64,000 nucleotides of DNA from Methylotenera sp. Lineage in GTDB: Bacteria > Pseudomonadota > Gammaproteobacteria > Burkholderiales > Methylophilaceae. Below are positions 1 through 64,000 of this stretch, one piece after another; within the stretch, counting starts at the first letter, position 1; each line of letters opens with the position of its first letter. Below the pieces are notes generated by a model that searched no databases, was not told the origin of the DNA, and saw only the letters and a program-made list of their open reading frames with translations. Both the position numbers and the translations under genes were made by a program. The stretch covers positions 218,001-282,000 of the forward strand of contig NZ_JAUXOY010000014.1 of assembly GCF_030684185.1 (NCBI RefSeq). The letters are read 5' to 3'.

Positions 1-2
1 AT

Positions 3-635
3 GAAATTGCCGCACTCACGCCCACCTTTAAAGGTGTGAGCTTTAAAAAATTAGACGAGTTGGGCAGCATACAGTGGCCATGTAACGATGAAGCGCCTTT
101 AGGCACGCCCACCATGCACATAGACGAATTTGTGCGTGGCAAAGGCAAGTTCTTTATCACGCAATACGTGCCAACCACGGAAAAAGTTAACGCTAAATTC
201 CCATTGATTCTGACGACGGGCCGTATTCTTTCGCAATACAATGTAGGTGCACAAACGCGTCGCACCAAAAACGTAGCTTGGCATAGTGAGGATATTGTAG
301 AGATTCATCCACATGATGCAGAAGAGCGCGGTATTAAAGAGGGTGATTGGGTGGGCATTACTAGCCGTGCAGGTGAAACGGTATTGCGCGTAAAAATCAC
401 AGAGCGTGTGCAGCCGGGGGTTATTTACACAACATTTCACCATCCAGAATCTGGCGCAAATGTGATTACCACTGAAAATTCAGACTGGGCGACTAACTGC
501 CCGGAATTTAAGGTGACTGCAGTGCAGGTGACTCGTGTAAATCAACTTTCTGATTGGCAGCAACATTATAAAACCTTTAGCGAGGCGCAATTAGCTTTTG
601 CAGGTAGAGACCAAGAAGCAGCAAAGATTGAGTGA
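3..635 (+). CDS. fdsA: Formate dehydrogenase alpha subunit, C-terminal fragment
   Basis: The reading frame is open from base 3 with no start, so only the last ~210 residues of a much larger protein are present. They form the molybdopterin-dinucleotide-binding C-terminal domain of molybdenum/tungsten formate dehydrogenases, with recognisable stretches LILTTGRILSQYN, TRRTKN, EIHPHDA and FHHPESGANV. The enzyme oxidises formate to CO2. The genes that follow (an FdhD-type sulfurtransferase and a delta subunit) match the gene order of cytoplasmic NAD-linked fds operons. A GTG at base 36 is an internal codon, not a start. The alpha-subunit call is firm; fdsA rather than another fdh name rests on the neighbours. 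Confidence 0.9.
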   Translation, partial: EIAALTPTFKGVSFKKLDELGSIQWPCNDEAPLGTPTMHIDEFVRGKGKFFITQYVPTTEKVNAKFPLILTTGRILSQYNVGAQTRRTKNVAWHSEDIVEIHPHDAEERGIKEGDWVGITSRAGETVLRVKITERVQPGVIYTTFHHPESGANVITTENSDWATNCPEFKVTAVQVTRVNQLSDWQQHYKTFSEAQLAFAGRDQEAAKIE

Positions 636-657
636 TAGGTAAATAACGTGGCTAGAA

Positions 658-1497
658 ATGGAAAAGTTGCTGAGTAAAGTGCCATTCTTAGGAATGTTGG
701 TTTCAAATGCTGCGCTCAGTACTTTTGACGTTATTAAACGGCGAAATGGTGAGCAGCATAGCGTAATAGATCAACTTGCAGAGGAAGTGCCAGTTGCGTT
801 AATTTACAATGGTATTTCGCATGCGGTAATGCTGACCACTCCGCAAGACTTAGAAGACTTTGCTTTAGGCTTTTCACTATCAGAAGGCATTGTGAAAGAT
901 AAAAGTGAGTTGTACGGCATTGAGATTCGCCCGCAAGCAAATGGTATAGAGCTGCATTGCGACATTGCCAGTGAATGTTTTGCGCAGCTAAAAGATCGGC
1001 GTCGTACACTTGCGGGTAGAACTGGGTGTGGATTATGTGGTTCGGAAAGCTTGGAACAAGCTATACGCTATCCGAAGGAGTTGAAGGATAAGATTGTCTT
1101 TCAGAGAGATGCTATTCAGCGTGCTTTACATGATATGCCGTTGCTGCAAAACCTGCAGCAACAAACAGGGGCAACACATGCAAGTGCATGGGTCTTAGCC
1201 GATGGCACAGTAAGCTTGTTGCGAGAAGACGTTGGTCGGCACAATGCACTTGATAAGCTGATTGGGGCAATTGCAAAAAGTAATAACAATAATAACGGGT
1301 TTATTATCACAAGTAGCCGGGCAAGTTATGAAATGGTGCAAAAAACAGCTAGTGCAGGTGTCAACATGTTGGTAGCTATTTCGGCGCCAACTGGTTTAGC
1401 AGTAAGGGTCGCTGACCAGTGTGGTTTAACATTGGTTGGGTTCGCGCGTGAAGATAATTATGTGGTCTATTCTCACCCAGAAAACCTAGTAACTTAA
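658..1497 (+). CDS. fdhD: Formate dehydrogenase accessory sulfurtransferase FdhD
   Basis: This 279-residue protein matches the FdhD/FdsC family, which moves sulfur from a cysteine desulfurase to the molybdenum cofactor of formate dehydrogenase. The signature loop GCGLCG lies at residues 123-128, giving the two functional cysteines C124 and C127. Other family blocks are LAEEVPVALIYNG (about 40-52), DFALGFSLSEGI (67-78) and REDVGRHNALDKLIG. It starts 22 bp after the alpha-subunit stop and belongs to the same operon. The ribosome site before the ATG at 658 is weak, and the Met codon at 694 is an alternative start. The protein is cytoplasmic. Confidence 0.95.
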   Translation: MEKLLSKVPFLGMLVSNAALSTFDVIKRRNGEQHSVIDQLAEEVPVALIYNGISHAVMLTTPQDLEDFALGFSLSEGIVKDKSELYGIEIRPQANGIELHCDIASECFAQLKDRRRTLAGRTGCGLCGSESLEQAIRYPKELKDKIVFQRDAIQRALHDMPLLQNLQQQTGATHASAWVLADGTVSLLREDVGRHNALDKLIGAIAKSNNNNNGFIITSSRASYEMVQKTASAGVNMLVAISAPTGLAVRVADQCGLTLVGFAREDNYVVYSHPENLVT

Positions 1498-1559
1498 TAC
1501 AAACACTTTAAAGCACAATAAATATTCAAATTAATCTAAATTAAACGAGCAAACCTCAT

Positions 1560-1775
1560 ATGCAAATGGATAATCTCATCACTATGGCTAATCAAATTGG
1601 TGATTTTTTTAAATCTTTTCCTGATAAAGAGCAGGCAAAAAAAGATATTGCTGAGCATTTAAAGCGCTTTTGGGCCAAAAGTATGCGACAACAAATTTTA
1701 ACGCACGTGAATGAAAAAAATGGTGCAGGGTTAGAAGATATAGTGCGTGATGCTATTAAAGAGCATATTGACTGA
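1560..1775 (+). CDS. fdsD: Formate dehydrogenase delta subunit
   Basis: A 71-residue protein of the FdsD family, the small subunit that accompanies NAD-dependent molybdenum formate dehydrogenases. Visible family features are the N-terminal LITMANQIGDFFKSFPDKEQA and the helix AEHLKRFWAKSMRQQILTHV. It lies 62 bp downstream of fdhD and is the last gene of the operon. The next gene is convergent, ending 30 bp away. An exact role in assembly or stability is not settled for the family. Confidence 0.88.
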   Translation: MQMDNLITMANQIGDFFKSFPDKEQAKKDIAEHLKRFWAKSMRQQILTHVNEKNGAGLEDIVRDAIKEHID

Positions 1776-1805
1776 GGTTAACAGTTAATTTTCGTAACTG
1801 CTCGA

Positions 1806-3470
1806 CTAGTAGGTTGTTTGATAGGTGAGTTGATACAACCTAAAACCTTCCCTTCTATCAGCGACGCGCTTGCCAGTCCAGATCAAATTCCAGTCCTGCC
1901 CTGGTTGCATTTTCCCAGTTCCTCTTACATCTTGAAGCAGATATAAATCGCAATCGAGTTTTTGCGTGGTTTCAAATGGGCGTAATTCAATATTTGTGTG
2001 ATAGTTAAGTAGCAGGCGTTGTGACTGGGCCACATTCAGGCTGTTTATGCATCGGTATTCCTTAGGTAAAGCTTTGCTTAAGCTATCAAACACTGGTTGA
2101 TAGCTTTTTGCTGAATCTAATAAGGGCAGCCAAAGCGTCATTAACAAACCCCAACCGAAAGTCATGCCTACAGCCCAGTTGGTGACGGAAGACTTATTCG
2201 TTTGTTTAGCACGAATGCAAACAAACAGCCAAATAATGGTAATTGCAAGCGCAATAATCAGAGTAACCCAATTGAAATGTAGATTATTCATGCCAGATAA
2301 AAACTGCATACGTTCTTTAATTTTTACCGGGTAACCTGTCAACATGGCGAGCCAGCCCAGCCAAATTAAGCTCCCTATTAAACCAAATAGTGTGATACCA
2401 AACCAGTTGAGTGCAGAAGCTGAGCCGCGCTTCATATGCTCTACACTACCTGCACCAAGGGCTACAAGGGGTAATAGCAGAGGGAGAGCGTTGATGTCTT
2501 TGGAGGTTGCGCCAAAACCCAAGAAAGTTAAGGTGGTAATAAAAAACAATATTATTAACTGAAACTTTGGTTTGTTAAGTAGTTGATGGCGATATCGCCA
2601 TAAGCCTAGAAGCGCAAAAGGAAGTGCTGGCCATGCATACCAAATTAAAATCCGTAAAAAATACAGATGATTAAGCTGATTAAAGCTATTAAGATTTAAT
2701 TGCCACCAACTTAAAAATATTGCGGGGTAGTATTGATGTAATAATGAAAGCCAAGTCACTATCAATGGGATAGCAATAGAAATAGAGGAGAATGCGAATT
2801 TAGCAAAACTGAGGGTGCGCCATGCTGTAAATAGGATTGGTAACATAATGACTAAGCATAACAATATGAGTAGCGGCATAAAGCCATAAGATAAAAATCC
2901 AAAACCTAACGCAGTGCCTAATAGACCGCTTGCACGCCATGGACGCCGCTTTGACAGTGCTAATGCATAAAATCCCATGGCTAAGTTTGCAAGATTGGCA
3001 ACTTCTGCGCTCAGGCTGTGCGCACTTGTTACTAAGCCTATCGTACCTATCATAATAAATGTAGCGTGACGACCAACTCCGTGCGTCCAAAGCTCTCGCC
3101 CAGACATACCTACCATCAGCAGTAATATTGTTAGCCATACCGCATTAAATAACCTGGCCCCATCATGGATGCTTAGAATGGGGGAGAGAAGTTTGGCGCT
3201 AGCGGCCGCACTTAAGTAATACAACGGAGGGGTTTCAATGGATGTCGCGCCACTAGCCATTGGGGCGATTAAGCTACCGCCATCTAAGATACTTTTGACA
3301 ATGCTGATGCCCGTCGACTCTAATGGTTTCCATGGCGCATGACCAACTAAACCTAATAAAATCCAAATGGCGCATAACAATAGCAAAAGTTGTGTTTTAA
3401 CGCCGTCACCTACGCGCGCACGAGGTGTTGACATGTTGCCTTGCCAATCGTGATCAAGTTGAAAGCGCAT
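1806..3470 (-). CDS. GT-C family membrane glycosyltransferase (ArnT/PMT-like)
   Basis: A 554-residue polytopic membrane protein with roughly ten to twelve hydrophobic segments. Its first periplasmic loop contains GLVGHAPWKPLES, about residues 40-52. In ArnT/dolichyl-phosphate-mannose-type glycosyltransferases this position carries a PW-x-x-acid motif that contributes catalytic acid; here an E (residue 51) remains but the usual DE pair reads LE. The C-terminal ~100 residues form a soluble tail. Family members move a sugar from a polyprenyl-phosphate carrier onto lipid A, proteins or polysaccharide; the acceptor here cannot be told. It is a single gene, convergent with the formate dehydrogenase operon. 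Confidence 0.8.
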   Translation of the reverse strand: MRFQLDHDWQGNMSTPRARVGDGVKTQLLLLLCAIWILLGLVGHAPWKPLESTGISIVKSILDGGSLIAPMASGATSIETPPLYYLSAAASAKLLSPILSIHDGARLFNAVWLTILLLMVGMSGRELWTHGVGRHATFIMIGTIGLVTSAHSLSAEVANLANLAMGFYALALSKRRPWRASGLLGTALGFGFLSYGFMPLLILLCLVIMLPILFTAWRTLSFAKFAFSSISIAIPLIVTWLSLLHQYYPAIFLSWWQLNLNSFNQLNHLYFLRILIWYAWPALPFALLGLWRYRHQLLNKPKFQLIILFFITTLTFLGFGATSKDINALPLLLPLVALGAGSVEHMKRGSASALNWFGITLFGLIGSLIWLGWLAMLTGYPVKIKERMQFLSGMNNLHFNWVTLIIALAITIIWLFVCIRAKQTNKSSVTNWAVGMTFGWGLLMTLWLPLLDSAKSYQPVFDSLSKALPKEYRCINSLNVAQSQRLLLNYHTNIELRPFETTQKLDCDLYLLQDVRGTGKMQPGQDWNLIWTGKRVADRREGFRLYQLTYQTTY

Positions 3471-3595
3471 ATTTTTAAATGACTGAGTTTGTCCTAGTGG
3501 TTAAATCTAATTTACAGTAATTCTAACTGATTGTAGTGCGCAGCATAAATTTCTATTGGCGGCTTGCCCAAAGAAAGTGCAGGTGCTGACAAATT

Positions 3596-3622
3596 AAAAA
3601 GGCAGCTAAAGCTGCCTTTTTA
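3596..3622 (-). terminator. Rho-independent terminator after rpmE
   Basis: A perfect 12-bp inverted repeat (arms AAAAAGGCAGCT and AGCTGCCTTTTT, two bases between) lies 28 bp beyond the rpmE stop. On the reverse strand it reads as a GC-rich hairpin followed by a run of T. Confidence 0.85.
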
Positions 3623-3649
3623 ATTTGCAATAAATCCAGCAAATAAAAA

Positions 3650-3892
3650 TTACATGCCGTATTTTTTACGGAATTTATCAACACGACCAGCGGTATCTAA
3701 AATCATTTGTTTGCCGGTATAAAACGGGTGAGATTTTGAAGATACTTCAATTTTTACTAATGGATATTCTTTACCGTCTGTCCATTTGATGGTGTCTCTA
3801 GCGTTAATAGTAGAGCGTGTGATAAAACTAAAATCTGCACCGATGTCTTGAAAAACAACGTCGCGGTATTCTGGGTGAATTCCATCTTTCAT
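3650..3892 (-). CDS. rpmE: 50S ribosomal protein L31 type B
   Basis: An 80-residue L31. Family blocks [19 protein letters not shown] and [11 protein letters not shown] are clear. It has no cysteines, so it lacks the zinc ribbon of the primary C+ form; this makes it the type B (zinc-independent) L31, used by many bacteria when zinc is scarce. It follows rho on the same strand after 162 bp. Type B L31 is often under Zur control; I see no convincing Zur box in the spacer. Confidence 0.95.
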
Positions 3893-4054
3893 AATATATA
3901 GCCTCAGTATTGATTGCCGAAAGATACGGCATTTAGTAAGTACAGTTTAATATGCAAATTTGATTCATGCATATTTTTGCAATAACCCAGCATTATATTT
4001 ACATTCGCATAGCTATGCAAGGTTAAGACAATAATTTAATTGAGCCTTTGTAGC

Positions 4055-5314
4055 CTAACCTCTACGCATACTGTCAAAGAAGTCGGCATTATTTTTGGTG
4101 GCTTTGATTTTATCTAGCAAGAACTCCATTGCTTCTAGATCATCCATAGGGTAAAGTAATTTACGCAATACCCAGATTTTCTGTAGTACATCTTTCTCAA
4201 TCAGCAGCTCTTCACGTCTTGTTCCAGATTTGTTCACATTGATGGCTGGGTACTGGCGCTTTTCAGCCATTTTGCGATCAAGATGAATTTCCATATTTCC
4301 CGTACCTTTAAACTCCTCATAGATGACATCGTCCATACGAGAGCCTGTATCTACAAGTGCAGTAGCGATAATGGTAAGTGAGCCACCTTCTTCAATATTA
4401 CGCGCTGCGCCAAAGAACCTTTTTGGACGCTGTAATGCGTTTGCATCTACACCGCCAGTTAACACTTTGCCTGATGATGGAATCACAGTGTTGTATGCAC
4501 GGGCCAAGCGAGTAATTGAGTCTAACAAAATTACAACGTCTTTTTTATGTTCTACCAATCGCTTAGCTTTTTCAAGCACCATTTCAGCTACCTGTACATG
4601 ACGAGTTGCCGGCTCATCAAAAGTTGATGCGACTACTTCACCTTTCACAGAGCGCGTCATTTCCGTCACTTCTTCAGGGCGTTCGTCAATTAACAGAACA
4701 ATCAGGATTACGTCAGGATGGTTAGCTGTGATGGCATGCGCTATGTTTTGCATCATGACCGTTTTGCCGCTTTTTGGGCTGGCAACAAGCAGGCCACGCT
4801 GACCGCGACCAATAGGCGCAATCATATCAATCACGCGGCTAGTAATATTTTCTACGCCTTTAATATCACGCTCTAGAGTGAGAGGAATTGTAGGAAATAG
4901 TGGGGTTAAGTTTTCAAACAGAATTTTATGTTTGGTGTTTTCTGGCGCTTCACCATTTACCATATCAACTTTTACTAAAGCAAAATAGCGCTCGCCATCC
5001 TTAGGGATGCGAATCTCGCCTTGAATGCTGTCGCCCGTATGTAGGTTAAAACGGCGAATTTGTGATGGGGACACATAAATATCATCTGGTCCTGCTAAAT
5101 AAGATGTATCAGGTGAGCGTAAAAATCCAAACCCATCTTGTAATACTTCTAGCGTGCCATCTCCGTAAATACTCTCGCCTTTTTTTGCTTTGTTTTTCAA
5201 AATGGCGAAAATCAAATCTTGCTTGCGCATACGGCTAGCGTTGTCGATTTCATCGGTAATTGCCATTTCTACTAATTCAGTAACGGGCAGGTGTTTAAGG
5301 TCTGATAAGTGCAT
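4055..5314 (-). CDS. rho: Transcription termination factor Rho
   Basis: A 419-residue Rho, the usual length for proteobacteria. The N-terminal helical bundle is followed by the cold-shock-like RNA-binding domain ([13 protein letters not shown], about 56-68). The RecA-type ATPase has its Walker A at SPKSGKT (179-185) and [15 protein letters not shown] in the Walker B region. Rho is a hexameric RNA helicase that ends transcription of untranslated RNA. The gene sits between trxA and rpmE, a common betaproteobacterial order. The 138-bp trxA-rho spacer contains a large hairpin (listed separately) that may be part of the rho leader. Confidence 0.98.
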
Positions 5315-5389
5315 AGATGCTCACTAAAACGAGAGTTGTGTGGGGAATAGTTGAATACTACAGGATTAAATTTAAGGGTATGTTAGAAC

Positions 5390-5426
5390 GAATGCTTGAT
5401 TTTTAACGATTTAAAACCAAGCATTC
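5390..5426 (-). other. Hairpin in the trxA-rho spacer
   Basis: Arms GAATGCTTG and CAAGCATTC (9 bp, perfect) enclose inner arms TTTTAA/TTAAAA around the loop CGAT, giving a near-continuous 37-nt hairpin. No T-run follows on the reverse strand, so it is a poor simple terminator. It could be a weak trxA terminator, an mRNA end stabiliser or part of a rho leader. Confidence 0.5.
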
Positions 5427-5452
5427 ATCGTTATGTGCACAGCGTAATGTGT

Positions 5453-5779
5453 TTATATGTTGCTGTCAATAAATGCCGTTAATTGAGATTTTGATAGAGC
5501 ACCCACTTTGGTGGCTTCTACATTGCCATTCTTGAATAGCATGAGTGTTGGAATGCCGCGAATACCATATTTTGGAGGTGTCAGTTGGTTGTCGTCAATG
5601 TTGAGTTTACCCACTTTTAGGCGTCCAGCGTATTCTTTGGAGATTTCATCTAAAATGGGGGCAATCATTTTGCAGGGACCACACCACTCGGCCCAGTAGT
5701 CCACTAATACCGGGAGCTGGGATTGAAGAACATCTTGTTCAAAACTTGCGTCGTTAAGGTGTGTAATATGCTCGCTCAT
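5453..5779 (-). CDS. trxA: Thioredoxin 1
   Basis: A 108-residue classical cytoplasmic thioredoxin. The active site WCGPC is at residues 32-36, and the cis-proline loop [11 protein letters not shown] is present. It reduces protein disulfides with electrons from thioredoxin reductase. It lies upstream of rho on the same strand, as in many proteobacteria. No signal peptide is present, unlike the TlpA-like protein at 7722. Confidence 0.97.
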
Positions 5780-5923
5780 GATAAAACCTCTAATTGATGT
5801 ATGCTTAAATTAATTCGTATCGTAACGAAAAAAAACGTTTTAGTGAAGTGGCAAATGTGAAAGATATGCTTAATTTTTTAAACTTAATCAATAAGTCACA
5901 TAGTTTAATTCAAAGTAATAATA

Positions 5924-7507
5924 CTAACTGATAACGCTATATTGTATGCGCTCAAAATGATGTGACCGCTCTATTATTTTGGTTAGCATCACAACATGGG
6001 TATTGTTATTGTAAGTGATCGTCAATTGCCGCGCAGGTTCATAGGTGCCAACTCGCGCAATAATGGTCGCAAGCTGCTTTGCAGCTACAATTTCCGGCAA
6101 TAATAACACCATTTCCTCACGTCCATTTTGATTAATACACGCCATCGCGCTTTGCGCGCGCGGTGCAATAAGCTGCACACCGATATCTAATCTGTCTCTA
6201 CTGCCACAGCTAGCCCAGCGGACTAAGCCCAGCGACCAGTTCTGCTCACTTTTTGTTTTAAGGCCTAACAGGCTGCCGATTCGGATGTTTTTTTCAGCAG
6301 TAGGGTGGCGACGAACCGACATGCCAATGGCGCTGATGTTGGTGATGTGCCACAGCGATGCTTGTGGTGTATGTGTGCCACCAGCCTGTTCTGCCTCAAT
6401 TTTATTCTTGGTAATGTTAGCGTTTTCTGTGCAGGTGCTAGAAAAGAAATGAATTGCAGGAATTCCTGTCACTATTTCAATTTCACCATTGGATTTAGTG
6501 CGGTTAAATATGCGGTTTTGTGTCACTCCCCAGTGCTTGATAAGATAGGTCAGCAAGTCAATATATTCATCGCGGTTTGCATTTGCTGGAATGCCACCAT
6601 CTTGGGGTAATTGATTGTTTTGTAATGAGCTTAAATCCTGATGAATTGCGATAACTAAATCCAGTGTCTGTAATAGCATGTCGCTGTCTGGATTAGGCGC
6701 GGTATTTTGTTTGCTATAAGAAACTGGTGGTTTGTTTGAAGATAAGTTGACAATAAAACAGCTTGTTGTCATCTCCAAGGGCGCAACAATAGATATTTTA
6801 GCGTTATCAACATGGAATGCTAGATATTCAGCTGCAAGCCGCATATTTTTTTGAGTTAAATGCTGGGGGTCTGCTAGTGACATCAATAGCGCATGTTTGT
6901 AAGTGTTTTCTATGGTATTTGTATGCGTTGAGGTTGAGCCTACAATAGTTTTATCTTCATCAACTTTAACGTTTTGAATGCCAAGTTTAATCGCACAAAA
7001 ATATAGCTGATGCAAGTCACTCCAAATATGTTCTGGAGGTGAAACGTAGGTCTGATAGCATACCAGCGCGTGTTCTGCCACCGCATGCATGGCGCGAAGT
7101 AGGGCATTCGCAGAGCTTTTGTCAGTGCCAAGTTTAATCAATAGGTTTTGCAAATCAACCAATACAAGTTTGTAGCCATAGCCCAGTTCCAGCCACAGTG
7201 ATTCAACTGCGGCAGCAGCCAGTTTAGCTTTGTCATGTAAGGGCAATGCAGCAATACTATAGTCTTCAGAAAGTGCTTGTACGGTGCTTATCAATATTGG
7301 GCGGTATGTATCCAGCGCCTGCACTCTGTTGCTTGGAGAGATTTTCTGGCGATTCAGTATTTCTAATTCACTATTTAAAAAAGATGCAATATCTAAGGGA
7401 TTTTTACCATGAAGAGCCGTTAGTGATTGACTGATTTTCAGTGGTCGTGTTTCAGAGATGATAATGGGATTATCTTTAAGAGCAGGAATGTAGAGATTTA
7501 ACGCCAT
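5924..7507 (-). CDS. Uncharacterised 527-residue protein with C-terminal PilZ-like segment
   Basis: I do not recognise a named family for the whole protein. It has no signal peptide or membrane segment. Residues 1-330 look helical (SLTALHGKNPLDIASFLNSEL, AALPLHDKAKLAAAAVESLWLELGYGYKLV). The last ~160 residues contain WHITNISAIGMSVRR, IRIGSLLGLKT, WSLGLVRW and LDIGVQLIAP. This is the layout of an atypical PilZ-like beta barrel seen in betaproteobacterial cyclic-di-GMP-linked proteins (a short N-S-x-x-G strand, then a W-x-x-G-x-V-R-W strand). The canonical RxxxR plus DxSxxG pair is not clearly present, so c-di-GMP binding is uncertain. It is a single gene, divergent from the TlpA-like gene across 214 bp. 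Confidence 0.7.
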   Translation of the reverse strand: MALNLYIPALKDNPIIISETRPLKISQSLTALHGKNPLDIASFLNSELEILNRQKISPSNRVQALDTYRPILISTVQALSEDYSIAALPLHDKAKLAAAAVESLWLELGYGYKLVLVDLQNLLIKLGTDKSSANALLRAMHAVAEHALVCYQTYVSPPEHIWSDLHQLYFCAIKLGIQNVKVDEDKTIVGSTSTHTNTIENTYKHALLMSLADPQHLTQKNMRLAAEYLAFHVDNAKISIVAPLEMTTSCFIVNLSSNKPPVSYSKQNTAPNPDSDMLLQTLDLVIAIHQDLSSLQNNQLPQDGGIPANANRDEYIDLLTYLIKHWGVTQNRIFNRTKSNGEIEIVTGIPAIHFFSSTCTENANITKNKIEAEQAGGTHTPQASLWHITNISAIGMSVRRHPTAEKNIRIGSLLGLKTKSEQNWSLGLVRWASCGSRDRLDIGVQLIAPRAQSAMACINQNGREEMVLLLPEIVAAKQLATIIARVGTYEPARQLTITYNNNTHVVMLTKIIERSHHFERIQYSVIS

Positions 7508-7721
7508 TTTTTTACTTTTTATCAGCCGTAAAGTAGTTACATGATTGTATGATAATGTTCATGTTTACACTAGTTTATATTGGGCAGCGCAAATATAAAA
7601 TGCAATTTTATCTGAGCTGATCTAGTCAATGTGTGTGGATGGCAAGCTTAATATGTATTTTGATGCGATAACTGCTTGGTTTGATTAAACTTTATTATTT
7701 GGTTTTTATTGAGAATGATTA

Positions 7722-8207
7722 ATGCGACAAATTTTATTTAGTCTGGTTGTAGGTATGTTTCTTACAGTCTCAAGCTTGCATGCGTCAGCCGAAACCGCCG
7801 CTGGCAATAACTTTTTACTGAAAGATATTGCAGGTATACAGCACAAATTGTCAGATTATAAGGGTAAGTGGGTGTTGGTTAATTATTGGGCAACTTGGTG
7901 CCCGCCATGCCTTGAAGAAGTGCCTGATTTAGTCAACTTGTATGATAGCCACAGAAAAAAAGACCTGATGGTGATTGGAGTGGTTTTTGATTATAAAAAT
8001 CAAAAAGAGGTTACAGATTACGTGGATGATATGCTGATGTCCTACCCGATAGTACTGGGAGATGATGATGTCACTAGGCAAATAGGGGCGGCAGAAGTGA
8101 TGCCAACCACCTTTATTTACAATCCCCAAGGAGAGCTTGTAAAAATCAAACGCGGATTAATTACTAAGCAATATATCGAGAAAGTGATAGCCAGCAGTAA
8201 AAATTAA
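7722..8207 (+). CDS. Periplasmic TlpA-like thioredoxin-fold protein
   Basis: A 161-residue protein with a Sec signal peptide (hydrophobic core about 4-18, probable cleavage after ASA near residue 23) and a TlpA/ResA-like redoxin domain. The active site is WATWCPPC, with C60 and C63. The cis-proline stretch EVMPTTFIYNPQGEL is typical. Such proteins reduce disulfides or handle apo-cytochrome c and copper-site cysteines in the periplasm. No cytochrome maturation genes are adjacent, so the client is unknown. Confidence 0.85.
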   Translation: MRQILFSLVVGMFLTVSSLHASAETAAGNNFLLKDIAGIQHKLSDYKGKWVLVNYWATWCPPCLEEVPDLVNLYDSHRKKDLMVIGVVFDYKNQKEVTDYVDDMLMSYPIVLGDDDVTRQIGAAEVMPTTFIYNPQGELVKIKRGLITKQYIEKVIASSKN

Positions 8208-8258
8208 CTACTGGGGCTTATGAGCAGGAATGTGGTGGCTATTTATTTAGTTTAGAAT

Positions 8259-8576
8259 CTAGTGGGGTACCGCAATACTATTGCCGGCAGCATCCAGTAC
8301 GTTGAGCTGGTTTTCGTCTGCAAAGTGCATCAATTGTGCATAGCCTTCAGGGTTTACTGTTTTCAGTTTTAAATCTACAGCCAAGCAGCGCACGCCATTG
8401 ACTACTTTAGGCTTTAAGTAAGGTGAGTACTTAAGTTTGCGATCTTCACCAAAGGTCGCGTAAGTACTGCACATACGATCCACCCAGTCGCTAGGGCGGA
8501 AAGGCTTGCCCGCCCTCGTGTTACCTTCGATGATGATTTCGCCATGTATTTGCATTGTAGTTTCTTCAATAGTCAT
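8259..8576 (-). CDS. DUF3579 family protein
   Basis: A 105-residue soluble protein matching the betaproteobacterial DUF3579 family by its middle block PFRPSDWVDRMCSTYATFG and the following KYSPYLKP, VNGVRCLAVD and NPEGYAQLMHFA. Function unknown. The single-gene transcript reads against the preceding TlpA-like gene; the two stops are 51 bp apart. Confidence 0.85.
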   Translation of the reverse strand: MTIEETTMQIHGEIIIEGNTRAGKPFRPSDWVDRMCSTYATFGEDRKLKYSPYLKPKVVNGVRCLAVDLKLKTVNPEGYAQLMHFADENQLNVLDAAGNSIAVPH

Positions 8577-8659
8577 TTCGTTTTTTTACCGTTTATTGCG
8601 CTGCTAGCAGCAAAATTATCACTTCACATTATAACATTTCAAACGCTATGGTTTGATGC

Positions 8660-8685
8660 TAAAAGCGCGCCTTTAAGACGCGCTT
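8660..8685 (-). terminator. Probable terminator after dolP
   Basis: A 7-bp GC-rich inverted repeat (AAGCGCG / CGCGCTT) with a 9-nt loop, followed on the reverse strand by four T. It begins 7 bp beyond the dolP stop. The T-run is short, so efficiency is uncertain. Confidence 0.55.
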
Positions 8686-8691
8686 GTATTT

Positions 8692-9276
8692 TTAAGGCAT
8701 GTATTCAAACACTTTAACTACTTTAGTTACACCTTCCGTATTGCGGGCAATTTCCGCTGCAGCGTCAGCTTCTGCACTGGAGACTATTCCTAATAAATAC
8801 ACCACGCCATTTTCTGTGACTACTTTTACATAGTTAGCGGGAAATTTATTTTCAGTCACAAACTTTGTCTTGATTTTAGTGGTGATGTAACTGTCATTGC
8901 TTCGTGAACCCAAAGTTGATTTGGGACCAACCGTGATTTCATTGGTGATTGCGCGAATGTTCGCAATTTCTCTAATTAAAGACTCAGCTTTGGTTTTTGA
9001 CTCAGCAATTGGTACTTCACCTGTAAGTAGCACGTTGCGGTTGTAGCTGGTTACGTTCACATGAGCGTCTTCACCAAGATTTGTTTCCATTTTTTTAATC
9101 GCTTTTAGCTCGATATTTTGATCTTCAACAAAAATGCCTGAGGTGCGTCTATCTGCAGCAATTGCGCCGCCAGCGGCTGCACCACCTACCACCACGGGCA
9201 CGCAGGCTGTGATTTGGGAAATTAGAGCGGCTGATAAAATGAGTTTGAGGGCTGTTTGTTTGTTTTTAGGGTTCAT
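8692..9276 (-). CDS. dolP: BON-domain outer-membrane lipoprotein DolP
   Basis: A 194-residue lipoprotein. The signal peptide ends in a lipobox ITAC with the lipidated cysteine at residue 25. It is followed by a glycine/alanine-rich block (VVGGAAAGGAIAADRRTSG) typical of DolP/YraP. Two BON domains follow: roughly 50-115 (VNVTSYNRNVLLTGEVP) and 125-194 (VKVVTENGVVYLLGIV). DolP supports outer-membrane integrity and BAM function. In many proteobacteria dolP lies beside yraN and rsmI, and the same neighbourhood is present here. Confidence 0.92.
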   Translation of the reverse strand: MNPKNKQTALKLILSAALISQITACVPVVVGGAAAGGAIAADRRTSGIFVEDQNIELKAIKKMETNLGEDAHVNVTSYNRNVLLTGEVPIAESKTKAESLIREIANIRAITNEITVGPKSTLGSRSNDSYITTKIKTKFVTENKFPANYVKVVTENGVVYLLGIVSSAEADAAAEIARNTEGVTKVVKVFEYMP

Positions 9277-9339
9277 GCGGGACTCCTTAAAATTGAGAGC
9301 AATTGAGAAACAAGATATTTTTTGCGAATGATACGCCTT

Positions 9340-9693
9340 TTATGCGTCAAATGCATTACGCACCCATTCTATGTGCCTAACATCTGCTTTATCCATTAAA
9401 ATGGCGTCAAAGCGACATTGATAATCACCATGCTGTTGTAAATAATGTTGCGCGGTTAAAATAAGTTTCTGTTGTTTTTGGGGTGTAATGCTCGCGGCGG
9501 CATTACCAAATTGATTGTTTGATCTTAGTCGTACCTCAATAAATACAAGGATTTTGGCCTCTTTCATTATCAAATCAATCTCTCCAAATTTGCAGTGATA
9601 GTTTTGGGTCACTAATTTAAGGCCACGATCCAGCAAGAAAGTTGCAGCTATTTTTTCTGCTTCAAGTCCTGCGTTGTTTTTACTTAATTTCAT
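9340..9693 (-). CDS. yraN: UPF0102 nuclease-like protein YraN
   Basis: A 117-residue protein with the restriction-endonuclease-like UPF0102 fold. The conserved G-E-I-D-L-I block includes E38 and D40, and E53 in VFIEVR completes the predicted metal site. The biological role is unsettled. It is divergent from rsmI with only 35 bp between starts, so promoters must overlap or be embedded. It ends 63 bp before the dolP start on the same strand. Confidence 0.92.
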   Translation of the reverse strand: MKLSKNNAGLEAEKIAATFLLDRGLKLVTQNYHCKFGEIDLIMKEAKILVFIEVRLRSNNQFGNAAASITPQKQQKLILTAQHYLQQHGDYQCRFDAILMDKADVRHIEWVRNAFDA

Positions 9694-9728
9694 AGGCGAG
9701 ATTTTACCTAAAGCTGTAAACTTCTAAT

Positions 9729-10571
9729 ATGAATAATTTTGGTACATTATACGTGGTGGCAACACCAATCGGCAATTTGGGCGATATTACCCTGCGCGGC
9801 ATAGAAATACTTAAAGCTGTAGACGCCATTGCTGCCGAGGATACACGTCATACTTCAGGCTTATTGTCGCACTTTGGCATTAGTAAAAAATTGATTGCCG
9901 TGCATGAGCATAACGAACATCAATCCGCTGAAAAACTTTTAAATCTGCTAAAGGCGGGTGAAGATATTGCTTTGGTGACTGATGCCGGCACGCCGGGCAT
10001 TAGTGATCCGGGTGCAATAGTGGTAGATTTGGTGCGTAAGGCTGGCGTAAAAGTTGTGCCGATTCCTGGGGCGAGTGCTGTGATTGCGGCATTGTCGGCT
10101 TCGGGTATTGCGCAAAATGGTTTTTTGTTTCATGGCTTTTTACCCGCTAGCGGCGCGGCGCGGCGTAAGGTGCTGGAGGCACTTAAAACTCAAGCAGTAA
10201 CGTTAGTGTTTTATGAGGCGCCACACCGCATTGTTGAAAGTGTAGATGACATAGCGAAAGTGCTGGGTGAAGACCGTAAAATTACTATTGCACGTGAACT
10301 TACCAAGACTTTTGAAACAATTCACACTTGCCAGACAAGTCTGGCGAGTTCTTGGCTGCAAGCCGATGCAAATCAACAGCGTGGCGAGTTTGTGTTATTG
10401 GTTGAAACTGCTGCTGTTAAAGATGCCGAGGAGATTCCCGAAGAAACAGTTAGAGTGCTGAAGTTACTGCTTGCAGAATTGCCACTTAAGCAGGCAGTGA
10501 AATTGGCGACTGAAATCACCCATGAAAAGAAAAATTCGCTTTACGATTTGGCTTTAAAGATTAAAAATTAG
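9729..10571 (+). CDS. rsmI: 16S rRNA (cytidine1402-2'-O)-methyltransferase
   Basis: A 280-residue member of the tetrapyrrole-methylase-fold family. VVATPIGNLGDITLRGIE at the N terminus, AAEDTRHTSGLLSHFGI, TDAGTPGISDPG and FYEAPHRIVES are RsmI signatures. With RsmH it methylates C1402 in the ribosomal decoding centre; rsmH lies 4 kb downstream. A 20-bp-arm inverted repeat begins 6 bp after the stop. Confidence 0.97.
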   Translation: MNNFGTLYVVATPIGNLGDITLRGIEILKAVDAIAAEDTRHTSGLLSHFGISKKLIAVHEHNEHQSAEKLLNLLKAGEDIALVTDAGTPGISDPGAIVVDLVRKAGVKVVPIPGASAVIAALSASGIAQNGFLFHGFLPASGAARRKVLEALKTQAVTLVFYEAPHRIVESVDDIAKVLGEDRKITIARELTKTFETIHTCQTSLASSWLQADANQQRGEFVLLVETAAVKDAEEIPEETVRVLKLLLAELPLKQAVKLATEITHEKKNSLYDLALKIKN

Positions 10572-10576
10572 CTACG

Positions 10577-10628
10577 CTTCGACAAGCTCAGGGAACGAAG
10601 ACGCATAAGTTCCCTGAGCTTGTCGAAG
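10577..10628 (+). repeat. Palindromic repeat, 20-bp perfect arms
   Basis: The left arm at 10577-10596 begins CTTCGACAAGCTCAG; the right arm at 10609-10628 is its exact reverse complement, with a 12-nt loop. No T-run follows, so it is not a standard terminator. A 19-nt near-copy of the right arm is at 13242-13260. From memory, the core CTTCGACAAGCTCAG resembles an intergenic palindrome scattered through many bacterial genomes; its copy number here needs a genome search. Confidence 0.9.
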
Positions 10629-10653
10629 GGTGGTCAAAAGTTAGGATAAATAA

Positions 10654-11688
10654 ATGACAAAAACACTCACCATTACCCGCCCAGATGACTGGCATTTACA
10701 CCTGCGTGACGGCACTGCTCTTAAAGCGGTGCTGCCAGATACTGCAAGGCAGTTTGCCCGAGCGATTGTTATGCCTAATTTGCGTCCGCCTGTTACGACT
10801 ACGGAATTAGCTATTGCTTACCGCCAGCGCATTTTAAATGCGCTGCCGAGTGAACTGGACTTTGAGCCTCTAATGACTTTGTACCTGACTGACAACACTT
10901 CGGCTGCTGAAATTGCCCGTGCTAAAGCGAGTGGTATTATTCACGGCGTAAAGCTTTACCCAGCGGGTGCAACGACCAATTCTGATTCAGGTGTTACTAG
11001 CTTGGATTTATGTTCAAAAGCGCTAGAGGCGATGGAGAAATTAGGTGTGCCATTGTTGGCGCATGCGGAAGTCACTGACAGTGATGTTGATGTGTTTGAT
11101 CGTGAGCGCGTGTTTATTGAGCGACATATGATTCCGCTGTTGAAAAAATATCCTGCTTTAAAAGTTGTGTTTGAACATATCACTACTAAAGATGCAGCTG
11201 ACTTTGTAATGGGGTCGCCTGGTAATGTAGCTGCTACTATAACAGCGCACCATTTACTGATGAATCGTAATGACATGTTCAAAGGCGGTATACAGCCGCA
11301 TCATTATTGTTTGCCTATTTTGAAGCGTGAAGAGCATCGCGTAGCGTTGGTTAAGTCCGCAATATCAGGCAATCCAAAATTCTTCTTAGGTACAGATAGT
11401 GCACCGCATGCTAGGCACGCTAAAGAAGCTGCTTGTGGATGTGCTGGTATGTATACGGCGCATACGGCAATAGAGCTTTATGCGGAAGTCTTTGAAGCGG
11501 TGAACGCATTAGATAAGTTGGAAGGTTTTGCTAGCTTTTATGGGGCGGATTTTTATGGTTTGCCGAGGAATAAAGAGCAGGTTACATTGGTGAAAGAAAG
11601 CTGGACAGTGCCTGAAAGTTTGCCATTTGATGGGGATGTATTGGTGCCATTGAGGGCGGGGCAACAGCTTTATTGGAAGTTAACGTAG
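10654..11688 (+). CDS. pyrC: Dihydroorotase, class II
   Basis: A 344-residue dihydroorotase for pyrimidine synthesis (carbamoyl-aspartate to dihydroorotate). The metal-binding [12 protein letters not shown] (H14 and H16) opens the protein. The carbamylated-lysine region is [16 protein letters not shown] near residue 100, and the catalytic-aspartate region is [15 protein letters not shown]. Length fits the E. coli-type monofunctional enzyme. It is separated from rsmI by the palindromic repeat and followed by a probable bidirectional terminator. Confidence 0.97.
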
Positions 11689-11884
11689 TGATTTTGCGAG
11701 TGCTTGGCGAAAATACCGCGTTAAAAATGCGGTGTTTAGTTTAGCTGTGCAAAAATAGAAACCAAATTGATTGGCTTTTACGTAATTAATCCATCAGAAA
11801 CTACGCAGAATAATAGGCAGAAAAAGCAAAGGCTGTTAAAACTGCGGAAAATTTGTTCTGTCGTTAAACCTTGATTTTCGACTA

Positions 11885-11965
11885 AATCTCGGTTTAAACT
11901 TTGAAAAAAGTAAACCCCACGCTTTGGTGGGGTTTGCTTTTTTTCTTAGCACCGAGACCGAGATT
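11885..11965. terminator. Nested inverted repeat, probable bidirectional terminator
   Basis: An inner hairpin (AAACCCCAC 11912-11920 / GTGGGGTTT 11927-11935, loop 6) has T-runs on both sides, so it can stop pyrC and the convergent PEP-CTERM gene. An outer 9-bp perfect pair (AATCTCGGT 11885-11893 / ACCGAGATT 11957-11965) encloses it. The rest of the 311-bp spacer 11689-11999 holds nothing else I can identify. Confidence 0.8.
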
Positions 11966-11999
11966 AACGGTGAATGACTTATTGCAAAGGACCTAAAAG

Positions 12000-12503
12000 C
12001 TAAACTTGTGTTTTACGGCGGCGTGCTGCAAAACCAATTAAACCGAGGCCAGCAAGCAGCATTGCGTAAGTTTCCGGCTCTGGAACTGCAGCAACGCTAA
12101 CACCGCCCAGGTATGTGCCTACTTGGTTAGTATTAATGCCATATTTGAAATTCACCTGATAATTACCTGCACTCAAGGTGTTAGTAAAATCAATAGGCAT
12201 CACACTATCTTCTGCTAGCCAATTAAAGCTGTCAGGGCCAAGTAAATCCACGCGGCTGAAACTGAAACCTTCAGGCACATTCTCAGCAAATATTCTTACA
12301 TTGAATGTACTTAATATGTTGAAGTATATTGTGTCAAAGTAATCTGGACCATCATTATTAAGCGAAGGTACGTCGAAAAGATTTGTAATAGAGTCGCCAA
12401 CAGTGAGGTTGCCAGCATTAAAAATCGCTGCATTTGCACTGCTAATATTAAGGCTGAACGCTAAGGACATTGCAACTGTCAACAGTTTGATTGTATTTTT
12501 CAT
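12000..12503 (-). CDS. PEP-CTERM sorting-domain protein
   Basis: A 167-residue secreted protein. It has an N-terminal signal peptide (core LLTVAMSLAFSLNISSANA) and ends in a PEP-CTERM signal: VPEPETYAMLLAGLGLIGFA followed by the basic tail ARRRKTQV. In between is a beta-rich domain of about 110 residues. Such proteins are processed by exosortase, usually in exopolysaccharide-producing Gram-negatives. No exosortase gene is in the window. The spacer upstream (12504-12763) holds a hairpin at 12633-12659 but no gene. Confidence 0.9.
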   Translation of the reverse strand: MKNTIKLLTVAMSLAFSLNISSANAAIFNAGNLTVGDSITNLFDVPSLNNDGPDYFDTIYFNILSTFNVRIFAENVPEGFSFSRVDLLGPDSFNWLAEDSVMPIDFTNTLSAGNYQVNFKYGINTNQVGTYLGGVSVAAVPEPETYAMLLAGLGLIGFAARRRKTQV

Positions 12504-12632
12504 ATTAATTCCCTTAAGATGTTTGCGTGCCTACGTAATATTTTTTTGAATAACCAAAAAATCAGCACAGCATTGCTACACATGTATTCTCATCGAGAAC
12601 CTTTAATCCAGCAATAGCCCATTAGGGTTAAT

Positions 12633-12659
12633 GGCTTTGTTGCACTAGGCAATAAAGCC
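12633..12659. repeat. Hairpin in PEP-CTERM/rnpB spacer
   Basis: GGCTTTGTTGC and GCAATAAAGCC pair at 10 of 11 positions (one G-U) around the loop ACTAG. No T-run follows on either strand. It could be a degenerate element end or an mRNA structure. The rest of 12504-12763 shows nothing recognisable. Confidence 0.4.
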
Positions 12660-12763
12660 GACATGTGCGCTAGAAGGCGATGTTACTTGAGAATTCGTAA
12701 GTGATTGGTGTTGTGGTATGAATTAACATATTGCATTATTGGATGGTAATTCAGATTGATAAT

Positions 12764-12793
12764 TTGTTGCCTGATTTGGCTACGTGATAAAAT
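12764..12793 (+). promoter_or_regulatory. Sigma-70 promoter for rnpB
   Basis: TTGTTG (12764-12769), an 18-bp spacer and TAAAAT (12788-12793) place the start site near 12800, which is the first base of the RNase P RNA match. Confidence 0.65.
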
Positions 12794-12799
12794 GTAACC

Positions 12800-13140
12800 G
12801 AAGCTGGCTAGACAGTCGCCGTCACGTTTTTTGTGAGGGAGGAAAGTCCGGGCTGCGTAGAGTGAGATGACGGCTAACGGCCGTACGCTGAAAGCTGGCA
12901 ACAGTATAAGGCGCGGAATAGGGCCACAGAGACGAGCGTATTAAGTTACGGTGAAACGCGGTAACCTCCATCTGCAGCAAGACCAAATAGGCTGGCATTT
13001 TTACGCAAGTAAATAAGGCGTGACTCGCGCTGCCAGCGGGTAGGTTGCTTGAGCGTACAAGTAATTGTTCGCCTAGATGAATGACTGTCAGCTTTAGTAA
13101 TAAGGCCTACAGAACCCGGCTTATCGGCCAGCTTCACTTT
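12800..13140 (+). ncRNA. rnpB: RNase P RNA (type A)
   Basis: The catalytic RNA that trims tRNA 5' ends. The sequence opens with GAAGCTGGCTAGACAGTCGC and contains the invariant GAGGAAAGTCCGGGCT (J3/4 side of P4). Further conserved blocks are ACAGAGACGAG, CAAGACCAAATAGG, GGGTAGGTTGCTTGAG, CCTAGATGAATGACTGTC and ACAGAACCCGGCTTATCGG. It closes with CCAGCTTC, the complement of the 5' end. At about 341 nt it is slightly shorter than the E. coli RNA. The ends are estimated from pairing. Reverse-strand open frames over this segment are not genes. Confidence 0.95.
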
Positions 13141-13546
13141 TACTCTTTGGCATGTGAATATATGTAACTTGTAGCATATATTCACACGGGTAAGCCATAA
13201 GCTGGCTTACTTGCCACTTTCACTCGGAATAATACGCTTTGGTTCCTGAGCTTGTCGAAGGACAGCGAATATATTCTGCGGGGAGACCTTTACAGTCTTG
13301 GTTGCTTGGTGAGCAGGGGAAGACCTTGCGGTCTTTGTATCAAATTCGGCTTATCTTCGTGTCATAAATAATTTAAAAGCACCCATTGCTCTCACCTCTA
13401 AAAATCTGTCAATTACAATTCAATCAGTTTCATCGTTATTCTAATAATCTACATTCACTTAATTTTGTATGTACTTAATTTATAACGATATTATTTTTAG
13501 CGTTAAAATGCGCTAAGTCATTGAGATATAAAGGGAAATAGTCAAA
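13141..13546. other. Gene-free spacer with several small hairpins
   Basis: No coding sequence. It holds an 11-bp perfect inverted repeat at 13154-13164/13175-13185 just after rnpB, a 7-bp hairpin at 13190-13210, a half-copy of the palindromic repeat at 13242-13260, and two similar GACC/GGTC-type hairpins around 13281-13335. None has a strong T-run, so the rnpB 3' processing or termination site is unclear. The 13390-13540 part is AT-rich with no clear feature. Confidence 0.5.
13242..13260 (+). repeat. Half-copy of the 10577-10628 palindromic repeat
   Basis: These 19 bases match the right arm at 10609-10628 with one C missing (GTTCC-TGAGCTTGTCGAAG). The opposite arm is absent. Confidence 0.75.
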
Positions 13547-13547
13547 A

Positions 13548-13572
13548 AGGGCTTGCGTTGCCCTATTTTTTT
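13548..13572 (+). terminator. Hairpin with T-run upstream of mraZ
   Basis: AGGGC (13548-13552) and GCCCT (13560-13564) with a 7-nt loop, followed by seven T. It would stop read-through from the rnpB side. It overlaps the probable mraZ promoter, whose -35 lies in its loop. Confidence 0.55.
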
Positions 13573-13581
13573 ATCTATAGT
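13553..13581 (+). promoter_or_regulatory. Probable dcw-cluster promoter
   Basis: TTGCGT (13553-13558), a 17-bp spacer and TATAGT (13576-13581) predict a start near 13588, immediately before the MraZ boxes. The -10 matches consensus at 5 of 6 positions; the -35 is weak, as expected for a regulated promoter. Confidence 0.55.
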
Positions 13582-13589
13582 TCATCTTA

Positions 13590-13614
13590 GTGGGGAAAAG
13601 TGGGTTTTTGTGGA
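13590..13614 (+). promoter_or_regulatory. MraZ operator: three 10-bp-spaced GTGG boxes
   Basis: GTGGG at 13590, GTGGG at 13600 and GTGGA at 13610 repeat with an exact 10-bp period about 104 bp before mraZ. MraZ is known to bind such direct repeats upstream of its own gene and repress the dcw cluster. The boxes start at the predicted transcription start, suited to repression. Confidence 0.8.
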
Positions 13615-13717
13615 GATTTTCACTTAAATCGTTTCTAATCGAAACTAAGGGCGGTTAGAACTTCCTCACTTTTTTCATCATATTTTTTTGGTAAAAATTT
13701 AGGCTGATTATTAAAAC

Positions 13718-14164
13718 ATGTTTCGCGGCGCAACATCATTAAGTTTGGATGCTAAAGGTAGGTTAGCAGTGCCAACTAAGCACAGAGAGGCTTTGCAGCT
13801 TCAATGCGCTGGAGATTTGGTGTTGACTGCGCATCCGCATCGTTGCTTGTTGTTGTATCCGCAACCTGCTTGGGAGCCGATTCAAGCCAAGATGATGGCG
13901 TTATCTTCATTTGATAAACAATCAAGTGCTTTACAGCGTTTGTTGGTCGGTTTTGCGGAAGACGTGGCGATGGATAGCGCCGGCCGTATGTTGGTGTCAA
14001 CCGTGTTGCGTGATTTTGCGGGTTTGGATAAAGAAGTGATGTTGGTTGGCCAGGGTAGCCATTTTGAATTGTGGAACATGGAAGCTTGGCGCGCGCAGCT
14101 GGCACAAGTGATGCAGGACGACAACTTTACGATGCCATCAGAACTCGAGGGCTTTTCGCTGTGA
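13718..14164 (+). CDS. mraZ: Transcriptional regulator MraZ
   Basis: A 148-residue AbrB-like ring-forming DNA-binding protein and first gene of the dcw cluster. The two MraZ repeats are visible: SLSLDAKGRLAVPTKHRE (about 7-24) and AMDSAGRMLVSTVLRDFAGL (about 85-104). It represses its own operon through the boxes at 13590-13614. Its TGA stop overlaps the GTG start proposed for rsmH by 4 bp, so the two are probably translationally coupled. Confidence 0.97.
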   Translation: MFRGATSLSLDAKGRLAVPTKHREALQLQCAGDLVLTAHPHRCLLLYPQPAWEPIQAKMMALSSFDKQSSALQRLLVGFAEDVAMDSAGRMLVSTVLRDFAGLDKEVMLVGQGSHFELWNMEAWRAQLAQVMQDDNFTMPSELEGFSL

Positions 14165-15255
14165 TTAAGGGCGTGAACAGCGCGCCCACTAAAGCATCCT
14201 TGCCTTTAAAAGAAACGTCTTTGAAAGAAGTATCTTTAAAAAAAGCGTCTCCCAAAAAAGCGTCTGCACAAGACGCTTTAATTTTAGAAAAGCAGCAAAT
14301 AGCAGTGTCCGAATTAAGTACAAATCCAAACTCTCATATCACGGTACTGCTTGATGAGGCAGTGCAGGCGCTTACCATTAAGGCGGATGGTGTTTATGTG
14401 GACGGTACATTTGGTCGTGGCGGACATTCAAGAAAAATATTAGAGCAACTTGGTGCAAATGGCAGATTGATTGCATTTGATCGCGATTTGAAGGCGGTTG
14501 AATCAAGCAAAGAAATGACAGACCCACGTTTTAGCATGGTGCATAGCCATTTTGCGGGTATGCAGGCCAAATTGGCTGAAATGGGTGTTTTGAAGGTGGA
14601 CGGTATTTTGCTGGATTTGGGCATTTCATCGCCACAAATTGATGAAGCAAGCCGTGGCTTTAGTTTTAGATACGATGCGCCGCTGGATATGCGCATGGAT
14701 CAAAGTAGTGGACAAACAGCGGCAGATTTTCTCGCCACTGTAACAGAGCAGTATTTAGGGGAGGTTATAAAGAATTATGGTGAAGAACGGTTTGCTAAGC
14801 AGATTGCAAGGGCGGTTATTACGGAGCGCAATGACGGGCGCGCCATCACCACTACAGGGCAACTTGCCAAGGTCGTGGCAGGGGCAGTCACGCGGTTTGA
14901 GCCAGGGCAGAATCCCGCAACGCGTACATTTCAAGCTTTACGGATTTACGTCAATCAAGAGCTTGAGGAGTTATCGCTAACCATGCCGCAATGTTTGGCA
15001 TTGTTGGCGCCAAAAGGCCGGCTGGCGGTGATTAGTTTTCATTCTCTGGAAGACCGCATTGTGAAGCAGTTTATTCGTGATCAAGCGAATCGCGATGATT
15101 TGCCTGCCAACTTTCCAGTACGTGCGGCCGATTTGCCGCAACCTAAGTTGGTTAATATTGGCAAGGCAATCAAACCAAGTGCTAAAGAAATTAAGCTTAA
15201 TCCGCGCTCACGCAGTGCGGTGTTGCGTGTGGCTGAAAGAACCAACATAGCATGA
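14161..15255 (+). CDS. rsmH: 16S rRNA (cytosine1402-N4)-methyltransferase RsmH
   Basis: The SAM-dependent methyltransferase core begins at HITVLLDEAVQAL and includes VDGTFGRGGHS, LLDLGISSPQID, GFSFRYDAPLDMRMD and SFHSLEDRIVK. The chosen GTG at 14161 overlaps the mraZ stop and has GAGGG 9 bp upstream, giving 364 residues. The family is usually about 310-320, so this start adds about 50 residues rich in Lys and Ser, built from four 5-residue repeats (LKETS, LKEVS, LKKAS, PKKAS). A GTG at 14305 would give a normal 316-residue protein but lacks a good ribosome site. An ATG at 14071 would overlap mraZ by 94 bp and is unlikely. Confidence 0.9.
   Translation: MIKGVNSAPTKASLPLKETSLKEVSLKKASPKKASAQDALILEKQQIAVSELSTNPNSHITVLLDEAVQALTIKADGVYVDGTFGRGGHSRKILEQLGANGRLIAFDRDLKAVESSKEMTDPRFSMVHSHFAGMQAKLAEMGVLKVDGILLDLGISSPQIDEASRGFSFRYDAPLDMRMDQSSGQTAADFLATVTEQYLGEVIKNYGEERFAKQIARAVITERNDGRAITTTGQLAKVVAGAVTRFEPGQNPATRTFQALRIYVNQELEELSLTMPQCLALLAPKGRLAVISFHSLEDRIVKQFIRDQANRDDLPANFPVRAADLPQPKLVNIGKAIKPSAKEIKLNPRSRSAVLRVAERTNIA
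14206..14265 (+). repeat. In-frame 15-bp tandem repeat (x4) in rsmH
   Basis: Four 15-bp units at 14206, 14221, 14236 and 14251 encode LKETS, LKEVS, LKKAS and PKKAS. The unit keeps the frame open, supporting translation through this segment. Confidence 0.8.
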
Positions 15256-15620
15256 TGCGGTTAAATCTCATTTTATTTTTTGCGCTGATGTTTTCGGCTT
15301 TAGGGCTTGTGAACTCGCAACATAAAGCACGCAATCTCTATATTGAGCTGGAGCAAACCAATCAAGCTGCAAAACGGATTGAGCAAGAATATGGCCAATT
15401 GCAACTTGAACAAAGTACTTGGGCAATGCATTCGCGCATAGAAAAGATTGCTGCAACACAAATGCAGATGCAAGTGCCGGATGCAAAGCGTGTGCAAGTG
15501 ATTTCGCTTAGTCAGGTTCCTACTGCTCAGTTTGAGCCAATGCAAATGGCGCCAATAAATGTACAGCCAAGTCAAAAAATTGATGGGCAAGTAAACCAGC
15601 AAAACGGAGTTGCGCAATAA
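15252..15620 (+). CDS. ftsL: Cell division protein FtsL
   Basis: A 122-residue bitopic protein: a short cytoplasmic end, one membrane helix (LILFFALMFSALGLV, about 4-18), then a periplasmic coiled coil (ELEQTNQAAKRIEQEYGQLQLEQ). FtsL joins FtsB and FtsQ to activate septal synthesis by FtsWI. The C-terminal ~35 residues are Gln/Pro-rich and probably disordered, making it longer than the typical ~90-105. The ATG overlaps the rsmH stop by 4 bp and the stop shares one base with the ftsI start. Confidence 0.92.
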   Translation: MMRLNLILFFALMFSALGLVNSQHKARNLYIELEQTNQAAKRIEQEYGQLQLEQSTWAMHSRIEKIAATQMQMQVPDAKRVQVISLSQVPTAQFEPMQMAPINVQPSQKIDGQVNQQNGVAQ

Positions 15621-17380
15621 TGGCATTTCGTACCTTTACACGTTCACCTGTTAATACGCCTGTAGTGGTTAAGCTACCTGCATGGCGTCGTCGAGTTTTG
15701 TTGGTGTCTGTGCTGCTAGGGTTCGCTGCTTTGCTTGGACGTGGCATTTATTTGCAAGGTATCCATAAGAAGTTTTTGCAAGATAAGGGTGACGCACGCT
15801 ATAGCCGCAATCTGGTGTTAACGTCGCAGCGCGGAAAAATTACCGATAGAAATGGAGAGTTGCTGGCTACCAGTACACCAGTAGAGTCTGTATGGGCAAG
15901 CCCGCCAGACGTGAAAATTGATGCGGCTCAAACTAAGCAAATTGCTGGGCTATTGAATCTAAAAGTGGATGATGTCAAGAAGAAGCTTGCCAATAGTGAG
16001 CGTGAATTTGTGTATTTGAAACGACGCATTTCGCCTGAGTTAGCCGCAAAAGTAATGAAGCTTGGTATTCCTGGTATCGATTTGCAGCGTGAATATAAAC
16101 GCTATTACCCAGCTGGTGACGTGACTGCGCATATGGTGGGCTTTACTGGTCCAGGCGATAAAGGCGCTGGTGATAGAGGACTGGAGGGTTTTGAGCTGCA
16201 AAAAAATAGCTCGCTTTCAGGTGTTGATGGCAGCCGTCGTGTGATTAAAGACAGGTCAGGCCGCATCATTGAAGATTTGCAGGCCGTCAAAGTGCCGCAG
16301 GATGGACGAGATGTTACGTTGTCTATTGATTTAAGAATTCAGTATTTAGCACATCGGGAGTTAGTTAAGGCGGTTGAAGCCAATAAAGCGGCAGCAGGTG
16401 CGGTCGTTGTGCTGGACGCCAAGTCCGGAGAAGTGCTCGCCATTGCCAACGTGCCAACTTATAACCCTAATAATCCTGTGAATATTAAAGGTAAAACACG
16501 AAACCGTGCGATTGTTGATACTTTTGAACCAGGCTCTACGTTAAAGTCAGTTACAGTGGCCGCAGCCTTGGAATCAGGTAAATACACTCCGGAAACAAAA
16601 ATTCAAACCGCACCTGGCAGTTTCAGTATTGGCCCTGCGACTGTGCGGGATTCTCATCCGCACGGAATCCTAACTGTAGCGGAAGTGCTGCAAAAGTCAT
16701 CGAATGTAGGAACTTCCAAAATTACTTTGACGCTGGATAAGCAGTATATGTGGAGCATTTACAATGAACTTGGTCTGGGTCATGTAGAGGGTATTGGTTT
16801 TCCAGGAGAGGCTTCTGGCAGGCTGCGTCCTTATAAAACATGGCGCCCAATTGAACAGGCAACGATGTCTTTTGGACATGGTATTAGCCTGACGTTATTA
16901 CAGTTGGCTCGGTTATATACCGTGTTTGCTAATGAAGGTGAATTGCGTCCAATATCGCTACTTAAATTGACTGAAATGCCTATAGGGCAGCAAGTATTCT
17001 CTGCCGCAACTGCAAACCATGTAAAAGATATGCTGGAATTGGTGGTACAGCCAGGTGGCACGGCGGTTAGAGCGCAGGTTTTGGGTTATCGCGTAGGTGG
17101 TAAAACAGGCACTGCGCACAAGCTGGGTGAGCGTGGTTATGTGGCGGATAAGTATGTCGCTTCATTTGTAGGTATGGCGCCGGCTTCTGACCCCCGCTTC
17201 ATCATTGCGGTGATTATAGATGAACCGAGCGGCGGTGCATATTTCGGCGGCACGGTAGCTGCGCCAGTATTTAGCACCATTATGTCCGATACTTTACGTT
17301 TGTATGCTGTGCCACAAGACGCACCTAACAATAATGTTGTGCTAGAAAGTAATGACGAAGATGTTAAGGAGGGTATATGA
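15620..17380 (+). CDS. ftsI: Peptidoglycan D,D-transpeptidase FtsI (PBP3)
   Basis: A 586-residue class B penicillin-binding protein. It has an N-terminal membrane anchor (VLLVSVLLGFAALLGRGIYL, about 26-45) and a pedestal domain with RGKITDRNGELLATS. The transpeptidase domain carries STLK (catalytic S306, K309), KSSN and the KTGT box (GGKTGTAHK). It cross-links septal peptidoglycan with FtsW. The TAATG junction with ftsL and the 4-bp overlap with murE indicate a tightly coupled operon. Confidence 0.97.
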   Translation: MAFRTFTRSPVNTPVVVKLPAWRRRVLLVSVLLGFAALLGRGIYLQGIHKKFLQDKGDARYSRNLVLTSQRGKITDRNGELLATSTPVESVWASPPDVKIDAAQTKQIAGLLNLKVDDVKKKLANSEREFVYLKRRISPELAAKVMKLGIPGIDLQREYKRYYPAGDVTAHMVGFTGPGDKGAGDRGLEGFELQKNSSLSGVDGSRRVIKDRSGRIIEDLQAVKVPQDGRDVTLSIDLRIQYLAHRELVKAVEANKAAAGAVVVLDAKSGEVLAIANVPTYNPNNPVNIKGKTRNRAIVDTFEPGSTLKSVTVAAALESGKYTPETKIQTAPGSFSIGPATVRDSHPHGILTVAEVLQKSSNVGTSKITLTLDKQYMWSIYNELGLGHVEGIGFPGEASGRLRPYKTWRPIEQATMSFGHGISLTLLQLARLYTVFANEGELRPISLLKLTEMPIGQQVFSAATANHVKDMLELVVQPGGTAVRAQVLGYRVGGKTGTAHKLGERGYVADKYVASFVGMAPASDPRFIIAVIIDEPSGGAYFGGTVAAPVFSTIMSDTLRLYAVPQDAPNNNVVLESNDEDVKEGI

Positions 17381-18843
17381 CCATACTCACTTCTTTAACA
17401 CTTGGTACTTTAGATCAGTCATTCACTTCTATCACTTCAGATAGCCGAAGCGTGCAGGCGGGGTCGTTATTTTTAGCTTACCCAGGTGCCAGTAGTGATG
17501 GCCGGCATTTCATTCCGCAAGCCATAAAAGCCGGTGCTAAAGCTGTGATATGGGAAGATGCGGACTTTGCGTGGCAAGCTGACTGGCAAGTGAGCAATAT
17601 TTCAGTAAAAGACTTAAAGCATCAAGCTGGCATTATTGCTGCCGAGTTTTATCAAAACCCATCAAAAAAAATGACCATGATAGGTGTGACTGGTACTAAT
17701 GGTAAGACTTCTGTGAGCCAGTGGATTGCGCAATGCTTGACGTTGCTTGGTAGAAAAACTGCCGTGTTAGGAACAATTGGGAATGGGTTTTTAGATGCTC
17801 AAACGGAAGCAGTAAATACCACGCCCGATGCGATTCTATTGCAGGGCATGCTGGCAGATTACGTCCAACAGCAAGCGAATGCTGTTGTGATGGAGGTGTC
17901 GTCTCATGGTTTGGATCAAGGTCGTCTAAATGGTGTGGAGTTTGATATAGCCGTGCTTACAAACCTGAGTCGTGATCATTTGGATTATCACGAAACCATG
18001 GAAGCCTACGCTGCTGCCAAGCAAAAACTATTCACCTGGCAAGGCTTGAGTATGGCGATTGTGAATGCCGATGATGCATTTGGGCAGGCAGTAGTAAGCG
18101 CAGTCAAATCGCAGGCTAAGCCATGCATGACTTACGGATTTGAAGCTGCCGATGTGTACGGGAGGGATTTGAAATTGCATGACGCAGGTTTGAGCATGCA
18201 GGTATCAACGCCACAAGGCGTAGCTTTATTAACTGCGCCAGTGCTAGGCCGTTTTAATGCTTACAATGTGCTTGCTGTACTAGCAACTTTATTGAGCATG
18301 GATATTCGTCTGGAAGATGCAGTAGCTGCCATTACCAAAATCAAACCAGTGCAAGGTCGTATGCAGCAATTTGGCGGTGGCGACTTACCGTTGGTGGTGA
18401 TTGATTATGCTCATACCCCAGATGCGTTGGAAAAAGTCTTAAGCACGTTAAAAGAGCAAGCACAAGGTAAGTTGATTTGTGTGTTCGGTTGCGGTGGCAA
18501 TCGAGATGCGGGTAAGCGTCCGCTGATGGGTGTTGTAGCTTCTAAATTCGCAGATGCAGTCATTGTGACCACTGATAATCCGCGTAATGAAGACCCTGCC
18601 GCCATTATTCGTGAAATTGTTAGCAATATGCATTCTGGCTATGTGCTTGAAATGGATCGGGACGTTGCAATCAACAAAGCGGTTGAGTCGGCCAAGCCGG
18701 GTGACATCGTTTTGCTGGCTGGCAAAGGCCATGAAAACTACCAGGAAATCTCAGGTGTGAAATATCCGTTTGATGATGCACTTATTGCGCAGACTGCCTT
18801 GAAAAAGTATCAAGTGACAGGCAATGTGAGGGCTTCGGCATGA
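17377..18843 (+). CDS. murE: UDP-MurNAc-L-Ala-D-Glu:meso-DAP ligase MurE
   Basis: A 488-residue cytoplasmic Mur ligase adding the third stem-peptide residue. The ATP loop GTNGKT is at 106-111 (K110). The substrate signature DNPR is at 400-403, which marks meso-diaminopimelate rather than lysine specificity. The start overlaps the ftsI stop and the stop overlaps the murF start by 4 bp each. Confidence 0.97.
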   Translation: MTILTSLTLGTLDQSFTSITSDSRSVQAGSLFLAYPGASSDGRHFIPQAIKAGAKAVIWEDADFAWQADWQVSNISVKDLKHQAGIIAAEFYQNPSKKMTMIGVTGTNGKTSVSQWIAQCLTLLGRKTAVLGTIGNGFLDAQTEAVNTTPDAILLQGMLADYVQQQANAVVMEVSSHGLDQGRLNGVEFDIAVLTNLSRDHLDYHETMEAYAAAKQKLFTWQGLSMAIVNADDAFGQAVVSAVKSQAKPCMTYGFEAADVYGRDLKLHDAGLSMQVSTPQGVALLTAPVLGRFNAYNVLAVLATLLSMDIRLEDAVAAITKIKPVQGRMQQFGGGDLPLVVIDYAHTPDALEKVLSTLKEQAQGKLICVFGCGGNRDAGKRPLMGVVASKFADAVIVTTDNPRNEDPAAIIREIVSNMHSGYVLEMDRDVAINKAVESAKPGDIVLLAGKGHENYQEISGVKYPFDDALIAQTALKKYQVTGNVRASA

Positions 18844-20276
18844 TGCTGCTTTCAGAAGCCGCTAACGCAATACAAGCGAAACTTTATGGCCAAGATGCCA
18901 TGTTTACCAACGTAGGTACAGATAGCCGCAATGTTACTAAAGGCCAGTTATTCGTCGCGCTTAAAGGCGAAAATTTTGATGGACATGATTTTGCCGCTAA
19001 AGCCATCGAACAAGGTGCAGCGGCGGTGCTGGTTTCAAGTCCAACTTTAGGCGTAGAGCCTGCTATTTTAGTTGAAGATACTTATCAAGCTTTAGGGGCG
19101 CTTGCTGCCTATTGGCGATCAAGGTTTGCGATTCCTTTCGTTGCGGTTACTGGCAGTAATGGCAAAACAACCGTTAAAGAAATGATAGCAGCGATTCTGG
19201 CGGAAAAAACTGGCAGCCATGAAGTGATACATGCCACTGTAGGCAATCTGAATAATCACATTGGCTTACCGTTGACCTTGCTTAAGTTGCGGGCAATCCA
19301 TCAGTTTTCAGTGCTTGAAATGGGTATGAGTCATTTAGGCGAAATTGAATATTTAACACGCATTGCCAAGCCAAATGTGGCGGTAGTTAACAACGCAGGC
19401 ACAGCCCATATTGGTGAAATGGGTTCGCGCGAAAACATTGCAAAAGCCAAAGGCGAAATTTTTGCAGGCTTAAGTGATGACGGCGTGGCAGTTATTAATG
19501 CCGATGATGAGTATGCGAGCTATTGGAAATCACTCAACTCTGGTAAAAAAATCGTGACATTCGGCCTGAATGTTATTGGATTAAATGCAGGTAGTTTAAA
19601 TGCCAGTGGCTTAAATAAACCAGCAGATGTCAGCGCGACTTATGAGGAAATGGATGCATTAAGTCAGGTGCATTTAACCACACCCCAAGGCAGAATCAGC
19701 TTTAAGTTGGATGTCCTGGGCGCACATAACATCAGTAATGCCCTGGCAGCAAGCGCAGTGGCGGTTGCGTTGGGAATTTCTAACGCGGATATCGCCCGTG
19801 GGTTAAGCAGTTTTAGCGGCGTAAAAGGCCGCTTACAGCGCAAGCCGGGTTTGAATGGCGCAGTGTTGATAGATGATACTTATAACGCCAATCCTGATTC
19901 AATGAAAGCGGCGATAGACGTGCTTGCACATCAGGCGGGTGAAAAAATTCTCATATTGGGCGATATGGGTGAGCTGGGCGCAGACGCTAAACGCATGCAT
20001 GCAGAAATTGGTACTTATGCCAAGAATGCAGGGCTTAGAAGCTTGCATTGTTTAGGTGCGCTTAGCGTGGAAATGGCGCGTGGATTTGGTGCAGGTGCAA
20101 ATCATTACGCCTCGCCAGAAGATGTCGCAAAAGTGATTAAACCATTACTAAGCCAAGATGCAACCGTGTTAGTAAAAGGCTCACGCTTTATGAAAATGGA
20201 GCGTGTGGTCGATCTGTTAGAAGAAAAATTGAACGAAACAGCAGTCATGCAAAAAAAACTTATGGAGAATAAATAA
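18840..20276 (+). CDS. murF: UDP-MurNAc-tripeptide:D-Ala-D-Ala ligase MurF
   Basis: A 478-residue Mur ligase that adds D-Ala-D-Ala to complete the UDP-MurNAc-pentapeptide. The ATP loop GSNGKTT has K109. [24 protein letters not shown] and [11 protein letters not shown] are family blocks. Between the central and C-terminal domains a [20 protein letters not shown] segment is encoded by four 15-bp tandem repeats, a low-complexity insert that slightly lengthens the protein. Confidence 0.97.
19563..19622 (+). repeat. In-frame 15-bp tandem repeat (x4) in murF
   Basis: Units begin at 19563, 19578, 19593 and 19608 and encode [15 protein letters not shown] and GLNKP. The shared core is TTAAATGC with variation in flanking bases. 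Confidence 0.8.
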
Positions 20277-21379
20277 TGTTATTAGAACTAGCGCAATGGC
20301 TGGCTCACGATATTCGTGGATTTCATGTATTTAACTACATCACATTGCGTGCGGTATTGGCTACGCTTACAGCATTGGCTATTTCATTCATCGCTGGCCC
20401 TAGCATGATACGTAAGCTTACCAAGTACAAAGTCGGGCAAGCGGTGCGCGACGATGGTCCGCAAACACATTTGATTAAAACGGGTACACCCACCATGGGC
20501 GGTGCACTGATATTAGTATCTATCGGTATCTCTACATTACTTTGGGCAGATTTAAGCAATCGTTTTGTATGGGTGGTGCTGTTCACAACCTTGGGTTTTG
20601 GCGCAATAGGCTGGGTAGATGATTACCGCAAAGTAGTGCATAGAAACCCTAAAGGCCTCTCAGCAAAAGCCAAGTTTTTTTGGCAAAGTTTAATTGGTTT
20701 AGCAGTAGCAGTATTTTTATACAAAACAGCAGCTACACCAGTGGAAACCACACTAATCGTACCGTTCTTTAAGTCACTAGTGCTGCCTTTAAGTGCTGTA
20801 GGTTTTATCGTGCTGACGTATTTAGTGGTAGTGGGCAGTAGCAATGCCGTGAACTTAACTGATGGCTTGGATGGTTTGGCGATATTGCCCACGGTGATGG
20901 TGGCCAGTGCTTTGGGCATTTTTGCTTATGTGGCAGGGCATTTGTATTTTTCAAAATATCTAGGCGTACCTTATGTAGCTGGTGCAGGTGAACTTATGGT
21001 GTTTTGCGCTGCAATGGCGGGTGCGGGTTTAGGATTTCTATGGTTTAACGCCTATCCAGCAGAGGTGTTTATGGGTGACGTAGGTGCATTAGCGCTAGGC
21101 GCTGCACTGGGTATTGTAGCGGTCATTGTGCGCCAGGAAATCATCCTGTTCATCATGGGCGGCGTGTTTGTGGTAGAAACTTTTTCGGTAGCTGCGCAAG
21201 TCATGTATTTCAAATATACCAAACGCAAAACAGGTACCGGTAAGCGCATCTTTTTAATGGCGCCACTGCATCATCATTACGAAGAAAAAGGCTGGAAAGA
21301 AACGCAGGTAGTCGTGCGGTTCTGGATTATCAGCATGATGCTCGTATTGATTGGCTTGGCTAGTTTGAAGTTGAGATAA
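20276..21379 (+). CDS. mraY: Phospho-MurNAc-pentapeptide transferase MraY
   Basis: A 367-residue polytopic inner-membrane enzyme (about ten helices) that makes lipid I by transferring phospho-MurNAc-pentapeptide to undecaprenyl phosphate. Signatures are [39 protein letters not shown] and APLHHHYE. It shares one base with the murF stop (TAATG). Confidence 0.97.
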
Positions 21380-21410
21380 ACAGTAAATATTAAATAACCG
21401 TATAAAAAAC

Positions 21411-22802
21411 ATGAAAATTGAGTTAAAAGACAAAAAAGTATTAGTGCTGGGCCTTGGTGAAACAGGGGTCTCTACCTTGCGTTGGTTAAACACGCAAGGC
21501 GCACGTTTGTCTGTGGCCGATACGCGTGAAAATCCTCCGGGCATTGAAGTATTAAAAACTGAATTGCCAAACGTGAAAATTCATACGGGCGCATTTGATG
21601 CAGCGGTGTTTAGTGATGCAGATTTAATCGTCGCAAGCCCGGGTGTGCCATTGAGTACGCCTGAAATACAAACCGCTATTAAACGCGGCGTTAGCGTGAT
21701 TGGCGATGTTGAGTTATTTGCGCACTATCTCAATGAAAACATGCGCCCAGGCAGTGCCAAGGTGATTGCTATTACAGGCTCCAATGGCAAAACCACCGTC
21801 ACTACATTAGTGGGTGAGATGTGTAAAGCCGCTGGTTTAAAAACCATTGTGGCTGGCAATATCGGCCTGCCAGTGCTAGATGCTTTAAGTATGGAAACCC
21901 CGGATGTCTACGTGCTTGAGCTTTCAAGTTTTCAGCTTGAAACGACTAGCTCTTTGCAGATAGATGCAGCGACGATGCTGAATTTATCTGAAGATCACAT
22001 GGATAGGTACGAGAGCCTGCAAGATTATGCCATTGCAAAAGCTCGGATTTTTTACAATGCAAACCTCCAGGTATTGAATCGTGATGACGCGTGGAGCATG
22101 TTGATGGCAAGGCCAAAATTAGCACAAGTGACGTTTGGCTTAACTTCAAATATAAGTTCGGATGACGGCGAGTATGGATTAAAGCAGATAGATGGGGATA
22201 CATGGCTTTGCGAAGGTGATAAAGAACTCATTAATTTACAAGATTTAAAAATTGTAGGCTTGCATAACGCGGCTAACGCATTAGCTGCTGTTGCATTATG
22301 TCGCGGCATTGGTGTCGATTATGCACATATAATCCAAACGCTCTATAACTTTAAAGGCTTGCCTCATCGTGTTGAATGGGTGGCTAATATTGACGATGTA
22401 GATTATTACGATGATTCAAAAGGTACCAATGTAGGTGCAACTTGCGCTGCACTGTCCGGATTGGCGCAGAAAGTTGTATTAATCGCCGGTGGCGATGGCA
22501 AAGGCCAGGATTTTTCACCGCTGAAAGAGTCCGTAGCCAATAACGCACGTGCAGTGGTGTTAATCGGCCGTGATGCGCCTGTGATAGAAGCCGAATTACT
22601 GGAAACAGGCATACCTTTATATCAGGCGATTGATTTACCTGAAGCGGTGAATATTGCCAAAAAACTTGCCCAATCCGGAGATGCTGTGCTGCTTTCACCT
22701 GCCTGCGCAAGTTTTGATATGTTCAAAAATTATGTGCATCGTGCGGAAGTGTTCATAAGTGCAGTGAACTCCTTAAAAGCCAGCGAAAGGGAGCTTGCAT
22801 GA
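21411..22802 (+). CDS. murD: UDP-MurNAc-L-Ala:D-Glu ligase MurD
   Basis: A 463-residue Mur ligase adding D-glutamate as the second stem residue. The N-terminal nucleotide-binding block is [12 protein letters not shown], the ATP loop is [11 protein letters not shown], and the C-terminal domain has [10 protein letters not shown] and [12 protein letters not shown]. It is 31 bp downstream of mraY and overlaps ftsW by 4 bp. Confidence 0.97.
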
Positions 22803-23962
22803 TTGCCGCAATGTTAAATCGCGAACGTATTAACTCTCCAAGCTATGACCAGGGATTGTTATGGGTAGTCCTGTGTTTATTAGGGATAGGCTTGGTGATG
22901 GTGTATTCAGCCTCAATTGCGATTGCGGAAGCTGACAAAGGTGTTGGACACAACAGCAGCTATTATCTGGTGCATCAAGCCATATTCATGTTGGTCGCTA
23001 TCAGTGCTGCATTTGTAGCATTTAATATCCCTATTGCCTGGTGGCAAAAAATGGCGCCGTATTTATTTCTCTTTGGTTTGGTTTTACTGGTACTGGTGCT
23101 GATTCCAGGTATTGGCCTTAAGGCAGGTGGCAGTCGTCGCTGGTTGAAACTGTTTGTAGTTAACCCGCAGCCATCCGAATTTATGAAGTTGTTTGCCGCC
23201 TTGTATGTGGCAGATTACACCGTGCGCAAGGCGGCGGTGATGGATAGCTTCACAAAAGGTTTTTTGCCTATGCTGGCAGTGATGTTGCTTGTGGGTGGCT
23301 TGTTATTGCGTGAGCCAGACTTTGGGGCGTTTGCAGTGATCGCAGCAATATCAATCTCCATTTTATGGCTGGGCGGTATCAACGGACGTATTTTTGCGGG
23401 GTTGCTGATATTGCTGGTGGTGGGGTTTGTCTTCCTGATTTGGAGTTCACCTTATCGACTCGAGCGCGTCATTGGTTTTATGGATCCGTGGGCTGATCCG
23501 TATGGCAAAGGCTACCAGTTATCCCATGCGCTTATCGCATTTGGTCGTGGTGAGTGGTTTGGCGTGGGTTTGGGTGCAAGCGTAGAGAAATTGCTTTATT
23601 TGCCAGAAGCGCATACAGACTTTTTGTTAGCAGTTATCGCTGAAGAACTTGGCTTTGTTGGTGTGCTAACAGTTGTTGGGTTATTTGCATGGATAGTGAT
23701 TCGTTCGTTTGGTATTGCTAAAGAAGCAATCGCCAATGAGCGCTACTTTGCAGCCTTGCTCTCACAAGGTTTGGGCGTTTGGATAGGCGTGCAGGGCATC
23801 ATCAATATGGGTGTAAACATGGGGCTGTTACCCACTAAGGGCTTGACCTTGCCATTATTATCATTTGGCGGCAGCAGTATTTTGGCCAATTGTATTGCGA
23901 TGGCAATCATTCTCAGAATAGATTTTGAGAATAGGCGTTTGCAAAAAGGTTTGCCAGCATGA
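22799..23962 (+). CDS. ftsW: Septal peptidoglycan glycosyltransferase FtsW
   Basis: A 387-residue SEDS protein with about ten membrane helices. It polymerises lipid II at the septum with FtsI. Visible blocks are [38 protein letters not shown] and the C-terminal [16 protein letters not shown]. It overlaps murD and murG by 4 bp each. Confidence 0.97.
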
Positions 23963-25044
23963 GTGTCGCCATAAATACATCGAAAAAAACATTAATGGTG
24001 ATGGCGGGCGGCACGGGTGGGCATGTATATCCAGCCATGGCTGTTGCAGATTACTTAAAAATCATGGGTTGGAAAATCGTATGGCTATGCACAGAAGGTG
24101 GCATGGAAAATCGCTTGATCGAAAAAAGTGGATATGAAAAAGCCATGATTACTATGCAAGGAGTCCGTGGTAAAGGCCTTATGGGTTGGTTACTGCTACC
24201 AGTGAAGCTGGCAAAAGCATTTGCGCAAAGTACTGCGGCTATTCGTAAGCATCAGCCAAACGTAGTGCTAGGCATGGGTGGATTCGCTGCTTTTCCTGGT
24301 GGATTAATGGCGAGGTTGTTAGGTAGGCCTTTGGTGATTCATGAGCAGAATTCAGTCGCAGGGTTAACCAATAAGGTGCTGGCTAAGTTTGCAACACAGG
24401 TACTGGCGGCGTTCCCAGCAGCATTTGCCAATAATGCAAAACTAGTGGGAAATCCTGTACGTGCCGATATTGCAACTTTAGCTAAGCCGGAGGTGCGCTT
24501 TGCAGAACGTGAAGGCGCTTTACGCTTATTGGTAGTGGGCGGCAGTTTGGGGGCGAAAGCATTGAATGAGGCGCTTCCGCAGGCATTGGCGCAATTACCA
24601 GTTGTGAAACGTCCGCAAGTGATACATCAGGCTGGTATCAAGCATATTGAGGCATTAAAAAATAATTATGAAAAAGCGGGTGTGGCCGTGGATGCACGCG
24701 CATTTATTGATGATATGGCGAGCATCTACGCGTGGGCAGATTTTGTGATTTGCCGTTCAGGCGCGCTTACAGTGGCAGAAGTTTCGGCGGTGGGTTTAGG
24801 CTCTTTGATGGTGCCGTTTCCATTCGCCGTGGATGATCATCAAACCACCAATGCTGCGTATTTATCCGAGCAAGGTGCAGCTTTGGTTTTACAGCAAAAA
24901 GACTTAAGTGTAGAGAAGCTGGTGAAAATTTTAAGCGAATTAAACCGTGAGAAATGTCTAGACATGGCAATTAAAGCACGTGCTTTGGGTAAGCCCGAAG
25001 CTACAGAAAACGTAGCGAAAATCTGCATTGAGGTGGCGCGATGA
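23959..25044 (+). CDS. murG: Lipid II synthase (UDP-GlcNAc transferase) MurG
   Basis: A 361-residue GT28 glycosyltransferase acting at the inner face of the membrane to turn lipid I into lipid II. The glycine-rich loop [12 protein letters not shown] is at about 15-26; [23 protein letters not shown] and [12 protein letters not shown] are further signatures. An alternative-frame ORF over the 5' end is a shadow. It overlaps ftsW and murC by 4 bp. Confidence 0.97.
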
Positions 25045-26435
25045 AACATAAAGTAAAAAATATACATTTTGTCGGTATCGGTGGCTCCGGTATGAGTGGT
25101 ATTGCTGAAGTGTTAATCAACTTGGATTTTACGGTGACGGGTTCTGATTTAGCAGCGAATGCGACAACCAAACGATTGGTGGCATTTGGTGCAACTGTGT
25201 ATCAAGGCCACGAGGCTGACAATGTTAAGGATGCTGATGTGGTGGTCGTGTCATCTGCGGTGAATGAAGAAAACCCGGAGGTTAAAGCCGCAAGAGCTAA
25301 AAATATTCCCGTGGTGCCACGTGCATTGATGTTGGCAGAATTGATGCGTTTCAGGCAAGGTATTGCTGTCGCTGGAACACATGGTAAAACCACCACCACT
25401 AGTTTAATTGCCAGTATTTTAGCTGAAGCAGGTATGGATCCGACTTTTGTGATTGGCGGCAAGTTAGAGGCAGCCAATGCCAATGCCAAACTTGGTACAG
25501 GCGAATATATCGTGGCAGAAGCTGATGAATCTGATGCTTCATTTTTGCACTTAACGCCAGTGATGGCGGTGGTGACGAATATTGACCAAGACCACATGGA
25601 TACTTACGAACACAGCTTCGACAAACTTAAAAGCGCGTTTGTAGAATTTTTACAACAACTGCCGTTTTGGGGTATGGCAGTAGTCTGCATAGACGACGCC
25701 AATATTCGTGAGATTTTGCCGCGGGTAACCAAGCCTGTCATGACTTATGGGTTTAGTGAAGATGCACGCGTTCGAGCAATTAACGTACGTGCGGATGATG
25801 GAAAGATGCATTTCACGGTGCTACGCATTAATGGTGTCACTACAGAATTTAACGTGACATTGAATCTGCCTGGTAATCACTATGTGCTGAACGCGCTCGC
25901 GGCCATTGCAATAGCCAGTGAATTAAACGTGCCAGATGCTGCGATTATTAAAGCATTAAAAGAATTTAAAGGCGTGGGTAGACGTTTTGAGCGCTATGGT
26001 GAGATTGACGCAAAAAGTGGAGGCACATTTACGTTAATTGATGACTATGGCCATCATCCAGTTGAAATGCAGGCTGTTATAGCTGCAGCGCGCGCAGCCT
26101 TCCCTAATCGCCGATTAGTAATGGCGTTTCAACCACACCGTTACACACGTACGCGTGATTGTTTTGAAGATTTTGTACGGGTACTTTCAAGTGCGGATGC
26201 AGTATTGCTAACGGAGGTTTACTCGGCTGGTGAGGCGCCGATTGTGGCGGCTGATACGCGGTCGCTCATTCGTTCTATACGCATCGCCGGCAAAGTTGAA
26301 CCGCTATTTGTGGAAAAAGCCGATGCATTACCGGAGGCGATACTGGATGTAGCGCAAGCGCATGATGTGGTCATCGTCATGGGTGCGGGGTCTATTGGTC
26401 AGGTGGCCATGAAAACGAAGGAGCTAGCCGCGTGA
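25041..26435 (+). CDS. murC: UDP-MurNAc:L-alanine ligase MurC
   Basis: A 464-residue Mur ligase adding the first stem residue. [15 protein letters not shown] forms the UDP-binding loop, [11 protein letters not shown] the ATP loop, and [11 protein letters not shown] lies in the C-terminal domain. The gene ends in a GTGA overlap with murB. Confidence 0.97.
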
Positions 26436-27340
26436 AAAAAGGACATTACCCTTTGCAAGGTAATTTGTTGTTTACGCAAGGCGAGGTGTTGCTTAACGAG
26501 CCTCTTGCGCGCTACACCAGCTGGCGTGTAGGCGGCCCTGCTGACCGTATGTATATACCTGCTGGCTTGGAAGATCTCGCTACCTTTCTCCATACGCTAG
26601 AGGAAGCAGAGCCAATTTATTTTATGGGTCTTGGATCTAATCTGTTAGTGAGAGATGGCGGTGTGAGAGGTACGATTATTCTGATGCACAACGCCCTGAC
26701 AGACATGGGTATGGTGCAAAACCATGTTTATGCGGAGGCTGGGGTGACGTGCTCCAAACTTGCAAAATTTAGTGCACGGCAACACCGGCATGGTGCTGAA
26801 TTTATGGCAGGAATTCCTGGCACCGTAGGTGGTGCGCTTGCCATGAACGCTGGATGTCATGGAACGGAAACCTGGGATGTGGTGGCTAGAGTAATGACAG
26901 TGGATCGTCGTGGGGTTATCCATACAAGAGACAAGTCGGAATTTATTCCAAGCTATCGTCATGTAGAGATGCCGGCAGAGGAGTGGTTTCTTGCGGCTTG
27001 GTTTTCATTGGCTGAAGGTGATGCAAGTGAAGCCGAGCAAAAAATAAAAGCTTTGTTGGCCAAGCGTTTAGCAACACAGCCGCTGAACCTTCCAAATGCC
27101 GGATCTACCTTTAGGAACCCTGCTGGTGATTACGCAGCGAGATTGATTGAGGCTAGCGGCTTAAAGGGCTACACCATTGGTGGCGCTCAAGTATCTGAAA
27201 AACACGCCAATTTTATTGTGAATCTAGGTAGTGCGACTGCGCTGGACATTGAGTCGCTGATTAAACACATACGCGAAACAGTGTTGGAAAAACAGGGCGT
27301 TGAATTGCAGCAAGAAGTCAAAGTCATCGGGGAATATTAA
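26432..27340 (+). CDS. murB: UDP-N-acetylenolpyruvoylglucosamine reductase MurB
   Basis: A 302-residue FAD enzyme that reduces UDP-GlcNAc-enolpyruvate to UDP-MurNAc. Blocks [37 protein letters not shown] and GSTFRNP are typical of type I MurB. The GTG start sits in a 4-bp overlap with the murC stop. Confidence 0.95.
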
Positions 27341-27343
27341 GTC

Positions 27344-28309
27344 GTGAGTATGTACAGCGTGAATAACATTGATAGCCAAAAGTTCGGGAAGGTAGCCGTG
27401 TTGCTTGGTGGAAAATCTGGCGAGCGTGAAGTGTCACTAAAAAGTGGTGCGGCGGTTTTGGCTGCTTTGCAAGCGCAGGGCATAGATGCACATGGTTTTG
27501 ACCCGATTGATAAACCATTACATGACCTGGAGATTTTTGACCGTGTATTTATTAACCTGCATGGCCGTTTTGGTGAAGATGGTTGTATGCAAGGTGCGCT
27601 CGAAATGCTGCATATTCCATATACGGGCAGCGGAGTAATGGCATCGGCTATTGGTATGGATAAATGGCGCACGAAGTTATTGTGGCGCGCGATGAATGTA
27701 GTCACGCCAGATTTTGAGTTGGTAACTGCCACAAGTGACTTTAAGGCGATAGAGCAAAAGTTAGGGTTGCCATTGTTCGTGAAGCCAGCAAATGAAGGCT
27801 CTAGCATAGGCATCAGCAAAGTAAAAGAAGCGGGGGGGTTGGAAGCAGCTTATAAAATCGCCGCCGAGGCAGATCCCTTAGTCATTGCAGAAAAGTACGT
27901 CGGTGGCGGTGAATATACCGTTGGCATTATTCCTGATGGCGAGGGTGACTATACGGCTTTGCCAATTATTCGTATTGTGCCAAAAAATGAATTTTATGAC
28001 TTTGAAGCAAAGTATCTGCGAAACGATACTGAGTATTTATGCCCTTGCGGATTAAGTGCAGAAAAAGAAGCGCAAATCCAACAAGAGGCATTACTTGCAT
28101 TTAGAGCAATAGGTTGCGAGGGCTGGGGGCGAGTTGATTTCTTAATGGACAGCACTGTAGCTAACGACATGGGTAACCATTACTTTTTAGAATTGAACAC
28201 TAGCCCAGGCATGACCGACCACAGTTTGGTACCGATGGCAGCAAAGGCTGCAGGCATTAGTTTTGAACAATTGGTTGTACGTATTTTGGAGTCTGCCAGT
28301 GTGGGATAA
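27344..28309 (+). CDS. ddlB: D-alanine:D-alanine ligase
   Basis: A 321-residue ATP-grasp ligase making the D-Ala-D-Ala that MurF uses. Signatures: [47 protein letters not shown] and [14 protein letters not shown]. The GTG at 27344 is preferred over the ATG at 27350 because GGGGA lies 10 bp before it. The stop is overlapped by the ftsQ start. Confidence 0.95.
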
Positions 28310-29177
28310 ACCTACATTGTTGAACTGGATTGCCAACCTGCTTTTTGCAGTGAGCATAGTGGTGATGCTATACGCAGCGCTATATGTGGTGGTGCATTTA
28401 CCTATATTCCCGTTGCGTGAAGTGAAGGTGGAAGGTCAGTTAAACCATGTGAATCGTGAGCAGGTGAAGCTGATTGTGGCGAAACATTTAAAAGGCAATT
28501 TCTTTACGCTGGATTTAATTAAAGCGCGTGACGCGTTTGAAAAGTTGCCGTGGGCACGCAGTGTGAGTGTGCGCCGCCGTTGGCCAGATAAGTTAGAGGT
28601 GGTCATTGAAGAGCATCAAGCGTTGGCACGCTGGGGCAATGTTGCCCTGGTTAATACACATGGAGAGTTATTTCACGCGGCCTCAGGCAGCGAGTTGCCT
28701 ATGTTTTACGGGCCAGGTGATGGGGTAATAGAAGTGGCATCTCAATATGCCGAGTTTAGTAAAGTATTAAAAGATGCAAACTTAGCCATTGCCAACTTGG
28801 CGCTTACGCCAAGACGTGCATGGCAAGTCACTACTACTGACGGAATGGTGGTGGAGTTAGGGCGTGTAGAAATGCAGCGGAGGTTAGAAAAGTTTGTCAG
28901 TGCCTACAGCAGCACCATAGCAGGACTAAATATGAAGGTAACGTATGTTGATTTGCGTTATCCCAATGGATTTGCAGTACGAAGACCCGCTGAAGCTAAG
29001 CCGTTAAGTGAAGATAAAAATAGTGCCAAGGCGACTGGTGTTAGTAAGGCTAGTGGCAATAGCAAGACTGGTGGCACTAGCAAGGCTAATGAAAATAAAT
29101 TAAACAGTACCAATCCAGCAGGTACTTTACAACCTGGCAATAAAAAGCCGGCCGAGATTAATAAGCAACAGACATAA
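28299..29177 (+). CDS. ftsQ: Cell division protein FtsQ
   Basis: A 292-residue bitopic protein. It has a short cytoplasmic end, a membrane helix ([19 protein letters not shown]), the POTRA domain ([18 protein letters not shown]) and the beta domain ending near [10 protein letters not shown]. FtsQ holds FtsL/FtsB at the division site. I choose GTG 28299, which has GGAG 7 bp upstream and overlaps the ddlB stop by 11 bp; a TTG at 28263 would add 12 residues lying inside ddlB. After the beta domain comes a ~60-residue Lys/Ser/Gly/Asn tail with 18-bp tandem repeats, absent from typical FtsQ. Confidence 0.93.
29043..29096 (+). repeat. In-frame 18-bp tandem repeat (x3) in the ftsQ tail
   Basis: Units at 29043, 29061 and 29079 encode [12 protein letters not shown] and SKANEN, with a degenerate unit before them (SAKATGV). 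Confidence 0.7.
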
Positions 29178-29206
29178 CCGTGCGTTGAACACGGAGGGAG
29201 CAAACC

Positions 29207-30445
29207 ATGAGTAGAGTAAAAGAAGATAAGAATTTGATTGTAGGCCTGGATATAGGCACGTCAAAAATTGTTGCCATCGTTGCTGAATTACAGCCGGAAG
29301 GAACGGTAAAAGTCATCGGACTTGGACAGCATATTTCAAGAGGCCTTAAAAAAGGCGTGGTGATTAATATCGAATCGACCATGCAATCTATACAGCGCGC
29401 GCTTGAAGAAGCTGAATTGATGGCGGATTGCAAAATCAACAATGTGTATACAGGTATCGCTGGCAGCCATATCAAGAGCCTGAACTCGCACGGCATGGTA
29501 AAAATTAAAGATGCTGAAGTTTCACAAATGGATGTAGACCGGGTGATAGAAACAGCACGTGCCATTGCATTGCCGGCAGATCAGCAAATACTGCATATCC
29601 TCACGCAGGAATTCATTATAGACGGCCAGGAAGACGTGCGTGAGCCACTAGGCATGAGCGGTATGAAGCTTGAAGTAAAAGTGCATATTGTGACTGGTGC
29701 CGTGGCAGCCGCACAAAATATAGTGAAGTGCATCAAGCGTTGCGGTATTGAGGTGAGTGATTTGATTCTGCAACCCTTAGCTTCAAGTCTGGCGGTGTTA
29801 ACAGAAGATGAAAAAGAGCTTGGTGTTTGCCTGGTTGATATTGGCGGCGGTACTACAGATATTGCGGTGTTCAAGCAAGGTGCAATACGTCATACAGCAG
29901 TGGTGCCAATTGCGGGCGACCAAATGACAAATGACGTAGCAGTGGCATTTCGCACACCGACACAATCAGCAGAAGACATCAAAATCAAACATGGTTGTGC
30001 ATTACGCCAATTGGCCGATCCACGTGAAATCGTTGAAGTGCCTGGCGTTGACGGACGTGAGCCACGTCAGTTATCAGTACAGACGTTAGCTGAGGTATTA
30101 GAGCCGCGTGTGGTTGAGTTATACGAATTGGTACTCAATGAATTACGCCGCAGTGGCATGGAAGAAATGATTGCATCCGGCATCGTGATTACTGGCGGTT
30201 CAGCGATGATGCGCGGCATGGTGGAGTTAGGTGAAGAAATCTTTCATATGCCCGTGCGTATGGGACTGCCAAGGTATGTCGGTGGACTGTCAGAAGTAGT
30301 GAGCAACCCGCGTTATGCAACAGGTGTGGGATTGGTGTTGATGGGTAAACAGCAGTTAGAAAGACATATCAGCGGACAAATGGAGTCAAGCTCATTAGGA
30401 CGGGTGCTGGAAAAAATGAAGAGTTGGTTTCAAGGCAATTTTTAA
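29207..30445 (+). CDS. ftsA: Cell division protein FtsA
   Basis: A 412-residue actin-like ATPase that ties FtsZ to the membrane. The phosphate-1 loop is IVGLDIGTSKIVAIV, the phosphate-2 loop VDIGGGTTDIAVF, and the adenosine motif IVITGGSAMMRGM. The C terminus (VLEKMKSWFQGNF) is the amphipathic membrane-targeting helix. A strong ribosome site (GGAGGG) precedes the ATG. Confidence 0.97.
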   Translation: MSRVKEDKNLIVGLDIGTSKIVAIVAELQPEGTVKVIGLGQHISRGLKKGVVINIESTMQSIQRALEEAELMADCKINNVYTGIAGSHIKSLNSHGMVKIKDAEVSQMDVDRVIETARAIALPADQQILHILTQEFIIDGQEDVREPLGMSGMKLEVKVHIVTGAVAAAQNIVKCIKRCGIEVSDLILQPLASSLAVLTEDEKELGVCLVDIGGGTTDIAVFKQGAIRHTAVVPIAGDQMTNDVAVAFRTPTQSAEDIKIKHGCALRQLADPREIVEVPGVDGREPRQLSVQTLAEVLEPRVVELYELVLNELRRSGMEEMIASGIVITGGSAMMRGMVELGEEIFHMPVRMGLPRYVGGLSEVVSNPRYATGVGLVLMGKQQLERHISGQMESSSLGRVLEKMKSWFQGNF

Positions 30446-30496
30446 GTAGTAATTATTAAGCAGTTAGTAGTAGTGAGTGGTTCAGGCAGAGGTATC

Positions 30497-30583
30497 GGGT
30501 TAACTGAAATGCCGGGTTAACCAAAATACTGGGTTAAAGAGAAATACTGGTTTAAGCAGAAACACTGGTTTAAGCAGAAGCAA
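30497..30583 (+). repeat. 17-18-bp tandem repeat (x5) between ftsA and ftsZ
   Basis: Five imperfect units start at 30497, 30514, 30531, 30549 and 30567. They share GG(G/T)TTAA followed by an A-rich half; the last two are nearly identical (GGTTTAAGCAGAA). They fill half of the 175-bp spacer just ahead of the ftsZ ribosome site. Confidence 0.85.
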
Positions 30584-30620
30584 ACGTGCAGTTGTGACAA
30601 TTAAAAAGAGGAGACATTAA

Positions 30621-31793
30621 ATGTTTGAAATTATGGAAAAAAATTCGCAAGAAGCTGTCATCAAGGTAATTGGTGTAGGTGGTTGCGGTGGTAACGCTGT
30701 TGCACACATGATTGAAAAAAACGTCGGTGGCGTAGAGTTCATTTGCGCTAATACAGATATGCAGGCTTTGAAAAAGAGCCAAGCCAAAACTGTATTGCAA
30801 ATGGGCGTGGCAATGACCAAGGGTTTAGGTGCTGGTGCAAAACCTGAAATCGGTCGTGAAGCAGCATTTGAAGATCGTGATGCCATTGCAGAACTGATTG
30901 ATGGTGCTGATATGTTATTTATTACCGCAGGTATGGGCGGAGGTACAGGTACAGGTGCAGCCCCGGTAATCGCCCAAATTGCAAAAGAAATGGGAATTTT
31001 AACAGTGGCAGTTGTGACTAAGCCTTTCTCTTTTGAAGGTAAACGCACTAAAGTTGCAACTGATGGTCTAGAAGAGTTGTCGAAGTATGTAGATTCTTTG
31101 ATTGTGATTCCAAACGAAAAGCTGATGGAAGTTTTGGGAGAAGATGTGCCGTTTTTAGAAGCTTTTAGAGCGGCTAACGATGTATTGCACAATGCGGTAT
31201 CCGGTATTGCAGAAATCATTAATTGCCCAGGTTTGGTCAACGTCGACTTTGCCGATGTACGCACAGTGATGAGTGAAATGGGCATGGCAATGATGGGTTC
31301 AGCGATTGCAACAGGTCCGGATCGCGCACGTATCGCGGCTGAACAGGCGGTGGCAAGCCCATTACTCGAAGATGTCAACCTTGCAAATGCGCGTGGCGTT
31401 TTAGTCAATATCACCACTTCAGCTTCTTTCAAAATGAAAGAATACTATGACGTGATGAATACCATTAAAGCGTTTACAGCAGATGATGCTACCGTCATTG
31501 TTGGTAACGTGTTCGATGAAGCGATGGGCGATGGCTTGCGTGTAACAATGGTGGCGACTGGTTTAACAGGCGCACAACGCCGTCAGCAAAAACCTGAACT
31601 GCGTGTGATGACGCAAGAAGTGGTCCGTAACGGCACTACTAACCAGCCTATGTATATGGGTGGCAGCATGGATGAAGATGTCGCGCCGCAAGTGTTTGGT
31701 TCCAATAGCCGTCGTGCGCAAGTTGAAGCGATGAAAATGTCAGGTGTGGAAGAGTACGATATTCCAGCATTTTTACGCAAACAAGCGGATTGA
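30621..31793 (+). CDS. ftsZ: Cell division protein FtsZ
   Basis: A 390-residue tubulin homologue that forms the Z ring. The GTP signature GGGTGTG is at about 106-112, the synergy loop near NVDFADVRTVMSEMG, and the conserved C-terminal peptide is EYDIPAFLRKQ. FtsA, SlmA (37359) and other partners bind that peptide. The ribosome site is AGAGGAG. Downstream, an AT-rich 7-bp hairpin at 31813-31832 precedes lpxC. Confidence 0.98.
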   Translation: MFEIMEKNSQEAVIKVIGVGGCGGNAVAHMIEKNVGGVEFICANTDMQALKKSQAKTVLQMGVAMTKGLGAGAKPEIGREAAFEDRDAIAELIDGADMLFITAGMGGGTGTGAAPVIAQIAKEMGILTVAVVTKPFSFEGKRTKVATDGLEELSKYVDSLIVIPNEKLMEVLGEDVPFLEAFRAANDVLHNAVSGIAEIINCPGLVNVDFADVRTVMSEMGMAMMGSAIATGPDRARIAAEQAVASPLLEDVNLANARGVLVNITTSASFKMKEYYDVMNTIKAFTADDATVIVGNVFDEAMGDGLRVTMVATGLTGAQRRQQKPELRVMTQEVVRNGTTNQPMYMGGSMDEDVAPQVFGSNSRRAQVEAMKMSGVEEYDIPAFLRKQAD

Positions 31794-31981
31794 TTGCTAA
31801 GTTGAACTAACAATTAAACGCTTAAGTTTAATGATATAGGCAAGCCGTACTCAGCGAGCGTGTAGCGTTTGAAGGCTTAAATATGCTACTATTTTCTTGA
31901 TTAGTAAGGTAAATATTAATTTCTTTTGTAAGCCTATTGTTTTGAGCTTAAAGTTTTATTATTGGGAATGTTTAAATATTG

Positions 31982-32911
31982 ATGTTAAAGCAACGTACAT
32001 TAAAAAAAGCGATTAGCGCCACTGGCGTTGGCTTGCACAACGGCGAAAAGGTTACTCTTACCCTGCGCCCCGCTGTGGCCGATACTGGTATTATTTTCAA
32101 ACGGGTTGATCTGCCTCAACCCAATGAAATCTTAGCGACTCCTGGCGCAGTGCACGACACACGTATGTGCTCTGCGTTAGAGGCCAATGGCGTACGCGTT
32201 GCTACTGTTGAACATATTATGTCTGCGCTTGCTGGCTTGGGCGTGGACAATGTTTATATTGATGTGGATGCATCAGAAATACCGATTATGGATGGTAGTT
32301 CAGGTCCGTTTGTATTCTTGCTGCAAGAAGCTGGCATTGTTGAACAAGCTGCAGCTAAAAAATTCATACGCGTTTTAAAAACTGTTGAGGTGATTGAAGG
32401 TGATAAATGGGTGCGTTTTGAACCTTATCATGGCTTTAAAATAGACTTTACAATTGCGTTTAATCATCCTGTATTTGAGAGTTCTGGAAGCAATGTAAAA
32501 ATTGATTTTGCTCAAGACTCGTATATTAAAGAAATTAGCCGTGCACGGACTTTTGGCTTTATGCACGAGGTTGAATTTTTGCGTTCGAATGGTTTGGCGC
32601 GGGGCGGTAGCCTGGATAACGCTATTGTTTTAGACGAATATCGTGTGATTAACGCCGACGGTTTGCGCTACGATGATGAATTTGTAAAGCATAAAGTGTT
32701 AGATGCGATTGGGGATTTATATATGCTGGGGCATCCAATTTTAGGTGCTTTTTATGCATATAAATCGGGCCATGCGCTTAATAACCAGTTGTTGCGAGCC
32801 TTGTTGCAAGATGAAACCGCCTGGGAATATGCTACTTTCGAAAAGCAAGAAGATGCACCAGATGCATTTTCAGCACAAGAAAAACAGCTGTTTCCTGAGC
32901 CAATTTATTAA
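31982..32911 (+). CDS. lpxC: UDP-3-O-acyl-GlcNAc deacetylase LpxC
   Basis: A 309-residue zinc deacetylase, the committed step of lipid A synthesis. Zinc and catalytic motifs are [24 protein letters not shown] and [20 protein letters not shown] 31982 is chosen over the TTG one codon before because family members start with this Met-Leu-Lys-Gln. Standard dcw-cluster position after ftsZ. Confidence 0.96.
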
Positions 32912-32952
32912 GTTGTTAAATTAAAAGTCATTTCAATTAAAAGGGGCGTTCC

Positions 32953-34902
32953 ATGTTATTAACTCGCCTTCTATTAGCCTTAGTCGCTATCACATTATCA
33001 AATCAGGTATTTGCTTTATCAGACCAAGCCTTGTTTCAACATGCGCGAGAAGCTTACACTGCAAAAAACGAAATCGCGTTGGCAGAAGATGTCGCTCAAC
33101 TTAATACTCAGCAATACCTATTAGCACCATATGCAGATTACTGGCTCATGTTACTCAAACTTGAGCAGGCTAGAGATGAGGAAGTGCAGAATTTTTTAGC
33201 GCAATATGTGGATATGCCATTCGCAGACCGCATACGTGGCGAATGGTTAAAAAAGTTAGGCAAACAACAAAATTGGGGGCCGTTTTTTGAAGAACAAGCG
33301 CTTTTCCTGCGTGAAGATATTGCCGTACAGTGTTATGCCCTGCAGGGTCACGCACTATTAGGCGATGTGGATGTTACCAGCCAGGTAAAAGAGTTATGGC
33401 TCACAAGCGCAGACTTACCCAGTAATTGTAATCAGTTGTTTGATGAGCTACAAAAAACTGGTGCGTTAAGCAATGAAGATATTTGGGCAAGATTCCGTCT
33501 GGCACTTCAAGATGGAAAACTGAACCTAGCCAAAAATGTAATTACACGCTTGCCTGGTTTTGATGTCGCTAATCTTAAATTGCTTGATCGTGCATACCAG
33601 TCTCCACAACTGATATTAGATAAAAATTTGGTGCCATTTAAGACCCGTTTTGGCGCGGAAGTGAATCTTTATGCAGTCGACAGGCTGGCTCGAAGTAAAT
33701 TGGAGTCGGCAATCAGCGCTTATAAAAAAGTACAAAATCAGTTTGAATCAGACAATCGCGCTTTTGCCTGGGGGCGCATCGCTTACCACGCGGCACGTGG
33801 TCATCACCCAAAATCAATTAGTTACTACGCTTTAGCTGATGGCGCAGCTTTAGATAAAGAGCAACTGGCTTGGAAAGTCAGGGCAGCGTTGCGCGTTCAA
33901 GATTGGGCAACCGTACTGAGCGCAATTACTGCTATGCAAGCCAAACAGCAAGAAGAGGGCGCATGGCGATATTGGAAGGCAAGGGCGCTCAAGGAGGCAG
34001 GTGAGATTGCTGAATCTAATGCGATATTTAGCAAGCTTTCAACGGAGCGACATTATTACGGCTGGCTGGCTGCTGAAGAGCTTGAAAGTATGATGAGTAG
34101 TGCGGCGATAGATTACAAAGTAACTGATACTGAAGTGACTGCGATTGCCAGCCAGCCTGAAATCAAGCGCGCACTTGAATTGCAGCGTCTGGATATGCGC
34201 TGGGAAGCAAAAGCTGAATGGGCTTGGGCGACACGTCATTTCGATGATAAACAGCTGTTAGCCGCAGCAGAATTCGCCCTGCGCCAAAAGTGGTATGACA
34301 TTGCCATTAGCACCGCAGACAATACTAAGTACACCCATAATTTTAACTTGCGCTATCCAACGCCTTACAGAGATTTATTTAAAAAGTCTGCTGATAGTGT
34401 TAGTTTGGATGAAGCATGGGTATATGGGATTACCCGCCAGGAAAGCCGTTTTATGCATTATGCAAAATCTGGTGTTGGTGCTTCAGGGTTGATGCAACTA
34501 ATGCCTGCTACAGCCAAATGGGTAGCTAAACGAATGGGAATGAATGGCTATAACAATAGTATGATTCACGAAATAAGTACTAATATTGAATTCGGCACTT
34601 ATTATATGCGTTATGCCCTAGACTTAATGGGTGGCCAAGCCGTCATGGCAACAGCAGGCTATAATGCCGGGCCAAGCAGGGCTAAACGCTGGATGGCCAG
34701 TGGCCCCTTGGAGGCTGCCATTTACATTGAGAGTATTCCATTTACTGAAACAAGGCAATATGTACAAAAAGTGATGGCGAATGCGCAACTTTACGCACCA
34801 CGCCTAGGCTCAAAAGTGCAAACACTTAAGTCTCGCTTAGGAATTATTCCTGGTAGCGGCAAGCCAGAAGTGATTGGCGAGGATAACTCAGATACCGAAT
34901 AA
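32953..34902 (+). CDS. slt: Soluble lytic murein transglycosylase Slt
   Basis: A 649-residue periplasmic enzyme with a signal peptide (cleavage after VFA near residue 22), a long helical superhelix (U/L domains, ~30-470) and a C-terminal SLT domain. The domain begins near WVYGITRQESRF, with the catalytic Glu in RQESRF, then GASGLMQLMPATAKWVAK and AGYNAGPSRAKRW. It cleaves glycan strands to 1,6-anhydro-MurNAc products. AGGGG precedes the ATG. Family length about 600-650. Confidence 0.95.
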   Translation: MLLTRLLLALVAITLSNQVFALSDQALFQHAREAYTAKNEIALAEDVAQLNTQQYLLAPYADYWLMLLKLEQARDEEVQNFLAQYVDMPFADRIRGEWLKKLGKQQNWGPFFEEQALFLREDIAVQCYALQGHALLGDVDVTSQVKELWLTSADLPSNCNQLFDELQKTGALSNEDIWARFRLALQDGKLNLAKNVITRLPGFDVANLKLLDRAYQSPQLILDKNLVPFKTRFGAEVNLYAVDRLARSKLESAISAYKKVQNQFESDNRAFAWGRIAYHAARGHHPKSISYYALADGAALDKEQLAWKVRAALRVQDWATVLSAITAMQAKQQEEGAWRYWKARALKEAGEIAESNAIFSKLSTERHYYGWLAAEELESMMSSAAIDYKVTDTEVTAIASQPEIKRALELQRLDMRWEAKAEWAWATRHFDDKQLLAAAEFALRQKWYDIAISTADNTKYTHNFNLRYPTPYRDLFKKSADSVSLDEAWVYGITRQESRFMHYAKSGVGASGLMQLMPATAKWVAKRMGMNGYNNSMIHEISTNIEFGTYYMRYALDLMGGQAVMATAGYNAGPSRAKRWMASGPLEAAIYIESIPFTETRQYVQKVMANAQLYAPRLGSKVQTLKSRLGIIPGSGKPEVIGEDNSDTE

Positions 34903-34941
34903 GCCGCTTAGCCAACAACAAAGGACGAATTTAGGATAAAA

Positions 34942-35889
34942 ATGCAAATAAGAGAAATATGTGTATTGGGTGGATCAGGTTTTGTGGGCAGTGCTGTAGT
35001 TGCTGAACTGGATGCAGCGGGCTATTCGGTTAAAGTCCTTACGCGACGTAGAAATGCGGCTAAACATCTATTATTACTACCTAATGTGCAAGTGGTGGAA
35101 TGTAATGTACTTGATTATCAAGCGTTAAATAGTACTTTAAGAGGGGTTGATGCTGTCATCAATCTGATAGGCATTTTGCATCAAAGTCGCCGCTTAAGTT
35201 TCAATGCAATGCATCATCAGTTGCCAGCACAACTGGCTAAAATCTGCGTGGATTTAAACATCAAACGTCTAATCCATATGAGCAGTTTGCGGGCGGAAAA
35301 AAATGCACCAAGTCAATATTTACGCTCTAAAGCTGCGGGCGAAGCAACCTTATTGGAATATCAACATCAATTGAATATTACAATATTCAAGCCATCCATT
35401 ATTTTTGGTCGTGGTGATAGCTTTATCAACTTATTTGCCAGTTTAATTAAACTTTTACCAATGGTGATGCTGGCCAAACCTAATGCTAAGTTCCAGCCAA
35501 TTTGGGTGGAAGATGTCGCTAGCTGCATTGTAGCTAGCATAAAAAATTCAGGTACGTATGGACAAACCTATGAATTAGCAGGCCCCAAAGTTTATACATT
35601 CCGGAAACTGGTGCAAACTGTGATGGAAACTTTGCAGATTAAGCGGCCTATTATTGGCCTGAATGACAGCCTATCTTACGCGCAAGCATTGATGATGGAG
35701 TTACTGCCAGTTAAACTCATGTCTCGCGATAACATACGTTCTATGGAAGTTGCAAGTGTAAGTAATCAGTCATTTCCTGCAATATTCAACCTTGAGCCAA
35801 CCTCACTAGAAGCAGTGATTCCGCAATACTTAGTCGATCAAACGCCGCGTGGTGCTTACGATCGTTTCCGTCAATCAGCCGCTAGATAG
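34942..35889 (+). CDS. Complex I NDUFA9-like NAD(P)-binding protein
   Basis: A 315-residue atypical short-chain dehydrogenase. The dinucleotide loop is VLGGSGFVGSAVV, with INLIGIL in the middle and PSIIFGRGD later. It matches the NDUFA9-like/YbjT-like family of epimerase-fold proteins, many lacking the catalytic Tyr-x-x-x-Lys; here YLRSKAAGE may supply it. The substrate is unknown. It lies 39 bp after slt and 12 bp before cca and is probably co-transcribed. Confidence 0.82.
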   Translation: MQIREICVLGGSGFVGSAVVAELDAAGYSVKVLTRRRNAAKHLLLLPNVQVVECNVLDYQALNSTLRGVDAVINLIGILHQSRRLSFNAMHHQLPAQLAKICVDLNIKRLIHMSSLRAEKNAPSQYLRSKAAGEATLLEYQHQLNITIFKPSIIFGRGDSFINLFASLIKLLPMVMLAKPNAKFQPIWVEDVASCIVASIKNSGTYGQTYELAGPKVYTFRKLVQTVMETLQIKRPIIGLNDSLSYAQALMMELLPVKLMSRDNIRSMEVASVSNQSFPAIFNLEPTSLEAVIPQYLVDQTPRGAYDRFRQSAAR

Positions 35890-35901
35890 AGACTATTTGC
35901 C

Positions 35902-37122
35902 ATGCAAATCTACTTGGTCGGTGGCGCAGTGCGTGATGAGTTGTTAGGCCTTGCCGTAAAAGATAAAGATTATGTCGTGGTCGGCAGTACGCCAGAAGAA
36001 ATGGAGTCGGCAGGTTTCAAACGAGTGGGAAAAGACTTTCCGGTATTTCTGCACCCCCAAACGCATGATGAATATGCGCTTGCACGTACTGAGCGAAAAA
36101 CAGCTAGAGGCTATAAGGGCTTTACAGTAGATGCTTCTGTTGATGTGACTTTAGAAGAAGATTTAGCACGCCGTGATTTAACGATTAATGCGATTGCAAA
36201 AGACAGCGTGGGTAAGTTAATTGATCCTTATAAAGGTTTGGCAGACATTCAATCTAAAACCCTGCGACATGTGAGCGATGCCTTCGCTGAAGACCCCGTC
36301 CGTATATTACGTGCGGCTAGGTTGTCAGCAAGATTTTCAGATTTCTCAGTTGCACCTGAAACCAATCAGTTAATGCAGAAAATGGTGGATGCGGGTGAGG
36401 TAGATGCGCTTGTTGCTGAACGTGTATGGCAAGAGCTTGCAAAAGGATTGATGGAAGAAAAACCAAGTCGTATGTTTGATGTTTTACGGGCTTGTGGTGC
36501 ACTGCAGAAAATATTGCCTGAGCTGGACAAGTTGTGGGGCGTGCCTCAGCCTCCTCAGCATCACCCTGAAATTGATACAGGTGTACATGTAATGATGGTG
36601 ATTGACTATGCGGCAAAACAAAACTTTAGTCTAGCAGTTCGTTTTTCGGCTTTAATGCATGATTTAGGCAAGGGTGAAACGCCGTTTGAAGTATTACCGC
36701 GCCATATCGGCCATGAAGAGCGTAGTATGCGATTGCTAAAAGATATTTGTAAGCGGTTACGCGTGCCCAATGATTGCAAAGAGCTCGCACAAATCGTGGC
36801 CAAGTTTCATGGTAAATTGCACCAGTCACTACAAATGCGACCAAGTACTTTATTGGACTTTTTAATAGAGTTAGACGCTATTCGTCAACCAGCAAGGTTT
36901 AAAGAGTTTATTAAGGCTTGTGAAGCTGATTCAAGAGGAAGAGCAGGCTTCGAGAATAGCACTACTCCGGCGGCAGATTTGATGATTAAAGTGCTGGAAG
37001 CCGCTTCTAGTATTGATGCAGGGTTGGTTGCCAGTGAATATACTGAGCCAGAAAAAATCAAAATAGTTGTATTTGAAGCAAGATTAAAGGCGGTTAAGCA
37101 GGCATTACAAACCAGCGCTTAA
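35902..37122 (+). CDS. cca: Multifunctional CCA tRNA nucleotidyltransferase with HD domain
   Basis: A 406-residue enzyme that builds or repairs the tRNA 3'-CCA end. The catalytic head starts with YLVGGAVRDELLG; the class II signature RRDLTINAIA and DPVRILRAARLSARF follow. The C-terminal HD domain (SALMHDLGKGETP) gives phosphatase/phosphodiesterase activity, as in E. coli. It converges with the DUF2788 gene, overlapping it by 4 bp. Confidence 0.96.
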   Translation: MQIYLVGGAVRDELLGLAVKDKDYVVVGSTPEEMESAGFKRVGKDFPVFLHPQTHDEYALARTERKTARGYKGFTVDASVDVTLEEDLARRDLTINAIAKDSVGKLIDPYKGLADIQSKTLRHVSDAFAEDPVRILRAARLSARFSDFSVAPETNQLMQKMVDAGEVDALVAERVWQELAKGLMEEKPSRMFDVLRACGALQKILPELDKLWGVPQPPQHHPEIDTGVHVMMVIDYAAKQNFSLAVRFSALMHDLGKGETPFEVLPRHIGHEERSMRLLKDICKRLRVPNDCKELAQIVAKFHGKLHQSLQMRPSTLLDFLIELDAIRQPARFKEFIKACEADSRGRAGFENSTTPAADLMIKVLEAASSIDAGLVASEYTEPEKIKIVVFEARLKAVKQALQTSA

Positions 37123-37340
37123 ATTTTCATATAGTGCTCTATGAAATATTTAGCCACATAGCCCACCATACCAAATGTGAGCCCAAGAAATAAAACAAAA
37201 GTACCAAACTTACCTACTTTAGACTCCCAAGCAAGATGGCCTACGATAAAAATCATCAGTAGCATAAGGCCACCTACACCGTAGGTCATGCCAAACTCTG
37301 TAATTTGCGCTTCAGTAAAGCCGAATATTGTACCTTCCAA
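37119..37340 (-). CDS. DUF2788 family small membrane protein
   Basis: A 73-residue protein with two membrane helices (GGLMLLMIFIVGHLAW and FGTFVLFLGLTFGMVGYVA), matching the short DUF2788 family. Function unknown. It is the last gene of the slmA transcript, 18 bp beyond it, and its stop overlaps cca. Confidence 0.8.
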   Translation of the reverse strand: MEGTIFGFTEAQITEFGMTYGVGGLMLLMIFIVGHLAWESKVGKFGTFVLFLGLTFGMVGYVAKYFIEHYMKI

Positions 37341-37358
37341 TTTATGCTCCTGATGACT

Positions 37359-37919
37359 TTAACCAGCTAATAAACTTACCTGCATGGTCGCAAATTCGAG
37401 CGGTTTGCGCTTAAATCCACTTTTTGCAGACTGATGCCAGCGGCCAATGACATAACAGATGATCAGATTTGCTTGTGCCTCTGGCATTACTTTTCTACCG
37501 GAAACTGCAACTGTAATTTTTAGAATTTGTTTGATTGTTGCCTCAATGCGATCATGAAGCTGATTAATGCGTTGCTGAAGTTTTTCATCTTCATTGACTA
37601 AAGCATCGCCAATGAGTACTCGTACCATACCAGGATTTTTTTCTGCAAAAGCCAACAGCATAGTGATGATACGTTGTACTTGCCTGATGCCATCTGTTTC
37701 TTCTGCGTTGATTTTGTTGATTAAACCGAAAATTGTTTCCTCAATAAAGGTAATCAGACCTTCAAACATTTGTGCTTTATTGGCAAAGTGACGATAAAGC
37801 GCTGCTTCGGAAACGTCTAACCTAGCTGCGAGTGATGCTGTGGTGATTTTTTCACGTTTAGGCGACTCCAGCATTTTTGCCAGTGTTTCTAAAATTTGTT
37901 GTTTGCGTTCGCCAGCCAT
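37359..37919 (-). CDS. slmA: Nucleoid occlusion factor SlmA
   Basis: A 186-residue TetR-family protein. The N-terminal helix-turn-helix (ITTASLAARLDVSEAALYRHFANKA, split about 25-49) is close to SlmA, and the middle has AEKNPGMVRVLIGDAL and LQQRINQLHDRIEA. SlmA bound to chromosomal sites blocks FtsZ assembly over the nucleoid. It follows the HAD nucleotidase and argB on the same strand. Confidence 0.9.
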   Translation of the reverse strand: MAGERKQQILETLAKMLESPKREKITTASLAARLDVSEAALYRHFANKAQMFEGLITFIEETIFGLINKINAEETDGIRQVQRIITMLLAFAEKNPGMVRVLIGDALVNEDEKLQQRINQLHDRIEATIKQILKITVAVSGRKVMPEAQANLIICYVIGRWHQSAKSGFKRKPLEFATMQVSLLAG

Positions 37920-37964
37920 TTATTTCCCCTTACAAATAATGGTAATAATTACATTTATGATAAA

Positions 37965-38639
37965 TTATAACTTAAGGTGAGTGAGTGCTAACACATCATT
38001 TAAGCGATAATCCACAAAATTTGGTTTTTGTGGTTTTTTGGTGACCCAAATCGTTCTCATCCCCAATCTTTTTGCCGTCATTAGCGCAGGTAAATTATCT
38101 TCAAGCATTACACAGTCGCTGGCTTTAACTTTAATTGTTTTGAGTAACATTTGAAAGCCACGCAAAGAAGGTTTGGCATGGAATTTGGTGGATTCCACAC
38201 TGAATATAAGTTCGAAGCAGTCACCTATTCCCATTAAATCGAGCACACGTAAAGCGTAATTCCGCGGAGCATTAGTGAACACTAACTTACGGCCTGAAAG
38301 ACTTTGTAACATGTGCCGTAAACGTTTAACTTGAAGCACCATATCTGGCAAATCTTTCAGAGTATGTGTTTCATGCAGAAAGTGTTGCGGATCAGTGCCG
38401 TGATGGCGCATTAACCCTTTGAGCGTTGCGCCATAGATACGCCAGTAATGTTGGCGTAAGCCATGTGCAGCACTTTCATCTAATTCCAGCTTATCCATAA
38501 TGTACTGCGTCATTGCGCGATTCATTACAGGAAAAATATGTGCCGAAGCGTTGTGCAATGTATCGTCCAGATCAAAAATCCAAACTCTTGAATTTCTACC
38601 TGGAGTTAAATTACTTTGTAACAAGTTGCATTGTATCAA
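37965..38639 (-). CDS. HAD-family pyrimidine 5'-nucleotidase
   Basis: A 224-residue HAD hydrolase. Motif I is FDLDDTLHN (nucleophile D23 and acid D25), motif II VFTNAPRNYA, and later KPSLRGFQMLL and MLEDNLPAL give motifs III/IV. It resembles the yeast Sdt1/pyrimidine 5'-nucleotidase group common in betaproteobacteria. It starts 1 bp after the argB stop, so the two are co-transcribed. Substrate inferred from family only. Confidence 0.82.
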   Translation of the reverse strand: MIQCNLLQSNLTPGRNSRVWIFDLDDTLHNASAHIFPVMNRAMTQYIMDKLELDESAAHGLRQHYWRIYGATLKGLMRHHGTDPQHFLHETHTLKDLPDMVLQVKRLRHMLQSLSGRKLVFTNAPRNYALRVLDLMGIGDCFELIFSVESTKFHAKPSLRGFQMLLKTIKVKASDCVMLEDNLPALMTAKRLGMRTIWVTKKPQKPNFVDYRLNDVLALTHLKL

Positions 38640-38640
38640 G

Positions 38641-39540
<900 letters not shown>

Positions 39541-39587
39541 TTAAATTTAGATAAATTCTGGTTGGTGTAATTGTAACTAAATTTTGC

Positions 39588-41198
39588 TTAAAGCGTTTTG
39601 CTAAAAACTTTTGATTTCCGTTGGTAGTTATAAAGTTTTTGTTTTTCAGCTGGTAATTTTTCAACACTTTGTTCAGTAAATCCGCGTTCTAAAAACCAAT
39701 GTTCCGTGCGCGTAGTTAGACAAAATAGCCGTTTAAAGCCTAATTCTTTGGCCTGATTAGCGCAGAAATAAAATAATTTATCACCACGACCCCCGCCTCT
39801 GTAGGCAGGGTCAATCGCCAGGCAAGCAAATTCTGCAGTGCGTTCTGCGGTGAACGGATACAAAGCAGCACAGCCGATAATGCGATTATCGTGCTCCATC
39901 ACATAAAAGTGGTCAATTTCCATTTCAATATGTTCACGACCACGCCTTACTAAAAAACCTTCAGCTTCCAGTGGTTCAATTAACTTTAATATACCACCTA
40001 CATCGTCAATATTCGCTTGTCGCATGCTTTCTAAGCTTAACTCTGTCACCATGGTGCCTATGCCATCTAGGGTAAATAGCTCTTGAATAATGGCACCGTC
40101 AATGTGGCGTGAAATTAAATGAGTTCTTGCTACGCCGTGTTCACAAGCCCTAATTGCTGCTGGTAAATAGTAATTAATATCTTCTGAGATGTTGATGACT
40201 TGCTCGTTTTCCATCACATTACGCAGTAAGTTTCTAGCTTTTTCAGCGGTCATCTCACGTAATAATTCGCCGCGTAGATTATGTACACCTTCAGAATCCA
40301 TTAAGAAAATAAGCTTGTCTGCGTCCAGCGCAATCGCGGCGCTAACGGCCACATCCTCCAAGCTTAAATTAAAGGCTTCTCCTGTAGGAGAGTATCCAAG
40401 AGGAGAAAGTAAAACTAATTCGTTGTCATCCAGACGTTTTTGTATGCCAACAGCATCCACCCGACGCACTTCTCCAGTATGTTGCAAATCAACGCCGTCA
40501 CGAACCCCCATCGGTTTTGCTGTTACAAAATTGCCGCTCGCAACGCGAATGTCAGAGCCTGCCATTGGCGAATTAACTAAACCCATAGAGAGTAATGCTT
40601 CAATTTCAACGCGAATAGCGCCGTTGGCCTCTTTTACGGCCTCCATTGCCGCATCATCAGTGGCGCGTAGGCCGTTTACAAATTTAGGTGAAAGTTTATC
40701 GCGACGCAGACGTTTTTCAATTTGCGGTCGTGCACCGTGTACCAATACCAGCCTTACCTCTAGGCTGGCAAGAAGGTTTAAGTCGTGTGAAAGCGCAATA
40801 AACTGCTTGTCATCCACTATCTCTCCGCCAAAAGCGATGACAAAAGTACGCCCGCCAAACGCATGAATATATGGCGTAGCAGACCTGAACCACTGAACGA
40901 AGTCTGTAATATTTTCGGTATTGGCTTTGTTGCTAAACTGAGGCTGTCCTGCCAGATAAGGCTGGCGATGTTCTTGTATCTTACGAGTTGTTTCTGGAAT
41001 ATCGCTTTGTGCGTATAAATACGCAGGCGTGCAATCGAGCGCTGCCGCCACCTTGCGCAACAAGGTTTCATTGATGCCCAATTCACCACGTTCTATGCGC
41101 GATAAATTACCAGCGTCCGCCCCGACTTGGTTTGCCAGCGTTTGCAGCGTGATATTAAGCGATTTTCGCCGATAACGAATGGCGTTTCCAATAGGCAT
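39588..41198 (-). CDS. argA: N-acetylglutamate synthase with N-terminal XRE helix-turn-helix
   Basis: A 536-residue fusion. Residues 5-62 are an XRE/Cro-C1 helix-turn-helix (TLQTLANQVGADAGNLSRIERGE). After a ~30-residue linker the amino-acid-kinase domain of NAGS runs from about 97 to 375 (FVIAFGGEIVDD, LVLVHGARPQIE, LLSPLGYSPTGEAFNL). The GNAT acetyltransferase domain runs from about 390 to 536 (LAIDPAYRGGGRGDKL). The plain enzyme is about 430-450 residues with no HTH. There is no ATG, GTG or TTG between the two parts in this frame, and no stop, so the HTH is translated as one chain with the enzyme. It makes N-acetylglutamate from glutamate and acetyl-CoA. Self-regulation through the HTH is inference. 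Confidence 0.93.
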   Translation of the reverse strand: MPIGNAIRYRRKSLNITLQTLANQVGADAGNLSRIERGELGINETLLRKVAAALDCTPAYLYAQSDIPETTRKIQEHRQPYLAGQPQFSNKANTENITDFVQWFRSATPYIHAFGGRTFVIAFGGEIVDDKQFIALSHDLNLLASLEVRLVLVHGARPQIEKRLRRDKLSPKFVNGLRATDDAAMEAVKEANGAIRVEIEALLSMGLVNSPMAGSDIRVASGNFVTAKPMGVRDGVDLQHTGEVRRVDAVGIQKRLDDNELVLLSPLGYSPTGEAFNLSLEDVAVSAAIALDADKLIFLMDSEGVHNLRGELLREMTAEKARNLLRNVMENEQVINISEDINYYLPAAIRACEHGVARTHLISRHIDGAIIQELFTLDGIGTMVTELSLESMRQANIDDVGGILKLIEPLEAEGFLVRRGREHIEMEIDHFYVMEHDNRIIGCAALYPFTAERTAEFACLAIDPAYRGGGRGDKLFYFCANQAKELGFKRLFCLTTRTEHWFLERGFTEQSVEKLPAEKQKLYNYQRKSKVFSKTL

Positions 41199-41309
41199 AG
41201 CAATACACTTTGTAAATGTTGATATAAATTAAATCTATTAAATGTAATTTTTACAATAATATAAGGTAAATATGTAATATATGCAAATTATTTTGGTGGT
41301 ATTCTTCAT

Positions 41310-41452
41310 GAGACCTTTGCAAAAGTATTTATTGCGGCAAATTACTGCGTTGCGCGGTACTCGCAACCTCGCTGTACACCACGTACTATCTCGGTTTCTG
41401 TGTTCCGTGCGCCTTGTACTTTATCCACACTAAACACTTTTGCAAAGGTCTC
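41310..41452. mobile_element. MITE-like element with 17-bp perfect terminal repeats
   Basis: GAGACCTTTGCAAAAGT (41310-41326) is repeated in exact inverse at 41436-41452; with mismatches the similarity runs on for about 13 more bases. The direct repeat TTCAT flanks both sides (41305-41309 and 41453-41457), a 5-bp target duplication. The 143-bp element has no coding capacity. It lies between rsmE and argA, 7 bp past the rsmE stop including the duplication. It is presumably mobilised by a transposase elsewhere in the genome. Confidence 0.85.
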
Positions 41453-41464
41453 TTCATAAATCCA

Positions 41465-42199
41465 TTAAAAATCTCCCCACAAAGTCTGTAGTGCAGAAAT
41501 TGTGGCAAGAGCGGCAGTTTCGGTACGTAAAATGCGAGGGCCTAAAACAATAGATTGAAATCCATAACTATTTGCTAAATCAATTTCAAATTCTGTCAAA
41601 CCTCCTTCTGCACCTATGAGCAACTGTATTTCATCATTAGGTTTTGCTAATTCAGCTAGTCGCAGTGCGCCTGTGGGATTTAGCAATAGGCGTATGCAAT
41701 CGGCTTTAGGGTTGGCTGCTAACCATTGCTGCAAACTTAATGGCGCGGCAACATTCGGTACTAAAGTTCTTCCTGATTGCTCACATGCGGAAATCGCAAT
41801 GTTTTGCCAATGCTCAGTGCGCTTTTCTGCACGTTCTGCAGACAGTTTCACTACACTGCGTTGACTGGTAATGGGTTGAATACCCGTTACGCCGAGTTCT
41901 ACCGCTTTTTGAATGGTGAAGTCCATGCGGTCGCCGCTGGATATAGCTTGCAGTAGGGTAATGCGTAATGGTGATGCATTGTTGATTTTTTTGGAGGCCG
42001 TTATTTTGGCATGTACTTCATTTTTTTTTATTGAAGTCAGTTTGCATTCATAATCAAAACCATCACCGTTAAATACAATGGCGCTATCGTCAACATTTAA
42101 TCTTAAAGCTCGAGTTGCATGCGCAGCAGCAGAAGCTGACAATTGAATTGTTGCACCTAAAATTAATGGGATGTTGGTGTAAAAGCGCAGGTTGGCCAT
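41465..42199 (-). CDS. rsmE: 16S rRNA (uracil1498-N3)-methyltransferase
   Basis: A 244-residue SPOUT methyltransferase. The N-terminal PUA-like domain has HATRALRLNVDD; the knot domain has QKAVELGVTGIQPITSQRS, LLIGAEGGLTEFEI and LGPRILRTETAAL. It methylates U1498 in the small ribosomal subunit. The gene reads toward argA, separated by the MITE. Confidence 0.95.
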   Translation of the reverse strand: MANLRFYTNIPLILGATIQLSASAAAHATRALRLNVDDSAIVFNGDGFDYECKLTSIKKNEVHAKITASKKINNASPLRITLLQAISSGDRMDFTIQKAVELGVTGIQPITSQRSVVKLSAERAEKRTEHWQNIAISACEQSGRTLVPNVAAPLSLQQWLAANPKADCIRLLLNPTGALRLAELAKPNDEIQLLIGAEGGLTEFEIDLANSYGFQSIVLGPRILRTETAALATISALQTLWGDF

Positions 42200-42289
42200 G
42201 AATTTATCGTCTTAAGAAGGTGGCGAAAAGTGATAATATAAACGTCGTTATTATCGAATAAATAATTATAACGAATTAAGGAAAAGAAA

Positions 42290-42844
42290 GTGGCTAGCCT
42301 AAATCCCCCCGTTTGTAATTTTGGACAACCTGCCGCAGATTTTAATTTACCTGGCATCGATGGTAAACGCTATTCATTAAGCAGCAGCATGGGTGAAAAT
42401 GGTTTGTTGGTGATGTTTATATGTAATCATTGCCCGTATGTAAAGGCGATTTTGCCTAGGCTTGTTAGTGATGTGCGTGAACTGAAGTTGCTTGGTATTA
42501 ATGCCGTAGCCATTATGTCCAATGATCCAAAAGATTATCAGGAAGACAGTTTTGAAAATATGCAAAAAATTTCACGAGAGATGGAATTCTCCTTCCCGTA
42601 TTTATTAGATGAAACGCAGGCTGTTGCAAAAGCGTACGATGCTGTTTGTACGCCAGATTTTTTTGGTTTTAACAGTAAGGGCGAACTGCAATATCGCGGC
42701 CGTTTTGACGAGTCTCGCAAAGAAACAGCGCCCAACAGCACGCGTGATTTGTTTTATGCGATGAAGCAAATAGCTGAGTCAGGCGCTGGGCCAAAAGAGC
42801 AGATTGCAAGTATCGGGTGTAGCATTAAATGGAGCCAGTTATGA
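42290..42844 (+). CDS. Thioredoxin-fold (AhpC/TSA-like) protein
   Basis: A 184-residue cytoplasmic redoxin with CNHCPY (C45, C48) in the thioredoxin position and a redoxin-like DFNLPGIDGKRYSLSS opening. The C terminus GCSIKW is typical of this thioredoxin-family subgroup. The GTG start is chosen because AAGGAAAAG lies just before it. It overlaps the next gene by 4 bp, so the two are co-expressed. Function not established. Confidence 0.85.
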   Translation: MASLNPPVCNFGQPAADFNLPGIDGKRYSLSSSMGENGLLVMFICNHCPYVKAILPRLVSDVRELKLLGINAVAIMSNDPKDYQEDSFENMQKISREMEFSFPYLLDETQAVAKAYDAVCTPDFFGFNSKGELQYRGRFDESRKETAPNSTRDLFYAMKQIAESGAGPKEQIASIGCSIKWSQL

Positions 42845-43863
42845 ATAAGCTTAAATGGGGAATTTTAGGCGCAGCGCGCGTGAACGAGCGTTTGCTCCCT
42901 GCGATTATAGAAGCGCCGAATTCACAATTAGTCGCCATAGCCAGCCGTCGAGCAGGCGCAGCTAAAGCTACATTAGAAAAATATGCACCATGCCATCAAA
43001 ATGTAAGCTGTTATGACGACATGGAAGCGCTTGTTAATGACAAAAACGTAGAGGCTATTTACTGCCCGATGGCAAATGAAGAGCATGCTGTGTGGGCACT
43101 TAAAGCCATTAACGCAGGTAAGCATGTGTTGATTGAAAAGCCTATGGCGCTCACATTAAAAGACATAGAGGCGATAGAGGCTGCGGCGACTGAAAATAAT
43201 GTGAAGGTGATGGAAGGTTTTATGTACCGCTTTCATCCGCAACATAAAAGGCTGCAAGAGATTGTGGAATCTGGCCTGATAGGTGATGTGCTTTCAGTGC
43301 GCGCTTCTTACTCGTTTTTGATGAAACAAGCACGCATGTATCGCATTAACCGCAGCATGATGGACGGCGGCGGCGCAATGTGGGATATCGGCCCTTACGC
43401 AATTCATTCGCTAAGGTGGTGTTTCGGTCTTGAGCCTGTTTCTGTTATGGCACATGCTAAATTGAATGATGTCGGTGCAGATATTGTGACTAGCGGTATA
43501 TTGGATTTTGGGCAAGATGCTGAAGGACGTGCGCGTTTTGGTCACTTTGACATCAGTTTCGAGCGCTCACGCAAATCTGAATATGAAGTCGTCGGCACCA
43601 AAGGATGGGTAAAATGTCATGCCGCATGGGTGTTTCAAAACGATGTGCCTGTGATTTCATGGGCGCTGGAAGATGGTAAGTCCGCCGAAGAGCGCTTTGC
43701 GCCAAGCAACCACTTCGCCTTAGAGATTGAACATTTTGGCGACTGTGTGCTGAATAACAAAGCACCGCATTTAACGTTTACGGATGCAAAAGCCAACTGC
43801 AAAGCGATTGAGGCGGTTTTACAGTCTGTGACATCCGGCAAGAAAGTCGATATTCCAGCGTAG
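42841..43863 (+). CDS. Gfo/Idh/MocA family NAD(P)-dependent oxidoreductase
   Basis: A 340-residue protein with the dinucleotide loop WGILGAARVNERLLPAI, the family motif EKPMALT (Lys-Pro of the active site), MEGFMYRFHPQH and GGGAMWDIGPYAIHSLRW. Family members oxidise sugars, inositols or similar. ATG 42841 is chosen over 42829 because GGAG lies 6 bp upstream and the ATG overlaps the previous TGA. Substrate unknown. Confidence 0.88.
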   Translation: MNKLKWGILGAARVNERLLPAIIEAPNSQLVAIASRRAGAAKATLEKYAPCHQNVSCYDDMEALVNDKNVEAIYCPMANEEHAVWALKAINAGKHVLIEKPMALTLKDIEAIEAAATENNVKVMEGFMYRFHPQHKRLQEIVESGLIGDVLSVRASYSFLMKQARMYRINRSMMDGGGAMWDIGPYAIHSLRWCFGLEPVSVMAHAKLNDVGADIVTSGILDFGQDAEGRARFGHFDISFERSRKSEYEVVGTKGWVKCHAAWVFQNDVPVISWALEDGKSAEERFAPSNHFALEIEHFGDCVLNNKAPHLTFTDAKANCKAIEAVLQSVTSGKKVDIPA

Positions 43864-44172
43864 CAAGTGCAGGGTGTGCAAAACGATTGCCCATGTACAC
43901 CAATTAATGCTCAAGCTAAAACGTCTTATTTAAATATTCGAATTTAAAAAAATGGCTTATCCAGATATCAATTGTGGCCTAAGCCCTTGCCGAAAAAGGG
44001 TAATTAAGGAATAATTTAACATTTGCAAAAAAGTAGTTATTAAAACTGACTTTTTGAAGAATTCAATCAAGGTTTTATCTGATTTTCTGTAAGACTTAGA
44101 GTTTTGTCAAAACCAAAACTTTAAGTCAGATGTAAATCGTAAAACTTCAAGTTAATCATTAGGGAGAAAACT
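43864..44172 (+). other. Spacer and leader before tkt with a 14-bp hairpin
   Basis: No gene. GACTTAGAGTTTTG (44093-44106) and CAAAACTTTAAGTC (44114-44127) pair at 13 of 14 positions plus one G-U, loop 7, ending 45 bp before the tkt start. There is no T-run after it. I find no confident promoter in the AT-rich remainder. Confidence 0.5.
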
Positions 44173-46188
44173 ATGGCAACACGTAAAGACCTAGCCAACG
44201 CTATTCGTGCGTTATCTATGGATGCGGTACAAAAAGCTAATTCAGGCCACCCAGGCGCGCCTATGGGCATGGCTGAAATCGCAGAAGAGCTTTGGAATCA
44301 CCATTTGAGCCATAACCCAAAAAATCCAAATTGGTCAAATCGCGACCGTTTTGTGCTTTCTAATGGTCACGGTTCAATGTTGATCTATTCATTGCTACAC
44401 TTAACAGGTTATGCATTGCCGATGGATGAGCTTAAAACATTCCGTCAATTACATTCTAAATGTGCCGGCCACCCAGAATATGGCTATGCACCAGGCGTTG
44501 AAACAACTACAGGCCCATTAGGCCAAGGGATTGCTAACGGCGTGGGTTTCGCGATGGCTGAAAAATTACTTGCTGACCAATTTAATAAGTCAGGTCATTT
44601 TGAGGGCTACAATCAACCTCTCGACTTGAATATTGTTGATCACCATACTTATGTGTTCTTGGGCGATGGCTGCATGATGGAAGGCGTTTCTCACGAAGCT
44701 TGTGCACTTGCTGGTACTTGGGGCTTGGGCAAGTTGACAGCATTCTGGGATGACAATGGTATTTCTATTGATGGTCATATCGAAGGCTGGTATACAGATG
44801 ATACTGCTAAACGTTTTGAATCATACGGCTGGCACGTTCAATCTGTAGATGGTCATGATGTTGCTGCAATCGGCGCTGCAATCGCAGCAGCTAAAAAAGT
44901 AACAGACAAGCCATCGTTGATTTGCTGTAAAACAGTCATCGGTATGGGTTCGCCAAACAAATCAGGTTCACATGACTGCCACGGCTCTGCGTTAGGTTTA
45001 GATGAAGTTGCTGCAACACGCGCTAATATCGGCTGGCCGCATGAGCCATTCGTCATTCCGGCAGATGTTTACGCTGGTTGGGATGCAACGGCTAAAGGCG
45101 CTGCTGCCGAAGCAGCATGGAATGATAAGTTTGCTGCTTATGAAAAAGCATTCCCGGCTGAAGCTGCTGAGTATAAACGCCGCATGGCAGGTGATTTGCC
45201 AGCTAACTGGAAATCAGCCACTGACGCAATCATCGCTTCAACCAACGAAAAAGCTGAAGGCGTTGCAACACGTAAAGCTTCTCAAAACGTGATTGGTGCA
45301 TTAGCTCCATTATTGCCTGAGTTCTTAGGTGGTTCAGCAGACTTAACAGGGTCTAACTTAACTTCATGCAGTAGCTTTACCCATGTTGATGCGAAAAAAC
45401 CGGGTAATTATATTTCATACGGTGTGCGTGAATTTGGTATGTTCGCAATCATGAACGGTATGACGTTACACGGTGGTTTGATTCCATTCGGCGGTACATT
45501 CCATATGTTCTCTGACTATGCGAAGAGTGCTTTACGCATGGCTGCATTGATGAAACAACGTTCTATTGCTGTGTTAACACATGACTCTATCGGTCAAGGT
45601 GAAGATGGTCCAACGCACCAACCAATCGAGAATACTGCTGGTTTGCGTCTGATTCCTAATATGGATGTATGGCGTCCAGGTAACTCAACTGAAACTGCTG
45701 TAGCTTGGGTGGCTGCAGTTGAGCGCAAAAATGGTCCGAGCAGCTTGGTATTAAGCCGTCAAAACGTACCTGGTATGAAACATGACGTTGCTCAATTTGA
45801 TTTAATGCGTAAAGGTGGTTATGTACTGTCAGATGTTGCAGGTAAAGCTGATGTTATTATCATTGCCAATGGTTCAGAACTTGAATTAGCGGTTAAAGCG
45901 GCTGCTGAGCTAAATGCTGCGGGTACTAAAGTGCGCGTAGTTTCAATGCCTTCAACTAATGTATTTGACCGTCAAGATAAAGCATACAAAGAAAGCGTAT
46001 TGACACCAGGCGTAAAACGCGTGGCTGTTGAAGCGGGTGTAACTGATTTCTGGCGCAAATATGTAGGCTTAGAAGGCGCTGTTGTAGGTATCGATACATT
46101 CGGTGAATCAGCTCCTGGCGGTGTGTTGTTAAAACATTTTGGCTTCACGGTTGAAAATGTAGTGGCAACGGTTAAATCGGTGCTTTAA
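44173..46188 (+). CDS. tkt: Transketolase
   Basis: A 671-residue thiamine-diphosphate enzyme moving two-carbon units between sugar phosphates. Signatures: [34 protein letters not shown] (ThDP/Mg motif), [13 protein letters not shown] and the C-terminal domain with PSTNVFDRQ. In a methylotroph it works in the ribulose monophosphate rearrangement steps as well as the pentose phosphate route. A good ribosome site (AGGGAG) precedes the ATG, and a strong terminator follows. Confidence 0.97.
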
Positions 46189-46266
46189 TTTTACAAGCTT
46201 AATTTTGGTAGCTTAATTTAAGGCGCTGAAATTAAAAGCGTCGTGAAATAACTAGTAGCTTAGTTT

Positions 46267-46303
46267 AATAAGGCACCTCGGTAATGAGGTGCCTTATTTT
46301 TTT
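46267..46303 (+). terminator. Rho-independent terminator after tkt
   Basis: Perfect 13-bp arms AATAAGGCACCTC / GAGGTGCCTTATT with a 6-nt loop, followed by five further T. Confidence 0.92.
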
Positions 46304-46357
46304 GATGGTATAGATTTATTTTAACGCTACGGTTTCTAGCGTTAAGGTGAATAATAA

Positions 46358-47371
<1,014 letters not shown>

Positions 47372-47441
47372 ATGTCAGTGAGGATAGGCTGGCATTTCGG
47401 CCTATCTCCACATGACCATAATCTACAAAGTAAGGATGTAA

Positions 47442-47678
47442 ATGATTACGCTGAAAGATAAAAGCAATAATCGTTGGTTAGGCCAAATCAGCTATGCCCA
47501 ATTGAAGTTTTTGAATGATGAGTTAGTGACAGAACATAAGGATGACCAGGATTACTGGGTGAATCGCGATGCTTTAGACATGCTTAAGGCTCGCGGCGCG
47601 GATGTACACCTGGCTACAATTATAGAAAAAGCAATGGGCGATAAAGATGAAGTCGAGTTTTACTGGATAAAATCATAA
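47442..47678 (+). CDS. Small conserved-looking protein between gap and pgk
   Basis: A 78-residue acidic soluble protein (LGQISYAQLKFLNDELVTEH, DYWVNRDALDMLK, ADVHLATIIEKAMG, EFYWIKS). I do not recognise a characterised family. Coding status is supported by a ribosome-like AAGGA before the ATG, a start 71 bp past gap, and a stop 50 bp before pgk on the same strand. Expression with glycolytic genes is inferred from position. Confidence 0.75.
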   Translation: MITLKDKSNNRWLGQISYAQLKFLNDELVTEHKDDQDYWVNRDALDMLKARGADVHLATIIEKAMGDKDEVEFYWIKS

Positions 47679-47727
47679 GAAAATACTTAGGCGCAAGCTA
47701 AGATGAATGCTAAGGGAGATCTAAGCG

Positions 47728-48909
47728 ATGAATGTAATTAAAATGACGGATTTAGATTTAAATGGCAAGCGCGTACTGATTCGTGCGGATTTGAACGTAC
47801 CAGTCACAGATGGCAAAGTCACTTCAGATGCACGAATTACGGCTTCTATGGCTACCATTGAGCATGCCTTAAAGGCAGGAGCTAAGGTTATGGTGACATC
47901 ACATTTAGGCCGCCCTGAAGAAGGTGTTTATTCTGAGGAAAACTCACTTAAACCAGTGGTCGATGTCATCTCTGCGAATCTAGGCAAGCCTGTACGTTTG
48001 ATAAAAGACTGGGTTGATGGCGGTTTTGATGTGGCTGCAGGTGAATTGGTGGTGTTAGAAAACTGTCGATTCAATAAAGGTGAGAAAAAAAGTGTAGATG
48101 AATTGTCACAAAAATATGCCAAGCTATGCGACATATTTGTGATGGATGCATTCGGTACAGCCCATCGTGCAGAGGCTTCAACACATGGTGTAGCAAAGTT
48201 TGCGCCAATTGCTGCCGCAGGCATTTTGTTGGTGAATGAATTGGAGGCATTGACTAAATCCTTGCTAAGCCCAGCGCGCCCTATGGTGGCCATTGTTGGC
48301 GGCAGCAAAGTTTCTACTAAGCTGACAGTGCTAGAAAGTTTGTCAGAAAAAGTAGATCAAATGGTAGTTGGTGGTGGTATTGCTAATACCTTTTTGAAGG
48401 CGGCAGGCAATGAAGTGGGTAAATCACTTTGTGAAGATGATTTAGTTCCCGTTGCGCGCACCTTAATGGACAAAATGACCCAAAGAGGAGCGACAATTCC
48501 AATTGCTGTGGACGTGGTTTGCGGGAAAAAATTTGATCAAAATGAGCCCGCAATCAAGAAAGACGTGGCTTCTGTGGCGGCAGACGATATGATTTTTGAC
48601 ATTGGCGCGAAATCTGCTAATGAAATAGCAGCGATCATTAAAAATGCAGGCACTGTGGTTTGGAATGGGCCTGTTGGCGTATTTGAATTTGACCAGTTTG
48701 GCGAAGGCACAAAAACCATAGCGCTTGCCATAGCTAATACCAAAGCGTTCACATTGGCGGGTGGTGGAGATACGATTGCCGCGATTCAGAAATACGGTAT
48801 TGAAGATCAAATAGATTACATTTCAACCGCTGGAGGCGCTTTTTTAGAATTTCTAGAAGGGAAGAAACTGCCAGCTGTAGAGATACTTGAGCAGCGGGCA
48901 GGTAGTTAA
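47728..48909 (+). CDS. pgk: Phosphoglycerate kinase
   Basis: A 393-residue kinase producing ATP from 1,3-bisphosphoglycerate. Signatures: [67 protein letters not shown] and GGGDTIAA. A 10-bp-stem terminator follows the stop. Confidence 0.97.
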
Positions 48910-48938
48910 TAAATAGCCTAAAAGTTGGTATAAACCAT

Positions 48939-48968
48939 AAAATGGGGCTACTAGCCCCATTTTTATTT
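48939..48968 (+). terminator. Rho-independent terminator after pgk
   Basis: Arms AAAATGGGGC / GCCCCATTTT (10 bp, perfect) with loop TACTA; the right arm runs into TTTTATTT. It separates pgk from pyk. Confidence 0.88.
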
Positions 48969-49022
48969 GAATTTAGAATTCATCATATTAAAAACAACAT
49001 ATCGTTGAAAAGAGTTTAAAGA

Positions 49023-50459
49023 TTGACATTACGTAAAACAAAAATTGTTGCAACTTTAGGCCCATCCTCAAATAGTGAGGAAATGCTGGCGCGTATGATT
49101 ATGGCTGGCGTGAACGTAGTGCGTCTTAATTTCTCTCATGGTAACGCAGAGGAGCATATCAATCGCGCAGAAATGGTGCGTGCAATCGCTGCAAAACTCA
49201 ACCGCCCCATTGGCGTATTGTGCGATTTGCAAGGGCCAAAAATCCGTATTGGTAAATTTGAATTGGGTAAAGTGACTTTAAAAACAGGTGATTTGTTTAT
49301 TTTAGATTCAGATTGCCAATTAGGTAATCAAGATCATGTCGGGCTGGATTACAAAGCGCTGCCGCAAGAAGTTGCCGAAGGTGTTATTTTGCTGCTGGAT
49401 GATGGCCGTATTACCATGCAAGTGGATAGAGTTAAAGGAAACCAGATTCATTGTTTAGTTTTAAACGGCGGCATATTAAGTAATAACAAAGGGATAAATC
49501 GCCAAGGGGGAGGGCTGTCGGCAGATGCGTTGACGAAAAAAGATCGTGAAGATATTAAAACTGCTGTGGCTTTAGAGGCGGATTATATTGCGATGTCTTT
49601 TCCTAAAACCGCATTAGACGTTGAGCTTGCGCGAACTTTGGTTAAAAAGGCCGGAGGTACAGCAAGTATTATCGCCAAAATTGAGCGTGCAGAAGCCATT
49701 GATAACCTGGAGTCAATTATTGAAGCTTCAGATGCAATCATGGTAGCACGTGGTGATTTAGGCGTTGAGGTAGGTGATGCGGCCGTACCAGGCCTGCAAA
49801 AACGAATGATACGCATGGCGCGCGTGCAAAATAAATTAGTGATTACCGCTACGCAAATGATGGAATCCATGATTACCAGCCCAATTCCAACGCGTGCTGA
49901 AGTTTCGGATGTTGCTAATGCCGTGCTGGATGGTACGGATGCGGTAATGTTGTCTGCTGAAACTGCAGCAGGGCAGTACCCGTTAGAAACGGTGCAAGCG
50001 GTACACCGTGTGGTGATGGAGGCTGAAAAAGAGTATTACATCCAAGAGCATGTTAAAAAGCTAGACCAAGTATTTGTCCGGACTGATGAGGCGATTGCGG
50101 CAGCTGCCATCTACACAGCCCAACACTTGAAAGTTAAAGCGATTGCCGCGCTTACGCAGTCTGGTAATGCGGCACAATGGCTTTCACGGGCTGATTCTGA
50201 GATGCCAATTTATGCGCTATCACCAGACAAATACGCTCGCAGAAAACTTACTCTGCATCGCGGTGTTTACCCATTTCCTATTGAGCAAGGTAATAAAAAT
50301 AAGGACGAAATTTTGCAAGAAATGGAACAAGTATTATTACAACAAAAAGCAGTGAGTTTAGGCGACATTGTATTGCTAACATTTGGCGAGCCTATTGGCA
50401 GCCCAGGTGGAACAAATACACTAAAAATAATTAAAGTCGGTGAAAACAAACAGGCTTAG
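49023..50459 (+). CDS. pyk: Pyruvate kinase
   Basis: A 478-residue enzyme making pyruvate and ATP from phosphoenolpyruvate. Blocks: KTKIVATLGPSS, VVRLNFSHGNAEEH, DLQGPKIRIG, IAKIERAEAIDNL, MVARGDLGVEVG and TQMMESMI. The only start that keeps the conserved N terminus is the TTG at 49023, with AAGAG about 10 bp upstream; the frame is closed just before it. TTG starts usually lower expression. Confidence 0.95.
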   Translation: MTLRKTKIVATLGPSSNSEEMLARMIMAGVNVVRLNFSHGNAEEHINRAEMVRAIAAKLNRPIGVLCDLQGPKIRIGKFELGKVTLKTGDLFILDSDCQLGNQDHVGLDYKALPQEVAEGVILLLDDGRITMQVDRVKGNQIHCLVLNGGILSNNKGINRQGGGLSADALTKKDREDIKTAVALEADYIAMSFPKTALDVELARTLVKKAGGTASIIAKIERAEAIDNLESIIEASDAIMVARGDLGVEVGDAAVPGLQKRMIRMARVQNKLVITATQMMESMITSPIPTRAEVSDVANAVLDGTDAVMLSAETAAGQYPLETVQAVHRVVMEAEKEYYIQEHVKKLDQVFVRTDEAIAAAAIYTAQHLKVKAIAALTQSGNAAQWLSRADSEMPIYALSPDKYARRKLTLHRGVYPFPIEQGNKNKDEILQEMEQVLLQQKAVSLGDIVLLTFGEPIGSPGGTNTLKIIKVGENKQA

Positions 50460-50516
50460 TCTTTAATATATCTAAAAGTCGAAAGTATTTGAATGTGTAA
50501 ATCCATGGATAAAGTT

Positions 50517-50545
50517 TTGCTAGGTTTTTACTAGGCCTTTATAAT
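50517..50545 (+). promoter_or_regulatory. Sigma-70 promoter for purC
   Basis: TTGCTA (50517-50522), a 17-bp spacer and a perfect TATAAT (50540-50545) lie 42 bp before the purC ATG. Confidence 0.75.
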
Positions 50546-50587
50546 AGCCAATCGAACTTTCAACCGTTAAAACATAAGTCACCTCAG

Positions 50588-51490
50588 ATGAATAAGCCTT
50601 TATTAGAAACCAGTATTCAAAGCCTAAAACGCATACACCAAGGTAAAGTACGCGATATCTATGATATCGACGCCGATACAATGCTGTTGGTAAGCACCGA
50701 TAGATTATCTGCTTTTGATGTGATATTGCCCACAGGCATTGTTAATAAAGGTGCGATGCTTACACAGATGGCGAATTTTTGGTTTGAAAAGCTCAAAGAT
50801 GTCGTGCCTAACCATTTAACTGGTATAGATCCAAATAGTGTAGTGACCAACCCTGTAGAGCAAGCACAGCTTGGCTCACGTGCAGTTGTTGTAAAAAAAC
50901 TAAAAGCCTTGCCTATTGAGGCCATTGTGCGTGGTTATTTAGTAGGTAGTGGATGGAAAGAATATAAGACCAAAGGAACTGTATGCGGCATTCAATTGCC
51001 GGCTGGTTTGCAAGAAGCTTCTAAATTACCAACTCCAATTTTTACGCCATCAAGTAAAGCGGCAGTTGGCGAGCATGATGAAAATATCAGTTTGCAACAA
51101 TGCGCAGATTTGATTGGTAAAGAAATGGCTGACCAGGTAGCAAGCGTTGCAATTGCTCTATATAAACAAGCTGCAGAGTATGCGCTCACTCGCGGCATTA
51201 TTATTGCCGATACTAAGTTTGAATTTGGTCTAGATGTGAACGGCGTTTTACATGTGATGGATGAGGTTTTAACGCCAGATTCATCACGTTTTTGGCCAGC
51301 TGATAGTTATGCAGTCGGCAGTAATCAGCCAAGTTATGATAAACAGTTTGTGCGTGATTGGCTGGAAAGCATAGGTTGGAATAAAACTCCTCCTGCACCA
51401 GCATTGCCAGAGGATGTTGCACGAAAAACCAGTGAAAAATATATGGAAGCGTTTGAGCGATTAACAGGCCATCCGCTACACCTAGACTAG
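50588..51490 (+). CDS. purC: SAICAR synthetase
   Basis: A 300-residue purine-synthesis enzyme joining aspartate to CAIR. Blocks: GKVRDIYDID, LSAFDVILPTGI, EAIVRGYLVGSGWKEY, KAAVGEHDENIS and DEVLTPDSSRFW. Length matches the longer SAICAR synthetase subgroup. The DUF1232 gene follows closely. Confidence 0.97.
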   Translation: MNKPLLETSIQSLKRIHQGKVRDIYDIDADTMLLVSTDRLSAFDVILPTGIVNKGAMLTQMANFWFEKLKDVVPNHLTGIDPNSVVTNPVEQAQLGSRAVVVKKLKALPIEAIVRGYLVGSGWKEYKTKGTVCGIQLPAGLQEASKLPTPIFTPSSKAAVGEHDENISLQQCADLIGKEMADQVASVAIALYKQAAEYALTRGIIIADTKFEFGLDVNGVLHVMDEVLTPDSSRFWPADSYAVGSNQPSYDKQFVRDWLESIGWNKTPPAPALPEDVARKTSEKYMEAFERLTGHPLHLD

Positions 51491-51516
51491 TTTCTACTGA
51501 ATTGCTGGCAAATACC

Positions 51517-51798
51517 GTGATTGAAAAACTGAAGTCTTTAACTAAGCATCTCAAACAGGAGTTTGCAGTCTATCGTTTGGTACTCAAACATCCTGAAACA
51601 CCATGGATTGCTAAGATGTTTTTGGGTTTGGCAGTTGGGTATTTATTGCTTCCTTTTGATTTGATTCCAGACTTTATACCGGTGTTAGGTCAGCTTGATG
51701 ACGTCGTGATTATTCCTGTATTAGTTTATGTTGCTTTATTGTTTATTCCCCAAGCCGTTATTCAAAGTTGCCGAGAGCAAGTGAAAGTCACAATTTAG
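51517..51798 (+). CDS. YkvA/DUF1232 family membrane protein
   Basis: About 93 residues with the DUF1232 core LGLAVGYLLLPFDLIPDFIPVLGQLDDVVI, which is two short hydrophobic segments joined by the D-L-I-P-D-F-I-P turn, followed by a third hydrophobic stretch. Function unknown. The GTG at 51517 is preferred to the TTG at 51502, though neither has a clear ribosome site. It lies 26 bp after purC. Confidence 0.8.
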   Translation: MIEKLKSLTKHLKQEFAVYRLVLKHPETPWIAKMFLGLAVGYLLLPFDLIPDFIPVLGQLDDVVIIPVLVYVALLFIPQAVIQSCREQVKVTI

Positions 51799-51843
51799 TT
51801 ACAAGCATTTGGTATGCTTTTTTACAAATTTATCTAGTGGGCT

Positions 51844-51852
51844 TGCTATAAT
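51844..51852 (+). promoter_or_regulatory. Extended -10 promoter for ppa
   Basis: TGCTATAAT is a perfect extended -10 (TG-N-TATAAT), 60 bp before the ppa ATG. The best -35-like hexamer (TTTACA, 51821) is 20 bp away, too far to be ideal, which the extended motif could offset. Confidence 0.65.
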
Positions 51853-51912
51853 TGCGGCTCAAAATTAAATACAAAGAATTAATCAGTCAATTTTATAATC
51901 TAGGAATCCGCA

Positions 51913-52461
51913 ATGTCGTTAAACCAAGTGCCAACCGGTAAAGATGTGCCAAATGACTTTAATGTCATCATTGAAATCCCAATGCAGGGTGATCCAGTTA
52001 AATATGAAGTAGATAAAGACAGCGGCGCGATTTTTGTCGATCGTTTCATGGGAACTGCCATGCAATATCCAACCAATTATGGCTATGTGCCACATACGCT
52101 GGCAGATGACGGAGACCCGGTAGATGTGCTAGTAATGACGCCAGTTGCTTTAATTCCTGGTGTTGTAGTGCGTTGTCGTCCACTTGGTGTGCTTTTGATG
52201 GAAGATGAAGCTGGCTTAGATGCAAAAGTATTGGCAGTGCCAGTAGAGAAAGTGTGTGGTTTGTACGGTCACCTTAAAACGCATACAGATGTTTCTGAAT
52301 GGCGTTTGAATATGATTTCTCACTTTTTTGAGCATTACAAAGATTTAGATAAAGGTAAATGGGTGAAAATCAATGGCTGGGGCGATATCGAGCAAGCTAA
52401 AAAAGAAATTTTAGATGGTGTTGCCAACTATAACAATGCTAAGGTTAAACCAGCATTCTAA
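51913..52461 (+). CDS. ppa: Inorganic pyrophosphatase, family I
   Basis: A 182-residue soluble PPase. Metal-binding [20 protein letters not shown] and [14 protein letters not shown] are typical of the hexameric bacterial enzyme. It hydrolyses PPi from biosynthesis. About 1 kb away on the opposite strand is a membrane PPase that would recover the same energy, so the cell has both routes. Confidence 0.97.
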
Positions 52462-52506
52462 ATGGTCAGGTAAACTTGCCAGGTATTAAAACTTAGGTCA
52501 CATTAA

Positions 52507-52538
52507 GTAAAAAAGGCAGCTTAAGCTGCCTTTTTTAC
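52507..52538. terminator. Bidirectional terminator between ppa and the VIT1 gene
   Basis: A perfect 14-bp inverted repeat without intervening bases (AAAAAAGGCAGCTT / AAGCTGCCTTTTTT) gives T-runs on both strands. It lies 48 bp after ppa and 22 bp after the convergent transporter. Confidence 0.9.
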
Positions 52539-52559
52539 TTTTATTTTTAATTAAATATG

Positions 52560-53252
52560 TTACGCAGCTACAACGCCGAATAGGCTTCCAACTCCGGCCG
52601 TTGCTGCCATCGCTAATGCACCCCAAAAGGCTACGCGGCCAGTTCCTAGCCAAATGTTGGCACCACCAGCTTTTGCGGCTAGGCCACCTAGCAAGGCTAA
52701 AAATGCGAGTGACATACCTGCAACATAAGGTACGGTATTTGTTGAAGAGACGACAACCGCAACCAGTAGAGGCAATGCAGCGCCAACCGCAAACGTGCCT
52801 GCAGAAGCCAGCGCGGCTTGAACAGGACGTGCATTCATTGTTTCTATAATGCCGAGCTCATCTCTGGCATGTGCGCCTAGCGCATCATGCTTGGTGAGTT
52901 GTAGCGCGACTTGATGAGCTAAATCCGGTGTGAGTCCACGACCAATATAAATACCCTTTAGTTCTTCAAGTTCATGCTCTGGCTGGGTGGCAAGCTCTTC
53001 ACGTTCACGGGTTAAATCTGCCGCTTCGGTATCGGACTGAGAGCTAACGGAGACATACTCCCCCGCCGCCATTGACATGGCACCAGATACCAAGCCTGCG
53101 ACACCGGTTAACAGAATCGTATCTTGCGCGGCATTTGCTGCCGCCACGCCAATAATTAAACTCGCGGTGGATACAATGCCATCATTTGCGCCTAAAACCG
53201 CCGCACGTAACCAACCAATGCGATGCGAACGGTGATTTTCAGAATGTCTCAA
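52560..53252 (-). CDS. VIT1/CCC1-type Fe2+/Mn2+ transporter
   Basis: A 230-residue membrane protein. GWLRAAVLGANDGIVSTASLIIG, VSGAMSMAAGEYVSVSSQSD and ALPLLVAV mark the vacuolar-iron-transporter family, with about five helices and a cytosolic acidic loop (EREELATQPEHELEEL) that binds metal in relatives. The start is a TTG at 53252: AAGGAG lies 6 bp upstream and the homologous core starts there. The frame stays open for 48 more codons to an ATG at 53396, but those lack family similarity. It probably exports iron or manganese. Confidence 0.88.
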   Translation of the reverse strand: MRHSENHRSHRIGWLRAAVLGANDGIVSTASLIIGVAAANAAQDTILLTGVAGLVSGAMSMAAGEYVSVSSQSDTEAADLTREREELATQPEHELEELKGIYIGRGLTPDLAHQVALQLTKHDALGAHARDELGIIETMNARPVQAALASAGTFAVGAALPLLVAVVVSSTNTVPYVAGMSLAFLALLGGLAAKAGGANIWLGTGRVAFWGALAMAATAGVGSLFGVVAA

Positions 53253-53368
53253 ATGTAACTCCTTACCAGATGTACGCCCTGAACATAAGTTTACAACAAT
53301 ACTTTTCGGGTAGTCTGGGTATCTTATTGAATATGTGTTTGTATTATAACCTGTAATAAGAAGTGTAA

Positions 53369-53395
53369 TAAAAAAGGCGGCCTGGGCCGCCTTCA
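53369..53395 (-). terminator. Rho-independent terminator after hppA
   Basis: On the reverse strand AAGGCGGCC and GGCCGCCTT pair perfectly with a 2-nt centre, followed by TTTTT. It begins 24 bp after the hppA stop and upstream of the VIT1 start. Confidence 0.85.
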
Positions 53396-53417
53396 TCCGT
53401 TACATATATACTTAAAT

Positions 53418-55448
53418 TTACATATGTAATAGAGGTACTATTAACAAAGCTACAATATTGATTATTTTAATCAATGGATTAATTGCTGGCCCCGCAGTAT
53501 CCTTGTACGGGTCACCAACGGTATCGCCAGTAACGGCTGCTTTATGTGCTTCTGAACCCTTGCCTCCGTGATTGCCATCTTCAATATACTTCTTGGCGTT
53601 ATCCCAAGCACCACCGCCAGTACACATTGAAATCGCTACAAACAGGCCCGTCACAATAGTACCCATTAACAAGCCGCCTAGCGCGACAGGGCCAAGTAAT
53701 AAGCCAACTGCAACTGGTACTGCAACAGGTAATAGTGATGGAATCATCATCTCTTTAATGGCGGCTGTGGTGAGCATATCTACCGCTTTGCCGTATTCAG
53801 GTTTGCCCGTGCCATCCATAATGCCTTTGATGTCACGGAACTGGCGGCGCACTTCTTCAACCACCGCGCCGGCAGCACGCCCTACCGCTTCCATTGCCAT
53901 AGCGGCAAATAAGAATGGAATTAAGCCACCAATGAACAGGCCAATAATCACCATTGGGTCACTCAAACTAAAGTCTATTGCCTGGCCAAGGTGAGATTCA
54001 AGCTTATGGGTATAATCTGCGAACAATACCAATGCAGCTAAACCTGCAGAACCAATTGCATAGCCTTTAGTAACCGCTTTAGTGGTGTTACCAACCGCAT
54101 CAAGTGGATCAGTCACGTCACGTACTTCTTTCGGTAAGCCGGCCATTTCTGCAATACCGCCTGCATTGTCAGTAATCGGGCCGTAAGCATCTAGCGCAAC
54201 AACGATACCAGCCATACTCAGCATAGAAGTTGCGGCAATTGCAATGCCGTATAAACCGCCTAAGTGATGCGATACGAAAATAGCAAGGCAAACTGAAAGC
54301 ACGGGCCAAGCTGTAGATTTCATTGAAATGCCAATACCTGCAATGATGTTGGTAGCATGGCCGGTAGTAGAGGCTTGTGCAACGTGTCTAACTGGCGCGT
54401 AATCCGTGCCTGTATAGTATTCAGTAATCCATACCAATGCTGCAGTTAATACCAAGCCAACCGCGCAAGCACCAAATAGCTGATTGGCTGATATAGTTAA
54501 GTCGCCCGCAACTAAGCCTTCTGGGAACATTTTCGTAGTTACAAAGTAAAATGCGGCGAGTGAAATCACACCTGCTACTGCCAAGCCTTTATACAAGGCG
54601 GGCATTACGTTTTTCATACCTGGTGAAGCTTTTACAAAGAAGCAGCCAATGATAGACGCTACGATAGAAACTGCCGCCAACATGAGCGGATAGAGAATTG
54701 CACTTGAATTAGAGACTAACAGGCTACCCAAGACCATGGTGGCAATTAATGTGACAGCATAAGTCTCAAATAAGTCAGCCGCCATGCCAGCACAGTCACC
54801 CACGTTATCGCCAACATTATCAGCAATCACAGCTGGGTTACGCGGATCATCCTCAGGAATGCCAGCTTCAACTTTGCCAACCAAGTCTGCGCCAACGTCC
54901 GCACCTTTTGTGAATATGCCGCCACCTAAACGTGCAAAGATGGAAATTAGAGATGAGCCAAAAGCTAAACCAATTAATGGGTTTAAGTCAGTTGCTGCTT
55001 CGCCGCCTAAATACCAGTAAAAACCAGCCACGCCTAATAAGCCTAAACCTACTACTAACATACCAGTAATCGCCCCGCCCTTAAAGGCAACGTCTAATGC
55101 AGGTGCTATGCCTCGTGTGGCCGCCTGAGCAGTGCGAACGTTAGCCTTAACTGATACATTCATACCAATGAAGCCGCATGCGCCCGATAGCACAGCGCCG
55201 ACAACAAAGCCAATAGCAGTCTTTAATCCCAGGAAATAGCCAATAAGCACTGCCAGGATAATGCCAACAATGGTAATTGCTTTATATTGACGTGCTAAGT
55301 AAGCCGCCGCCCCTTGCTGAATTGCGCTAGCAATCTCTTGCATGCGTGCATTGCCCGCTGGTAAGTTGCTAATCCATTTGCTCATTATTACGCCATATAA
55401 CACCGCTAAAATAGCAGCGCCAACAGCAATCATTAGTGCGACTGACAT
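53418..55448 (-). CDS. hppA: Membrane-bound proton-pumping pyrophosphatase
   Basis: A 676-residue protein with about sixteen helices. The PPi-binding loop [23 protein letters not shown] splits across two ligand motifs, followed by [18 protein letters not shown] and, near the C terminus, [24 protein letters not shown] carries Lys where K+-dependent enzymes have Ala, pointing to the K+-independent H+-pumping class. It couples PPi hydrolysis to proton export. A monocistronic gene with its own terminator; its 296-bp upstream spacer (55449-55744) is AT-rich without a clear promoter. Confidence 0.96.
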
Positions 55449-55744
55449 AACTTCTCCCTATCTAAATTTTTATAAACCGTGACAAAAAAATAATTTTTAA
55501 AACGTTAAAAATAAAACTAGTGCGAACCAAGATATCAATGTGAAACAAAAATGCTAATTGACCAACTGCGAAACGCTTTGTAAAAACTGAAGTTACACCA
55601 TATTTATTAATGTAAACAATTTGTAACAACGGGTCATTATTGCACTAATAAGCGCGGCGAACAACCGGTAGATTATATGGCTATGGCAATGTGTATTTGC
55701 CTTGCTGAAGTTAGACTTAGGGGTTTAATAGAGTGAGTGATGTT

Positions 55745-56161
55745 TCAATTAGCTTTTGTAGCTAATCTGGCTAGCGCGTCACCAAGTGGTGTGCCGGATA
55801 ATTTTTTTGAGAGCTGATTTATCTCATCCGCGGCATGAGCGCTAAGCTTTTTGATTACTTTAGGTTTAGCCAGAGGGGTAGATTTTACTTGCACTTTCAC
55901 CAGAATTGAAGTAACTTCACACCCTTGCTTTTCTAGCTTAATCAATAAGCTAGGTATAAAAAGCTTAATTTTTGCGGCTACAGTATTGTTGTCTGCAAAT
56001 ATCGTAAATTGTTTGTTTTTAATACTACTTGCATGGCTGAATTGTGCCAAATTGTCAGGCGCAATCGCAACCCAGATTTTTTGCGCAGCTTCAGTTTCTA
56101 TTGAGCGAGCGTTTAATGCAATAAGCTCGGGTTGCTTAAGCAATGAATTAAACTGGCGCAT
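55745..56161 (-). CDS. DUF721/DciA-like protein
   Basis: A 138-residue protein. The N-terminal ~95 residues resemble the DUF721/DciA KH-like domain (VWVAIAP-type WVAIAPDNLAQFSHA, LTIFADNNTVAAKIK-like strand), with a basic, probably flexible C-terminal part. DciA proteins load the replicative helicase in bacteria lacking DnaC. The gene is divergent from the M23 peptidase with 41 bp between starts, and secA lies just beyond. The DUF721-M23-secA neighbourhood is common in betaproteobacteria. Confidence 0.75.
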   Translation of the reverse strand: MRQFNSLLKQPELIALNARSIETEAAQKIWVAIAPDNLAQFSHASSIKNKQFTIFADNNTVAAKIKLFIPSLLIKLEKQGCEVTSILVKVQVKSTPLAKPKVIKKLSAHAADEINQLSKKLSGTPLGDALARLATKAN

Positions 56162-56202
56162 GGTAGCCAGTGTTAAAAATGCGAGTAGTGATTAGGACTG
56201 CT

Positions 56203-57120
56203 ATGAATATCATCTTTGTCTCAAATAATATGGCGAAAGCGAAAACACTATCAACACTACAAGTTGGTTTGATTGTGCTCGCGCTAATATTGTTGCCATT
56301 GCTATTAGCTTTATTGCTGATTGTGCCACAGGAGTCTGTTGTGCAACAAGGGGCGGGCTCACTTATTCCCGATAAGCTTAAGTTTTCTTTTAACATGAAT
56401 AACCCACAAAAACATCTTGATGCTTACGCCGTGCAATTAGGGGAGATGCAAGCGCGCATTATGCGTTTGGATGCACAAAGCGAGCGATTGGCCAAGTTGG
56501 CTGGTGAGAAGAAGGTGGTGCGTGATAATTCCGAGCCAACCAAGCTTGATGAAAGTAAGTCGCAACCAGCTAATCGAGGCGGACCTTTAGTGCTTAATGC
56601 ACCAATATCTGAGATTGAATTGCAACAGAAAATCACAGAAACGATGGCAAAAATTGATTTTGATACGGAATATTTAAGTGATATCGAGGCAAAGCTTTTA
56701 CAACAGAGCGTTTTAAAAGACATGTTGCCCAATAGCAGCCCTGTCAATGCAGCATTTAACAGTTCTAGTTATGGTTGGCGTATTGATCCATTTAACGGGA
56801 ATAAAGCATTTCATGAAGGCCTGGATTTTTCTGCCTCTACAGGTACACCAATATATGCGGCAGCTGGCGGCATAGTGACATCAGCAGAACATTCACCAGA
56901 TTATGGTAATATTGTAAAAGTTGATCATGGCTCTGGCTTGGAAACACGTTATGCACATGCCTCAAAATTAATGGTGAAGCTTGGCGATAGGGTTGAGAAA
57001 GGTCAGGTGGTGGCGTTAGTGGGTAGTACGGGTCGTTCTACTGGCGCACATTTGCATTATGAAATCAGGTTGAATGGAAATGCGCTGGATCCTAGAAAAT
57101 ATCTTCATGCCAGTCATTGA
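56203..57120 (+). CDS. M23 family (LytM-type) murein peptidase
   Basis: A 305-residue protein with one N-terminal membrane helix (VGLIVLALILLPLLLALLLIV, about 21-41), a linker/coiled region, and a C-terminal LytM domain. Zinc and catalytic residues are in FHEGLDFSA (H and D), GLETRYAHASK and HLHYEIRLNG. All ligands are present, so it may cleave peptidoglycan cross-links rather than act as an inert activator. ATG 56203 has AGGA 5 bp upstream; the GTG at 56170 would add 11 unlikely residues. Confidence 0.9.
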   Translation: MNIIFVSNNMAKAKTLSTLQVGLIVLALILLPLLLALLLIVPQESVVQQGAGSLIPDKLKFSFNMNNPQKHLDAYAVQLGEMQARIMRLDAQSERLAKLAGEKKVVRDNSEPTKLDESKSQPANRGGPLVLNAPISEIELQQKITETMAKIDFDTEYLSDIEAKLLQQSVLKDMLPNSSPVNAAFNSSSYGWRIDPFNGNKAFHEGLDFSASTGTPIYAAAGGIVTSAEHSPDYGNIVKVDHGSGLETRYAHASKLMVKLGDRVEKGQVVALVGSTGRSTGAHLHYEIRLNGNALDPRKYLHASH

Positions 57121-57256
57121 ATTAATTAAACTAAGCCCCATGTACCCCGCATGATAATAAAAAGACACGCCATTAAAAACCACACTTAGAAACTTAAGTT
57201 ATAAAAAACCTATTTCTCCAATTAAAAATTCTTTAAAGTCGAAAGTCAGTCATTTC

Positions 57257-59980
57257 ATGATATCCACGTTGTTCAAAAAGTTATTTGGTAGCCGTAATGA
57301 GAGGTTGGTCAAACAATACGCGCAAAAGGTACATCAAATCAATGCGCTAGAGCCAGCAATGCAGGCCTTGTCTGATGATGAGTTAAGGGCAAAAACTGAA
57401 GAGTTCAAACAACGCTTTAACAATGGCGAGACTTTAGAAAAACTTTTGCCAGAAGCCTTTGCTGTTGTGCGTGAAGGTGGTGTGCGTGCCTTAGGTATGC
57501 GCCATTTTGACGTGCAAATGATAGGCGGTATGGTGCTTAACGCAGGCAAGATTGGCGAAATGCGTACAGGGGAAGGTAAAACCTTAGTAGCGACTCTGCC
57601 AGTTTATTTAAATGCGCTGACAGGTAAGGGTGTGCATGTAGTTACTGTGAATGACTATCTTGCAAAGCGCGATGCTGAATGGATGGGCAAGTTATACAAC
57701 TTTTTAGGTTTAACAATAGGCATTAATCTATCGCAAATGCCAAATGACGTTAAACGCCAGGCATATTCTGCAGACATTACCTATGGTACCAATAACGAAT
57801 ATGGTTTTGACTATCTGCGAGATAACATGGTGCATGAGCGTGACGGTCGTGTGCAGCGTGGTTTGAGTTATGCTTTAATTGATGAGGTTGATTCAATCTT
57901 AATCGATGAAGCACGTACGCCGTTGATTATTTCTGGCCAAGCGGATGACAGCATTGCGCTGTACAGTCAGATTAACGCCGTTGCTGCAAAATTAGTTGCT
58001 CAAACCGAAGAAGACGGCGAGGGTGACTTTTGGGTGGATGAAAAAGGCCAAAATGTCGTGATGTCTGAACAAGGACATGAGCATGCAGAAGGCTTGCTCA
58101 CTGAGGCTGGCTTGTTAGCGGAAGGTTCGAGTTTGTATGAGGCTTCTAATATTACGCTGGTGCATCATCTATATGCCTCACTTCGCGCGCGCAATCTTTA
58201 CCATAGAGACCAACATTACGTGGTGCGTGATGGTGAAGTGACTATTGTAGATGAAATCAATGGCCGTATGATGCCGGGTCGCCGCTGGTCAGATGGTTTG
58301 CATCAAGCAGTTGAAGCTAAAGAAGGTGTAGAGATTCAAAAAGAAAACCAAACGCTCGCCTCTATCACATTTCAAAACTATTTCCGTATGTATACCAAAC
58401 TTTCAGGTATGACAGGTACTGCAGATACTGAAGCTTATGAGTTTAACCAGATTTACAATTTAGAAACTATTGTGATTCCAACGCACCGCCCTATGTTGCG
58501 TAAAGATAATATGGATAAAGTGTACCGCACAGCGCAAGAAAAGTATGCTGCAGTGATATTGGATATTAAAGACTGCCAAAGCCGTGGACAGCCAGTATTG
58601 GTAGGCACTACCTCGATTGAAAACTCGGAGCTAATTTCTAAGTTGTTGAATGCAGAAAAATTAGAGCATCAAGTGTTAAATGCTAAGCAGCATGAGCGTG
58701 AAGCGCATGTGATTGCACAGGCAGGTCGTCCTGGTGTGATTACCATTGCCACCAACATGGCGGGCCGTGGTACTGATATTGTGCTGGGCGGTAACCCGGA
58801 AACAGATATTGAAGCAGTTAAACATGACGAAAAGCTTACGGATGCAGAGAAGCAAACGCGCATCGCTGCGCTTAAAGCAGAATGGCAACAACGACACGAT
58901 GCAGTTTTAGCTGCTGGCGGCCTGCATATTGCGGGTACGGAGCGTCATGAATCACGTCGCATAGATAACCAGTTACGAGGGCGCTCTGGTCGGCAAGGTG
59001 ATGCGGGTTCGAGCAGGTTCTATCTTTCATTAGAAGACCAGTTACTTCGTATTTTTGCCTCTGATCGTGTTTCAGCCATTATGGAAAAACTCAACATGCC
59101 GGATGGCGAGGCAATTGAGCACCCATGGGTGACACGTGCAATTGAAAATGCGCAACGAAAGGTTGAAGGCCGTAACTTTGATATTCGTAAGCAATTACTA
59201 GAATACGACGATGTCGCTAATGATCAGCGTAAGGTGATTTACGAGCAACGTAATGAGTTGTTAGAAGCCGCCGATGTCGGTGAAACTATCAAGGCCATGC
59301 GCGAAGATGTGTTGACAAGTATGATTGCTGCTCACATTCCACCGAATAGTGTTGAAGAACAATGGGATGTGCCAGGTTTGGAGCGAGAACTTAAAACTGA
59401 AGCCGGAATTGAGATTCCATTGCAAAAAATGCTGGAAGATAACCCTGACTTACACGAAGAAACCCTGCGTGAACGCATTATAGATGCTGCAAATAGCGCT
59501 TATGTTGCCAAAGAGCAGCAAGCGAGCCCTGATATCATGCGCCAGTTTGAGCGCTCAGTGATGTTACAAAGCCTGGATAATCATTGGCGCGAACATCTTG
59601 CTGCACTGGATCATTTGCGCCAAGGCATACATTTACGTTCTTATGCACAAAAAAATCCTAAACAAGAATATAAGCGTGAAGCTTTTGAGCTATTTGAAGG
59701 CCTGCTGAATACGGTAAAAAGCGAAGTGACCAAAGTGACTATGTTGGTACAAGTGAAAACCGAGGCAGATGTTGAGGCCGTTGAAAAACCAGTGGAATTG
59801 GAAAATGTACACTATCAACATGCTGATTATGATGAAGCTTTAGCTAACCCGGCTGACACGGAAGCAGCACAGGCCACTAATCAACCAGTGATTCGTGACG
59901 GTGTTAAAGTTGGGCGTAATGATCCATGTCCATGTGGCTCAGGTAAAAAATATAAGCAGTGCCACGGTATCTTAAGTTAG
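57257..59980 (+). CDS. secA: Protein translocase ATPase SecA
   Basis: A 907-residue SecA, the motor for Sec export. Walker A is [15 protein letters not shown], the DEAD-like box is [23 protein letters not shown]-like regions precede the second motor domain with [16 protein letters not shown], and [17 protein letters not shown] follows. The C terminus carries the SEC-C zinc motif [14 protein letters not shown] that binds SecB. Full length, no oddities. Confidence 0.98.
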
Positions 59981-60010
59981 CCGCTTCTGTGAAGCTGACG
60001 GATAAATAAT

Positions 60011-60211
60011 ATGACGGAAAACACGCAGCCCGAGATTAAGTCGCCCTGTATTGGTGTATGTGCGGTGGACGAATCGAGCGGTTTGTGCCAAGGCTGTTAT
60101 CGCACCATCGATGAAATAAAGGCTTGGTGGGGTATGGGGCAAACGGAACAAAAAAACTTGCTTGTAGCGCTAGAAGAACGGCAGCTACAGCAAGTTAATT
60201 TCGACGATTAG
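60011..60211 (+). CDS. DUF1289 family protein
   Basis: A 66-residue protein with SPCIGVCAVDESSGLCQGCYRTIDEI, the four-cysteine DUF1289 motif (C-x3-C-x8-C-x2-C), and a conserved WW near residue 40. Such small proteins may bind metal; function unknown. It lies 30 bp after secA and is probably co-transcribed. It converges with the SulP gene. Confidence 0.88.
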   Translation: MTENTQPEIKSPCIGVCAVDESSGLCQGCYRTIDEIKAWWGMGQTEQKNLLVALEERQLQQVNFDD

Positions 60212-60267
60212 TTTATGGGCGGTTGCTAACCCTCCCAGAAGCCCAAGTTGGTTGGGTTAGGGATGCA

Positions 60268-61803
60268 TCATCCCAACTTGTTATCAGCTATGTGATATTT
60301 TGGGTCTTCCAATACATTCACTTCTATCATGCCTTTGGCTTTATCTAGTAGTTCCAGGCAATCTTGACTAAGATGTTTTAAATGCAGCTGTTTACCAACT
60401 GACTGATAGCGCTCTGCAAGTGAGTCAATTGCGGCTAGTGCTGAATGATCTGCGACCTTTGCATTTTTAAAATCAATCGCAACTTCTTGTGGATCATCAG
60501 CAGGAGAAAACAGATTCTGAAAAGCAGCAATTGAAGCGAAAAATAATGTTCCCTGCAATTCGTATACTTTCCAGCCATGTTCATTGGTGCGCGTTGTTAC
60601 GCTGATTTGTTTGGCATGTTCCCATGCGAACACCAAGGCAGAGAAAATAACACCAACAATTACAGCAATCGCTAAATCAGCAACGACTGTAATACTTGCT
60701 ACCAATACGATAACCAATAAATCAGGCTTAGGTACTTTGCCATATAATCTAAAGCTTCCCCACTCAAAGGTTTTTTCTGCAACGACAAACATTACGCCAA
60801 TCAATGCTGCGAGTGGAATCATTTCAATCCAGTGTGATGCAAACAGAATAAATGAAAGCAAAAATACCGCAGTGGCTATGCCTGAAAGTCTTTTTAATGC
60901 ACCGTTATTCACGTTAATCATACTTTGACCAATCATGGCACATCCACCCATTCCACCGAAGAAACCTGTCACCACGTTGGCTATGCCTTGAGCGAGCGAC
61001 TCGCGGTTAGGCTTGCCTCTGGTGTCGGTCATGTCGTCAATAAGGTTAAGTGTCAGCAAAGTTTCAATCAAGCCAATCGCTGCCAGTATTAAGGCGTAGG
61101 GAAAAATAATAGTAAGCGTTTCAAAATTGAATGGCACAGTGGGTAAATGGAAGTTAGGCAAACCACCAGCGATAGAGCCTAAATCGCCTACGGTTTTTGT
61201 ATCGACCTTCAGGAAAGTTACACCGAATGATACTAGCATGATGGCGGCTAAGGTCGATGGAATGGCTTTGGTAAGTTTAGGTAACAGGTAGATTACTGCC
61301 ATAGTTAAGGCTATTAACCCCAGCATGATATAAAGAGCGTAGCCGCTCATCCGGGTGGCAGTACCATCTTCAGCGACAGTTTTAAAATGCCCAAATTGCG
61401 CCAGAAAAATCACAATGGCTAAGCCATTTACAAAGCCCAGCATCACTGGGTACGGCACCATGCGGATAAATTTACCCAGCTTGGCTACTGCAAACAGTAT
61501 TTGCAGTATGCCCATGAGTACAACTGTAGCAAATAAATACTCAACGCCATGCTGTACAACCAGTGCCACCATCACTACAGCCAGAGCGCCGGTTGCGCCA
61601 GAAATCATGCCTGGGCGGCCGCCAAAGGCAGAGGTGATGAAGGCAACGATTACGGCGGCATACAAGCCTGTGAGAGGTGACACGTGGGCAATAAGGGCAA
61701 AGGCAATAGCTTCTGGCACCATAGCCAATGCGACGGTTAAGCCACTAAGTAAATTGGTTTTAATTTCTTGAGGGTTAAGGTTGTTGATGTTTAAAATTGA
61801 CAA
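60268..61803 (-). CDS. SulP family anion transporter with STAS domain
   Basis: A 511-residue inner-membrane transporter. The transport core opens with SGLTVALAMVPEAIAFALIA and continues with PGMISGATGALAVVMVALV and GGCAMIGQSMINVNNG; a cytoplasmic STAS domain follows from about 410 (EVAIDFKNAKVADHSALAAID). Family substrates are sulfate, bicarbonate or other anions; the sequence alone does not decide. It is downstream of the peptide-maturation operon on the same strand, but a 242-bp gap suggests its own promoter. Confidence 0.9.
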   Translation of the reverse strand: MSILNINNLNPQEIKTNLLSGLTVALAMVPEAIAFALIAHVSPLTGLYAAVIVAFITSAFGGRPGMISGATGALAVVMVALVVQHGVEYLFATVVLMGILQILFAVAKLGKFIRMVPYPVMLGFVNGLAIVIFLAQFGHFKTVAEDGTATRMSGYALYIMLGLIALTMAVIYLLPKLTKAIPSTLAAIMLVSFGVTFLKVDTKTVGDLGSIAGGLPNFHLPTVPFNFETLTIIFPYALILAAIGLIETLLTLNLIDDMTDTRGKPNRESLAQGIANVVTGFFGGMGGCAMIGQSMINVNNGALKRLSGIATAVFLLSFILFASHWIEMIPLAALIGVMFVVAEKTFEWGSFRLYGKVPKPDLLVIVLVASITVVADLAIAVIVGVIFSALVFAWEHAKQISVTTRTNEHGWKVYELQGTLFFASIAAFQNLFSPADDPQEVAIDFKNAKVADHSALAAIDSLAERYQSVGKQLHLKHLSQDCLELLDKAKGMIEVNVLEDPKYHIADNKLG

Positions 61804-62045
61804 AATGTTCTCCGATTGTCAGTCATTGGTAATACATTTTTTGCAGATGAATGTTGCTGGCTGCAAAAAATAGAGGTGAAACTGCTTGTTTTTTGTTTAG
61901 GCTTAACGGAGTTGGGAGGTATTACAGAGGGTTACATGGGCAATGGTTTTGTTTCTACAATGCAATTATCTCATATTTCTTAGTAACTTATGGTGCTTAA
62001 CTTTGTTTTTATGTGGTGAAATATTGTTTGATGGAATTGGCTAAG

Positions 62046-62837
62046 TTAGTCACCAAGGTTAGATGAAGCTGTACCAAGAATCACGCCTTGGCTTCTTAGG
62101 TTCTCCAGAGTTTCCAGCCCAAATTGAATGATAGTTTCAGGATGTGGTTGCGCTATCTCATTAGCGAGCAATGTGAGTGCTTGCTCACCAGTGATTTTAT
62201 TTTGTTGTAATAATAAAAGCAGTCTAAATGTAATAGCATTTAATTCTGTAAACTTAACCAAATCCTCTGTGTTGCGGTGCACCAAAAGATGTGTGCTTTG
62301 TTTTTGTTTGGGTTTGTTACGAAGTGAAATTTTGTGCACGGCATAGTCATAATGCAGTAATTGCATTGTTGGTGCAAAAACTGGGTGTCCTGTGAGTAAA
62401 TTACCTGCTAGGTTGATTTTTTCACTGGCCAACTCAGGCGCTGGCATTGAAGCTACCAACAGTTCTATCCATTCATAATGGCATAGGCTTGCGAGATAAG
62501 GCGGCAGTAACGGCTTAACATCAGTGTTTGCATGTGTGTTTGTGTCACTTAAAAAACTTAAGAACTCTTCAGGAATTTGTCTAAAAATTGGCGTATTTGC
62601 AGCGTGTTCCCGCAAAAAAGCTTGAGTTAATTTTAACCATGCACGCTTGCCTAAAACTTTTTGCGCAACGGGAAAGCAGGCAGATACTGATGCAAATAGA
62701 TTATTAAACACAATTTCTTGATATACAGCCATGCGGTTAGCATCCACGCCTTGAGGACGTGGCTGATGGTGTGGGTTGCGTATGTGTGCGGTAAATGCTA
62801 ATTGATAGCGCTGAAAGCTCGGCAGGTTAGCACTCAT
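62046..62837 (-). CDS. hvfC: DUF2063 HvfC/BufC-like RiPP maturation partner
   Basis: A 263-residue protein of the DUF2063 putative DNA-binding/RiPP partner family. The N-terminal domain has FTAHIRNP, RMAVYQEIVFNNLFASVSACFPVAQKVLG and WLKLTQAFLREH; a C-terminal domain (~150-263) completes the usual length. In copper-peptide systems this partner binds the precursor and assists the DUF692 enzyme. Its ATG overlaps the hvfB stop by 4 bp, so the two are made together. The symbol is assigned by family and position. Confidence 0.85.
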   Translation of the reverse strand: MSANLPSFQRYQLAFTAHIRNPHHQPRPQGVDANRMAVYQEIVFNNLFASVSACFPVAQKVLGKRAWLKLTQAFLREHAANTPIFRQIPEEFLSFLSDTNTHANTDVKPLLPPYLASLCHYEWIELLVASMPAPELASEKINLAGNLLTGHPVFAPTMQLLHYDYAVHKISLRNKPKQKQSTHLLVHRNTEDLVKFTELNAITFRLLLLLQQNKITGEQALTLLANEIAQPHPETIIQFGLETLENLRSQGVILGTASSNLGD

Positions 62838-63715
62838 GATATTTGTTGATTGCTTTGGTTAAGTTGTAACTGGGCAATTTTATTGATTTCGCTCATCAAA
62901 ATTTTCAAAGGTGGGATATTGGTGTCTCGTTCTAGCAGGGTCGGGAAAGTGCCAAATAGTTGGTAAGATTCTTCGAGCAAAGCCCAAACAGGGTCAATGA
63001 TGTTTTCACCATGTGTATCTATCAATAAATTCGGGGTTTGTTGGTAATGCCCCGCCACATGGCTATAGATAATACGTTCACCTGGGATGCCACGTAAAAA
63101 TTCATGCGGGTTAAAGTTGAAGTTAACGCTATTCACGTAAATGTTATTGATGTCTAGGTGAAGCAAGCAATCCGCTTCATCTAGCACGGCTTTAAGGAAT
63201 GTTAGTTCGCTCATTTCTGACACGGGCGCCGCTACATAAAATGAGGCATTTTCAATACCAATCTGCTGCCCTAAAATATCTTGTGTTTGACGTATGCGTT
63301 GAGCTACGTAATGCACAGCTTCTTCAGTAAATGGAATGGGTAGCAGGTCATATAAATAACCTTGTTTACCTTTATAGCCATCCGTGGAGTAGCTTAAATG
63401 TTCGGTGTAAATGGGTATCTGATACTGATGCAGAAAGTTTTTGACTTGTTTTACAAAGCCAACATTAAGCGGGCTTAGCCCACCTAGTGATAGGCACAAG
63501 CCGTGACAAACAATCGGGTATCGTTCTACAAACCAATCAAGTTGCTTGGCGGCTTTGCCACCTGCATTAATCCAGTTTTCAGGGGCAATTTCAAGAAAGT
63601 TGATATTGGCGATAGACTCCTCGCCAAATGCAGCTTGAATTTGGGGAATCAGCTCGCGCTTTAACCCCAAACCCACGCCATTGATTTTAGATTTTGCATG
63701 ATTAAAAGTGGTCAT
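62834..63715 (-). CDS. hvfB: DUF692 multinuclear iron oxidase (MNIO), HvfB/BufB/MbnB-like
   Basis: A 293-residue TIM-barrel protein of the DUF692/MNIO family, which includes methanobactin MbnB. Potential iron ligands sit in the expected blocks: FLEIAPENW, CHGLCLSLGG, TEHLSYS, GIENASFY, LHLDINNIYVNS, SHVAGH, DTHGENI and LERD. Members use a two- or three-iron site and O2 to rewrite peptide cysteines (for example to oxazolone/thioamide or thiooxazole groups). It is 79 bp downstream of the cysteine-repeat precursor and coupled to hvfC, a complete enzyme-partner-substrate set. Confidence 0.92.
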   Translation of the reverse strand: MTTFNHAKSKINGVGLGLKRELIPQIQAAFGEESIANINFLEIAPENWINAGGKAAKQLDWFVERYPIVCHGLCLSLGGLSPLNVGFVKQVKNFLHQYQIPIYTEHLSYSTDGYKGKQGYLYDLLPIPFTEEAVHYVAQRIRQTQDILGQQIGIENASFYVAAPVSEMSELTFLKAVLDEADCLLHLDINNIYVNSVNFNFNPHEFLRGIPGERIIYSHVAGHYQQTPNLLIDTHGENIIDPVWALLEESYQLFGTFPTLLERDTNIPPLKILMSEINKIAQLQLNQSNQQIS

Positions 63716-63794
63716 GTTAAATCTAATTAAAACTAAACCAGTAATTCATCTGGGTTTATTTACTTGGTATATTTATTAGGATTATTTATACGGT

Positions 63795-64000
63795 TTATTT
63801 AGTAGTGCTTTCCATTTCTTTTTTCATTTCAGCGCTGCAAGAACCCTCTTTCATTTTCTCTGCGCTGCAAGATCCTTCACGCGCTTTATCGGCTGACCCT
63901 TTCATCTCTGCACTACAAGATCCATCTTTCATTTTTTCTGCACTGCATGAACCTTCTTTAGCTTTTTCAGTTTGAGTCTTTTTTGTTTTTTTCATGTTAG
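63795..64000 (-). CDS. Cysteine-repeat RiPP precursor, HvfA-like (start beyond window)
   Basis: At least 66 residues built almost entirely from Lys, Glu, Ala, Ser, Met, Gly and Cys. Four copies of (E/D)GSCSAE (three EGSCSAE and one DGSCSAE) each carry one Cys, spaced 10 or 16 residues apart by lysine/methionine-rich linkers. Known HvfA/bufferin-type peptides carry EGKCG repeats that the DUF692 enzyme modifies to bind copper; here the motif is a variant. An in-frame ATG at 63995 exists, but the frame is open to the window end and no signal peptide is seen. Relatives are exported, so the true start is probably outside. Confidence 0.75.
   Translation of the reverse strand, partial: NMKKTKKTQTEKAKEGSCSAEKMKDGSCSAEMKGSADKAREGSCSAEKMKEGSCSAEMKKEMESTTK

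Follow-up and report, generated by a model that had tools for sequence, protein, structure and literature searches.

The hvfABC locus at the edge of a 64,000-nucleotide stretch of DNA from a methylotrophic Methylotenera (the window) raises the question of whether a DUF692 enzyme can act on cysteines that lie in (E/D)GSCSAE units rather than in EGKCG-type units. The answer that we favor, with a probability of about 60%, is that this HvfABC-type operon makes an exported thiooxazole Cu(I) chelator and that its enzyme is relaxed, such that it would modify the GSCS units as well.

The operon and its precursor

A sequence-only reading of this DNA had described a precursor with four evenly spaced (E/D)GSCSAE units, followed by a DUF692 enzyme and a DUF2063 partner, as an HvfABC- or bufferin-like operon. 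The HvfABC-type assignment holds, as both proteins exceed the cut-offs of their NCBI models (Table 1), and hvfB and hvfC overlap by 4 bp, as claimed. All four variant units are present on the minus strand; they are not evenly spaced, however, their Cys-to-Cys distances being 10, 16, and 10 residues, and two further units, both canonical, lie just outside the window. Reading the frame past position 64000, as that reading had advised, yields a complete precursor of 129 aa. The ATG at 63995 is internal to the frame, and the start is an ATG 184 bases past the edge, with an AAGGA-like ribosome site in front of it. The N-terminus carries what, judged by eye, is a Sec-like signal ending in VNA and followed by AENPF, and the outcome that would have counted against the operon, a frame without a plausible start or secretion signal, did not occur. 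The array runs DGKCG, AGKCG, EGSCSAE, DGSCSAE, EGSCSAE, EGSCSAE, so that K-C-G is found in two of the six units and S-C-S in four. The GSCSAE pattern, written as 18 degenerate bases, has six matches in the 2.72-Mb genome, four of which are the hvfA units in one frame; this count, together with the family-wide conservation and purifying selection described below, rules out a chance origin of the repeats.

Table 1. Features of the hvfABC locus and its surroundings (window coordinates; positions above 64000 are equivalents beyond the edge)
Feature	Position	Strand	Remarks
SulP-family transporter with STAS domain	60268-61803	-	just downstream of hvfC
hvfC, DUF2063 + NGO1945_C partner, 263 aa	62046..62837	-	PF09836, PF22106; NF050145 259.4, cut-off 142
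hvfB, MNIO (PF05114) enzyme, 293 aa	62834..63715	-	PF05114 327 bits; NF003818 387.3, cut-off 360
HvfB codons Asp264 (catalytic base by homology) and Thr265 (gate, FonB Phe250 site)	62921..62926	-	
HvfB codons Lys19-Arg20	63656..63661	-	taken as FonB Arg15-Arg16 site
hvfA precursor gene, 3' part	63795..64000	-	full gene up to equivalent of 64184, beyond window
EGSCSAE, 4th variant unit	63828..63848	-	
EGSCSAE, 3rd variant unit	63858..63878	-	
DGSCSAE, 2nd variant unit	63906..63926	-	
EGSCSAE, 1st variant unit	63936..63956	-	
Anti-sigma factor gene	equivalent of 64229-64501	- (same as hvfA)	upstream of hvfA
ECF sigma factor gene	equivalent of 64506-65078	- (same as hvfA)	upstream of hvfA

The precursor does not reach the cut-off of either NCBI HvfA model (NF050188, 27.0 against 95; NF050137, 18.6 against 19.5). 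Among 20 relatives, 18 match NF050188 and 11 match NF050137 at E up to 0.01, and the one inspected in full, L223, passes NF050137 at 26.1 and fails NF050188. EGKCG precursors have been modeled as a beta-helix fold, according to the accessible text of PMC12452194; the precursor of one relative was modeled as disordered (pLDDT 46), which speaks neither for nor against a beta-helix.

The predicted structure of HvfB (pLDDT 88.8) has 3bww as its best match (TM 0.78 by query length, 40% identity), with TglH and MbnB next, and HvfC is a relative of 3dee. Twelve columns that correspond to catalytic or putative metal-binding positions of the MNIO family (His71, His106, Glu155, Asn156, Asp188, Asn191, His219, His223, Asp233, His235, Glu262, and Asp264) are intact in 321 to 323 of the 323 aligned HvfB sequences; Glu105 is replaced by Asp in 13 of the 323.

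Besides the sigma and anti-sigma genes, the same strand upstream of hvfA carries genes for a DUF1841 protein and for one with a FIST domain. The zinc motif HxxxCxxC, described for NMB2145 (PMC2893595, accessible part), is matched in the anti-sigma protein by HLFLCGAC. We surveyed the neighborhoods of 80 loci (43 from Methylophilaceae and 37 others, with flanks of at most 3.5 kb; the window genome is not among them) and found both the sigma and the anti-sigma gene within the flanks of 38/43 Methylophilaceae loci versus 14/37 others. A DoxX-like gene, sought with a single query, was within the flanks of 4/43 versus 15/37, and none was seen at the hvfABC locus of the window. The SulP transporter gene was rejected as an operon member, as it is beside hvfABC in 0/43 Methylophilaceae loci within the same flanks and likewise in none of the 37 others. 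The Neisseria rpoE operon (NMB2140-NMB2145/NGO1943-NGO1948), as portrayed in the accessible parts of PMC2893595 and PMC2954202, has in common with this locus an ECF sigma factor, a zinc-motif anti-sigma factor, and genes for DUF692, DUF2063, and small exported proteins; it includes DoxX and is cotranscribed and autoregulated, whereas the window locus is known from gene adjacency only. H. influenzae RpoE2 is described as responding to hypochlorite, and one operon of its regulon as encoding a DoxX-like protein (PMC7907618, accessible part). The probable regulator of hvfABC is the ECF sigma factor whose gene lies shortly before it.

Variant units and selection across Methylophilaceae

In 104 of 187 Methylophilaceae genomes we found an HvfB orthologue, at an identity of roughly 60% or higher, and a precursor lies upstream of hvfB in 103 of these 104 loci. 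The first Cys pair is kept in 100 of the 103 precursors, and its counted cysteines (n = 196) are preceded by Lys in 184 cases and followed by Gly in 146. The later cysteines (n = 378) are preceded by Ser in 149 cases, Lys in 137, Ala in 49, and Asn in 24 and are followed by Ser in 189, Gly in 128, and His in 42; E or D stands at -3 in 357 and Gly at -2 in 359. The sequence-only reading had proposed a search for its repeat beside DUF692 genes in this family, and the exact motif (E/D)GSCSAE indeed occurs 51 times in 30 Methylophilaceae loci, with GxCSA(E/D) occurring 156 times in 65. By these counts, the variant cysteine repeat is a family trait of Methylophilaceae.

Two further features of the precursors can be recorded here. 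His stands beside Cys in the units of L042, L045, and L086-L107, among others (SCHHDK, SCSHDK, ACHASK), and of the 118 His residues beyond the first pair, 75 come one or two positions after a Cys (+1 or +2), a pattern suggestive of added metal ligands. Three precursors (L030, L038, and L099) have the first Cys pair only, their later units having lost their Cys.

Selection was assessed in 28 locus pairs with HvfB identity of 85% or more, after the exclusion of 31 pairs that differed in length and 1 that was nearly identical; loci are shared between pairs. In the region after the first pair, dN/dS was 0.068, and it was 0.091 and 0.055 at HvfB identities of 80% and 90%, respectively. In the 85% set, pN was lowest at Cys (0.029) and highest at -1 (0.090), with 0.039 both at +1 and at the remaining positions; the +1 position is therefore constrained about like the rest and the -1 position least. 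In the 80% set, which includes two pairs with less than 45% identity in the region, pN at Cys is higher, at 0.080, and exceeds that at +1 (0.054). As judged by these ratios, the later HvfA units are under strong purifying selection, and dN/dS values of 0.055 to 0.091 lead us to reject drift of the later repeats. It is accordingly very improbable that the later units are decaying relics that the enzyme no longer reads: the three precursors that have lost their later Cys agree with such decay, but neither the dN/dS range nor the low pN at Cys in the 85% set does.

The gate residue of HvfB and the residue after Cys

In FonB, the enzyme of the fontiphorin system, Phe250 comes after the proposed catalytic base, Asp249, and is modeled in contact with Lys3 and Gly5 of EGKCG, that is, with both Cys flanks; changes at Arg15, Arg16, and Phe250 altered substrate tolerance, and wild-type FonBC was blocked by variants at position 5 other than Ala (all from the accessible text of PMC13097082). 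We placed the Phe250 site, here called the gate, at Asp264-Thr265 of the window HvfB by the ERD motif via 3bww (ERDF), with FonB itself outside the alignment. A class sample of 369 genomes contains 119 HvfB places that lie outside Methylophilaceae and score above the cut-off. We read every one of them; the gate was Phe in 105, another residue in 13, and truncated in 1. Within Methylophilaceae it is Phe in only 1 of 103, with one further truncated, and the window HvfB has Thr. The Arg15-Arg16 site likewise reads RR in 110/119 outside the family and KR in 102/104 within it. The variant repeat, which the sequence-only reading had suggested could alter the modification, is supported as a trait of the whole family, and the enzyme has changed in a corresponding way.

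We compared the gate with the residue after Cys in a pooled set of 323 loci, 277 of them distinct, of which 240 could be used (no precursor was found at 33, 2 had fewer than two Cys, and 2 lacked a gate). The set is not neutral, as the lack of Phe in L182 prompted the search that added L208-L222, and L332-L334 score below the cut-off. Outside Methylophilaceae, Gly follows 797 of 824 Cys in the 120 loci with an aromatic gate, another residue being found in 16 loci, versus 92 of 132 Cys in the 20 loci with a non-aromatic gate, another residue being found in 15. When only residues that are neither Gly nor Ala are considered, the figures are 9/120 versus 6/20 loci. The 99 distinct non-aromatic Methylophilaceae loci have Gly after 266 of 555 Cys, and 75 of them have at least one Cys without Gly after it. 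In the class sample alone (87 of 119 usable), any non-Gly residue at +1 was found in 10/76 aromatic versus 8/11 non-aromatic loci. Some of the unusual residues seen with an aromatic gate follow Cys unlike the repeat units, e.g., in L121 and L193.

The same association is seen on a finer scale. In one other genus, nine Phe-gate loci are Gly-only at +1 and five of six Leu-gate loci have Ala or Ser, the sixth Leu-gate locus (L222) being Gly-only; the single Phe-gate locus of Methylophilaceae (L105) has Gly after all five of its Cys. Loss of Phe appears from this distribution to be permissive for other residues after Cys; it is not sufficient, because 25 non-Phe Methylophilaceae loci have Gly-only after Cys.

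In L319 and L324, whose gate is Phe, Cys is repeatedly followed by Ala (GTCAGMKK, GNCAGMKK), which agrees with the acceptance of Ala by FonBC. In the L326 precursor, each counted Cys is followed by Asp or Ala (KKCDKDGKCAKGKCAKGKCAG); the HvfB of this locus has an Asn gate. L187 (gate Leu) and L310 (gate Phe) have HvfB-linked precursors that are built differently, from CGTFCGG or KCGNICGG units.

On a FastTree tree built without the two trait columns, 12 gate changes are needed. With any non-Gly residue at +1 as the trait, the independent pairs (7 on supported branches) gave 4.5 changes the same way and 0.6 opposite (median p 0.22). With less than 85% Gly as the trait, they gave 4.7 and 0.1 (median p 0.06), a threshold chosen after the data were seen, the present/absent version agreeing in direction with weaker support. 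In an earlier run, with 219 loci, 3.9 of 5 pairs went the same way and none the opposite way (p 0.125). The pairs showed no association for +1 residues neither Gly nor Ala (1.8 same way, 0.7 opposite, p 1) or for a non-Lys -1 residue (0.7 same way, 1.5 opposite, p 1). A Pagel-type likelihood test of correlated evolution, in our own implementation and with some rates ending at their set limits, gave p 1.7e-5 for the 85% trait with all loci and 5.5e-5 without Methylophilaceae, and p 9e-4 and 0.013, respectively, for +1 residues neither Gly nor Ala; tests of this type can be misled by single clades. No correlation of the gate with the -1 residue was found by the same test (p 0.11 with all loci, 0.29 without Methylophilaceae). 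Taken together, these comparisons make a good, though not conclusive, case that residues other than Gly are allowed after Cys once the aromatic gate is lost.

The association could instead be an effect of lineage, Methylophilaceae having lost the aromatic gate and separately drifted in the repeat while HvfB is generally tolerant. Methylophilaceae are one side of one branch and so count once, several of the non-aromatic gates outside the family belong to low-scoring relatives, the independent-pairs test is not significant, and some Phe-gate loci have Ser after Cys (e.g., L271 and L278) or the repeated Ala of L319 and L324. We nevertheless consider this explanation unlikely, given that the gate and the +1 residue change together inside one genus and that the Pagel-type test keeps its low p value when Methylophilaceae are removed.

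We give about the same low weight to a hybrid peptide, in which HvfBC modifies the first pair only, yielding two thiooxazoles, and the later GSCS and SCH cysteines are kept by selection as free thiolate (and His) metal ligands or as a redox buffer. The first pair is the constant part of the precursor, both in its retention and in its preceding Lys; FonBC is described as blocked when position 5 is other than Gly or Ala (PMC13097082, accessible text); and His lies near the later Cys as added ligands would. The hybrid leaves unexplained, however, why the gate and the substrate flanks changed jointly and why the same trend appears in other families, and the later units keep, at -3 and -2, the E/D-G of the enzyme's own motif. 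A relaxed enzyme that also modifies the later units thus remains the reading that we prefer.

Proposed mechanism and relation to known systems

On that reading, stress would free the sigma factor, and the precursor, HvfB, and HvfC would be made. HvfC would hold the precursor in the cytoplasm while HvfB oxidizes its Cys to 5-thiooxazoles, the chemistry reported for HvfA and fontiphorin in the accessible text of PMC13097082 and PMC13419390. The Sec-like signal would then send the HvfA peptide to the periplasm, where it may chelate Cu(I) under copper or oxidative stress. In Methylophilaceae, where the aromatic residue after the catalytic Asp is replaced by a small or aliphatic one, the non-aromatic gate would relax the demand for Gly after Cys, and GSCS, GKCS, GACS, and SCH units would join the conserved first pair as substrates. 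The thiooxazole chemistry, copper binding, export, and sigma control of this system are all inferred.

The closest described systems, HvfABC/oxazolin of Haemophilus influenzae and fontiphorin FonABC (captophorins, MNIO-PME1), share with the window locus, as far as the accessible text of PMC13419390 and PMC13097082 goes, an MNIO, a DUF2063-RRE partner, a precursor with a Sec or Sec-like signal, E/D-G-x-C units, and the gene order A-B-C. Unlike theirs, the window precursor has K-C-G in its first two units only and G-S-C-S in the other four, and unlike FonB, the window HvfB has Thr265 for Phe and Lys19 for Arg15. Bufferins (Buf1, DUF2282; Buf2, Cys-Lys; PMC12452194, accessible part) have in common with it an MNIO and a DUF2063 partner, a precursor with a Sec or Sec-like signal, and a copper-buffering role, which for the window peptide would be an inference. 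The earlier suggestion of a bufferin fails in the strict sense: the full HvfA precursor has no match to DUF2282 (PF10048) at E up to 1 and no Cys-Lys, and Thr265 stands at the gate where Buf2 enzymes have Asp. The genome's other MNIO locus, whose precursors are of the Cys-Lys type, lies elsewhere, in a separate operon (L338:1225-3546; G000:C9, about 166.2-168.5 kb). Its PF05114 enzyme has Asp at the gate (ERDDN), and the operon also encodes a DUF2063 partner and a tandem pair of 88-aa Cys-Lys precursors; this locus fits the published Asp/Cys-Lys pairing.

The three-gene HvfABC operon is thus of a known kind, and what appears altered here is the cysteine repeats and the putative substrate-reading residue of the enzyme. 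GSCSAE, GKCSAE, and CSAEKMK were not found in a literature text search, and EGSCS gave matches that by title concern other subjects; the motif table of PMC13097082 (Table S2 and Data set S2; 6,906 repeat peptides) lay outside the search and may list EGSCS-type units. Methylotenera and Methylophilaceae are not mentioned in the text of the MNIO literature searched. More tentatively, and with somewhat less than even confidence, we propose that the Methylophilaceae MNIOs are a naturally relaxed thiooxazole-forming class in which the gate residue, next to the catalytic Asp, sets the residue after Cys: Phe would go with Gly; Asp with Lys; and a small, polar, or aliphatic residue with Ser, His, Ala, and Asn as well as Gly. 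Their peptides would carry Ser- or His-flanked thiooxazoles beside two canonical sites, which, if true, would be a ligand set not met in earlier descriptions.

EGKCG-based models miss the window precursor and fit its relatives unevenly; surveys may therefore undercount such peptides. The selectivity of thiooxazole-forming MNIOs is being mapped, according to the accessible text of PMC13097082, by mutagenesis of one enzyme, FonB. Methylophilaceae offer a natural experiment, in which two of the three FonB selectivity residues (the Arg15 and Phe250 sites) have changed along with the substrate flanks, and these natural changes in gate and repeat make the question of enzyme selectivity directly testable.
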